This document shows positions 1 to 40,041 of a stretch of DNA of 40,041 nt, piece after piece. Every line of letters begins with the position of its first letter. Within the stretch, counting starts at the first letter, position 1. Source of the DNA: an uncultured Pelagibacteraceae bacterium. Lineage in GTDB: Bacteria > Pseudomonadota > Alphaproteobacteria > Pelagibacterales > Pelagibacteraceae. The notes under the pieces were generated by a model. It searched no databases. It was not told the origin of the DNA and worked only from the letters and a program-made list of their open reading frames with translations. The DNA is taken from assembly GCA_902598595.1 (NCBI GenBank), contig CACKCD010000007.1, positions 1 through 40,041 of the forward strand, given 5' to 3'. Position numbers and translations under genes: made by a program.

Positions 1-318
1 TTAGGTATTAAAGCTGTAATAGCCGAAAGCTTTGAGAGAATTCATAGATCAAATTTAATTGGAATGGGTGTTTTACCTCTCCAGTTCAAAGAAGGTTTTG
101 ATAGAAAAAAATTGAATATTACTGGAGCAGAATTAATCACTATAGTTGATATCGATAAAGGAGTTAAACCAAGAGACGAAGTATCTTGTGAAATAAAATA
201 TAAAGATGGAACAAGCAAAACTATTAAACTACTTTGTAGAATAGATACTCAAAATGAAGTTGAATACTATAAAAATGGAGGAATTTTACAGTACGTTTTG
301 AGAAATATGTTAAATTAA
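1..318 (+). CDS. acnA: Aconitate hydratase, C-terminal fragment (cut by window start)
   Basis: The reading frame is open from base 1 and encodes about 105 residues before TAA at 316-318. It holds the end of aconitase domain 4: the motif [19 protein letters not shown], where the Arg and Ser belong to the substrate-binding loop of the swivel domain, and the typical ending [13 protein letters not shown]. Aconitase interconverts citrate and isocitrate in the TCA cycle, in the cytosol, using a 4Fe-4S cluster whose Cys ligands lie upstream of the window. The ending fits the AcnA/IRP type better than AcnB or AcnD. The stop overlaps the start of the next gene by one base (TAATG), so the PrpD-family gene is probably translationally coupled to it. 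Confidence 0.93.
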
Positions 319-1823
319 TGAGAAATATAATTGTAAAAGTACATCCTTCTAAATCTAATTTAAAAAAGAAAGATCAACTTGCTTGGAAGATAGCAGAGAT
401 AGCCTCTGATAAAGCTAAATTAAATAAAGATGCTGTAGAGATGGTTATTAATAGGATTATTGACAATGCATCAGTAGCTATAGCCTCTTATAATCGTAAA
501 CCAGTAGTTTCAGCTAGAGAAATGGCATTAGCTCATCCTAGAAAAAATGGTGCAAATATTTTTGGACTGAGTCCTAGAATAAAAGTTGATTGCGAATGGG
601 CAGCTTGGGCAAATGGCACTGCAGTTAGAGAGCTAGATTATCACGACACATTCTTAGCAGCTGATTATAGTCACCCTGGAGATAACATTCCGGCGATTCT
701 TGCAGTAGCTCAGCAAAAAAAATGCAGTGGTATTGATTTAATAAGAGGAATTCTTACAGGATATGAAGTTCAGGTTAATTTGGTAAAAGGCATTTGCTTA
801 CACGAACATAAGATAGATCACATAGCTCATTTAGGACCAAGTATTGCAGCAGGACTTGGAAGCTTACTGAAACTAAATACTGAAACTATTTACCAATCTG
901 TTCAACAAGCTCTTCATATAACTGTATCTACAAGACAATCTAGAAAAGGAGAAATTTCTAGTTGGAAAGCTTTTGCTCCTGCTCATGCAGGAAAATTAGC
1001 AATTGAAGCTGTAGATAGATGTATGAGAGGTGAAGGTGCTCCCAGTCCAATTTATGAAGGGGAAGATAGCGTAATTGCTTACGTTTTGTCAGGACCGGGA
1101 AAAAAATATACAGTTCCTCTTCCTAGAGTTAATGAGCCCAAAAAAGCAATTTTAGAAACCTATACAAAAGAGCATTCAGCTGAATATCAATCACAAGCTT
1201 TAATCGATCTAGCTAGAAGTTTGAATAAAAAAATTAAAAATATTTCTGATATTAGTAAAATTATTATAGAAACAAGTCATCACACGCATAATGTTATCGG
1301 TACTGGAGCAAACGATCCTCAGAAGATGGATCCCTATGCAAGCAGAGAAACTTTAGATCATTCTATAATGTATATTTTTGCTGTAGCTTTAGAGGACGGT
1401 ACTTGGCATCACGTTAAATCATATACATCACAAAGAGCCAGAAGAAAAAGCACTGTAAATCTTTGGCGAAAAATCGTGACCCGGGAAAATAAAAAATGGA
1501 CTAAAAAATATCATGACAAAGATCCCAAAAAAAAATGTTTTGGAGGAAAAGTTATTATAAAAATGAAAAAAGGCAAAACAATTACCGAAGAAATAAATGT
1601 TGCTGATGCACATCCAGCTGGAAATAGACCTTTTGGAAGAGAGGAGTATATCAATAAATTTAAAACTCTAACTAATGGAATAATAACAAAAAAGGAAACC
1701 GCGAGATTTCTTAATGCAGCGCAAGATTTAAAAAATTTAAAATCTAACGAACTTAATTATTTAAATATTGAGATGATTCCTCACAAAAAAAATAGAAATT
1801 CAGCAAAAAGAGGAATTTTCTAA
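318..1823 (+). CDS. prpD: MmgE/PrpD family protein, probable 2-methylcitrate dehydratase
   Basis: The 501-aa product has the usual length for PrpD. Family hallmarks are the N-terminal helical domain with [18 protein letters not shown] and [17 protein letters not shown] (about residues 90-135), the segment [20 protein letters not shown] (about 215-235), and late in the protein the [15 protein letters not shown] stretch. PrpD dehydrates 2-methylcitrate to 2-methyl-cis-aconitate in propionate oxidation; an aconitase can rehydrate that product, which fits the one-base overlap with acnA just upstream. No prpB or prpC is visible here, so the pathway role is inferred from family and neighbour. Other MmgE/PrpD members act on citrate-like substrates, so the exact substrate is open. 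Confidence 0.87.
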
Positions 1824-1886
1824 CTATTATAAAAAAGAGTTTTTTTATCCTTGTTGTTGCTAAAATGTCACTCTAAAAACCTTGAT

Positions 1887-1924
1887 TTTCCTAGTTTTTT
1901 GTCAATTTTAAGAAAATTAGGAAA
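1887..1924 (+). promoter_or_regulatory. Leader hairpin upstream of the outer-membrane protein gene
   Basis: In the 186-base gap before the gene at 2010, TTTCCTAGTTTT (1887-1898) can pair with AAAATTAGGAAA (1913-1924), 12 pairs with one G-U, around a 14-base loop. It could be a hairpin in a long 5' leader or an operator; in such AT-rich DNA a structure of this size may also arise by chance. No terminator T-tract follows. Apart from this and a short direct repeat (ATATCGA twice near 1966-1980) I see nothing else in the gap. Confidence 0.3.
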
Positions 1925-2009
1925 GTATTTATTAAGTAGACAAATTCATCTCAAATTACTACAAATATCGAGATATCGAAAAACTACAAAAATTAAGAAA
2001 GTATACTTT

Positions 2010-2720
2010 ATGAAAAAACAAATATTAACTATTTTCGTTTCAATGATGTTCGCTTTAGCTTCATCAATAGCAAATGCTGGTAGCTTTAATATCGGAGTAA
2101 CAGGTGCTTTAGCTAATATTGAAGGTTCAGGTACTGAAACAACAAATGCTGGAGACAGTGGAACTGCTAATTCAAATTCTGCAAGTGTAGATAATAAGGC
2201 TGTTCCTATCGCCTCTGTTTTTGCTGAATATGAATCTGACTTATATGGTCTAGTCCTTGGGTTTGAGCATATTCCAGGTAGTGCAGATGTGAGCGACACA
2301 GTTGAAGAGAGAACTGATACAGAGACATCAGTTACAGGAGATACAACTGCAAATTCCGATGATAGAGTATTTAAAGCTAATGCTGAAGTAGAAAACTACA
2401 ATTTAATTTACGTTGAGTTTCCAATTAATGAAACACTTTTTATTGGTGCAGGTTTATCGGAAATCGATGTAAATACGAATGAAGTAGCTTCAAGCAACGG
2501 TGGTAATTATGGAAATACAACACTAGACGGTAATATGTATCGTATAGGTTTTAAAGGTCCATTAGGAGACAACACTAAGTACAAATTTTTCTACGAGATG
2601 AATGATTTTGATACTTTGAAATTAACATCAACTGGAAACAGTGTTGCTGACGAAACGAATACTATATCTGCTGATTTAGATGTTGAAATGCTTAAATTTG
2701 CATTATCTTACAGCTTCTAA
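2010..2720 (+). CDS. Small outer-membrane beta-barrel-like protein with signal peptide
   Basis: The start is placed at ATG 2010 because it opens a classical signal peptide, MKKQILTIFVSMMFALASS followed by IANA and cleavage before G (about residue 24); an in-frame upstream start at 1851 would put this inside the protein. The mature part of about 213 residues is rich in Ser, Thr, Asn, Asp and Gly, with alternating beta-strand patterns such as YNLIYVEFPIN, TLFIGAGLSEIDV and YKFFYEMNDF, and it ends in LKFALSYSF with a terminal Phe, the usual BamA recognition signature. This suggests an 8-stranded barrel of the OmpA/OmpW-like type. I do not recognise a specific family. It stands alone, with its own leader and a strong terminator, which fits an abundant surface protein. 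Confidence 0.72.
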   Translation: MKKQILTIFVSMMFALASSIANAGSFNIGVTGALANIEGSGTETTNAGDSGTANSNSASVDNKAVPIASVFAEYESDLYGLVLGFEHIPGSADVSDTVEERTDTETSVTGDTTANSDDRVFKANAEVENYNLIYVEFPINETLFIGAGLSEIDVNTNEVASSNGGNYGNTTLDGNMYRIGFKGPLGDNTKYKFFYEMNDFDTLKLTSTGNSVADETNTISADLDVEMLKFALSYSF

Positions 2721-2750
2721 AAATAGCAAATAAAGAATTTATTAAAAATT

Positions 2751-2782
2751 AAAACCCTCTTTTCTTAAGAGGGTTTTTTTTA
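2751..2782 (+). terminator. Rho-independent terminator after the outer-membrane protein gene
   Basis: AAAACCCTCTT (2751-2761) pairs perfectly with AAGAGGGTTTT (2767-2777) around a 5-base loop, and the 3' arm runs into a tract of T from 2774 to about 2782. It ends the transcript of the gene at 2010-2720 and separates it from the transporter genes that follow. Confidence 0.9.
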
Positions 2783-2810
2783 TTCGTTTTAAGATAGATT
2801 ATTGATCTAG

Positions 2811-3431
2811 ATGATGATTGAACAATTAATTATTTCATTTCAAATTATATTAATCGATATAGTTATGGCAGCTGATAACGCGATCATAATAGGCTTAATC
2901 GCTGCAAACTTTGCTTCAGACAATAGAAGAAAAATAATAGCTTGGGGTGTTGCGGCAGCATTTATTTTTAGAATATTTTTTGCAACAGGGGCTAATTATT
3001 TGTTCGAATTTGCATGGGTAAAAATTTTAGGTGGAGTATTATTGCTTTGGATTATTAACAATTTAAGACAGGACTTTTTTGGAAAAAATAAAGTTAAAAC
3101 TCCACAATTAAAATCTAAAGAAACAAAAAGTTTCTCTACTGGCGTCTATCAAGTTTTAATTGCTGACCTAACTCTTAGCTTTGATAATGTTCTAGCAGTT
3201 GTTGCGGCTTCCAAAGGAAATTTTAATTTAATGGTTGTAGGTTTACTTTTATCTTTATTTCTTATTTTTACTTTAGCTAGTTTCTTTGCTGATTACATTA
3301 AAAAACATCAATGGCTTGGATACGTAGGTTTATTAGTAATCTTAATAATAGCTATTCAATTAATCATTGGTGGTTTTGTAAGTCTTGATATTTTAAGTAT
3401 TAATGAAAAATATAAATTTCTATTTTTATAA
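2811..3431 (+). CDS. TerC/YjbE family integral membrane protein
   Basis: The 206-aa protein shows the two family signature segments with acidic residues inside membrane helices: IVMAADNAIIIGL (about residues 17-29) and LTLSFDNVLAV (about 120-130). Six or seven hydrophobic segments are visible. TerC-family proteins are implicated in metal export, notably manganese, and in tellurium resistance; the DN pairs are the presumed metal ligands. The basic stretch around KVKTPQLKSKETKS (about 95-110) is probably the cytoplasmic loop between the two repeats. There are two adjacent ATG codons (2811 and 2814). The gene starts a run of three membrane transporters on the same strand. Substrate is not deducible from the sequence. 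Confidence 0.87.
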   Translation: MMIEQLIISFQIILIDIVMAADNAIIIGLIAANFASDNRRKIIAWGVAAAFIFRIFFATGANYLFEFAWVKILGGVLLLWIINNLRQDFFGKNKVKTPQLKSKETKSFSTGVYQVLIADLTLSFDNVLAVVAASKGNFNLMVVGLLLSLFLIFTLASFFADYIKKHQWLGYVGLLVILIIAIQLIIGGFVSLDILSINEKYKFLFL

Positions 3432-3452
3432 AAGATTTTTGTATTTTAAAAA

Positions 3453-4778
3453 ATGATTAGTCAAAATTATCCTGCAAATATTTCAAAAAAAAGAATATTT
3501 TTATTATCAGTTCCAATTTTTTTTGCAAATTTAGCAATTCCTTTCACTGGAATAATAGATACAGGTTTAATGGGCAATTTAGGAGAGGCTAAATTTTTGG
3601 CAGCTACAAGTATCGCTACTTCAGTGATGACTATGATTATATGGAGTTTTGGTTTTTTAAGGATGGGCACAGTTGGAATTGTTGCTCAGTTATTTGGCAA
3701 AAGTGATTACAGAGAAATCTCAAGAACATTATTAAGGAATTTTTTCTTAGCATTAGTAATTGGAGTTTTTATTATCTTATTAAAACCTATTACAGTGAAT
3801 TTTACTGAACATTTTTTTTCTATATCAACTGAAACCCAAGAGCTAGTAAACACTTATATATCTATAAGGGTACTTTCTGTACCTGCGGAACTAATTATTT
3901 ATATTTTAGTTGGTTTTTATTTAGGTATTCAAAAAACTAATATTTCTAGTTTACTGGTGATTACTATGTCGACTTTGAACATTATTTTAAGTTCTTTCTT
4001 CGTATTATCATTTGATTTAAATGTATTTGGGGTTGCTTTGGGCACTTTAATAGCAAGCTATATAACGGCAATTATATTTTGCTTGTTTACATATAATTTT
4101 ATAGTAAAAAAATTTCAAATAACTCCAACATTTCAGAAGTTAATAATTCCATCTAAACTTATGAAATTGTTTACTATTAATTTTGATATTTTTATTAGAA
4201 CATTACTACTTACGTTTTCTTTTCTTTGGGTTACTTATATGGGATCTAAATTAGGGGAGGATTATTTAGCTGTAAATACAATTTTAATGCAATTTGTGAT
4301 TTTAGCTGCCTTTTTTCTTGATGCCTACGCTTTTTCTACTGAAGGAATTATAGGTTTTACTATAGGTAAGAGAAATAAAAAATCTTTTTTAGCATCAGTT
4401 TACAATTCAATTCAATTAAGTTTTTTTACAGCTTTGATTATCTCTTTATTTTATTTAATTTTCTTTAAGCAAATTATTAATATTATTACTGATGTTGAGA
4501 TACTTAGGTTTATCTCATATAAACATGCTATTTGGATTATCATTATTCCTCCTATTGCTTCATTGTGCTATCAGCTAGACGGTATATTTATTGGAGCTTC
4601 TCAAACTAGAGATATGAGAAATGGAATGATGTTTTCAGTTGCTTGTTTTATAATTATATCTATATACTCAACAAAATATTTTGGTAATCATGGTTTATGG
4701 TTTTCACTTCTTTTATTTATGATGCTCAGATCTCTTACTTTAAGACATTTTTTAAATAACATTTTAAAAAGATTTTAG
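3453..4778 (+). CDS. MATE family efflux transporter (DinF-like)
   Basis: The 441-aa protein has about 12 hydrophobic segments and the MATE pattern: LSVPIFFANLAIPFTGIIDT near the N-terminus (residues 18-37), RMGTVGIVAQLFG (about 71-83), and the repeated half with LGEDYLAVNTILMQF (about 267-281). The overall length and the IIDTGLMGNLG segment are typical of DinF/NorM-type Na+- or H+-coupled multidrug exporters. It lies 21 bases after the TerC-like gene and its stop codon directly abuts the next start (4779), so the two transporters are probably co-transcribed. The transported compound cannot be told. Confidence 0.9.
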   Translation: MISQNYPANISKKRIFLLSVPIFFANLAIPFTGIIDTGLMGNLGEAKFLAATSIATSVMTMIIWSFGFLRMGTVGIVAQLFGKSDYREISRTLLRNFFLALVIGVFIILLKPITVNFTEHFFSISTETQELVNTYISIRVLSVPAELIIYILVGFYLGIQKTNISSLLVITMSTLNIILSSFFVLSFDLNVFGVALGTLIASYITAIIFCLFTYNFIVKKFQITPTFQKLIIPSKLMKLFTINFDIFIRTLLLTFSFLWVTYMGSKLGEDYLAVNTILMQFVILAAFFLDAYAFSTEGIIGFTIGKRNKKSFLASVYNSIQLSFFTALIISLFYLIFFKQIINIITDVEILRFISYKHAIWIIIIPPIASLCYQLDGIFIGASQTRDMRNGMMFSVACFIIISIYSTKYFGNHGLWFSLLLFMMLRSLTLRHFLNNILKRF

Positions 4779-5645
4779 ATGCAATTCCTTTATAAAGTCC
4801 CAGGCTATTCACTTCTTCTTTTTGGGGCTTTTTGTCTTAGCTGGGGCGGCTTTATTGTGAGATCATTTGAAACTACAGATGCTTGGAAAATTTTACTATT
4901 AAGATCATTTTTTTTCTTTTTAGGAGTCTCAGTGTTTTTATTATCTATGTATAAAAAAGATACTTTTAGAACTATAAAAAAAGCTGGCTTTGCAGGATTA
5001 TTAGGTGGTTTTGTAATGTCATTCAGTTTTATAGCTTTTGTATTTGCAATGATTAATACCTCAGTAGCAAATGTTGTTTTTATCATTAGCACTCAAACAA
5101 TGTTTTTGGCAATTTTTGGTTATTTTTATTTGAAAGAGAAAGTCTCAATCATTGGTTTACTTTCAATAGTTTTAGCAATGCTGGGAATCACCGTAATGGT
5201 AGGAGATTCTATTTCTAGCGGCACTTTATTTGGTAACTTGGTTGCTCTAACTATTCCAATAAGTTTTTCATTACTAGTTATGATAATAAGAAAAAATTCT
5301 AATTTAGATTTAGTGCCAGCGATCTGGTATGCATCTATTTCTAGTGTATTAATTTCTTTTTTCATGGCCAATGATTTAAACTTTACAAATAATGATATTT
5401 TTATGGGTTTTTTGTTAGGCGTGCCTCAACTTACATTTGGTTTTGTTTGTATTACTATCGGATCTAGAACAACTAAATCAGTCACTATCGGATTATTAAT
5501 GCTCGTAGAAACTATTTGTGCACCTATTTGGGTATGGTTATTTCTTAGTGAAATTCCACCTCTTAGTGTGTTCATTGGAGGTACAATTATTATTTTTGCA
5601 ATAATTGTTAAAAGCTTAGATAAAAAATTAATAAATACAGTTTAA
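4779..5645 (+). CDS. EamA/DMT family transporter
   Basis: This 288-aa protein has ten hydrophobic segments arranged as two EamA repeats, about residues 8-140 and 150-280. Typical features are FCLSWGGFIVRS in helix 1, the AMINTSVANVVFIISTQTMFLAIFGYFYLKEK stretch around 90-121 (helices 3-4, ending in the conserved LKEKVS), and the mirrored ETICAPIWVWLFLSEIPP near 245-262. Drug/metabolite superfamily members of this size export amino acids, nucleosides or other metabolites. There is no gap to the MATE gene upstream and four bases to the FkbM methyltransferase downstream. Confidence 0.9.
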   Translation: MQFLYKVPGYSLLLFGAFCLSWGGFIVRSFETTDAWKILLLRSFFFFLGVSVFLLSMYKKDTFRTIKKAGFAGLLGGFVMSFSFIAFVFAMINTSVANVVFIISTQTMFLAIFGYFYLKEKVSIIGLLSIVLAMLGITVMVGDSISSGTLFGNLVALTIPISFSLLVMIIRKNSNLDLVPAIWYASISSVLISFFMANDLNFTNNDIFMGFLLGVPQLTFGFVCITIGSRTTKSVTIGLLMLVETICAPIWVWLFLSEIPPLSVFIGGTIIIFAIIVKSLDKKLINTV

Positions 5646-5649
5646 AATT

Positions 5650-6384
5650 GTGTCATTAAAGAATATATTTTTAAAAACTAAATTTACCTATAAAATTTAT
5701 CTATATTATAATCTTTATATTCGACACAAGTGCTTTATAAATAGAAAACAATATTCTCAATGGGGTGAAGATTTATTCATTGAAAGATTTTTTAAAAATA
5801 AAAATAATGGAGTTTATTTAGATATAGGTTGTTTTCATCCTTTCATGTATAGCAATACTTGTCTTCTCTATAAAAAAGGATGGAGCGGGATAAATATAGA
5901 TATTAACCAAACATCGATTGATCTTTTTAATATTGTAAGACCGGATGATGACAATATATGTGCAGCGATTGATAAAGAAAAAAGAGAATTAAAGGTCTAT
6001 TTTGATGATCCTTTTAGTCCAGTCAATACTGTGAATAAGAAGTTTTATAATAGTTTAAAAAAAACTTTCTTTAAAAATGAAAAAACACTGACTGTTCAAT
6101 CTAAAACAGCAAATGAAATATTAAATTTAAGTAAAATTAAAAATAAAATAGATTTTATAAATATAGATGCTGAAGGTCAAGATTTTGAAATTTTACAACA
6201 AATAAATCTCAACAAGTATAAAGCTGAACTTTTATCTATAGAAACTCATAATGTTGATGGATCAAAGACAGAAAGGTTTGATTTTATTAGAAGTTATTTA
6301 GAAGAAAGAGGCTATTTTATCTTTGAAAGAGTTGGGCCAACTACTTTATTCTCTCTGAATAAGCATAATTCTACTAAGAAGTGA
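5650..6384 (+). CDS. FkbM family methyltransferase
   Basis: The 244-aa product starts at GTG 5650, four bases after the transporter stop. It carries the FkbM methyltransferase layout: SQWGEDLFIERFF (about 36-48) as the pre-motif, GVYLDIGCFHPFMYSNT (about 54-70) as the SAM-binding glycine motif I, GWSGINIDIN (about 77-86) as motif II with its acidic end, and DFINIDAEGQDFEILQ (about 168-183) with the conserved IDAEGxDxEIL. Such enzymes O-methylate sugars or other small hydroxylated molecules, often in surface polysaccharide synthesis. No other glycan genes are adjacent, so the acceptor is unknown. Confidence 0.85.
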   Translation: MSLKNIFLKTKFTYKIYLYYNLYIRHKCFINRKQYSQWGEDLFIERFFKNKNNGVYLDIGCFHPFMYSNTCLLYKKGWSGINIDINQTSIDLFNIVRPDDDNICAAIDKEKRELKVYFDDPFSPVNTVNKKFYNSLKKTFFKNEKTLTVQSKTANEILNLSKIKNKIDFINIDAEGQDFEILQQINLNKYKAELLSIETHNVDGSKTERFDFIRSYLEERGYFIFERVGPTTLFSLNKHNSTKK

Positions 6385-6429
6385 ACTTTATACAATTGAC
6401 TTTTAGTTTTATTTAAAGGAAAGTATCCT

Positions 6430-6580
6430 TGTGACGGGAGATACTACTTTAATGTAGAGCCGAAGGAGCAACTACCCTAGAAACTCTCAGGCAAAAGGAC
6501 CGTTACCGTAATAACTCTGGAAAGCAGGCATTAGCCTCACCGAAGGATTAAATCTCTCAGGTACACAGACAGATAGGGTT
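6430..6580 (+). promoter_or_regulatory. Tandem glycine riboswitch (gcvT element)
   Basis: Two glycine aptamers lie end to end. The first has GACGGGAG (from 6433), the core GAAGGAGCAA (6462-6471), CTCAGGCAAAAGGACCG (6486-6502) and closing CTCTGGAAAG (about 6515-6524). The second has GCCTCACCGAAGG (about 6534-6546), a degenerate CTCAGGTACACAGACAGATAGGG (two adjacent parts, 6555-6577). Glycine riboswitches turn on the glycine cleavage genes when glycine is plentiful. Only about 15 bases separate the second aptamer from the gcvT ATG (6595) and no terminator hairpin is seen, so control is more likely at translation initiation or through P1 stability. Regulation of gcvT and malate synthase by glycine riboswitches has been reported in SAR11. 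Confidence 0.93.
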
Positions 6581-6594
6581 AGTTAAGAGTTATT

Positions 6595-7689
6595 ATGGAA
6601 GTACAGAAAACAGCTTTATATAATATTCATAAAAATCTAGGAGCAAAGTTTGTTCCTTTTGCTGGTTATGAAATGCCAATCCAATATAAAGACGGAATTG
6701 TAAAAGAACATATCTCTACAAGAACTTATGCAGGATTTTTCGATGTTTCTCACATGGGACAATTTTTTTTAGAAGGTGATGAAACTTTAACAGAAGCTTT
6801 AGAAAAGATTATACCTGCAGATTTAAAATCTTTAAAAATAAACCATTCAAAATACTCTTTTTTACTTAATAATGATGGAGGAATAATTGATGATTTAATC
6901 GTAACAAAAACTGAAAAAGGATTTTGTATAATTTTAAATGCTGCTTGTAAGGAAAATGATATTAAACAAATTTCAAAATTTTTAGGAAAAAATCATAAAT
7001 ATCTTTTAAATAATGATTTGTCTTTAATAGCTTTGCAAGGCCCTAAGTCGGTCGAAATATTGGAAAAATTGATAATCGGTGTTTCTAATTTAAAATTTAT
7101 GACTGGTAACAACTTTGATTATGATAATGAAAATTTATATATAACAAGATCAGGTTATACAGGAGAAGATGGTTTTGAAATTTCTATTTCAAATAAAAAA
7201 GTAGAAAAACTAATTAATTTTTTAATTTCAAATGAAGTCAAGCCAGTTGGTCTAGGGGCTAGAGACACGTTAAGATTAGAAGCAGGTCTTTGCTTATATG
7301 GACATGATTTAAATGAAAAAATTAATCCTATAGAAGCAAATTTAAAATGGGCTATTGCAAAAAAAAGAAAAGATGTTGGTGGTTTTAATGGATGGGATAA
7401 GATTAAAAATTTATTAGATAATGGAAGTGAAAAAATTAGGGTTGGTATTAAGCCCGAAGGTAAAGTTATAGCTAGAGAAAAAACGAAAATATTTTCAAAT
7501 GACAATAATGAGATAGGTCTCGTTACAAGCGGAACCTTTGGTCCTAGTGTAAATGCACCTGTTGCAATGGGATATGTTAAATCAAATTTTGCTAAAGTCG
7601 GAACACCGATAAAACTTGAAGTAAGAGGAAAAAAATATGTAGGTAAAATTTCGGAGCTTCCATTTTATAAAAAAAATTATGTTAAATAA
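6595..7689 (+). CDS. gcvT: Aminomethyltransferase, glycine cleavage T protein
   Basis: The 364-aa protein matches GcvT in length and motifs: [21 protein letters not shown] (two adjacent parts, residues 19-39), FDVSHMGQF (about 49-57), ALQGPKS (about 147-153), [14 protein letters not shown] (about 181-194; here [13 protein letters not shown]) and [20 protein letters not shown] (about 220-239), which hold the folate-binding Asp and Arg residues. GcvT transfers the aminomethyl carbon from lipoyl-GcvH to tetrahydrofolate, releasing ammonia. It is the first gene after the glycine riboswitch and is followed 14 bases later by gcvH, with a good ribosome site (AAGGAGAT) in the gap. Confidence 0.96.
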
Positions 7690-7703
7690 ACAAGGAGATA
7701 AAA

Positions 7704-8084
7704 ATGAGTGAAAAAAAATTTTCTAAGAAACATGAATGGGTTTCTTTAGAAGGAGATGTAGCTACAGTTGGTATAACTAAACACGCAACAGAATTACTCG
7801 GAGATATAGTTTTTGCAGAAGTGCCAGATGCAGGAAAGTCTGTAGAAAAGGAGAGTCAAGCAGCTGTTGTTGAGTCAACCAAAGCAGCTAGTGATGTTTA
7901 TTCTCCAATTTCTGGAGAGATTACCGAAGGGAATAAAGCTATAGTTGATGATCCGAGCAGTATTAATTCAGACCCGGAGGGAGCAAGCTGGTTTTTTAAA
8001 CTAAAGATTAAAGACAAAGGAGAATTTGAATCGCTAATGTCAAAAGAGGAATACGACAAATTTTGTAAGGAGAATCCTAATTAA
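7704..8084 (+). CDS. gcvH: Glycine cleavage H protein (lipoyl carrier)
   Basis: The 126-aa protein has the start [18 protein letters not shown] (residues 8-25), typical of GcvH, and the lipoylation motif [20 protein letters not shown] (about 52-71), with the lysine in ESTKAASD as the lipoyl attachment site. The [13 protein letters not shown] segment (about 94-106) is also conserved. GcvH shuttles the aminomethyl group between GcvP, GcvT and lipoamide dehydrogenase. The TAA stop lies directly before the ATG of gcvP. Confidence 0.97.
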
Positions 8085-10958
8085 ATGATAGACGATACTT
8101 CACAAGAATTTATAAATAGACATATTGGTCCTTCAAAAGAGGATCAATCAAAAATGTTAAATTATATTGATAAGAAATCTTTACAACATTTAATAAAAGA
8201 TACCGTTCCAGAAAATATATTGCTAAAAAATGAGTTGAATATGGCCAACTCACTTTCTGAGAGTGAAGCTTTAAAAAAACTTAAATTGATTGCTTCAAAA
8301 AATGAAACTTATAGAAATTTTATTGGCATGGGCTATTACAACTGTTTTACTCCTCACGTTATATTAAGAAATTTATTAGAAAATCCAGGTTGGTATACTT
8401 CTTATACTCCTTACCAACCTGAAGTGGCTCAAGGTAGATTAGAAATGTTATTAAATTTTCAACAGATGGTCATCGATTTTACTGGTATGGATATTGCAAA
8501 TGCTTCTTTATTAGATGAGGCAACAGCTGCTGCAGAAGCAGTTGCTTTAGCTCAAAGGGTTTCCAAAAATAATTCAAAAAAAGTTTATGTTTCAGAAAGA
8601 TGCAATCCTCAAGTTATCGATTTAATTAAAACTAGAATAGAGCCTTTTGGGCTAGAGCTTTTAATTGGTAACCAAGGCGAATTTATAAAAAATTTAGATG
8701 AAGATTTAATATGTGGAGTATTAGCTTACCCAGATACTCTAGGAGAAATTATAGATCCAAGTGAAGCAATAAGCCTAATAAGAAAAAAAGGAGGAAAGGC
8801 TATCGTAGTTTGTGACCTCCTATCTTTAGCAAAGTTAAAAACACCTGCAGAACTTGGCGCTGACATTGCAGTAGGTAACGCCCAAAGGTTTGGAGTCCCT
8901 ATGGGTTATGGCGGTCCCCATGCTGCTTTCTTTGCTACAAAAGAAAATTTGAAAAGATCAATGCCAGGAAGAATTATTGGTGTGTCTGTAGATAAATTTG
9001 GTAAAAAAGCATATAGATTATCTCTTCAAACTCGTGAGCAGCACATTAGAAGAGATAAAGCAACTAGTAATATCTGCACCGCACAAGCTTTATTAGCTAT
9101 AGTATCTGCTGCTTATGCTATTTATCATGGCCCAATAGGAATCTTAGATATTGCAAACAGAACTTCCAAATTGGCAAAACTATTTGCTAACAATATAAAA
9201 GAAGGAGGCTTTGATCTTCATTCAGATAATTTTTTTGATACTGTAACGATTAAAACTAATAAGAAAACTGAAGAAATTTATAAAAAGGCGATTACAGAAA
9301 AAGTTAATTTGAGGAAAGTAGATAATAACACTTTATCCGTAGCTTTTGATGAAGCGAAAAGAATTGATCACGTAAACTTACTTTTAAAAATTTTTGGAAT
9401 TAATAAAGTCTTAAAAGATATAGAAGATGTGAAGTTGGAAAATCTTCCAAAAAACTTATTAAGAACATCAAATTATTTATCTCATCCAGTTTTTAATAAG
9501 TACCACTCAGAAACTGAAATGATGAGATATTTAAAAAGATTAGAAGATAGTGATATAGCGCTTAATAGGTCAATGATTCCACTTGGATCCTGTACGATGA
9601 AATTAAATTCCACAGCCGAAATGATCCCAATATCATGGAAAGAATTTTCTCTTCCTCACCCATATGTTCCTGTAGAACAAATGAAAGGATATACAACGTT
9701 GTTTAATGATTTAGAAAAAGATTTAAAAGAAATTACGGGATTTGATGGAGTGTCTTTACAACCTAATTCTGGAGCACAAGGGGAATATGCTGGTCTTATG
9801 ACAATAAGAGCATTTCATAAAAATAATAATGAAGCTAACAGAAATGTTTGTTTAATCCCAAACTCTGCACACGGAACAAATCCAGCAAGCGCTCAAATGT
9901 CTGGTATGAAAGTAGTGGTGGTAAATTGTGATGATAACGGAAATATTGATTTTGAAGATTTAAAAATTAAATCTGAAAAATATTCTAAAGATTTAGCAGC
10001 TTTAATGGTCACTTATCCTTCAACCCATGGGGTATTTGAAGAAAAAATATCTGAAATTTGCCAAATCATACATTCTAATGGTGGTCAGGTTTATATGGAT
10101 GGAGCAAACTTAAATGCTTTGGTAGGGATTGCAAAACCTGGAGAGTTCGGACCAGATGTATGTCACATAAATTTACATAAAACTTTTTGTATTCCTCATG
10201 GAGGTGGAGGCCCTGGAATGGGACCAATAGCTTGTGCTAAGCATTTAAAAGATTTTTTACCCACACATCAGCATTTAAAAGAATTGAATCTAGATCTAGA
10301 TAAAGGCATGGGCTCAGTATCTGCAGCCCCATGGGGAAGCGCAAGTATCTTAGTCATTTCATGGATGTACATGAAAATGATGGGAGCTAAAGGATTGAAA
10401 TTAGCTTCACAAATATCTATTTTAAACGCAAACTATATTTCGAAAAAGTTGTCAGAAAAATTTAAAATTTTGTATACTGGAAAGAATGGTAATGTCGCGC
10501 ACGAATGTATTATCGACATAAGGCCGATTAAAGAAAAAACAGGAATTACAGAAGAGGACATTGCTAAAAGATTAGTAGACTATGGATACCATGCGCCGAC
10601 AATGTCTTGGCCAGTTTCTGGAACTATCATGATAGAACCAACAGAAAGTGAAAATTTAGAAGAAATAGATAGATTTTGTAATGCTTTATTAAGTATTAAA
10701 GATGAAATAGATAAAATTGAAACTGGGAAATTTGAAAAAAAGGATAATCCAATAATTAACGCGCCGCATACATATTTAGAACTATCTTCAGATGAATGGA
10801 AGCATTCATATTCAAGAGCTGAAGCAGCTTTTCCAAAAACTTATTTAAAAGAGTATAAATATTGGGCCCCTGTGGCTAGAGTGGACAATGTTTATGGAGA
10901 TAGAAATTTGGTATGTTCTTGTCCATCTATGGAAGAATATAAAGATGCAGCTGCTTAA
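8085..10958 (+). CDS. gcvP: Glycine dehydrogenase (decarboxylating), single-chain P protein
   Basis: At 957 aa this is the fused, homodimeric form of GcvP, not the split GcvPA/GcvPB form. The N-terminal half has FINRHIGPS, GMGYYNCFTPHVILRN and YTPYQPEVAQGRLE; the C-terminal half has MIPLGSCTMKLN, SGAQGEYAGL and the PLP site HINLHKTFCIPHGGGGPGMG, with the lysine at residue 699 forming the Schiff base. It decarboxylates glycine and loads the aminomethyl group on GcvH. It is the last gene of the riboswitch-controlled gcvTHP unit; the next gene starts only 3 bases after its stop, so read-through into the lipid-modification set is likely unless a promoter lies inside gcvP. Confidence 0.97.
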   Translation: MIDDTSQEFINRHIGPSKEDQSKMLNYIDKKSLQHLIKDTVPENILLKNELNMANSLSESEALKKLKLIASKNETYRNFIGMGYYNCFTPHVILRNLLENPGWYTSYTPYQPEVAQGRLEMLLNFQQMVIDFTGMDIANASLLDEATAAAEAVALAQRVSKNNSKKVYVSERCNPQVIDLIKTRIEPFGLELLIGNQGEFIKNLDEDLICGVLAYPDTLGEIIDPSEAISLIRKKGGKAIVVCDLLSLAKLKTPAELGADIAVGNAQRFGVPMGYGGPHAAFFATKENLKRSMPGRIIGVSVDKFGKKAYRLSLQTREQHIRRDKATSNICTAQALLAIVSAAYAIYHGPIGILDIANRTSKLAKLFANNIKEGGFDLHSDNFFDTVTIKTNKKTEEIYKKAITEKVNLRKVDNNTLSVAFDEAKRIDHVNLLLKIFGINKVLKDIEDVKLENLPKNLLRTSNYLSHPVFNKYHSETEMMRYLKRLEDSDIALNRSMIPLGSCTMKLNSTAEMIPISWKEFSLPHPYVPVEQMKGYTTLFNDLEKDLKEITGFDGVSLQPNSGAQGEYAGLMTIRAFHKNNNEANRNVCLIPNSAHGTNPASAQMSGMKVVVVNCDDNGNIDFEDLKIKSEKYSKDLAALMVTYPSTHGVFEEKISEICQIIHSNGGQVYMDGANLNALVGIAKPGEFGPDVCHINLHKTFCIPHGGGGPGMGPIACAKHLKDFLPTHQHLKELNLDLDKGMGSVSAAPWGSASILVISWMYMKMMGAKGLKLASQISILNANYISKKLSEKFKILYTGKNGNVAHECIIDIRPIKEKTGITEEDIAKRLVDYGYHAPTMSWPVSGTIMIEPTESENLEEIDRFCNALLSIKDEIDKIETGKFEKKDNPIINAPHTYLELSSDEWKHSYSRAEAAFPKTYLKEYKYWAPVARVDNVYGDRNLVCSCPSMEEYKDAAA

Positions 10959-10961
10959 ATA

Positions 10962-12194
10962 ATGAAGATAGCAGTTATTGGTTCGGGAATTTCAGGATTA
11001 TCCTCCGCTTATTATTTGTCTAAAAAATTTAAAGTAGATCTTTTCGAGCAAGATGATTATTTTGGAGGTCATTCATATACCTACGACATTAGAAATAAAA
11101 ATAAAAATAAAAATATTCCAGTAGATTTAGGTTTTATCGTTTTTAATGAACTAACATATCCCAATTTAATTAATTTTTTTAAAGAATTAAATATTCCATT
11201 TGAAAAAAGCGATATGTCATTTTCTGTTTCTATACAGGATACTAGTATCGAGTATGGCGGTAGAGGATTAAAAGCTATTTTTGCAAATAAATTAAATATT
11301 TTTAATTTCAATTTTCTTAAGATGATAAGAGAGATTATTTCATTTTATAAAAACGCACCTTCTTTACTTAAAAAAAATTTGGAGGGAGAAACCCTAGGCA
11401 GCTATTTAGATAAATCTAATTTTTCAAAATATTTAATTGATTATCATATTATACCAATGGTTGCAGCTATTTGGTCAATGCCTTTAAATAAAGCCAAAGA
11501 TATGCCCTTAGAACTTTACTTAAATTTTTTTATTAATCATGGTTTGTTTAGATTAAAAAACAGACCTCAATGGTATACTGTTTCTTCTAGAAGCAGAACG
11601 TATGTGGGAAAAGTTTTAGAGAATATTAGTGGAGAAATTTTTAAGAACTATAAAGTAAACAAAATTAGTCGAAGTAAAGACAATGTCAGAATAAGAATTG
11701 GAGATGAATATTTAGATTATGATCATGTAATTTTGGCTTCACATGCTGATCAAAGTTTAAAAATGTTAGAAAACCCAACTGAAGATGAAGTAAGAATTTT
11801 GAGTAAATTTGAATATGTATCTAATACTGCAATATTACACACTGATAAAAAACTAATGCCAAAAAAAAGAATAGCTTGGTCCAGTTGGAATTCAATTTCT
11901 AAAGGAAACAAGACTTGTGTGACTTATTGGTTAAATAATCTACAGAATTTAAAGTGTGATAATAACTATTTTTTAACATTAAATCCAATATATGCACCAG
12001 ATAAAATAAATATCATAAAAAAAATTGATTTTGCCCATCCATATTTCAATACAGAAACATTAAAATTACAGAATTCTTTAAAGACTCTTCAAGGGAGAAA
12101 AAGAACTTGGTATTGTGGAGCTTATTTTGGTTACGGTTTTCATGAAGATGGATTAAAATCATCTATTGATTTAATTAAAAATTTTAAAATTTGA
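10962..12194 (+). CDS. NAD/FAD-dependent oxidoreductase (COG2907, flavin amine oxidase-like)
   Basis: The 410-aa protein opens with a dinucleotide-binding motif, IAVIGSGISGLSSAYYLS (residues 3-20), followed by the acidic end of beta-2 and GGH as in amine-oxidase-type flavoproteins. The PVDLGFIVFNELTYPNL (about 52-68) and YHIIPMVAAIWSMP (about 165-178) segments and the tail WYCGAYFGYGFHEDGLKSS (about 385-403) are characteristic of COG2907. In many bacteria this gene sits with DUF1365 and a Cfa-type methyltransferase, as here. That trio is linked to modification of membrane unsaturated fatty acids, including the methylated and furan fatty acids described in alphaproteobacteria; the reaction of this member is not established. 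Its stop overlaps the next start (TGATG). Confidence 0.88.
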   Translation: MKIAVIGSGISGLSSAYYLSKKFKVDLFEQDDYFGGHSYTYDIRNKNKNKNIPVDLGFIVFNELTYPNLINFFKELNIPFEKSDMSFSVSIQDTSIEYGGRGLKAIFANKLNIFNFNFLKMIREIISFYKNAPSLLKKNLEGETLGSYLDKSNFSKYLIDYHIIPMVAAIWSMPLNKAKDMPLELYLNFFINHGLFRLKNRPQWYTVSSRSRTYVGKVLENISGEIFKNYKVNKISRSKDNVRIRIGDEYLDYDHVILASHADQSLKMLENPTEDEVRILSKFEYVSNTAILHTDKKLMPKKRIAWSSWNSISKGNKTCVTYWLNNLQNLKCDNNYFLTLNPIYAPDKINIIKKIDFAHPYFNTETLKLQNSLKTLQGRKRTWYCGAYFGYGFHEDGLKSSIDLIKNFKI

Positions 12195-12955
12195 TGAATT
12201 CATGTATTTATAATGGAGTAGTTACTCATAAAAGGTTCAAACCAGTTAAACATTTTTTAAAGTATAAAACATTTTCTTTTTTTATTGACTTAGATGAAAT
12301 TGAAAAATTAGATAAGGATAATATAATTTTTTCTTTCAACAGATTTAACATTTTTAGTTTTTACAACAAAGATCACGGAGATAGAGATGGAAAATCATTA
12401 AAAACCTGGGTAATAGATAATTTAAAAAAATTTAATATCGATGAAAATGTTAATAAAATTCAATTATTATGTTATCCGAGGATTTTTGGCTATGTATTTA
12501 ATCCTCTGAGTATTTTTTATTGCTACAAAGATGAGGAACTAAAAGTAATTTTTTATGAAGTAAAGAATACTTTTAATGAACAACATACTTATATTTTCAA
12601 AGTAAAAGATAGCAATATAGTGAGTCAAAAATGCAAAAAGAAGTTTTATGTATCTCCATTTATGAATATGGATACCTATTACAGCTTTAGATTGATCAAC
12701 CCTAAAGAAAAGTTATCAGTGTCAATTAAACAAACAGATAAAAAAGATACCATCTTATCTGCAGTACAAATAGGGGAAAGAAAAGATTTTAATTTTAAAC
12801 AATTAGTTATTAATTTTTTTAAATATCCATTAATGACAATCAAGATAATTAGTGCGATACATTTTGAAGCATTACTTTTGTGGAAAAAAGGAGCGATATA
12901 TAGAAAAAGAAATGTAAAAATTAAAAATAATTTAAGTTATGAAGAAAATTTATGA
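12194..12955 (+). CDS. DUF1365 family protein
   Basis: The start is set at ATG 12194, which overlaps the previous stop as TGATG; an in-frame TTG at 12191 adds one residue. The 253-aa protein has the DUF1365 signatures: SCIYNGVVTHKRFKPVKHFL near the N-terminus, the LLCYPRIFGYVFNPLSIFYCY block (about 92-112; two adjacent parts LLCYPRIFGYVF and NPLSIFYCY), EVKNTFNEQHTY (about 122-133) and KKFYVSPFMNMDTYYSF (about 150-166). The biochemical function of DUF1365 is unknown. Strict co-occurrence with COG2907 and Cfa-type enzymes, and the 4-base ATGA overlap with the next gene, indicate a role in the same lipid-modification process. Confidence 0.9.
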   Translation: MNSCIYNGVVTHKRFKPVKHFLKYKTFSFFIDLDEIEKLDKDNIIFSFNRFNIFSFYNKDHGDRDGKSLKTWVIDNLKKFNIDENVNKIQLLCYPRIFGYVFNPLSIFYCYKDEELKVIFYEVKNTFNEQHTYIFKVKDSNIVSQKCKKKFYVSPFMNMDTYYSFRLINPKEKLSVSIKQTDKKDTILSAVQIGERKDFNFKQLVINFFKYPLMTIKIISAIHFEALLLWKKGAIYRKRNVKIKNNLSYEENL

Positions 12956-14133
12956 GTTTATTTAAAATTTCAGAAAAATTTGTTCTAAGTAAATTAAAAC
13001 TAATTAAGGACGGAAACCTCAAACTAACAAACTATGATGGCAAAGTTTACAATTTTGGAAATCTAGAAAACTCCTTTACAGCAGAAATAAAAGTAATTAA
13101 TCCCAAGTTTTATCTTAATATTGTTTTAGGAGGCAGCTCTGCTTTAGGAGAAGCACATATTAATAAAGATTTTTATTCAAAAAATTTAACTGATTTAATC
13201 GAGCTCACTGCACGTAATATAAAAATCATCTACTCTTTTTCCGGGAGTATAAAATTACAAGTAATAAAAAATATTTTAAAAAGAATTTTTGCATCCAATA
13301 CAAAATCAAAAAGTTTAGAATATATTTCAAAACATTATGACCTTGGAAATGAATTTTTCTCAACTTGGTTAGATAAATCTTTAACTTATTCAAGCGCCAT
13401 ATATGAGGACAATAACAACGATTTAGAAATAGCCCAAAAAACTAAATATCAAAAATTGATCGATTTACTTCACTTACAAAATGGAAATAAAATTTTAGAA
13501 ATTGGATGTGGATGGGGAGGTTTTTCTGAATATTTAGCTAAGAATTATGATGTAATTGTAGATTGTATTACAATTTCTAAAAAACAATTTGAATATTCAA
13601 AAAAGAGAATGTTTGAAAATGGGTTGAACAATAGAGTTAACGTTATGTTCCTAGATTACAGAGATTTAAAAGATAAATATGATAAAGTAGCTTCAATCGA
13701 GATGATAGAAGCAGTAGGAGAAAATTACTTAGATGAATATTTTAATAAGATAAAACACTCACTTAAGCCTAATGGGTATGCAGCGATTCAAGGAATAACA
13801 ATACGAAATGATCTATTTGATCGCTATAGAAATAGCGAGGATTTTATTCAAAAATATATTTTTCCAGGCGGATTTTTACCTTCACTTAATCAAATAAAGA
13901 AAATTTCTAAAATTAATAAATTAAACCTAGAAAAAATTAATTCTTATTCAAACGATTATGCTAAGACACTTTCTTCATGGAGAAACAATTTTTTAAAAGC
14001 ATGGGACAATATTGCACCTCTTGGTTTTGATGATTACTTTAAAAGAATGTGGGAGTTTTACTTATCTTATTGTGAAGCAGGGTTTAAGGCAAAAAATATA
14101 GACTTGATTCAATTTTCTATGTCTAATAGATAA
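12952..14133 (+). CDS. Cyclopropane-fatty-acyl-phospholipid synthase family methyltransferase
   Basis: The 393-aa protein belongs to the Cfa family. It shows KHYDLGNEFFSTWLDKSLTYSSA (about 127-149; parts YDLGNEFF and LTYSSA), the SAM site LEIGCGWGGFSEYLAKNYD (about 179-197), ISKKQFEYSK (about 204-213), IEMIEAVGENYLDEYF (about 245-260) and the C-terminal FPGGFLPS (about 304-311). Family members transfer a methyl from SAM to the double bond of a phospholipid acyl chain, making cyclopropane, methylated or precursor-of-furan fatty acids. With COG2907 and DUF1365 beside it, a UfaM-like branch-methylating role is as plausible as a true cyclopropane synthase. It overlaps DUF1365 by four bases and is followed 5 bases later by the DUF3833 lipoprotein. 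Confidence 0.9.
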   Translation: MSLFKISEKFVLSKLKLIKDGNLKLTNYDGKVYNFGNLENSFTAEIKVINPKFYLNIVLGGSSALGEAHINKDFYSKNLTDLIELTARNIKIIYSFSGSIKLQVIKNILKRIFASNTKSKSLEYISKHYDLGNEFFSTWLDKSLTYSSAIYEDNNNDLEIAQKTKYQKLIDLLHLQNGNKILEIGCGWGGFSEYLAKNYDVIVDCITISKKQFEYSKKRMFENGLNNRVNVMFLDYRDLKDKYDKVASIEMIEAVGENYLDEYFNKIKHSLKPNGYAAIQGITIRNDLFDRYRNSEDFIQKYIFPGGFLPSLNQIKKISKINKLNLEKINSYSNDYAKTLSSWRNNFLKAWDNIAPLGFDDYFKRMWEFYLSYCEAGFKAKNIDLIQFSMSNR

Positions 14134-14138
14134 TCGCC

Positions 14139-14663
14139 ATGAAAAATTTTTATGGCTTAATTTTAATTGTTTTTTTAACTGGATGCACAAATAATATGAA
14201 ACCAACCGATTTTAGAGATCAAAAACCCAGATTAATTATTGAAGATTTCTTATCTGGAAATGTAAAAGCTTGGGGAATACTTCAAAATAGATCTGGTAAA
14301 GTAACCAGACAATTTTCCGCAGATCTGAATGGTAATTGGGATGGAAAGCAATTAACTCTTGATGAAAAATTTAATTGGTCAGATGGAGAAGTTCAAACAA
14401 GACAATGGATAATTAATAAGATAGACGACCATAATTATGAGGGGACAGCTGGAGATGTTGTAGGGACTGCTAGAGGATTTTCTTATGGACCAGCATTTAA
14501 ATTTGAATATGTTTTATTAGTACCGATAAAAGGTAAAGAGATAAAAATTACTTTCGATGACTGGATATTTAAACAAGACGAAAGAGTTGCTATAAATAGA
14601 GCTACTATGACAAAATTTGGTTTTAAAGTGGCTGAACTTACTGTTATGTTTATAAAAGAATAA
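14139..14663 (+). CDS. DUF3833 family lipoprotein
   Basis: The 174-aa protein starts with a lipoprotein signal, MKNFYGLILIVFLTGC, with a lipobox LTGC whose Cys is residue 16. The rest fits DUF3833: FLSGNVKAWGILQNRSGKV (about 37-55), with the conserved G-x-GxxxxRxG pattern, then FNWSDGEVQTRQWIINK and GDVVGTARGFSYGPAF (about 107-122), ending in DDWIFKQDERVAINRATMTKFG. It is probably anchored to a membrane on the periplasmic side. Function is unknown; it recurs with Cfa/DUF1365/COG2907 and SDR genes in light- or singlet-oxygen-responsive clusters, and here closes that set. Confidence 0.9.
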   Translation: MKNFYGLILIVFLTGCTNNMKPTDFRDQKPRLIIEDFLSGNVKAWGILQNRSGKVTRQFSADLNGNWDGKQLTLDEKFNWSDGEVQTRQWIINKIDDHNYEGTAGDVVGTARGFSYGPAFKFEYVLLVPIKGKEIKITFDDWIFKQDERVAINRATMTKFGFKVAELTVMFIKE

Positions 14664-14682
14664 AAATTTGTAAAATAAATTT

Positions 14683-15132
14683 ATGATGGATAAATTAAGG
14701 AACTTTCTAATAGAGTCAGCCAATATAATGTTTGATGACTCAAAAAATGATATTAGGAGTTTGCCAAAAACTGTTAGGTTACAAATTTTAATTGTTTTAT
14801 CATTTGTATGGTCTACAGTTTTTAGTTTGTACGTTTTTAGTTTAACTTCTTTTATCTGGGGATGGGCAGGAGTTGTTATGGCACATGTAGGTTTGATTTT
14901 TGCTGTATATATTACCTTTAAATTTTTTCATAAAGCTAAAAAAGAAAATAGAAGTGTTTTTGAAACTGGAAACTATAATCCTGCTAAGATATTTGTGATT
15001 TTCTTTTTAGTCTTTTTTATATTTATATTTACAAAAGGAGTTGAAGTTTTAACTAAATCAAACTCATACTCTATCGAATATAAAGGTCCAAAAAAAACTA
15101 CTTTAGAAAGAATCCAAGAGTTTATAAATTAA
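14683..15132 (+). CDS. Unidentified membrane protein, 149 aa
   Basis: I do not recognise a family. The protein has a soluble start (MMDKLRNFLIESANIMFDDS; ATG at 14683 and 14686 are both possible), then three hydrophobic segments at about residues 35-57, 62-85 and 106-125, and a short polar tail. It follows the DUF3833 gene by 19 bases and converges with the SDR gene on the other strand, with which it shares no spacer (15132/15133). Position suggests it belongs to the lipid-modification set, but the protein itself says nothing on function beyond being an inner-membrane protein. Confidence 0.75.
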   Translation: MMDKLRNFLIESANIMFDDSKNDIRSLPKTVRLQILIVLSFVWSTVFSLYVFSLTSFIWGWAGVVMAHVGLIFAVYITFKFFHKAKKENRSVFETGNYNPAKIFVIFFLVFFIFIFTKGVEVLTKSNSYSIEYKGPKKTTLERIQEFIN

Positions 15133-15885
15133 TTATCTTTTAACTCCTTTATCGATCAAATAAAGATATATTTTGTAAGGTAAGATCCTTAAAAATTTTA
15201 ATATCATCGTTAATGCCTTTGGAAAATGAATTTCAAATGTCTTTGATTTAGTTAGACCATTAAACATTTTTTCTGCAGCAAATTCAGGAGATTTAATAAA
15301 TGGCATTCGAAATTCATTTTTATCGGTTAAAGGTGTTTTTATAAACCCTGGTGAAACAAGGGAAATTCTTACATTATATTTTTTAAAATCAAAGTATAGG
15401 CTTTCGGTCAAATTAGTTAAAGCAGCTTTTGAAGGGCCGTACCCACTTGAATTAGGTAAACCTCTATATGCAGCTATTGATGAGACAATTGAGATATGAC
15501 CTTTTTTTTTGTCTTTGAAATATTTTTCTACAGATTTTATACAGTATAATACTCCAAAAAAATTTGTCTCCATTACAAATTGATTTTGTTTAATGTTTAT
15601 TTCTTTCTCTAGTTTTGGATCGTAGGTTCCGCTAGAAAAAACACATAAATCAAGTTCTTCAAAATCATTTATAATTTTTGAAAAAACATCCTTGATTTGA
15701 TTTTGATTTGTTACATCAAGAGGGTAGGAAAAGACATTTTTTTTCTTAGCCATTTCATCTAAAATTTCCTTTCTTCTTGCTGATATAGCAACTTTCCAAC
15801 CTTCAATCGCAAATTTTTCAGCGAGAGCTTTGCCTATACCGCTACTTGCCCCAGTGATCCAAATTTTTTTCTGATTTTCTCTCAT
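15133..15885 (-). CDS. SDR family NAD(P)-dependent oxidoreductase
   Basis: The 250-aa classical short-chain dehydrogenase has the cofactor motif ITGASSGIGKALAEKF (residues 10-25), SARRKE (about 35-40, the basic residues suggesting NADP(H)), DVTNQ near 58, CVFSSGTYD (about 81-89), and the catalytic triad in SIVSSIAAYRGLPNSSGYGPSK: Ser, Tyr and Lys are all present. The C-terminal SPGFIKTPLTDKN is typical. SDR genes are regular companions of the DUF3833/Cfa set in light-responsive clusters, including the sigmaE-ChrR regulon of Rhodobacter. It runs opposite to that set and diverges from tspO, 21 bases away. Confidence 0.9.
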   Translation of the reverse strand: MRENQKKIWITGASSGIGKALAEKFAIEGWKVAISARRKEILDEMAKKKNVFSYPLDVTNQNQIKDVFSKIINDFEELDLCVFSSGTYDPKLEKEINIKQNQFVMETNFFGVLYCIKSVEKYFKDKKKGHISIVSSIAAYRGLPNSSGYGPSKAALTNLTESLYFDFKKYNVRISLVSPGFIKTPLTDKNEFRMPFIKSPEFAAEKMFNGLTKSKTFEIHFPKALTMILKFLRILPYKIYLYLIDKGVKR

Positions 15886-15906
15886 TAATTAGTTATATCT
15901 TAATAT

Positions 15907-16371
15907 ATGACTAAGAATAAATATTTATCTCTATTCTTGATACTTTTAATTACTTTTTTAGCCTCTGCAATTGGTAGTTTTATTACAACTTCTTTCAAAG
16001 AACCATGGTATTCACAAATTATTTTGCCAAGTTTTAATCCTCCTAGTTGGGTATTCGCTCCCGTGTGGACAACGTTATATATTATGATGTCAGCCGCAAT
16101 TTGGAAAATTTGGATTAATTCATTCGATACAAAACTGTTAAAGCTTTACTTTATCCATTTATTTTTTAATGGAACCTGGAGCATAGTTTTTTTTGGTTTT
16201 CATCAAATTGGTTTAGCCTTAATTAATTTAGTAATAATTATTATTTTTATTATTACACTTATGAAAAAGTATTTAACCAGGGATAGATTTAGCTTTTATT
16301 TAATGATCCCTTATTTTTTGTGGTCAAGCTATGCCTTGATACTTAATAGTTCAATTTTTTTATTAAATTAA
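15907..16371 (+). CDS. tspO: TspO/MBR family tryptophan-rich sensory protein
   Basis: The 154-aa protein has five membrane helices and the TspO signatures: FKEPWYSQIILPSFNPPSWVF (about residues 30-50; parts PWYSQI and FNPPSWVF), FAPVWTTLYIMMSAAIWKIW (about 50-69), and LFFNGTWSIVFFGFHQIGLA (about 90-110) with the conserved N-x-x-W-S. TspO binds porphyrins and cholesterol-like ligands and in bacteria takes part in oxygen- and light-dependent stress control and tetrapyrrole turnover. Neighbours are an SDR gene and, further on, photolyases, consistent with a photo-oxidative setting. It converges with the HPP gene, overlapping by four bases. Confidence 0.93.
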   Translation: MTKNKYLSLFLILLITFLASAIGSFITTSFKEPWYSQIILPSFNPPSWVFAPVWTTLYIMMSAAIWKIWINSFDTKLLKLYFIHLFFNGTWSIVFFGFHQIGLALINLVIIIIFIITLMKKYLTRDRFSFYLMIPYFLWSSYALILNSSIFLLN

Positions 16372-16838
16372 AACCAACTCTTTGGATAATTTCTTTTAAG
16401 AATTATTTTATTAATCAGAACAGATATTAGTATGATCATAACTGTTCCAGTTATGACTGGAAATAAAATAAAATCAAAAGATAAATCCATAGATAAAGCT
16501 ACCAAGGGATTCGAGGCAGCAGGTGGATGCATAACTCTAAAATAAACCATTAAGACTACCGCTATTCCAACAGATAAACCTAGAGAGTAAAAAGAAAGTC
16601 CAACAGTTTCATTAAAAATAACACCTACCAGAATTGATATTAAATGACCAAAAAAAATATTTTTTGGCTGGGCTGTCTCTAGATCATAAAGCACAAATAC
16701 TATAAAAACAGTTGCTCCAAATGAAAACATTAACCATATGCCTGAAGATGTTTCTAAAGTTAAGTAAGCGAGGACACTTATTACTATAGCTGCTGATATT
16801 CCTGAAGCTATTGGTTCAAATTTTTTAGTTATTTTCAT
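16368..16838 (-). CDS. HPP family membrane protein
   Basis: The start is put at ATG 16838, giving 156 aa (MKITKKFEPIAS); a TTG at 16853 would add five residues. Four hydrophobic segments are seen, at about residues 12-32, 36-55, 68-110 (long) and 125-150. The family motif is present as RVMHPPAASNPLVAL (about 105-119), the HPP signature. HPP proteins are short four-helix membrane proteins of poorly known role; a plastid/cyanobacterial member has been linked to nitrite transport. Divergent from the Yip1-family gene, 47 bases away, and tail-to-tail with tspO. Confidence 0.85.
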   Translation of the reverse strand: MKITKKFEPIASGISAAIVISVLAYLTLETSSGIWLMFSFGATVFIVFVLYDLETAQPKNIFFGHLISILVGVIFNETVGLSFYSLGLSVGIAVVLMVYFRVMHPPAASNPLVALSMDLSFDFILFPVITGTVMIILISVLINKIILKRNYPKSWF

Positions 16839-16885
16839 ATATTTTTCTAACAATTAAGTTATATACATTTTAAAGGATAAAAAAA

Positions 16886-17407
16886 ATGATAACTATTTTT
16901 CTTAATAGAGTATTTAGAGCTATAAAAATCGATATCGATTTATACGAAGAAGTTGAAAAAGATAAATCAGCAACTCTTCAAGCAGGTATAGTCGTTGTCT
17001 TATCGAGTTTAGCTGCAGGTGTTGGAGCTTTGCAGTTAGGTGCTTCTAATTTTTTACTAGCTCCTGCTTTATCGTTATTAAGTTGGTACGTATGGGCTTA
17101 TGTAATTTATTTTGTTGGAGTAAAATTATTTGGAGGACCGAAAACAAAAAGTGATCATGGAGAATTATTAAGAACGATTGGATTTTCTAGTGCCCCAGGA
17201 TTAATTAGAGTTTTTGGAGTTACTCCAGATTTAATGACTGTAACTTTCATAGGTTCAGCATTTTGGATGCTAGCTTGTATGGTGGTAGCTGTTAAATCTG
17301 CTTTAGATTATGAAAGTTTATGGAAAGCTTTAGGGGTCGTAATTGTTGCCTGGTTATTTCAAGCATTCTTTTTATTTTTTGTAATTGTTCTCTTTAGAGC
17401 AATTTAA
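16886..17407 (+). CDS. Yip1 domain membrane protein
   Basis: The 173-aa protein begins with a short amphipathic stretch ending DLYEEVEKDKSAT, followed by four or five hydrophobic segments (about residues 32-50, 55-77, 110-130, 145-170). The arrangement YEEVEKD, then a central ELLRTIGFSSAPGLIRVFG (about 92-110), is the bacterial YIP1-family pattern. Function in bacteria is unknown. It has a ribosome site AAAGGA nine bases upstream. Its stop overlaps by four bases the end of the small zinc-ribbon gene on the other strand. Confidence 0.82.
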   Translation: MITIFLNRVFRAIKIDIDLYEEVEKDKSATLQAGIVVVLSSLAAGVGALQLGASNFLLAPALSLLSWYVWAYVIYFVGVKLFGGPKTKSDHGELLRTIGFSSAPGLIRVFGVTPDLMTVTFIGSAFWMLACMVVAVKSALDYESLWKALGVVIVAWLFQAFFLFFVIVLFRAI

Positions 17408-17535
17408 ACAGGAAATATCGTTTTAGATAACTTGCAACTGTCACAAATTTTATAACCTGTAATAATTAAATTAGGCTTTACGCTTTCGTCCTCTTTTTTA
17501 CATTCTTCACAGATATTGTCAGGTAAATTTTCCAT
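17404..17535 (-). CDS. Small zinc-ribbon-like protein, 43 aa
   Basis: Read directly from the gap between the Yip1-family gene and msrA. The frame from ATG (17535) to TAA (17404) encodes 43 residues with two Cys pairs, CEEC at 9-12 and CDSC at 31-34, separated by an 18-residue turn that includes KPNLIITGYKIC. That is the layout of a two-knuckle zinc ribbon. Its length, the two CxxC pairs and the complete filling of an otherwise empty gap support a real gene. Partner and function are unknown; small zinc ribbons often bind nucleic acid or act as subunits of larger assemblies. Confidence 0.72.
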   Translation of the reverse strand: MENLPDNICEECKKEDESVKPNLIITGYKICDSCKLSKTIFPV

Positions 17536-17586
17536 GTAGGACAAGATACACCTTTTATTATCCTTAATCTATTCTAGAATTAAATT

Positions 17587-18198
17587 ATGAAAAAAATTAT
17601 CTTATATTTTCTGTTTTGCGTAAGTTTATTTTATTTTAAAAATGGGTTGATAGCCGGTGAACTACAGATATCTACAGAAAACCCTAAATACAAGAAAGCG
17701 TATTTTGCTGGAGGGTGTTTTTGGTGTATGGAAGAATCTTTTGACAAAGTAGAAGGAGTTATCAAGTCTATATCAGGATATTCTGGAGGACATTTAAAAA
17801 ATCCAAAATATGAAGATGTTATATACAAAGATACAGGTCATGTAGAGGTTGTTGAAATCACTTATGATCCTGACAAAACATCCTTTGAGAGTTTGTTGGG
17901 TGTTTTTTGGAAAAACATAGATCCTTTCGATCGATACGGTCAATTCTGTGATAAAGGTAAAAGTTATAGATCAGTCGCTTTTTTTCAAAATAAGATACAA
18001 AAAAAAATTATAATGAATTCAATACAAAATATTGAAAAAAGATTTGAAAATAAAATAGTTACGCTTGTGTGGAAATTTGATAAGTTTTATCCAGCTGAAG
18101 ATTATCATCAAGATTACTATGAGAAAAATTTTTTGAAATATTTAGCATATAAAAAAGCATGTCAAAGAGAGGAAGTTTTAAATAAAATATGGAATTAA
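17587..18198 (+). CDS. msrA: Peptide-methionine (S)-S-oxide reductase MsrA, exported form
   Basis: The 203-aa enzyme has a signal-peptide-like N-terminus, KKIILYFLFCVSLFYF (about 2-17), then the catalytic motif AGGCFWCMEESFD with the nucleophile Cys44, followed by VEGVISKI-like VEGVIKSISGYSGG (about 54-67), YEDVIYKDTGHVEVVEITYDP (about 75-95; parts TGHVEVVEI) and FDRYGQFCDKGKSYRS (about 115-130). The C-terminus has PAEDYHQDYYEKN, the conserved EDYHQ block. It repairs methionine-S-sulfoxide in oxidised proteins, here probably in the periplasm or membrane. It overlaps the next gene by 10 bases, and the chain of overlaps continues to the photolyase-like gene, implying a joint oxidative and light damage operon. 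Confidence 0.95.
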   Translation: MKKIILYFLFCVSLFYFKNGLIAGELQISTENPKYKKAYFAGGCFWCMEESFDKVEGVIKSISGYSGGHLKNPKYEDVIYKDTGHVEVVEITYDPDKTSFESLLGVFWKNIDPFDRYGQFCDKGKSYRSVAFFQNKIQKKIIMNSIQNIEKRFENKIVTLVWKFDKFYPAEDYHQDYYEKNFLKYLAYKKACQREEVLNKIWN

Positions 18199-18644
18199 AA
18201 AAAATTTTAATTTTACTCATCTTAATTTTGTTAAACACTTCGGTTTATGCTGAATTAACTAAACCAAATAAAAAATTAGAACCATATGACGTCGTCAAAA
18301 TTCAACTCGAAGCATTAAAAAACAATAACAAAGATGACAATGGAATTAAACAAACTTGGCTATTTGCTCATCCAGACAATAAAAAGATTACTGGTCCTTA
18401 TGAAAGATTCAGAATCATGATTTATGGTCAACAATATAAATTTTTATTAAATCACTCTTCTCACAAGATAAATTTAATCACAAATAGTCCAAATAAATTT
18501 ATTTATAGGATTGAAATTTTATCAGATAAGAAACAATTGTTATTTTACGAATGGCATGTTCAAAAAGGAAGTGAAGAAAAATGTAAAAATTGTTGGTTTA
18601 CATCAGCAGTTTCAATACCAGTAGACCAAGGTAATACAATTTGA
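18189..18644 (+). CDS. Exported DUF4864-like protein
   Basis: The 151-aa protein has a signal peptide, LKKILILLILILLNTSVYA (residues 3-21), and a mature part resembling DUF4864: PYDVVKIQLEALKNNN (about 33-48), IKQTWLFAHPDNKKITGP (about 54-71), FRIMIYGQQYKFLLNHSS (about 74-91) and the strand-rich C-terminus LLFYEWHVQKG with a Cys pair CKNC. The family is of unknown function. It is wedged between msrA (10-base overlap) and a 66-aa membrane protein (4-base TTGA overlap), so all should be made together. The family assignment is by pattern and moderately sure. Confidence 0.7.
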   Translation: MELKKILILLILILLNTSVYAELTKPNKKLEPYDVVKIQLEALKNNNKDDNGIKQTWLFAHPDNKKITGPYERFRIMIYGQQYKFLLNHSSHKINLITNSPNKFIYRIEILSDKKQLLFYEWHVQKGSEEKCKNCWFTSAVSIPVDQGNTI

Positions 18645-18841
18645 AACGCCCTCCTTTTATATACAGGTATATAATTGTAGGATGCATACTAACATTTCCT
18701 CCAATCCTTAGCGCACACTATGGATCAATTTTTTTGGGAAAAGAAAACGGCGTTCTTCTTGGTTTTTGTGTCGGTATACCATGTGTAGCTTTTGCCTGCT
18801 GGAAGTTATACATCGATAATTGGAGAGATGACGAGGATTAA
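18641..18841 (+). CDS. Small two-helix membrane protein, 66 aa
   Basis: The frame uses TTG at 18641 as start, overlapping the preceding stop as TTGA, and ends TAA overlapping the next start as TAATG. Two hydrophobic segments (about residues 9-30 and 36-58) flank SIFLGKENG, and the tail is acidic, ending NWRDDED. No family recognised. Being locked by overlaps between the DUF4864-like gene and the photolyase-like gene, it is very likely translated and may work with one of them. Confidence 0.7.
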   Translation: MKRPPFIYRYIIVGCILTFPPILSAHYGSIFLGKENGVLLGFCVGIPCVAFACWKLYIDNWRDDED

Positions 18842-19980
18842 TGCAGTTTATAACGTCTAGATCAGAAGCTTTAGATAAACTTAATAAATATTTAGAAAGT
18901 GATATTTCAAATTATAACACTAAAAGAAATTTTGATTTTGGTGTTGCTGATAGACGCAATGTTTCTTGTTTATCACCTTATATAACCCACAGACTAATTA
19001 CAGAATATGAAACCACTAAACTTGTTTTAAAAAAATATCCTTTTCAAAAAGTAGATAAATTTATTCAAGAAATATTTTGGAGGGTTTACTGGAAAGGTTG
19101 GCTTGAGTTAAGACCAAAAGTTTGGACCGATTTTATAGAAGATCTAAAGACAATTAAAGAAAATGAAAATTATTTAAAAGCAGTAAATGGTGAAACTGAC
19201 ATTGAATGTTTTAATGATTGGGTAAACGAACTAAAAAATTTTAACTACCTTCATAATCATACTAGAATGTTGTTTGCAAGTATCTGGATATTTACTCTAG
19301 GATTACCTTGGCAAAAGGGAGCAGAATTTTTTATGAAACACTTATACGATGGTGACGCAGCTTCAAATACTTTAAGTTGGCGTTGGGTTGCAGGAATACA
19401 AACAAAAGGTAAAAATTATTTAGCTCAATCATGGAATATAAGTAAATTTACAAACAATAAGTATAAAAATGTAAATTTAAATGAGACTGCGTTACCAATT
19501 ATAGATAAAAGAGAATATAAAATTTCTAATGCTCCAATTAGAAATAACAAAGACTTAAATGATCATTTGATTATTTTTGAAAATGAAATGTACCATGATT
19601 TACTTGATCACGAAAAATATAAAAAAATTTATTTTGTTTTGTTGGGCAATGAAAATAGATCAGTCCAATTATCTACAAAAGTAATGGATTATAAAAAAAA
19701 CGTCATAAAATCACGATTAAATGAGATTAAAAACAAGGCTGAATTTTTAGACGGAAAAAGTTTTGCAAGCTTTTCTAAAATCTCTAAATCATTTGATGTC
19801 ATATATCCTTCTATTGGTGAAAATTTTTCATTTTTAAAAATGTTAGTAAAAAAAGATAATCTAGATATAAATTATATTATGCGAAAAGAAGACGAATTTT
19901 GCTGGAAATTTTCAAATAAAGGGTATTTTAATTTTAAGTCGAATATACCTATAATACTATCAACTTTTAAACTTAATTAG
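18841..19980 (+). CDS. Photolyase/cryptochrome-like FAD-binding protein with unusual domain order
   Basis: The 379-aa product opens straight with the photolyase FAD-binding helical domain: [17 protein letters not shown] (about residues 38-54), [17 protein letters not shown] (about 74-90), [19 protein letters not shown] (about 139-157) and [19 protein letters not shown] (about 169-187), where the N-D-A-x-N and W-R-W features hold FAD. The usual N-terminal alpha/beta antenna domain is missing in front. Instead about 150 residues follow, with alternating strands and helices ([17 protein letters not shown], a helix around [19 protein letters not shown], then FDVIYPSI and INYIM) that look like a displaced antenna-type domain. 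DNA repair or a light-sensing role are both possible. It ends overlapping DUF2256 tail to tail. Confidence 0.82.
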
Positions 19981-20101
19981 CCCTAGAGCATTTCTTAGAG
20001 CAGTATTTTACTTTTTCCCAATTTAACCTCCATTTTTTTCTCCAAGAGAAAGGCTTGCTGCAAACTGGACAATTCTTTTTAGGTAAATTAGTTTTTTTCA
20101 T
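19973..20101 (-). CDS. DUF2256 family zinc-ribbon protein, 42 aa
   Basis: Read from the sequence between the two photolyase-type genes. ATG at 20101 to TAA at 19973 gives 42 residues with the DUF2256 pattern: [19 protein letters not shown] (about 6-24), then [12 protein letters not shown] (about 27-38). The Cys pairs at 11/14 and 34/38 make a zinc knuckle of the CPVC...CSKKC type, and RKKW is typical. DUF2256 proteins of unknown function are frequent neighbours of photolyases and cryptochromes. It overlaps the end of the DUF393 gene by 14 bases and the photolyase-like gene on the other strand by 8 bases. Confidence 0.9.
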
Positions 20102-20447
20102 TACTTAACAGATGTTTATTTTTTATAAAAAGTATAAAAGCCGCAATTTCGTAAAAAATATTTAACAAAAAAAATAAAGGTTTGATCTTAAAAATTTTAT
20201 ATAAAAAATTGTATTTAGGTACATTTTTCCAAATTATTAAAAAAGACTCTGCTCCATCAATAACTTTACCATCTTGTATAACGTGCATTCTTCTTAAAAG
20301 TTCTTTATATGATTTTGATGTAACTTTTTGAGCCTCCTCGTTATTAGTAACATCTATCCATTCAATTTTTTTGTCACTGTGTTTTTTATAATGGCTAATT
20401 TCAGCTCTACAAATATTACATGAATTGTTAAAAAAAACTTTAACCAT
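20088..20447 (-). CDS. DCC family thiol-disulfide oxidoreductase-like protein (DUF393)
   Basis: The 119-aa protein has the DCC hallmark at its start: [20 protein letters not shown] (residues 4-23) with a CxxC pair (Cys10, Cys13), a thioredoxin-like fold signature, followed by [30 protein letters not shown] (about 53-74) and a hydrophobic C-terminal part typical of the family (about 85-108). Members are presumed thiol redox proteins. The start overlaps the end of the upstream photolyase gene by 8 bases, so it is likely translationally coupled to it. DUF393 is a known neighbour of photolyase genes. Confidence 0.9.
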
Positions 20448-21921
20448 TTGTATTTTCTTTTATAAAATTATTTGCAGCTTTAAAAATTCTTATTTTTCTA
20501 TCTTTGCTCATTTTTTCAGAAACCCTTACCATCATTGCTAACCTGGGATTTTTTAAAAAGAATTTTTTATTTTTGTCTATAAATTTCCAATAAAGTCCGT
20601 CCATAACATCACACCAAGGTCCTTTTTTAAAATGCATCATTTTTAAAAAATAACTAGAGCCACAAATATAAGGTTTAGTCGCAAAAATTCCCCCATCACT
20701 AAATAGACCCATACCATAAACATTCGGTGACATTACCCAATCAGATGAGTCGACAAACATTTCCATGAACCATTTGTAAACTTGTTTTGGATGAATTTCA
20801 CAAAGATTCATAATATTGGAGAGTATCATTAATCTTTCTATGTGATGAGACCATCCAAAGCGTTCAGCATTTTTAATAGAAAAATCAAGTGGATCTAAAC
20901 CGGTACAACCACTATACCAAGATCTCTTCATTTTTCGTTTGTGGTTGAAAAAATTTGACTTATCCATTTGAACATTAAAATTTTGATATATACCTCTCAT
21001 GAATTCTCTCCAACCAATAATTTGCCTTACGTAACCTTCAAAAGAATTAATTGGAATTTTGTTTTCTATTTTTTTTAATTTAATTAAAATTTCTTCTGGC
21101 GTTATTAGTCCTAAATTTATTAGTGGACTTAAAGCACTATGGAACATCGTATTTGATTTATAACTTACTGCGTCTTCATAGTCACCGAACAGTTTTATTC
21201 TTTCTTTTAGAAAACAATCAAGCTGCTTTTGAGCTTCTAATCTTGTTGTAGGAAACCAAAAATTTTCTGTATTTCCAGGATGATCTTTAAAATTTAAATC
21301 AATAAATTTTCTTAATTGGTTGGTATGATTTGTTGTTTTGATTTTTGGTATTTCCGGTATTTTAATATCCTTTGGAAGTTTTTTACGATTATCTTCATCA
21401 AAACTCCATTTATTACCTTTTGGTTTTCCATCATTATTCATTAGAATATCTAATTTTGATCTTATTGATTTATAAAAATTAGCCATAAAAGGTTTTTTAT
21501 ATTTAGAAAGATATTCCTTAAATTCTTTTCTCGTTGTCAAAAACATTGGAGTTTTAATTTGATTTACTTTTATATTCATTTTTTTCAGTACTGTAATAAT
21601 TTTTTTCTCAAATGGTTTATCTTCAATTTCAAAAAAGCTTACTTCTTTTATCTTTTTATCTTTAATTATTTTTTCTAATTTTTTTTCATAAGAAGTTTTA
21701 AACTTAGAATTAATATCATCATAAATTATCTTAAAGTTTTTTGATTTAAGCTCATCTTTAAAAGACCTCATGGATGATAAAAAAAGTAATATTTTAAGTT
21801 TGTGATGTTTTTCATATGTACAAAGCTCATAATCTTCAGCCATATAAAAGATATGATTTTTAAAGTCTTTTAAATAGTTTGGATTAAATAGCTGGTTTCC
21901 TAGAATAATAAAAAGCCTCAT
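20440..21921 (-). CDS. Cryptochrome/photolyase family protein (deoxyribodipyrimidine photolyase-related)
   Basis: The 493-aa protein belongs to the DPRP class (PhrB/CryB relatives): RLFIILGNQLF and FYMAEDYELCTYEKHHKLKI (residues 26-45) in the N-terminal alpha/beta domain, AVSYKSNTMFHSALSPLINLG (about 253-273; parts FHSALSPLINLG), VRQIIGWREFMRG (about 297-309), and VMSPNVYGMGLFSDGG (about 390-405) in the FAD domain. PhrB-type proteins carry a 4Fe-4S cluster held by four Cys including a CxxC; here the region after ICGSSYFLKMM reads HFKKGPWCDVMDG with no CxxC, so this one probably lacks the cluster, as a known sub-group seems to. It heads the minus-strand unit photolyase, DUF393, DUF2256. Confidence 0.92.
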   Translation of the reverse strand: MRLFIILGNQLFNPNYLKDFKNHIFYMAEDYELCTYEKHHKLKILLFLSSMRSFKDELKSKNFKIIYDDINSKFKTSYEKKLEKIIKDKKIKEVSFFEIEDKPFEKKIITVLKKMNIKVNQIKTPMFLTTRKEFKEYLSKYKKPFMANFYKSIRSKLDILMNNDGKPKGNKWSFDEDNRKKLPKDIKIPEIPKIKTTNHTNQLRKFIDLNFKDHPGNTENFWFPTTRLEAQKQLDCFLKERIKLFGDYEDAVSYKSNTMFHSALSPLINLGLITPEEILIKLKKIENKIPINSFEGYVRQIIGWREFMRGIYQNFNVQMDKSNFFNHKRKMKRSWYSGCTGLDPLDFSIKNAERFGWSHHIERLMILSNIMNLCEIHPKQVYKWFMEMFVDSSDWVMSPNVYGMGLFSDGGIFATKPYICGSSYFLKMMHFKKGPWCDVMDGLYWKFIDKNKKFFLKNPRLAMMVRVSEKMSKDRKIRIFKAANNFIKENTNG

Positions 21922-22006
21922 ATATCCTAAATTATATATCTTTCGGAGGAAATAAACGCGGCATTATTTGCCTACTCATTTTAAAAAATAGTGTTAAATA
22001 AGCATA

Positions 22007-22717
22007 ATGAAAAAACTTATTTTAGGAGCTACTGGCTCAATTGGATCTTCTTTAGCAAAAAAAGTTACTGCTGATGGAGGAGAGGTACATCTGGTAGGTA
22101 GAGATAAATCGAGTTTAGCTGAGCTTGCTTCAGAATTAAACTCTACTTTTACAACTTGTGATGTTTTGGAGGAAAATTTCTCTGATAAGATTTTTAGTGA
22201 TTTAGGAGAAACTCCAATTAATGGTTTAGCTTACTGTGTTGGCTCAATAGATTTAAAACCAATCAAAATGACAAAAAAAAGTGATTATATGCAATCATTT
22301 AATCTAAATTTAATATCAGCAACAGAGATCATTAGACGTGCTTCGGATAATTTAAAACAAAACAAAGGTTCAATTGTTTTATTTTCTACTGTTGCAGTAA
22401 GAAGAGGTTTTACTAATCATAGTATTGTGTCATCTGCTAAAGGAGCAATTGAGGGATTGACCTTATCCTTGGCTGCTGAGTTTGCGCCAAACATTAGGGT
22501 TAATTGTATAGCTCCAAGCATATCTAAATCTAAAATAGCAAATTTTATTTTAAAAAATGAAAAAATGGCAGACAGCATTGCAAAAATGCATCCACTCAAA
22601 AGAGTAGGAGATGGAAGCGACTCTGCGTCAGTTGCAAATTTTTTATTAAGTGATAATAGTTCTTGGATAACAGGACAAATTCTAGGTGTAGATGGAGGAA
22701 GATCATCTTTAACATAG
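22007..22717 (+). CDS. SDR family oxidoreductase lacking the canonical catalytic Tyr
   Basis: The 236-aa protein has the Rossmann motif LGATGSIGSSLAKKV (residues 6-20) in place of the usual TGxxxGIG, a GRDKSS segment near 31, the cofactor loop AYCVGSIDLKP (about 75-85) and the C-terminal SSWITGQILGVDGGRSS, the strong SDR ending. At the active site, SIVLFSTVAVRRGFTNHS continues as IVSSAKGAIEG: Ser and Lys are there, but the Tyr expected four residues before Lys is Val. Some SDR relatives are built the same way, so activity may differ from classical dehydrogenases. Divergent from the photolyase gene, with an 85-base spacer. Confidence 0.88.
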   Translation: MKKLILGATGSIGSSLAKKVTADGGEVHLVGRDKSSLAELASELNSTFTTCDVLEENFSDKIFSDLGETPINGLAYCVGSIDLKPIKMTKKSDYMQSFNLNLISATEIIRRASDNLKQNKGSIVLFSTVAVRRGFTNHSIVSSAKGAIEGLTLSLAAEFAPNIRVNCIAPSISKSKIANFILKNEKMADSIAKMHPLKRVGDGSDSASVANFLLSDNSSWITGQILGVDGGRSSLT

Positions 22718-22719
22718 TT

Positions 22720-23202
22720 ATGAAAAAAATAGTTTATATAATTTTTATAAGTTTAATCTCTCAACATGCATATTCTGCAGGCAGTGATAGCTCAGATGAT
22801 AGCAAATTAAACTATTATGATGATGCAAAAAAATTAGTAAAAAGAGCAGGTAAATTAGAAAAGAAGGAAAAAACTGATAAAGCTAAAAAACTTTATTCTC
22901 AAGCTTTTAAAAAATTGGAAAAAGCTTACTCGTCAGATAAAAAGAATCCTGATATTTTAAATTATATGGGTTATACATCCAGAAAAATTGGCAACTTTGA
23001 ACAAGCTGAAAAATTTTACCTAACAGGGCTAAGTTTAAAGCCAGATCATAACGGTATCAATGAATATCTTGGTGAACTGTATGTTCAAACAAACCGAATA
23101 GATAAAGCTAATGAAAGATTGGATGTTTTAAAAAATTGTAACTGTGAAGAATACAAAGAACTAGAACTAATCATTAAAACTCGGGGTGTTAAAGTTTATT
23201 AA
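22720..23202 (+). CDS. Exported TPR-repeat protein
   Basis: The start is placed at ATG 22720, two bases after the SDR stop, because it opens a signal peptide (KKIVYIIFISLISQHAYSA, residues 2-20); a frame from 22663 would run inside the SDR gene. The mature 140 residues are helical and hold at least two tetratricopeptide units, near PDILNYMGYTSRKIGNFEQAE (about 82-102; parts NYMGYTSRKIG) and HNGINEYLGELYVQTNRIDKA (about 116-136; parts EYLGELYVQ), with a Lys-rich helix before them. A CNCEEY motif lies near the end. It is presumably a periplasmic scaffold; partner unknown. It converges with the DUF2237 gene, overlapping by four bases. Confidence 0.85.
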   Translation: MKKIVYIIFISLISQHAYSAGSDSSDDSKLNYYDDAKKLVKRAGKLEKKEKTDKAKKLYSQAFKKLEKAYSSDKKNPDILNYMGYTSRKIGNFEQAEKFYLTGLSLKPDHNGINEYLGELYVQTNRIDKANERLDVLKNCNCEEYKELELIIKTRGVKVY

Positions 23203-23576
23203 GAGAGATCTAAAGCAAATTTTTTTAGTTTTTCAATAGGGATAAGTTCTAGAGTTTTTATATTTGTTTTTTTTAAATAAATAGAACATGCTACATTCTC
23301 CTCTAAAGCTCTAGCATACCAAGTAGCACATAAACACCAATTATCACCTTCTTTCAATCCTGGAAAACCAAACTCTGGATGAGGTGTAATTAAATCATTT
23401 CCAACTTTTTTCGACCATATTAGAAATTCATCAGTAACTTTTGCGCAAACCGTGTGAACACCTCGATCGTTTTTATCGGTATTACAACATCCATCTCTTA
23501 ACCAACCAGTTAGAGGTTCATTAGAACAAGGTTCTAAATTTTCTCCAAAAACATTTTTTTGTTTTTCTTTACTCAT
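23199..23576 (-). CDS. DUF2237 family protein
   Basis: The 125-aa protein has the DUF2237 blocks: KNVFGENLEPCSNEPLTGWL (residues 7-26), RDGCCNTDKNDRGVHTVCA (about 27-45), FLIWSKKVGNDLITPHPEFG (about 51-70; here FLIWSKKVGNDL) and FPGLKEGDNWCLCATWYARA (about 71-90). Function unknown; the many conserved Cys and the pattern GDxWCLCAxRW suggest a metal or redox site. It lies 15 bases downstream of hisI on the same strand and probably belongs to its transcript. Confidence 0.93.
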   Translation of the reverse strand: MSKEKQKNVFGENLEPCSNEPLTGWLRDGCCNTDKNDRGVHTVCAKVTDEFLIWSKKVGNDLITPHPEFGFPGLKEGDNWCLCATWYARALEENVACSIYLKKTNIKTLELIPIEKLKKFALDLS

Positions 23577-23591
23577 TAATTTAAAATTATC

Positions 23592-24059
23592 TTATAATTT
23601 AGTTGGGTTTGGCTGACCTTTATATACTTTTTCAGGATCAAACTTTTTTTCTTTTTCTTTAAATTCTAGTTTTATTTCTTCAGAATTATTTATTTTACCC
23701 AGTGGAATAGATCTATAAAAGCAAGATTTGTAACCAACATGACAGCTGGCTCCATTTCCAATATCCACAGTCATCCATAAAGCATCTTGATCATCATCAA
23801 TTCTTATATCTATAACTTTTTGCACAAAACCACTTGTTTTTCCTTTATGCCACAAAGCATTTCTTGATCTACTCCAATAACATGCTTCTTTTTTCTCAAT
23901 AGTAATTTTTAAAGCTTCTTGGTTCATATAACCATGCATTAAAACTTCACCAGATTTATGGTCAGTCGTAGTAACAGGTATAAGACCTTTTTCATCAAAT
24001 TTAGGCGAGAGAAATTTTCCCTCCTCTATCTCAAAAACACTCTCTCTTTTTTTAAACAT
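23592..24059 (-). CDS. hisI: Phosphoribosyl-AMP cyclohydrolase
   Basis: Start chosen at ATG 24059 (155 aa, MFKKRESVFEIEEGKFL), which fits the family length; an upstream in-frame start adds 14 residues. HisI motifs are clear: LMHGYMNQEALKIT (about 54-67), ACYWSRSRNALWHKG (about 73-87), IRIDDDQDALWMTVD (about 100-114) with the Mg-binding Asp row, and GASCHVGYKSCFYRS (about 118-132) with the zinc Cys pair. It opens the ring of PR-AMP, the third step of histidine synthesis. No other his genes are adjacent. No HisE domain is fused. Divergent from folE, with a 64-base spacer from this start. Confidence 0.95.
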   Translation of the reverse strand: MFKKRESVFEIEEGKFLSPKFDEKGLIPVTTTDHKSGEVLMHGYMNQEALKITIEKKEACYWSRSRNALWHKGKTSGFVQKVIDIRIDDDQDALWMTVDIGNGASCHVGYKSCFYRSIPLGKINNSEEIKLEFKEKEKKFDPEKVYKGQPNPTKL

Positions 24060-24123
24060 GGGCGTAAAATAGTGAAAAAAAGACAAAATAGCAATTTGCA
24101 TTAATCAAATATGTCCTATAAAA

Positions 24124-24744
24124 ATGACCGCGAAAATGAAATTAGTTAAAGACATTGATAAAACAAGTCAAAAAAAACCTGTAGTTACTGATAAACAGGC
24201 CGAAGAGGCTTTCAAGACCATATTAACTTGGATTGGAGAAGATATTAACAGAGAAGGGTTATTAGAAACTCCAAAAAGAGTAGTTAAAGCATTTAAAGAA
24301 TATTTTAAAGGTTACAATCAAGACGCAAGCGCTGATTTACTAAAAACTTTTGGAGATGTAGAAGGCTATGATGACATGGTGGTAGAAAAAAATATAACTT
24401 TAGAAAGTCATTGTGAACATCACATGGCTCCAATTATAGGGGTTGCTCACATTGCTTATATTCCGAACCAAAAAGTTGTTGGTTTAAGTAAACTCGCAAG
24501 AACAGTAGAAGTATTCTCAAAAAGGCTTCAAACTCAGGAAAGACTTACAATGCAAATTGCTAAAACATTAATGTCTGCTCTAGATGCAAAAGGCGTTGCA
24601 GTAACTATTGATGCTGCACACCAATGTATGACTATGAGAGGTATAAAAAAAGAAAAAGCTACAACTGTTACAAACTATTACCTAGGTTCTTTCAAAGAAG
24701 ATCTCAGTTATCAAAATAGATACTTGAGATATATAGCAAAATAA
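24124..24744 (+). CDS. folE: GTP cyclohydrolase I
   Basis: The 206-aa protein has the GTP cyclohydrolase I motifs: LLETPKRVVKAFKEYFKGY (about 47-65), ITLESHCEHHMAPIIGVAHI (about 93-112) with zinc-binding Cys and His residues, GLSKLARTVEVFSKRLQTQE (about 122-141; note LSKLARxVEVFxxRLQxQE), and DAAHQCMTMRGIKK (about 160-173) with the second zinc Cys. It converts GTP to dihydroneopterin triphosphate for folate synthesis, which also supplies the tetrahydrofolate used by GcvT. The stop is followed immediately by the ATG of the acuI-like gene. Confidence 0.97.
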   Translation: MTAKMKLVKDIDKTSQKKPVVTDKQAEEAFKTILTWIGEDINREGLLETPKRVVKAFKEYFKGYNQDASADLLKTFGDVEGYDDMVVEKNITLESHCEHHMAPIIGVAHIAYIPNQKVVGLSKLARTVEVFSKRLQTQERLTMQIAKTLMSALDAKGVAVTIDAAHQCMTMRGIKKEKATTVTNYYLGSFKEDLSYQNRYLRYIAK

Positions 24745-25746
24745 ATGCAAGAAAAATTTAAAGCTGTTGTTATAAATAATCAAAACGAAAAATTTTCAAG
24801 AGAAATTCAAGAAATTGACACAAGCCACCTGAAAGACGGAAACGTTTTAGTTAAAATCGATTATTCAAGTCTTAATTATAAAGATGCGTTAATTTTAAAC
24901 GATGGTGGAAAAATAGTAAGAAAATTTCCTTTTGTACCCGGCATTGATTTTTCTGGAAAAGTTATTGAGAGTGAAGACAATAAATTTAAAAAAGATGATA
25001 ATATAATATTAACAGGTTTTAGAGTAGGCGAAGCTTATTTTGGAGGATTTGCTGAATATGCGAAAGTTGACTCTAATTTTTTAATTAAAACACCAAAAGA
25101 TTTAGATAATCAAAAAGCAATGATGTTGGGCACAGCTGGGTTTACAGCGTTACAATGTGCCTTTGCGGTAAAAGCGCGAGAGGAACTCTTATTAGGTGAA
25201 AAAGTTAAAGATGTTTTGGTTACCGGAGCAACAGGCGGAGTTGGAAGTATAGCAGTAATGATATTAGCAAAGATGGGATATGATGTTCATGCAGTGACTG
25301 GAAAAAAAGATAAAAATGATTATTTAAAAAATTTAGGAGCAAAAAATATTATCGATAGAAAAGAATTTGAAGGTGAAAGCAAATTACTTGAAAAAGGAAC
25401 TTGGGATGGAGTTGTGGATACTGTTGGTGGAGCAGGTTTGACAAAAATTTTAGCTCAAACCAAACCAGGTGGAATTGTAGCTTCTTGTGGTAACGCTGGA
25501 GGAATAAAAATAAATACTACTGTTATGCCTTTTATCATAAGAGGAGTAAAATTATGGGGAATAGACTCATCTGGTGCCTCTATTAAAAGAAGAGAATTTT
25601 TATGGAATGAAGCAAATAAATTAATTGATTTCTCAAAAATTCAATCTTTTACAAAAGAACTCTCATTTAAAGAGCTATTAGAAACATATCCTAAATTATT
25701 AAAAGGAGAGTATTTCGGAAGAGCTATAGTAAATCCTAATAAATAA
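24745..25746 (+). CDS. acuI: YhdH/AcuI family oxidoreductase, probable acrylyl-CoA reductase
   Basis: The 333-aa medium-chain reductase has the zinc-free quinone-oxidoreductase layout: DYSSLNYKDALILNDGGKIV (about 41-60), FPFVPGIDFSGKV (about 63-75), MLGTAGFTALQCAFAV (about 126-141), the NADPH motif VLVTGATGGVGSIAVMILAKMG (about 156-177; parts TGATGGVGS), and NAGGIKINTTVMPFIIRGVKL (about 252-272; parts TTVMPFIIRG). AcuI reduces acrylyl-CoA to propionyl-CoA with NADPH and protects DMSP-degrading marine bacteria from acrylate. YhdH and AcuI cannot be told apart firmly by eye, but AcuI is the likely role in SAR11. It abuts folE. Confidence 0.85.
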   Translation: MQEKFKAVVINNQNEKFSREIQEIDTSHLKDGNVLVKIDYSSLNYKDALILNDGGKIVRKFPFVPGIDFSGKVIESEDNKFKKDDNIILTGFRVGEAYFGGFAEYAKVDSNFLIKTPKDLDNQKAMMLGTAGFTALQCAFAVKAREELLLGEKVKDVLVTGATGGVGSIAVMILAKMGYDVHAVTGKKDKNDYLKNLGAKNIIDRKEFEGESKLLEKGTWDGVVDTVGGAGLTKILAQTKPGGIVASCGNAGGIKINTTVMPFIIRGVKLWGIDSSGASIKRREFLWNEANKLIDFSKIQSFTKELSFKELLETYPKLLKGEYFGRAIVNPNK

Positions 25747-25762
25747 TCTATAGTTGTCTTTT

Positions 25763-26653
25763 ATGGACTGGGATAAATTAAAAATTTTTCATACTGTAGC
25801 AGAGGCATCGAGTTTCACAAAAGCTTCTACAATACTTAATTTAAGTCAATCAGCTATTAGCAGACAAATTCAAAGTCTAGAAAGTGACTTAAAAGTTCAG
25901 CTTTTTGAGAGACATGCTAGAGGTTTAGTTCTTACTGATAATGGAGAATATTTATTTAAATCAGCACAAGAGGTTATCTCAAAACTAAAAGACGTGGAGT
26001 CTAATCTAGGCGGTCAAAAAGATAAATTAAATGGAAAATTGACTGTAACGACAGTAGTAAGCTTTGGAACAACTTGGTTAACCCCACGAATTAAGGAATT
26101 TATGGATTTAAATCCTGAAATTGAAATAGAACTTATATTTGACGATAAAGAACTTGATTTGAGTACCCGTCAAGCAGATGTAGCTATTAGAATGAGAAGG
26201 CCTAAACAATTAAATCTTATTCAAAAAAAGTTTGTTGATTTCAATTACCATATATATGGATCAAATGAATATTTAGAAAAAAATGGTTACCCGAAAACTT
26301 TGAAAGATTTAGATAAACACAAGTTTATTACTTATGGAAGAGGTGCACCTTCCCCAGTGTATAATCCTGATTGGGTTTTAAAACTTGGTGCAAAAGAGGG
26401 AAAGAAAAGAAAATCAACAATGAAGGTAAACAGTGTATATGGATTACTTTTAGCCGTACAAAGTGGCGTGGGACTTGCAGCAATACCAGATTACATGGCT
26501 CACAATGTTAATAATATTACTAAAGTTTTACCTGATGAATCAGGAAAACCAACAGAGACGCATTTTGTCTACCCAGCATCTCTTAAAAATAACGCAAGAT
26601 TAATGGCTTTTAGAAATTTTATTTTTAGTAAGGTGAATGAATGGAAATTTTAA
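25763..26653 (+). CDS. LysR family transcriptional regulator
   Basis: ATG 25763 is preferred to TTG 25754 because LysR proteins typically open MDWDKLKIFHTVAEASSFTKA. The winged HTH spans residues 1-60 (ASTILNLSQSAISRQIQSLE at about 23-42), followed by LFERHARGLVLTDNG, then the periplasmic-binding-like effector domain from about residue 88 (KLTVTTVVSFGTTWLTPRIK) to the end. Similar to the group typified by short-chain regulators in alphaproteobacteria. It overlaps rseP by 13 bases. It lies directly after acuI, so it may control acuI; LysR regulators usually act on neighbours, but most often divergent ones, which is not the case here. Confidence 0.93.
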   Translation: MDWDKLKIFHTVAEASSFTKASTILNLSQSAISRQIQSLESDLKVQLFERHARGLVLTDNGEYLFKSAQEVISKLKDVESNLGGQKDKLNGKLTVTTVVSFGTTWLTPRIKEFMDLNPEIEIELIFDDKELDLSTRQADVAIRMRRPKQLNLIQKKFVDFNYHIYGSNEYLEKNGYPKTLKDLDKHKFITYGRGAPSPVYNPDWVLKLGAKEGKKRKSTMKVNSVYGLLLAVQSGVGLAAIPDYMAHNVNNITKVLPDESGKPTETHFVYPASLKNNARLMAFRNFIFSKVNEWKF

Positions 26654-27756
26654 GTTTTATAATTCCCTTTTTAATTTTATTAACGATTGTTGTATTTATT
26701 CATGAATATGGACATTATTATTTTGCAAAAAAATATGGAGTAGGTGTCACTGATTTTTCCATTGGATTTGGTAAAGAACTTTTTGGTTTTAACGATAAAT
26801 TAGGTACCAGATGGAAATTTTGTGTAATACCCCTAGGTGGTTACGTGAAATTTTTTGGCGACAGAAATGTTTTTAGTGAAGCGGAACAAGAAGAATTATT
26901 AAAAAAATATAATAAAGAAGATCAGAATAAGCTTTTTGTTACTAAACCTCTATATCAAAGATCTTTAATAGTTGCTGCTGGACCATTAGCTAATTTTGTT
27001 CTAGCTATCTTGATTTTCTCATTTATATACATGTTTGCTGGAAAAGACTTTACTCCTGCTCAAATTCAAGAAGTTCAAAAAGATAGTCCCGCTTTTTCTT
27101 CAGGTATAAAAAATGGAGATATAATTCTATCAATTAATAATAATAAAGTTAATAGTATATTGGATGTCTCCACTTTTATAAATACATCAACCTCGGAAAA
27201 TGTTGATATTAAAGTTTTAAGAAATGATAATCAGATTGTTTTAACGGTAAAACCTAAAATAATCAAAAGTGAGGACTCCCTAGGAAATAAAATAAATAAA
27301 AAGATAATTGGAATTAAGATATCTCCTCCAAATAATGAATTTAATAGACAAAGACTAGGACCCGCAAAAGCATTATTTTATGCGGTGAAAGAAACCTGGT
27401 TTGTTACTAAAGCCTCTTTAAATTTTGTTGTCTCAATTTTTAAAGGTAAAGGAGATACTACTCAACTAGGTGGACCAATTAAGATTGCAAAAATAACAGG
27501 CCAAGTCGCTCAACTTGGTTTAATAGCTTTTCTGAGTATTATGGCTTATATATCTATAAGTCTTGGTTTTATTAATTTATTTCCTATTCCAATGTTAGAT
27601 GGAGGACATTTAATGTTTTATGCTTTTGAAAAAATTTTAGGAAGACCTTTAAGTCAAAGAACTCAAGAGGGTTTTTTTCGAATCGGTCTTTTTTTACTAA
27701 TTTCTCTAATGTTTTTTACCACATTCAATGACCTTAAGGATTTAGGCTTGTTTTAA
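26641..27756 (+). CDS. rseP: RIP site-2 metalloprotease RseP
   Basis: The 371-aa intramembrane protease has the zinc motif HEYGH (residues 21-25) in its first helix, followed by FAKKYGVGVTDFSIGFG (about 28-44) and PLGGYVKFFGDRN, one PDZ domain (about 130-205, ending SENVDIKVLRND), and the second conserved block FPIPMLDGGHLMFYAFEKI (about 315-335; NxxPxPxLDGGH) with the third zinc ligand Asp. It releases membrane-bound regulators such as anti-sigma factors after a first cut. A single PDZ domain is usual in alphaproteobacteria. It overlaps the LysR gene by 13 bases; neither dxr nor bamA, its usual neighbours, is beside it. Confidence 0.95.
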   Translation: MEILSFIIPFLILLTIVVFIHEYGHYYFAKKYGVGVTDFSIGFGKELFGFNDKLGTRWKFCVIPLGGYVKFFGDRNVFSEAEQEELLKKYNKEDQNKLFVTKPLYQRSLIVAAGPLANFVLAILIFSFIYMFAGKDFTPAQIQEVQKDSPAFSSGIKNGDIILSINNNKVNSILDVSTFINTSTSENVDIKVLRNDNQIVLTVKPKIIKSEDSLGNKINKKIIGIKISPPNNEFNRQRLGPAKALFYAVKETWFVTKASLNFVVSIFKGKGDTTQLGGPIKIAKITGQVAQLGLIAFLSIMAYISISLGFINLFPIPMLDGGHLMFYAFEKILGRPLSQRTQEGFFRIGLFLLISLMFFTTFNDLKDLGLF

Positions 27757-27783
27757 GCCATTTTTTATCTTCAAAAATACCAA

Positions 27784-27857
27784 TAAAATCAACGTTTTTA
27801 AGTACACAATATATTGTGTTAATATTTATTTAAAACACTAAAAAAATGTTGATTTTA
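27784..27857 (+). promoter_or_regulatory. Nested inverted repeats upstream of the HU gene
   Basis: TAAAATCAACGTTTTT (27784-27799) pairs with AAAAATGTTGATTTTA (27842-27857): 16 pairs with one G-U. Inside lies a perfect 16-base palindrome, ACACAATATATTGTGT (27804-27819). A T-to-A-rich stretch separates them. The element fills the gap between rseP and the HU start at 27901 (ribosome site AAGGGG just before it). It could be an operator for a dimeric regulator, or an RNA fold in the HU leader; no T-tract follows, so it is not a simple terminator. Confidence 0.55.
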
Positions 27858-27900
27858 TTAGGAAATTGTTGAAATTCAATAATAACCATAAGGGGCATAA

Positions 27901-28176
27901 ATGAACAAAAAACAACTAGTAGCTAAAATATCGTCCACATTGGGTCAGAGCAAAGCTGATGCAGAAAGAACTTTTGACTCAATAACGACTATTATTCTAG
28001 ATGCTTTGAAAAATGACGATACTGTTAAAATAGCTGGATTTGGTACTTATAAAGTAGCAAAAAGAAAGGCGAGAGTGGGAAGAAACCCAAGAACAGGTGA
28101 GTCAATTCAAATTGCTGCATCTCAAAAAGTTAAGTTTTTACCAGCTAAAAGCTTAAAAGAAATGTTTAATCGATAA
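27901..28176 (+). CDS. hupB: HU family DNA-binding protein
   Basis: At 91 aa this is a full-length HU/IHF-type protein. It begins MNKKQLVAKISSTLGQSKAD, has the signature VKIAGFGTYKVAKRKARVGRNPRTGE (about 45-70; parts GFGTYKVAKRKAR and GRNPRTGE) with the DNA-intercalating Pro in RNPRTGE, and ends KVKFLPAKSLKEM, typical of HU. It bends DNA and packs the nucleoid. The gene stands alone, with an unusual nested-repeat leader and a 16-bp hairpin just after its stop, so its expression seems to be separately controlled. Confidence 0.96.
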   Translation: MNKKQLVAKISSTLGQSKADAERTFDSITTIILDALKNDDTVKIAGFGTYKVAKRKARVGRNPRTGESIQIAASQKVKFLPAKSLKEMFNR

Positions 28177-28184
28177 ACGTCATT

Positions 28185-28220
28185 TTTAGCCCTTATTTGA
28201 AAAATCAAATAAGGGCTAAA
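28185..28220 (+). terminator. Perfect 16-bp hairpin after the HU gene, no T-tract
   Basis: TTTAGCCCTTATTTGA (28185-28200) is the exact reverse complement of TCAAATAAGGGCTAAA (28205-28220), with an AAAA loop. Placed 9 bases after the HU stop it looks like a terminator, but the 3' arm is followed by CTACTTG with no run of T, and the same holds on the other strand. It may stabilise the 3' end of the HU mRNA or be a variant terminator. Confidence 0.6.
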
Positions 28221-28318
28221 CTACTTGCAAAAACTGCATAGCTAAATTCAGCATTAATCAGTTCTTAAATATAATCAAATCTCTATAACGAAATCTTAAA
28301 TTAACAAGGGAGTTTTTT

Positions 28319-29611
28319 ATGAAAAAATACTTAGGATACTTTTTTGCTGGAACAGCCATTTATTTTGGCTTTGCAGGTTTAGGTTATGCCGAGACCACAG
28401 TATCAGCAGAAGTACAATACATATTTAATACCCTATTATTTTTAATGTCAGGTTTCTTAGTCATGTGGATGGCTGCAGGTTTTGCAATGTTAGAGTCAGG
28501 TTTAGTAACATCAAAAAGTGTATCTGCAATCTGTGCTAAAAATATAGGTTTATACTCAATAGCTGGAGTAATGTTCTGGTTAGTGGGTTATAATTTAGCT
28601 TATGGTATTCCAGAAGGTGGATACATTGGAACATTTACTCCATGGAGTGATGCTTCTTCTGTAGAAACTGGTTATTCAGACGGATCAGATTGGTTTTTCC
28701 AAATGGTTTTCTGTGCAACAACAATGTCAATTGTTTCTGGTACTTTAGCCGAAAGAATTAAGATTTGGCCGTTCTTCTTATTTGCCGCAATTCTAACTGG
28801 AATTATATATCCAATTTCAATGGGATGGCAATGGGGTGGTGGATGGTTATCGGTTGCTGGATTTTCAGACTTTGCTGGTTCAACATTAGTACATGCTGCA
28901 GGTGGTGCTGCCGCTTTAGCAGGTGCAATAGTGCTTGGAGCAAGATCTGGAAGATTTAGTTCTAGCGGCGGAGTGAAATCTATGACACCATTTGCTGCAT
29001 CATCAATTCCTTTAGCAACACTAGGAGTATTTATACTTTGGTTAGGTTGGTTCGGATTTAATGGTGGATCTCAATTAGCAGCTGGAACACTAGAAGATGT
29101 GTCCTCAGTAGCTACAATTTATATCAATACGAACTTAGCTGCAGGTGGTGGTGTTTTAGCCGCTGCAACTGTATCAAGAGTAATTGGTGGTAAAACTGAC
29201 GTAGTAATGATGCTTAACGGCGCGATAGCCGGTCTAGTAGGTATTACGGCAGAACCATTAACACCAAGTCCGTTAGCTGCAATCTTTATTGGAGCAATAG
29301 CAGGAGTATTAATGTACTTCTCAACTAAACTATTGTTTAAAATGAAAATTGACGACGTAGTTGGTGCCATCCCAGCGCACTTAGTAGCTGGAGTATGGGG
29401 TACATTAGCAGTGCCATTAACAAATGGAGATGTTTCTTTCGGAGCACAATTCTTAGGAACTATCTCAGTAGTGGTATTCGTATTCGTAGTCTCGTTTATT
29501 GTTTTCCAAATTATTAAAAATACAATTGGATTAAGAATAAGCAAAGAAGCTGAAAGACTAGGAACTGACAAAGCAGAAGTCGGTGTAATAGCTTACGGTA
29601 TAAGAGACTAA
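28319..29611 (+). CDS. amtB: Ammonium transporter, first of two paralogues
   Basis: The 430-aa protein has an N-terminal signal-like segment and about 11 membrane helices. Amt signatures: WMAAGFAMLESGLVTSKS (about 50-67), the pore-lining DFAGSTLVHAAGGAAALAGA (about 184-203) with the first twin His, GWFGFNGGSQ (about 240-249), and DDVVGAIPAHLVAGVWGTLA (about 344-363) with the second twin His. The tail KEAERLGTDKAEVGVIAYGIRD carries the conserved region touched by PII proteins. It imports ammonium. SD sequence AAGGGAG is at 28302-28308. The next gene is a close paralogue. Confidence 0.96.
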   Translation: MKKYLGYFFAGTAIYFGFAGLGYAETTVSAEVQYIFNTLLFLMSGFLVMWMAAGFAMLESGLVTSKSVSAICAKNIGLYSIAGVMFWLVGYNLAYGIPEGGYIGTFTPWSDASSVETGYSDGSDWFFQMVFCATTMSIVSGTLAERIKIWPFFLFAAILTGIIYPISMGWQWGGGWLSVAGFSDFAGSTLVHAAGGAAALAGAIVLGARSGRFSSSGGVKSMTPFAASSIPLATLGVFILWLGWFGFNGGSQLAAGTLEDVSSVATIYINTNLAAGGGVLAAATVSRVIGGKTDVVMMLNGAIAGLVGITAEPLTPSPLAAIFIGAIAGVLMYFSTKLLFKMKIDDVVGAIPAHLVAGVWGTLAVPLTNGDVSFGAQFLGTISVVVFVFVVSFIVFQIIKNTIGLRISKEAERLGTDKAEVGVIAYGIRD

Positions 29612-29654
29612 AATAACTCTAGTATCTCCTCCCTCGTTTTACTAGGAGAAGATT

Positions 29655-29687
29655 AAGGCCTGGGACCCTCCATGGTACCCGGGCCTT
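29655..29687 (+). terminator. Hairpin between the two amt genes; loop matches the next ribosome site
   Basis: AAGGCCTGGG (29655-29664) pairs with CCCGGGCCTT (29678-29687), ten pairs with one U-G, and the weakly T-rich ATTTATTTC follows, so it can act as the terminator of the first amt gene. The 13-base loop ACCCTCCATGGTA (29665-29677) is the exact reverse complement of 29755-29767, which contains the ribosome binding site of the second amt gene. This makes it a candidate RNA regulator as well. Confidence 0.75.
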
Positions 29688-29754
29688 ATTTATTTCAACT
29701 CTATTATGCATTTAAAACATAATTCTAAAAAGAAAAAACTGTTAAAACAATATC

Positions 29755-29767
29755 TACCATGGAGGGT
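29755..29767 (+). promoter_or_regulatory. Ribosome binding site of second amt gene, complementary to upstream loop
   Basis: TACCATGGAGGGT contains the Shine-Dalgarno core GGAGGG, placed 3 bases before the ATG at 29770, an unusually short spacer if GGAGGG is the whole site. All 13 bases pair with the loop at 29665-29677. Pairing would block translation of the second amt gene; opening it would need a change in the upstream hairpin, a protein, or a separate transcript. Confidence 0.65.
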
Positions 29768-29769
29768 AA

Positions 29770-31059
29770 ATGAAAAAAAAATCACTTATTTTATTAAGCG
29801 TTCTTCTTACTTTAGTTCTTAGTGGAACAAGTATTGCAGAAACGACGATGTCTCAAGAGGGGCAATATATCTTTAATTCACTAGGATTTTATCTTGGAGG
29901 TGTATTAGTGGCTTTTATGGCTGCAGGATTTTGTATGCTAGAGAGCGGTTTAGTAACAACTAAAAGCGTATCTACAATTGCTGCAAAAAATATAGGAAAA
30001 TTTGCTATATGCTCATTAATATTTTTTCTAGTAGGTTATAATCTAGCTTATGGAGTGCCAGAAGGTGGGTATATCGGATCTTTTACTATTTGGACCGACA
30101 CAACAAACACTGAAACTGGTTACTCAGGTTATTCAGATTGGTTTTTTCAAACTATGTTTGTTTGCGCAACTGCATCTATAGTATCTGGAGCAGTAGCAGA
30201 AAGAATTAAAATTTGGCCATTTTTCTTATTTGCGGCAATAATGGCTGGAGTAATTTATCCAATATCAATGGGATGGCAATGGGGTGGTGGATGGTTATCT
30301 TCTGCTGGCTTTTCTGATTTTGCCGGATCAACTTTAGTACATGCTTGTGGGGGAGCAGCTGCATTAGCTGGAGTAATTGTATTGGGACCCAGAAGCGGAA
30401 GATTTTCATCTCTAGGAGGGAAAAGAGTGATGGTCCCTTTTGCAGCTTCAAGTATTCCTCTTGTTACTCTTGGTACATTTTTACTTTGGTTTGGATGGTT
30501 TGGATTTAACGGTTTTAGCCAATTAGCAATGGGAACTTTTGACGATGTAAATGCTATTTCTAAAATTGCCGTAAATACACATTTAGCTGGAGCAGCAGGA
30601 ACTGTTACAGGAGCCGCAATCACAAGATTGATTGGTGGAAAAACAGATATAGTAATGATGTTAAATGGTGCATTAGCTGGATTGGTAGCAATTACTGCTG
30701 AACCATTAACTCCAGGGCCTATTACTGCTATGATAATTGGATCCTTAGGTGCTGTTATAATGTATTACGGAACTAAGATGCTTGAAGGTTTTGGTCTAGA
30801 CGATGTTGTTGGAGCCATTCCGGTTCATATGTTTGCTGGAATTTTTGGAACATTAGTAGTTCCTTTTACAAATAGTGATACTACATTTGTAACACAATTT
30901 ATTGGAATGTTTTCAGTTGTAGCATTTAGTTTTGTACTTTCTTATTTGGCTTTTATTGCTATGAAAGCAACAATAGGTCTAAGAATAAGTAAGGAAGCTG
31001 AAAAACTTGGGACTGATAAAGCAGAAGTAGGAGTAACAGCTTACTCTATTAGAGATTAA
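29770..31059 (+). CDS. amt: Ammonium transporter, second of two paralogues
   Basis: The 429-aa protein closely resembles the preceding one over its whole length. Signatures: FMAAGFCMLESGLVTTKS (about 49-66), DFAGSTLVHACGGAAALAGV (about 183-202) with the first twin His, GWFGFNGFSQ (about 239-248), and DDVVGAIPVHMFAGIFGTLV (about 344-363) with the second twin His; the tail reads KEAEKLGTDKAEVGVTAYSIRD. An N-terminal signal-like segment (LILLSVLLTLVLSGTSIAE) precedes helix 1. It imports ammonium, perhaps with a different affinity from its neighbour. It arose by tandem duplication, since both genes share even the sequence type after the stop (ATTAAGGCC hairpin). Its ribosome site can pair with the loop upstream. 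Confidence 0.95.
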   Translation: MKKKSLILLSVLLTLVLSGTSIAETTMSQEGQYIFNSLGFYLGGVLVAFMAAGFCMLESGLVTTKSVSTIAAKNIGKFAICSLIFFLVGYNLAYGVPEGGYIGSFTIWTDTTNTETGYSGYSDWFFQTMFVCATASIVSGAVAERIKIWPFFLFAAIMAGVIYPISMGWQWGGGWLSSAGFSDFAGSTLVHACGGAAALAGVIVLGPRSGRFSSLGGKRVMVPFAASSIPLVTLGTFLLWFGWFGFNGFSQLAMGTFDDVNAISKIAVNTHLAGAAGTVTGAAITRLIGGKTDIVMMLNGALAGLVAITAEPLTPGPITAMIIGSLGAVIMYYGTKMLEGFGLDDVVGAIPVHMFAGIFGTLVVPFTNSDTTFVTQFIGMFSVVAFSFVLSYLAFIAMKATIGLRISKEAEKLGTDKAEVGVTAYSIRD

Positions 31060-31097
31060 ATAATTTCCTTCTCCCTCAAAGTGGTTGGAAATAAATT

Positions 31098-31127
31098 AAG
31101 GCCCAATATTTTGGGCCTTTTTTATTT
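31098..31127 (+). terminator. Rho-independent terminator after the second amt gene
   Basis: AAGGCCCAA (31098-31106) pairs perfectly with TTGGGCCTT (31111-31119) around TATT, and TTTTATTT follows. On the minus strand the same hairpin is followed by AATTTATTTCC, so it may also stop the converging gene at 31127-32116. It is the counterpart of the hairpin after the first amt gene, with which it shares the AAGGCC arm. Confidence 0.9.
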
Positions 31128-32116
31128 CAAACTTTATTTTCATCCCATAGTTTTTTTAAATCTATATTTGGCGACAATCCAAAAACCGAATTTATATTAG
31201 CACAATGTATACTTAAAGAAGGAATAGGGGAAAAACATTTTTCTTTTTCATAAATTTCGTGTAAATTTTTTTCAAATGGGTCACTTCTATTTGTTGCCAT
31301 ATCAATTAACTTTTCAAAATGTTTTTCAATCATCTTTTTACTTGTCATAAAAGTAAGGAGAGACTCTTTTACTGATCTCCAGTGAGTTTTTTCACCTATT
31401 AATATATTTGTACTGTTCATATTTTTGTAAAGATAAGGATAGTCAGTAGATAGTATAAATAACTCATCTTGAAAAATTGATGAAAATTTTTCGTAAGCAA
31501 ACAACATCTCAGCTAAAGACTCACTTTTGTGAATATAATCATCTTCAACGAAATAAATTAAATCTGTACAATTTTTTGCTTTATTGAATGACTTTCTAAT
31601 AGACCCCATAGTAGTAGCCATATTATCCTTTGGATTATCGGTATTTTCTACTGTAATAAGTTCAACTTTAAAACCCTCGTTAGATATTTTAGATAAGATT
31701 TTATTAATATCAGAACTAGGAGAGTTTACATCTAAGATAGTGAAGCCGATCTTAATTTCTTTAAATTTTTTCTTCAAATCATTAGCTGATTTGATTAAAG
31801 AATTAATTGTTCTAAATGTATATTCAGATTTATCTTCTTCAAATATTCTCTTTTTATTTTGAGAAACTAACTGAATACTTGTGCAAGTTTTAACTAGTAT
31901 ATCAAGAGCCTCTACTTTTCTAGAAATCAATGTTTCTCCTAAACCTATAGAAATAGACTTATTGCCAGGGACACTTATCATCTCTTTGTAATTTTTGTTT
32001 GATACCGGTAAATCAAGAGTACTTTGATCAATTAATTCATATCCAAATAGACGACAAATTTTGATTAAAATTTTCTTAACAAAATTTGTTTTTTTTATGC
32101 TTTTAATTTCTTTCAT
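31127..32116 (-). CDS. Glycosyltransferase-like protein (GT-A-type fold suspected)
   Basis: Start taken at ATG 32116 (329 aa, MKEIKSIKKTNF); an upstream in-frame start at 32155 would overlap the divergent rhodanese gene. After a basic N-terminus the protein has alternating strands and helices; KIGFTILDVNSPSSDINKIL (about 122-141), VELITVENTDNPKDNMATTM (about 152-171) and DLIYFVEDDYIHKSESLAEM (about 188-207). The EDD after a hydrophobic strand is the DxD-type metal and nucleotide-sugar site of GT-A glycosyltransferases, and TDYPYLYKN and HWRSVKESLLTFMTSKKMIE later fit a GT2-like acceptor half. No sugar pathway genes adjoin. Assignment to a family is tentative. Confidence 0.6.
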   Translation of the reverse strand: MKEIKSIKKTNFVKKILIKICRLFGYELIDQSTLDLPVSNKNYKEMISVPGNKSISIGLGETLISRKVEALDILVKTCTSIQLVSQNKKRIFEEDKSEYTFRTINSLIKSANDLKKKFKEIKIGFTILDVNSPSSDINKILSKISNEGFKVELITVENTDNPKDNMATTMGSIRKSFNKAKNCTDLIYFVEDDYIHKSESLAEMLFAYEKFSSIFQDELFILSTDYPYLYKNMNSTNILIGEKTHWRSVKESLLTFMTSKKMIEKHFEKLIDMATNRSDPFEKNLHEIYEKEKCFSPIPSLSIHCANINSVFGLSPNIDLKKLWDENKV

Positions 32117-32135
32117 TGATATATATTTTAATATC

Positions 32136-32534
32136 ATGAATATTAAATCTTCCAAAGAGCTTGTTGATAAAGCTAATGAGTCAATAAAAGTTATGTCTCC
32201 CGAACAGGTTAAAACTGCTTATGATAAAGGAGAAATAACTTTAATAGATGTAAGAGACATTAGAGAGTTATGGAAAGAAGGAACAATAAAGGACTCCATC
32301 CATATACCTAGGGGAATGCTAGAATTTTGGCTTGACCCAAAGAGCTCATATTTTCAAGAAAAGAAAATAGGAGATATAAAAAATATTGTATTGTTTTGTG
32401 CTCTAGGATTTAGATCTGCGCTTGCTACTAAATCTTTACAAGAAATGGGATTTGATAATGTAGCTAACGCAAAAGGAGGTTTTGACTCACTTCAAAAAAT
32501 TGGTTTACCGATTGTTTCAAAAGAGAAAAAATAA
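32136..32534 (+). CDS. Rhodanese-like sulfurtransferase
   Basis: The start is at ATG 32136 (132 aa); a frame open from 32061 lies inside the divergent gene. The single rhodanese domain shows TLIDVRDIRELWKEGTIKDS (about 35-54), IHIPRGMLEFWLDP (about 55-68) and the active-site loop VLFCALGFRSALA (about 85-97) with Cys88 as the persulfide site. The RGMLEFW insertion is typical of an alphaproteobacterial subgroup. It moves sulfane sulfur between carriers. Only 19 bases separate it from the divergent start, so the promoters must overlap the genes. Confidence 0.92.
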   Translation: MNIKSSKELVDKANESIKVMSPEQVKTAYDKGEITLIDVRDIRELWKEGTIKDSIHIPRGMLEFWLDPKSSYFQEKKIGDIKNIVLFCALGFRSALATKSLQEMGFDNVANAKGGFDSLQKIGLPIVSKEKK

Positions 32535-32535
32535 A

Positions 32536-33123
32536 TCATTTGTTAGCCTCATCTAAAGCAAATTCTATTCTATCTTGCCCCCAAAAAATTTTATTATTTG
32601 CAACAAAACTAGGTGCTCCAAAAATTCCAATTTTGTAGGCTTCACTAGTTCTTTTTTTTAAAGAGTCTTTAATAGAGGAAGATGCTGATCTTAATAAAAA
32701 GGTTTTTGGATTAATATTTAGGTTTTTAAGAATTTTTTGAATGATGTTTTCATCATTTAAATTCAAACCATCCTGCCATATTGCATCAAACATACTATCA
32801 ATATAATAACTTTTATAATTGTCTTCTTCAGCAACTAAGACTCCTCTCATTAAATTTAAACTTCTTATTGGAAAATAAGAATTAAATTTAAACTTAATTT
32901 TCTTTTTTTCAGCGATTAACTTGCAATCTCGTATCATATGTTTTGCTTTGGCTGGAATAAATGCTGGAGCTTTAATATCATGTAAGTTATGAAGTCCTCC
33001 TAATAAAATAGGCTTATAATTTATTTTAATTGAATTTTTTTTTTCTATTCTTCTTATTTCTTTATGAGCTAAAAAAGAATATGGACTTATAAAATCAAAA
33101 TAAAAATCAAAAGATTTAATCAT
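32536..33123 (-). CDS. 2-hydroxychromene-2-carboxylate isomerase-like protein (DsbA family)
   Basis: The 195-aa protein is of the DsbA/kappa-GST type: FDFYFDFISPYSFLAHKEIR (residues 5-24) carries the Ser-Pro-Tyr at the thiol site, where HCCA isomerase uses Ser in place of the redox CxxC, and IGIFGAPSFVANNKIFWGQDR (about 162-182; parts GIFGAPSFV with the cis-Pro, and FWGQDR) is the family ending. It isomerises hydroxychromene carboxylates in naphthalene breakdown in the type member, but most relatives have unknown substrates and use glutathione. It overlaps the ABA4-like gene by eight bases, on the same strand. Confidence 0.9.
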   Translation of the reverse strand: MIKSFDFYFDFISPYSFLAHKEIRRIEKKNSIKINYKPILLGGLHNLHDIKAPAFIPAKAKHMIRDCKLIAEKKKIKFKFNSYFPIRSLNLMRGVLVAEEDNYKSYYIDSMFDAIWQDGLNLNDENIIQKILKNLNINPKTFLLRSASSSIKDSLKKRTSEAYKIGIFGAPSFVANNKIFWGQDRIEFALDEANK

Positions 33124-33586
33124 TGAAACTAATTTTTTTTGCGAAAAAAATTCTAATAAACCAATAAATCAATAAACCAACTGGGCCTGTAAAATAGGTA
33201 AAGACTAATGAAACTATTACAAAAAATCTTGGAACCAAGTATCTTTGTGAGTCTCTCGATATCCATGCTCCCAGAAACAAGCTTATTGCTAAAAAATGAA
33301 TCCAGAAAACTAGAAGAAAAAGTTCACTAGCAAACATTGAATATAGACCATCTAAACCACTGTATAATTCAAAACTGTCTAAAGTATTTCCTTCTAAAAA
33401 AATATTGTATGCAACAAACCCATAAGCTGCGGCTAAAAGCATAGGAGCTATAATAGATTGTACAAAAAAATTAGTTACCCCATGATTTGGAAGAATTATC
33501 AACAGCAACCAAAATGGTATAACACCCCAATTAGCTATTAAATAAATATTTTGATAGCTCAAAATATCTAGAAGATTATTTATCAT
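33116..33586 (-). CDS. ABA4-like family membrane protein (DUF4281)
   Basis: The 156-aa protein has four membrane helices and the ABA4 signatures: ANWGVIPFWLLLIILPN (about 18-34), LDGLYSMFASELFLLVFWIHF (about 77-97; parts FASELFLLVFWIHFLA), SLFLGAWISRDSQRYLVPRF (about 101-120) and YFTGPVGLLIYWFIR (about 130-144). In plants ABA4 is needed to make neoxanthin and helps photoprotection; the bacterial family is uncharacterised. Its presence in a heterotroph suggests a link to carotenoids or lipids, which cannot be shown here. It is followed by the HCCA-isomerase-like gene and diverges from recX by 26 bases. Confidence 0.9.
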   Translation of the reverse strand: MINNLLDILSYQNIYLIANWGVIPFWLLLIILPNHGVTNFFVQSIIAPMLLAAAYGFVAYNIFLEGNTLDSFELYSGLDGLYSMFASELFLLVFWIHFLAISLFLGAWISRDSQRYLVPRFFVIVSLVFTYFTGPVGLLIYWFIRIFFAKKISFND

Positions 33587-33612
33587 GAGAAATAATATAG
33601 TATATTAACTTA

Positions 33613-34173
33613 ATGAATCCCACAGCAAATAAAAGTGATTTTGAAGATCTTACTACTAATTTAAAAGATTTAGCATATTCATATTTAGAAAAATATAGTC
33701 CTTCGAAACAACAGTTAAAAGTTTACTTATTAAAAAAATATTTAACTAAAATTAAAGGGACTAAATCAAAGAAAGAAGTTACATCAATCATAGATGAATT
33801 AATTATGAATCTTGAAAAAAATAAGATCGTAAATGATGAGCTTTATTCTGATTCTAAGGCTAGAATGTTTTTAAGACGAGGTTACTCTTTAAACAAGATC
33901 AACCAATCTCTAAGAAACAAAGGAATAGACAGCAAGTATATAAAACAAAGTATAGATAAAATTAAAGAAGATCAAATCGAACCAGATTTTGTTTCTGCAT
34001 TAAAACTTTGTAAGCGCAGAAGAATAGGACCAGTAAGACCACAAGCAAATAGAGAATTATTCTATAAAAAAGATATGGGAATACTCGCGAGAGGAGGCTT
34101 TAGTTTTGATTTATCAAAAAGAGTTTTAAATCTTGAAAGTAATGAATTTAATAAGTTACTCAAGATCGTTTAA
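33613..34173 (+). CDS. recX: RecX family regulatory protein
   Basis: The 186-aa protein is highly charged and helical, made of three-helix repeats. RecX features: AYSYLEKYSPSKQQLKVYL (about 17-35), the equivalent of YLxxRxRSxxEL, NDELYSDSKARMFLRRGYSL (about 76-95; parts VNDELYSDSKARMFLRRG) and NKINQSLRNKGID (about 96-108), the motif xxIxxxLxxKGI. RecX binds RecA filaments and limits strand exchange. recA is not in the window. Its end overlaps the 46-aa membrane protein on the other strand by 18 bases. Confidence 0.85.
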   Translation: MNPTANKSDFEDLTTNLKDLAYSYLEKYSPSKQQLKVYLLKKYLTKIKGTKSKKEVTSIIDELIMNLEKNKIVNDELYSDSKARMFLRRGYSLNKINQSLRNKGIDSKYIKQSIDKIKEDQIEPDFVSALKLCKRRRIGPVRPQANRELFYKKDMGILARGGFSFDLSKRVLNLESNEFNKLLKIV

Positions 34174-34296
34174 TTTTTTTTTTTCATCTTCTACTAATTC
34201 ATCTAATTTTCTTTTAAGTAAATTTCTTACAACAATAAAAAAAAATACTCCAAAGAATGTAACAGATAATATTATGATCAATATTGTTTTAAGCAT
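34156..34296 (-). CDS. Small single-helix membrane protein, 46 aa
   Basis: Read from sequence: ATG 34296 to TAA 34156. One membrane helix (residues 4-23, ILIIILSVTFFGVFFFIVV at 5-23) is followed by a basic region (RNLLKRKLDE) and an acidic/basic tail, DEKKKLNDLE. The ATG lies 8 bases inside the end of cysQ, so it looks translationally coupled as the last gene of a DUF3553-cysQ unit, and it converges with recX. It crosses an 11-base T run (A run in its own strand), which codes for Lys; the frame is consistent. No known family. Confidence 0.65.
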   Translation of the reverse strand: MLKTILIIILSVTFFGVFFFIVVRNLLKRKLDELVEDEKKKLNDLE

Positions 34297-35068
34297 CTAA
34301 TATTTCATGACGTTTAATCATCAAACTTAAGTTTTTATAATCACTTTTTCCGTATTTGAATGGATGATGATCTAAAGTTGTAATTATAGCACCTGCATTT
34401 TCAGCAACTGCATGTCCCGCAGCATAATCCCACTCATAAGCTCTTTCTCTTGCAGCATAAAAATCAAACTCGCCTGTAGCTATAACACAAAATTTATAAG
34501 AGCTATGCATTGGCGTAAAAGATTCTACATTATGTTCTTTTAATACTTCTAAAATTTGAGTTGATGGTTTTTCTGCACCACTAACGGCAAAAACTTTTCC
34601 TTGTTTAGTTTTTTTTTTACAATTTAGTTTTGTAGTTTTACTGTCTTCGATCATATAAGAATTATTTTTTCCATAAGAGTAAAACAATCTATTTTTTTTT
34701 GGTGCTCCAAGCAAACCTATAGTCGGTACACAATTTAACACTAAAGCTGCATTAATTGTGTATTCATCTTTACCAGCAATGTACTCTTTAGTGCCATCTA
34801 TTGGATCAAGTAGCCAAAAAGTCTTTAGAGTATTTTCTTTCTTAAGATCTACAGTCTCCTCAGAAATGATCGGGATATTTGGTGTCAGAGTCTTAATTTT
34901 TTCTGTAAGTATTTTATTTACTTCTAGGTCTCCATTAGTAACTGGAGAATTATCAGGTTTAATAATTGTTTTAAGTCCTTGCTTTCTAAGTTCAATAGAT
35001 TTTCTGCCAGCTAATTCAGTAGTTTCGATTAAATTTCTAGCTATACTTTCTAACTCATCGTTATTCAT
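34289..35068 (-). CDS. cysQ: 3'(2'),5'-bisphosphate nucleotidase CysQ (inositol monophosphatase family)
   Basis: The 259-aa enzyme has the metal sites of the family: EVISEE-like IPIISEETVDLKK (about 64-76), FWLLDPIDGTKEYIAGKDEY (about 83-102) and EWDYAAGHAVAENAGAII (about 213-230). The TKE and WDYAAGHA sequences are CysQ marks. It hydrolyses PAP to AMP, protecting against its build-up, or frees inositol phosphate in other family members. It is the middle gene of DUF3553-cysQ-46-aa protein, each overlapping the next by 8 bases. SAR11 is thought not to assimilate sulfate, so the usual partners of CysQ need not be present. Confidence 0.92.
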   Translation of the reverse strand: MNNDELESIARNLIETTELAGRKSIELRKQGLKTIIKPDNSPVTNGDLEVNKILTEKIKTLTPNIPIISEETVDLKKENTLKTFWLLDPIDGTKEYIAGKDEYTINAALVLNCVPTIGLLGAPKKNRLFYSYGKNNSYMIEDSKTTKLNCKKKTKQGKVFAVSGAEKPSTQILEVLKEHNVESFTPMHSSYKFCVIATGEFDFYAARERAYEWDYAAGHAVAENAGAIITTLDHHPFKYGKSDYKNLSLMIKRHEILDA

Positions 35069-35234
35069 TTTTTACTTTCTCTAATTCTACATTATCTAAA
35101 TTAATGACTTTTTTTCCATTATTTTGAAAATTTACAGTTGCTTTATTTTTAATAATTGACTGAATTTGCCCTATACCCCAATTTTTTTGAGATGGATTTA
35201 TAACAAAATTACCTGGTTCTAGATCATATTGCAT
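35061..35234 (-). CDS. DUF3553 family protein, 57 aa
   Basis: Read from sequence: ATG 35234 to TAA 35061. The 57-residue product shows the DUF3553 pattern: LEPGNFVINPSQKNWGIGQI (residues 5-24), with the WGxGQ turn, then ATVNFQNNGKKVINLDNVEL (about 32-51), as in LEPGdlVxhPxxpxWGxGqVqs...VtVnFexaGkkvid. This is a small beta-barrel of Tudor or KOW type, often found fused to or near helicases or repair proteins, of unknown function. It starts 41 bases from the mnmA start (divergent) and overlaps cysQ by eight bases. Confidence 0.88.
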   Translation of the reverse strand: MQYDLEPGNFVINPSQKNWGIGQIQSIIKNKATVNFQNNGKKVINLDNVELEKVKNE

Positions 35235-35274
35235 AATGGAAAATTCTTTTTTTTTATAATATATACACTTTATA

Positions 35275-36402
35275 ATGAATTCACTAGGTATAAAAAAAAC
35301 ACCTAAAGATACAAAAGTAGTTGTTGCAATGTCAGGTGGAGTTGACTCCTCAGTCGTAGCGGCTTTAATGAAAAAAGAAGGTTATGACGTAACTGGGATT
35401 ACTTTAAAACTCTATGATGATGCAAAACCGTCTAAAGAGGGAAGACAATGTTGCGCAGGGCAAGATATTTTAGATGCTAAAAGAGTATCTGAAAAACTAA
35501 ATATTAATCATGAAATTTTATTTTATCAAAAGAAATTTAGATCCGAGGTTATTGACTCTTTTATAGATAGCTATGTGAGCGGTGAAACTCCTATTCCATG
35601 TGTACAATGCAATCAAACAGTTAAATTTAGAGATTTATTTAGGTATGCTAAAGATATAAAAGCTGATGCTTTAGTTACTGGTCATTATGTCTCTCGAATT
35701 CAAACGAATGGACATGCAAACATGTATAGAGCTAAAGATCAAAATCGTGATCAAAGTTATTTTCTATTTAGCACAACTCAAGAACAGCTTGATTTTCTTA
35801 GATTTCCTCTAGGTGAGATAGATAAATCAGAAACTCGATCTATAGCACAAAAATTAAATTTAAATGTTGCTGATAAACCAGATAGCCAAGACATTTGTTT
35901 TGTTCCTAATGGGGATTATAGTTCAGTTATTAAAAAATTTAGACCAGAGTCTTTTAAACCAGGAAAAATATTGGATATCTCTGGAAATCAAATAGGAGAA
36001 CACGAAGGAATAATTAATTATACTATTGGCCAAAGAAAAGGGATTAAAATATCAAATGATAAACCTTTATATGTGGTAAAAATTAATGCTGACAACAACA
36101 CAATAATTGCAGGAACTAAAGAATATTTGAAAATTACGGAAATTAAATTAAGAAATTTAAATATATTAGGAAATACAAAAGATTTTAACGATTTAATTAA
36201 AATAAAAGTAAGATCGACCGGAAGACTTCTTAAATCAAAAATATATATTTCAGGTAATAATGCAAAAGTTGAGATTTTAGAAGCCGAAACTGGTATTTCA
36301 CCTGGTCAGGCTTGTGTATTTTACTCTAAAGATAATTTTGGGGATAAATTGCTCGGCGGCGGCTGGATACATAAGACATATAATAAAAACTTATCCACTT
36401 AA
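35275..36402 (+). CDS. mnmA: tRNA-specific 2-thiouridylase MnmA
   Basis: The 375-aa enzyme has the PP-loop [15 protein letters not shown] (residues 18-32), the catalytic Cys in [11 protein letters not shown] (about 104-114), [13 protein letters not shown] (about 130-142), [12 protein letters not shown] (about 154-165), and [14 protein letters not shown] (about 202-215) with the second catalytic Cys; C-terminal part includes YTIGQRKGI and AVFYS-like ACVFYSKDN near 350. It adds sulfur at C2 of U34 in tRNA for Lys, Glu and Gln. Divergent from the DUF3553 gene with a 40-base gap that carries TATAAT at 35255-35260, a possible -10 box. Confidence 0.97.
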
Positions 36403-36469
36403 TTAACACTATGTTTAAAGGCACGTATAAGGTGATACCATTTTTTTTTTAATCTGATTTAATCTAATT

Positions 36470-36641
36470 AATTAAGAGGCAACTCTTAACTGGCCATTTA
36501 GGGAAAAACCGAGAGGTTCAAGCTTAAAGGGCAGAAAGGTGGACCTAGTAGCGCTAGAATAGTTCATCGGGAAGGCTTGGCGGTAGCGCCTAAAACGACG
36601 AGCCAAAACTACTAAATTTCTGGGCGAAAGCCTAGAAATTT
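36470..36641 (+). ncRNA. Probable structured RNA of unidentified family
   Basis: The gap between mnmA and the next minus-strand gene is less AT-rich than its surroundings and full of hairpins. On the plus strand: TTAAGAG/CTCTTAA with a GCAA loop (36472-36489); AACC/GGTT with a GAGA loop (36507-36518); GGCG/CGCC around GTAG (36579-36590) inside GGCT/AGCC (36574-36577 with 36601-36604); and a 12-pair stem with a GAAA loop (36614-36641). TAGTAG (36545-36550) can pair with CTACTA (36609-36614). Three GNRA loops appear only when read on the plus strand, which sets direction. I checked it by eye against tmRNA, RNase P, 4.5S and 6S cores without a match. Confidence 0.7.
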
Positions 36642-37341
36642 ATGTGGTTCTCTTCCAAAAAAATCTTGAAAATAAATAAAACATAATTACCCCAACAAAA
36701 TAGTTCCACTCTAAAGCATGTTTGAAATGAGTATTACCTTTTGAAAGTAATATAGGTAAACTTAAAATTCCTACTAAAGCTAAGATAGTTACTAAAATAA
36801 TTTTTAAAATTAAAATTTTTTTATTAATAAATTTTTCTAATTTAAGCTTAAGTTTATAAAAGTGGTAGACCAAAATTCCTTGTGCAATTATTTCAAATAC
36901 AATAAACAACAAAAGTACCACTCGTCTAAAAAGTTTGTAAATTTGAATATCAAACTTTACACCTAGCAATATCGAATGAATTACTAAAAAAACAGCAGAT
37001 AAAATTCCAAAGGTTTTAAATTTGTAAGTTAAATTCGAAGAATTAAGATTATTTACTAGTTCATTATTGTTTTTCCAATAAAAAAATAAAAGTAATGCAG
37101 TCAAAAACATTGCAGGTTTAAATATTAAATATTGTGGAAATGTCCTAGAAGCTCTACTTATGGATAAACTGCCATCGAGATATGGAATTGAAAAACCAGA
37201 TCTTCCAATTTGGTCTACTGCAAAAAAAGTATTTTCAAGAAATTCAGGATTTTGTGAAATAAATAAACATAAATTTATTCCTAACAATGGAATAATAAAA
37301 ATCCCCAAACTCAATTTTCTAATTTGAGCTATTTCTTTCAT
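36640..37341 (-). CDS. Unidentified membrane protein, six helices
   Basis: The 233-aa protein has about six hydrophobic segments (about residues 10-28, 73-87, 108-128, 138-160, 175-197, 212-228). A loop after helix 1 reads FFAVDQIGRSGFSIPYLDGS, and the last loop GNTHFKHALEWNYFVGV precedes the last helix. Layout and these loops recall the Frag1/DRAM/Sfk1 type but I cannot confirm it. It lies 11 bases after the small basic peptide gene, so both are probably co-transcribed. Its end touches the structured RNA on the opposite strand. Confidence 0.7.
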   Translation of the reverse strand: MKEIAQIRKLSLGIFIIPLLGINLCLFISQNPEFLENTFFAVDQIGRSGFSIPYLDGSLSISRASRTFPQYLIFKPAMFLTALLLFFYWKNNNELVNNLNSSNLTYKFKTFGILSAVFLVIHSILLGVKFDIQIYKLFRRVVLLLFIVFEIIAQGILVYHFYKLKLKLEKFINKKILILKIILVTILALVGILSLPILLSKGNTHFKHALEWNYFVGVIMFYLFSRFFWKRTT

Positions 37342-37352
37342 AGATATATTGA

Positions 37353-37436
37353 TTATTTTCTTTTATTTCTTTTTCTAGCCCTTCTTTTCTTTGAGCCAAT
37401 TTTCCTACGTCCTCGATGTTTTTTAGGATAACCCAT
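37353..37436 (-). CDS. Very basic small protein, 27 aa (ribosomal-protein-like)
   Basis: ATG 37436 to TAA 37353 encodes 27 residues, opening MGYPKKHRGRRKIGSKK, with 17 Lys, Arg or His residues. A strong ribosome site, AAGGAGG, lies 9 bases upstream, among the best in the window, so it is almost certainly translated. Composition and length recall the bacterial small ribosomal protein bTHX or the AURKAIP1/COX24 (mS38-like) peptides, but no firm family match can be made by eye. It is divergent from metC and followed by an unknown membrane protein gene. Confidence 0.75.
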   Translation of the reverse strand: MGYPKKHRGRRKIGSKKRRARKRNKRK

Positions 37437-37501
37437 ATTTTTGCCTCCTTTTGTATATTTTGTTGTATAAAACTTATGTAAGTTTCAATTATACTTATTT
37501 T

Positions 37502-38692
37502 ATGAAAAAGTCTATAAGCACATTTTTAAAACATCCGACAAAAGATAGCAGTAATAGGTCTGCTAATCCTCCTGTAACAAGAGCATCTACAATACTTTTT
37601 AACTCTATGCAGGAACTTTTACAGCACGAAAAAAAGATAAAAGCTAATAAAAAAATCAGTTATTTCAGCTACGGAAGATATGGAAGCTCAACCACCATAG
37701 AATTAGAGAATATTCTCAAAGAATTAGAACAAGCTTATCATGTTTTTTTAACAGGAACTGGATTTGGTGGAGTTGCCCTTGCGATTATGAGCTTGTGTAG
37801 ACCAGGAGATGAACTTTTAGTTTCAGATAACGTATATGGACCAACGAAAGAAATATCTGAACATCTTGTAAAAGAGTTTAATATAAATGCTAAATTCTAT
37901 GATCCTGATAATTTTAATGATTTAAAAAATAAAATTACAAAGAAAACTAAGATGATAATAGTAGAAAATCCGGGAAGCAATACTTTTGAATTTCAAGATC
38001 TTTCAAAAATTATAAAGGTCGCAAAAAGAAAAAATATTTTAACTTTTTTGGACAACACATGGGGCACACCTTTATACTTAAAACCTCTTAAGATTGGTTT
38101 TGATATGTCTTTTTGCTCTGCTACAAAATACTATTCAGGTCACTCTGATGCAATGGGTGGATCTTTAGCAGTTAATAAAAAAGTTTTTAAAAAAGTAATG
38201 TTTTTTTATAAACTATCGGGCTACAGAATGTCAGCAGATGAGGCTTATCTAATTATAAGAGGTTTAAGAACTTTAGATGTAAGACTTAAAAAACATTTTG
38301 AAAATACAAAAATAGTAATTAATTTTTTGAAAAAACAAAAAAAAATAAAAGAAATACTTTATCCTTACAAGACTTCTTCTAAAAATTATAAACTATGGAA
38401 AAAATATTACTCAGGAGCCAACGGTTTATTTTCTATAGTAATAAAGAGTAAAAAGAAATCATCTGTAGTTAAATTTGTTAATTCATTAGAACTATTTGGA
38501 ATTGGCTATAGCTGGGGTGGTTTTGAAAGTCTTGTTCTTTTACAAGATTTAAGGGCTAAAACTAAATATACGGAAGCAAGAAAATATTTAAGATTTGCTA
38601 AAGATGAACATATTGTAAGACTTCACATAGGCCTTGAAGATCCCAAAGATTTAATTGAAGATTTAAAAAAATCTTTGAAATACGTTAAATAA
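37502..38692 (+). CDS. metC: Cystathionine beta-lyase (PLP, Cys/Met metabolism family)
   Basis: ATG 37502 is chosen (396 aa, MKKSISTFLKHPTKDSSNRS); an upstream start at 37451 adds 17 residues. The fold-type I features are FSYGRYGSSTTIELENILKE (about 60-79; parts YGRYGSSTTIELE), TGTGFGGVALAIMSLCRPGDE (about 88-108; parts FGGVALAIMSL), VENPGSN, the PLP-lysine site CSATKYYSGHSDAMGGS (about 207-223) and the C-terminal GYSWGGFESL (about 339-348), typical of MetC. It splits cystathionine to homocysteine, pyruvate and ammonia in methionine synthesis. SAR11 depends on reduced sulfur compounds, so its role in vivo may be cysteine/methionine turnover. One-base overlap with the MFS gene (TAATG). Confidence 0.9.
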   Translation: MKKSISTFLKHPTKDSSNRSANPPVTRASTILFNSMQELLQHEKKIKANKKISYFSYGRYGSSTTIELENILKELEQAYHVFLTGTGFGGVALAIMSLCRPGDELLVSDNVYGPTKEISEHLVKEFNINAKFYDPDNFNDLKNKITKKTKMIIVENPGSNTFEFQDLSKIIKVAKRKNILTFLDNTWGTPLYLKPLKIGFDMSFCSATKYYSGHSDAMGGSLAVNKKVFKKVMFFYKLSGYRMSADEAYLIIRGLRTLDVRLKKHFENTKIVINFLKKQKKIKEILYPYKTSSKNYKLWKKYYSGANGLFSIVIKSKKKSSVVKFVNSLELFGIGYSWGGFESLVLLQDLRAKTKYTEARKYLRFAKDEHIVRLHIGLEDPKDLIEDLKKSLKYVK

Positions 38693-39912
38693 TGTCAGAA
38701 AAATTTATTCCTAATAAATTAGCACTTATAACTTTAATAGCTGCAAGCTCTGCAATTTTAGTTTCAATGGGATTAAGACAAACTTTCGGATTATTTTTTA
38801 GTGCTTTTGAGGAAGGATTAAATTGTACAAGAACAGAGTTTGGTTTGGCTATAGGATTACAAATGTTATTTTGGGGAATATTTGCTCCAATATTTGGTGT
38901 TCTCGCAGATAGATTTGGAGGTAGTAAAGCAGTTTTTATTGGTTTTATAATATTTGGCCTAGGTATTTACATGCTTTATTCTGGGCCTAATACAGGAATT
39001 TTTTTTCAAATTAGTTTAGGTGTTTTAGTTGGAACGGCGCTTGGCGCTACTGCTATGAGTGTTCCGGTTTCTGAAGTTGGTAAACATTTTTCTAACGAAA
39101 AAAGAACGGTTGCAACAGGTATTGTTACAGCAGCTGCTTCAGTAGGTTATTTTTTAGCTCCATTGTTTACGCAATATTTCCTAGGATCCGTTGGTTGGGA
39201 GCAAACTTTAAAATATTTTATGTACTTTATTTTATTTGGTCTAATTACTTCATTATTCATCTTACCTAAAAAAGAAGTAATAATTTTAAAGACTGAAAAA
39301 AATCAAAACTTCTTAGAGGCTATGAAAGAGGCTTTTTCACATAAAGGATATGTTTTGCTAGTTGCAGGATTTTTTGTATGTGGTTTTCAAATAACTTTAG
39401 TTGGCACCCATGTGCCAGGGTATATGCAAGATAGAGGCCTTGGCGGCTGGACTGCTACAATAATTTTATCTTTAATTGGATTGTTTAATATAATTGGTAC
39501 TTTAGGAATAGGGTATTTGGGGACTAAATATAGTAAAAAAATATTATTAAGTATCTTATATTTTTTAAGAGCCATTATTATCGCTATCTTTATATTTTCT
39601 CCACCCTCGATTTACATGTCTATATTTTTTGGAATTACTTTTGGACTTCTTTGGCTTTCAACCGTACCTCCTACTAATGGGATTGTTGCTCAAATTTTTG
39701 GTACAAAATATTTAAGCACTCTATTTGGGATTGTTTTTTTTAGTCATCAATTAGGAGCTTTTGCTGGTTCATTTTTAGGAGGCTATTTTTATGATTTATA
39801 TGGATCTTATGATTTAGCTTGGTATATAGCTATAGTCCTATCTATATTCGCGACTATAGTTCATTTACCAATTGATGAAAAACCAATTAATCGTCAGTTT
39901 CAAAAGATTTAA
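38692..39912 (+). CDS. MFS transporter (OFA-like)
   Basis: The 406-aa protein has 12 membrane segments and the MFS loop 2-3 motif GVLADRFGGSKAVFIG (about 68-83), and a second-half counterpart GYLGTKYSKKILLSI (about 273-287). Helix 1 reads ILVSMGLRQTFGLFFSAFEE, which along with the ARTEFGLAIGLQML type segment (RTEFGLAIGLQMLFWGIFAP) places it in the group of oxalate/formate- or monocarboxylate-like exchangers. Substrate unknown. It overlaps metC by one base, so may be co-expressed with it. Its end overlaps by four bases the tail of a minus-strand gene. Confidence 0.88.
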   Translation: MSEKFIPNKLALITLIAASSAILVSMGLRQTFGLFFSAFEEGLNCTRTEFGLAIGLQMLFWGIFAPIFGVLADRFGGSKAVFIGFIIFGLGIYMLYSGPNTGIFFQISLGVLVGTALGATAMSVPVSEVGKHFSNEKRTVATGIVTAAASVGYFLAPLFTQYFLGSVGWEQTLKYFMYFILFGLITSLFILPKKEVIILKTEKNQNFLEAMKEAFSHKGYVLLVAGFFVCGFQITLVGTHVPGYMQDRGLGGWTATIILSLIGLFNIIGTLGIGYLGTKYSKKILLSILYFLRAIIIAIFIFSPPSIYMSIFFGITFGLLWLSTVPPTNGIVAQIFGTKYLSTLFGIVFFSHQLGAFAGSFLGGYFYDLYGSYDLAWYIAIVLSIFATIVHLPIDEKPINRQFQKI

Positions 39913-40040
39913 TATAGGTATGAAACAATTATTGTCAGACCATAAATTAATGCAATCAAATTAATGTATTTTGAAAACTCTATATCATTAATATTTTTAA
40001 ATATTTTCTGAGAAGGAAAGTAAATAATTAAAGCTATTAA
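39909..40040 (-). CDS. C-terminal fragment of an unidentified membrane protein (cut by window end)
   Basis: The minus-strand frame is open from the window end to TAA at 39909-39911 and codes for 43 residues: a hydrophobic start (LIALIIYFP), a polar loop SQKIFKNINDIEFSKYINL, and a final helix, LIALIYGLTIIVSYLY. It overlaps the MFS stop tail to tail. It appears to be the end of a membrane protein whose main part lies beyond the window; no family can be named. Confidence 0.65.
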   Translation of the reverse strand, partial: LIALIIYFPSQKIFKNINDIEFSKYINLIALIYGLTIIVSYLY

Positions 40041-40041
40041 A

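Follow-up and report, generated by a model that had tools for sequence, protein, structure and literature searches.

A candidate anti-Shine-Dalgarno element at the 3′ end of a SAR11 ammonium transporter mRNA, predicted to lower translation of the neighbouring paralogue

Introduction

In Salmonella, the RNA NarS, which comes from the 3′ end of narK, represses the related transporter nirC, a distant target, and uses Hfq. The Cuckoo RNAs (CcsR) of Rhodobacter bring C-rich loops resembling anti-Shine-Dalgarno (anti-SD) sequences into the Alphaproteobacteria. In the icaR mRNA of Staphylococcus aureus, a UCCCCUG motif of the 3′-UTR pairs with the SD of the same mRNA and hinders the initiation of translation, keeping the 30S subunit from binding and creating a site for RNase III; the available passages of that report leave open whether the pairing is made in cis or in trans (PMC3868564). 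The nitrogen-related NfeR1/alpha-r14 sRNAs of alpha-rhizobia hold anti-SD motifs unpaired in hairpins with highly variable stems, and NfeR1 silences ntrBC and the mRNAs of transporter components, according to the passages available (PMC10746234).

The locus described here consists of two neighbouring ammonium transporter genes, amt1 and amt2, of a SAR11 bacterium. Going by those same passages, it shares with icaR a C-rich 3′-UTR motif complementary to an SD. Unlike icaR, which targets its own mRNA, the amt1 element would target the paralogue (a hairpin further upstream, HP1, is only partly complementary to the SD of amt1 itself), its motif sits in a terminator-type loop (that of HP2), and the support for it is entirely comparative. 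The likeness to NfeR1 lies in HP1, whose loop motif persists on strongly varying stems; this is a likeness of behaviour, not homology, and comes from a search seeded on C-rich cores. NfeR1 is a trans-acting sRNA with three hairpins, each carrying CCUCCUCCC in the loop, whereas the amt1 3′ end has two hairpins, with only CTCCTCCC of that motif in HP1 and CCCTCC in HP2, and is an mRNA end with lineage-specific loops tuned to one gene. The amt1 element would thus work like icaR and NfeR1 yet fails a defining feature of each, making it a variant of 3′-end anti-SD regulation. As with NarS, the 3′ end of one transporter would repress another; unlike NarS, the target is a neighbouring paralogue and no Hfq was found. 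From CcsR, the element differs in host gene and motif.

A literature search, with subscription papers mostly outside its range, found no description of an amt1 3′-end/amt2 SD element. In the passages available, published SAR11 RNA motifs are located elsewhere, and an intergenic table lists a spacer that precedes an amt gene, hupA-amtB (PMC2704228); those of the SAR11 primary transcriptome report strong expression of amt and give no detail of an amt-amt spacer (PMC5069720). No known Rfam RNA or riboswitch matches the amt spacer at gathering threshold. The two Rfam matches in the analysed DNA lie elsewhere: a glycine riboswitch aptamer at 6425-6512 (+; 64.5 bits) and an IMES-2 RNA motif at 36465-36606 (+; 153.2 bits).

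The reading favoured here, to which a probability of about 0.68 is given, is that the 3′ end of the amt1 mRNA is a riboregulatory anti-SD element lowering the translation of amt2, probably in trans.

The amt1–amt2 spacer

The stretch of DNA analysed (the window) is 40,041 nt long, positions 1-40,041 of contig CACKCD010000007.1 in assembly GCA_902598595.1, from an uncultured Pelagibacteraceae bacterium (SAR11). The two transporter ORFs, amt1 (28319..29611), whose mRNA carries the 3′ element, and amt2 (29770..31059), lie on the + strand, as do all the features that follow. Against NCBIfam TIGR03644 (marine subtype), amt1 scores 566.8 bits, above the cut-off of 514, and amt2 scores 499.8 bits, slightly under it; on the protein tree they fall in the amt1 and amt2 clades, respectively.

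Two hairpins follow amt1. HP1 (29625..29649; stem TCTCCT/AGGAGA, loop CCCTCGTTTTACT) is anti-SD-like and was found by the search seeded on C-rich cores. HP2 (29655..29687), identified by sequence, folding and a match to the R1 model introduced below, is a terminator-type hairpin in which a GC-rich 10-bp stem, AAGGCCTGGG (29655-29664) with CCCGGGCCTT (29678-29687), encloses the loop ACCCTCCATGGTA (29665..29677). Complementarity and a partner-swap test mark this loop as a putative anti-SD of amt2. The first-pass annotation had reported that all 13 loop bases are complementary to the ribosome site of amt2, including its GGAGGG SD, and both observations hold: the target TACCATGGAGGGT (29755..29767) is the exact reverse complement of the loop and covers the SD, with the amt2 start at 29770.

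Between HP2 and the SD lies an imperfect palindrome, TTATGCATTTAAAACATAA (29704..29722), picked out in an alignment of 68 spacers and kept in most groups. It is similar to TTGCAAAAACTGCATAGC upstream of amt1, and we infer a role as an operator or promoter element of amt2. A putative extended −10 element, TGTTAAAAC (TGATAAATT in relatives), occupies 29740..29748, and is named from position and resemblance. These elements suggest a separate amt2 transcript starting between HP2 and the SD; amt2 may therefore have transcripts that lack the hairpin, which favours action in trans. Inverted motifs of the form TGCA-N-CATA are alike at 29704-29722 and 28225-28242, that is, upstream of each amt gene, and are possibly sites of a shared regulator. 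Beyond amt2, the C-rich-core search returned an HP1-like hairpin (31063..31092; ATTTCC/GGAAAT, with CTCCCTC in the loop), and the parsed terminator of amt2 (31098..31119) has an ordinary TATT loop that serves as a control.

The length of the match is a poor guide to its significance. The first-pass annotation had taken a 13-base match that fills a loop and lands on a ribosome site to be very unlikely by chance, but three exact 13-base inverted matches at distances of 40-250 bases occur in the window, where 200 first-order Markov simulations lead one to expect 1.2. Length as stand-alone evidence was therefore rejected, leaving placement and conservation to carry the weight. The other two matches are AT-rich. 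With hairpins defined strictly and ORFs limited to at least 90 codons, the window has three hairpin/ORF-start pairs only, and the two besides HP2/amt2 give 4-base matches. The 13-mer occurs without mismatch at these two places only in its own genome (assembly 65.6% complete). RNAfold predicts that the HP2 hairpin forms, yet ACC pairs with GGU within the loop, leaving six tip bases open; the region 29640-29800 folds better than shuffled sequences (z −3.36).

The full end-to-end fit was seen in the window genome only; in the five other members of its amt2 clade the uninterrupted pairing is 9 or 10 bases long. The additional matched bases of the window are on the SD side: CATGG is preceded by TAC in the window and by CAA, AAA or ATA in relatives, and the base after the G run is T in the window and A in four of the five clade relatives.

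Co-change of loop and ribosome site within the genus

The genus was sampled through 169 genomes, 137 of them with an amt match at E 1e-60, from which 118 stretches were taken and their ORFs parsed. This gave 71 tandem amt1-amt2 loci, including the window, after removal of duplicates and other genera. The upstream (amt1) terminator loop contains CCC or CCTCC in all 71, and CCC in 69. None of the 69 downstream amt2 terminator loops parsed from the same loci contains CCC; these control loops are mostly of four bases, for example GAAA (52/69), and are comparable in composition only, not in run length. Terminator loops of solo amt2-type genes also lack CCC (0/17 parsed). The SDs of these solo genes (n = 19, the contig-edge L191 omitted) are mostly of the GGAG kind, the exceptions being L220 with AACAAGGGGG (GGGGG) and L207 with AACAAGGGA (GGGA).

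The longest Watson-Crick run between a loop and the SD of its own locus is 4-13 bases, and is at least 6 in 55 of the 71 tandem loci: 13 (one locus), 10 (2), 9 (6), 8 (1), 7 (25), 6 (20), 5 (10) and 4 (6). The pairing takes different forms by lineage, as CCCTCCATG/CATGGAGGG, TTCCCCC/GGGGGAA, TCCCTC/GAGGGA, or C runs with G runs. Within the CATGGAGGG clade, L150 has ATCCTCC/GGAGGAT, a two-sided change from C-G to T-A that keeps the pairing. Among matrix representatives, loops of this clade pair over 8-13 bases with own-clade SDs, 3-6 with G-run SDs and up to 7 with L232. The co-change of loop and ribosome site across lineages, which the first-pass annotation had named as a check, is thus found, and independent drift was not observed. 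Since loop and ribosome site change together, a selected RNA interaction between the HP2 loop and the amt2 SD is likely.

The CATGGAGGG type is a single clade on the amt2 tree (6 rows, support 100/100), whereas its members are dispersed on the amt1 tree (L147, L148, L149, L150, L151 and the window). This suggests that the spacer and amt2 have been exchanged together by recombination, travelling as a block, so genome counts are not event counts.

Loop size is coupled to the terminator tail. An interrupted T tract follows 60 of the 71 tandem hairpins; in 59 of the 60 the loop measures 11-16 bases, and most pair over at least 6. The 11 tandem loci with an unbroken tract all have C loops of 4-5 bases and only 4-5 pairs. 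This association counts toward action in cis. The tail is likewise interrupted behind 57 of 69 amt2 terminators, and an interruption need not, therefore, imply read-through. Where amt1 is single, with no amt2 downstream, a CCC or CCTC loop is kept in 26 of 28 loci (L236-L254, L256-L259, L261-L263). Other targets are therefore possible, and amt2 may not be the sole reason for the C-rich loop. The terminator loop of L255 is GAAA; it looks like a deletion took amt2 together with HP2 there.

Other SAR11 groups and reversed gene order

An order-wide search for further amt pairs yielded loci of family f2 and of genus g6. In f2, four of the five same-order pairs have a match of 8-11 bp between the amt1 terminator loop and the downstream amt2 SD (Watson-Crick bases: L300, 8; L301, 11; L302, 10; L305, 10), written in other sequences, TCCCCTTAATT/AATTAAGGGGA, CTCCCCTTAA/TTAAGGGGAG and TCCCTTATTT/AAATAAGGGA, with L301, L302 and L305 each having a form of their own. 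The fifth, L304, has an amt1 loop without a match to the amt2 SD. By eye, the terminator loop of amt2 itself in L304, ATATCCCCTC, shortly matches its own SD, AGGGGA.

Two f2 loci have the genes in reversed order. The protein tree separates amt1 and amt2 clades (100/99) and places the second gene of L303 and L306 in amt1. In both loci the loop of the amt1 terminator can pair with the SD of amt2, which here lies upstream, over 12 bp in L303 and 8 bp in L306, each including one GU, and the spacer terminators of both loci have no comparable match. The L303 match is strong (reached by 0/2,000 shuffles of the SD region) and that of L306 weak (P 0.0165). The amt pair of genome G212 (L308/L309), the sole unlinked pair examined, has no match evident by eye.

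With the partners of 11 lineage representatives exchanged at random, the helix sum averaged 64.9; the observed partners gave 98, a value reached by 0/20,000 permutations, and a duplex-energy score of 164 against 113.7, likewise with 0/20,000, for lineages and loop boundaries that were picked after inspection of the sequences, with one entry (L298) that is not a terminator loop. A seven-lineage test gave p 3e-4 (helix) and 5.5e-4 (energy). The f2 family alone gives a weak result (p 0.12 for helix length, 0.044 for duplex energy), because f2 loops pair nearly as well with one another's SDs, cross-lineage pairs often equalling own ones in length, up to 15 bases. L232 alone, compared with shuffled SD regions, is not significant (P 0.053). 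In genus g6, of the same family as the window, CGTTATCTC stands opposite GAGATAA(T/C)G in 19 of 21 tandem loci; the hairpin that carries it precedes the terminator and is also present in single-amt loci with other SDs, which makes this complementarity weak evidence.

The upstream hairpin and the R1 model

A hairpin of the HP1 type was found upstream of the HP2 position in 120 of 186 amt 3′ regions: 70/71 upstream tandem amt1, 28/28 single amt1, 16/18 single amt2 and 6/69 downstream amt2. Because the search started from C-rich cores, loop C is present by construction; CCCTCG, found in 109 of the 120 loops, and the diversity of the stems are not. Those stems are unrelated in sequence (TTCCC/GGGAA, TCTCC/GGAGA, TTCTAAC/GTTAGAA, TAACTTAT/ATAAGTTA, ATTTCC/GGAAAT). 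A single mismatch separates the HP1 loop CTCCCTCGTT from full complementarity to the amt1 SD AACAAGGGAG. An anti-SD function of HP1 is a guess.

RNAalifold, applied to a 28-sequence alignment in which the 3′ arms of HP1 are poorly aligned, retained the nine base pairs of HP2 only and left HP1 unpaired, and HP1 was entered in the R1 model (HP1 plus HP2) as sequence, not helix. The model matches the window at 29614-29690 (E 2.2e-15, the window being among the model's own sequences) and has matches at E ≤0.01 in 49 of 61 genomes. Those with E <1e-4 lie at amt 3′ ends by their coordinates; some weaker ones (E 8e-4 to 0.01) lie away from amt 3′ ends.

Discussion

In the proposed mechanism, HP2 would expose its loop to base-pair with the SD of amt2, and the pairing would lower translation initiation by blocking the 30S subunit, with RNase cleavage as a possible further step. 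The released 3′ end of the amt1 mRNA would probably present the hairpin and act on amt2 mRNA in trans, aided by the closeness of the two genes; transcripts reading through from amt1 into amt2 would undergo silencing in cis too. Abundant amt1 mRNA would then hold amt2 protein down. The transcript ends, the pairing in cells, the repression and the link to nitrogen status are all inferred from sequence. The first-pass annotation had put forward two routes, a pseudoknot in cis or a freed 3′ end acting in trans, and had suggested a possible nitrogen switch. Trans action is favoured by L303 and L306, where the match survives the reversed order, and G212, whose unlinked pair has no match, points to cis. 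Hfq was found in 0/41 genomes, many of them incomplete, by a search that did find it in Caulobacter as a control, so the pairing would need to be independent of Hfq.

Two other RNA-level readings compete with this one. Action in cis alone, in which a loop-SD pseudoknot in read-through transcripts blocks ribosomes and insulates an amt2 made from its own promoter only, would suit the coupling of loop size to T tract, the promoter-like element between hairpin and SD, and the G212 pair. It sits badly with the reversed-order loci, where the SD of an upstream amt2 is matched by the amt1 loop but not by the spacer terminator, with the C-rich loops of single-amt1 loci and with the interrupted tails behind most amt2 terminators, and is judged unlikely. 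Rather unlikely, too, is a general anti-SD RNA whose HP1 and HP2 loops hit many mRNAs, including the SD of amt itself, with amt2 as one target. The NfeR1 precedent of anti-SD loops on variable stems, as far as the passages available describe it (PMC10746234), speaks for it, as do the CCCTCG that HP1 retains on unrelated stems, solo amt2 genes included, the near-complement of the amt1 SD in HP1, and the HP2 loops that are C-rich even without amt2. What it leaves unexplained is that HP2 complementarity passes beyond the SD core toward amt2 (CATG, AATT and AAAT flanks) and switches with amt2.

Explanations at the level of DNA are given far less weight. Inverted-repeat correction by template switching between the arms could create complementarity without function, and the window's own match, which reaches the loop ends, beyond the likely need of an RNA loop, and has its extra bases on the SD side, might owe to it something of its 13-base fit beyond that of relatives. 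As an account of the whole pattern it is very unlikely, because it would not single out, in many lineages, a terminator loop and an SD for the matches, nor reach over an entire gene pair where the order is reversed, and SD and loop retain functional form. A DNA-binding regulator reading both sites as an inverted repeat is more improbable still: the window lineage has a palindromic CCATGG, but other lineages have non-palindromic G-run/C-run pairs, and the sites coincide exactly with hairpin loop and SD.

The preferred reading, an anti-SD element in the amt1 3′ end, leads to a broader proposal that is tentative and falls short of being probable: across SAR11 families, the amt1 3′ end would be an Hfq-free trans-acting anti-SD RNA that sets the ratio of the two transporters, its pairing rewritten in each lineage but retained regardless of gene order. 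In the window's genus, for which no PII was found, it may replace part of the PII/GlnK control of Amt. A PII gene was found in 0/25 genomes of the window's genus (many incomplete) against 15/16 of family f2; as f2 has both PII and the loop-SD match, the element does not depend on PII having been lost.

SAR11 bacteria rank with the most numerous cells of the ocean and subsist on scarce nitrogen. A coevolving pairing of one 3′ end with the SD of a neighbouring paralogue would be an economical means of regulation, its bases predicted individually here, and suggests that terminator loops merit screening for complementarity to nearby ribosome sites.
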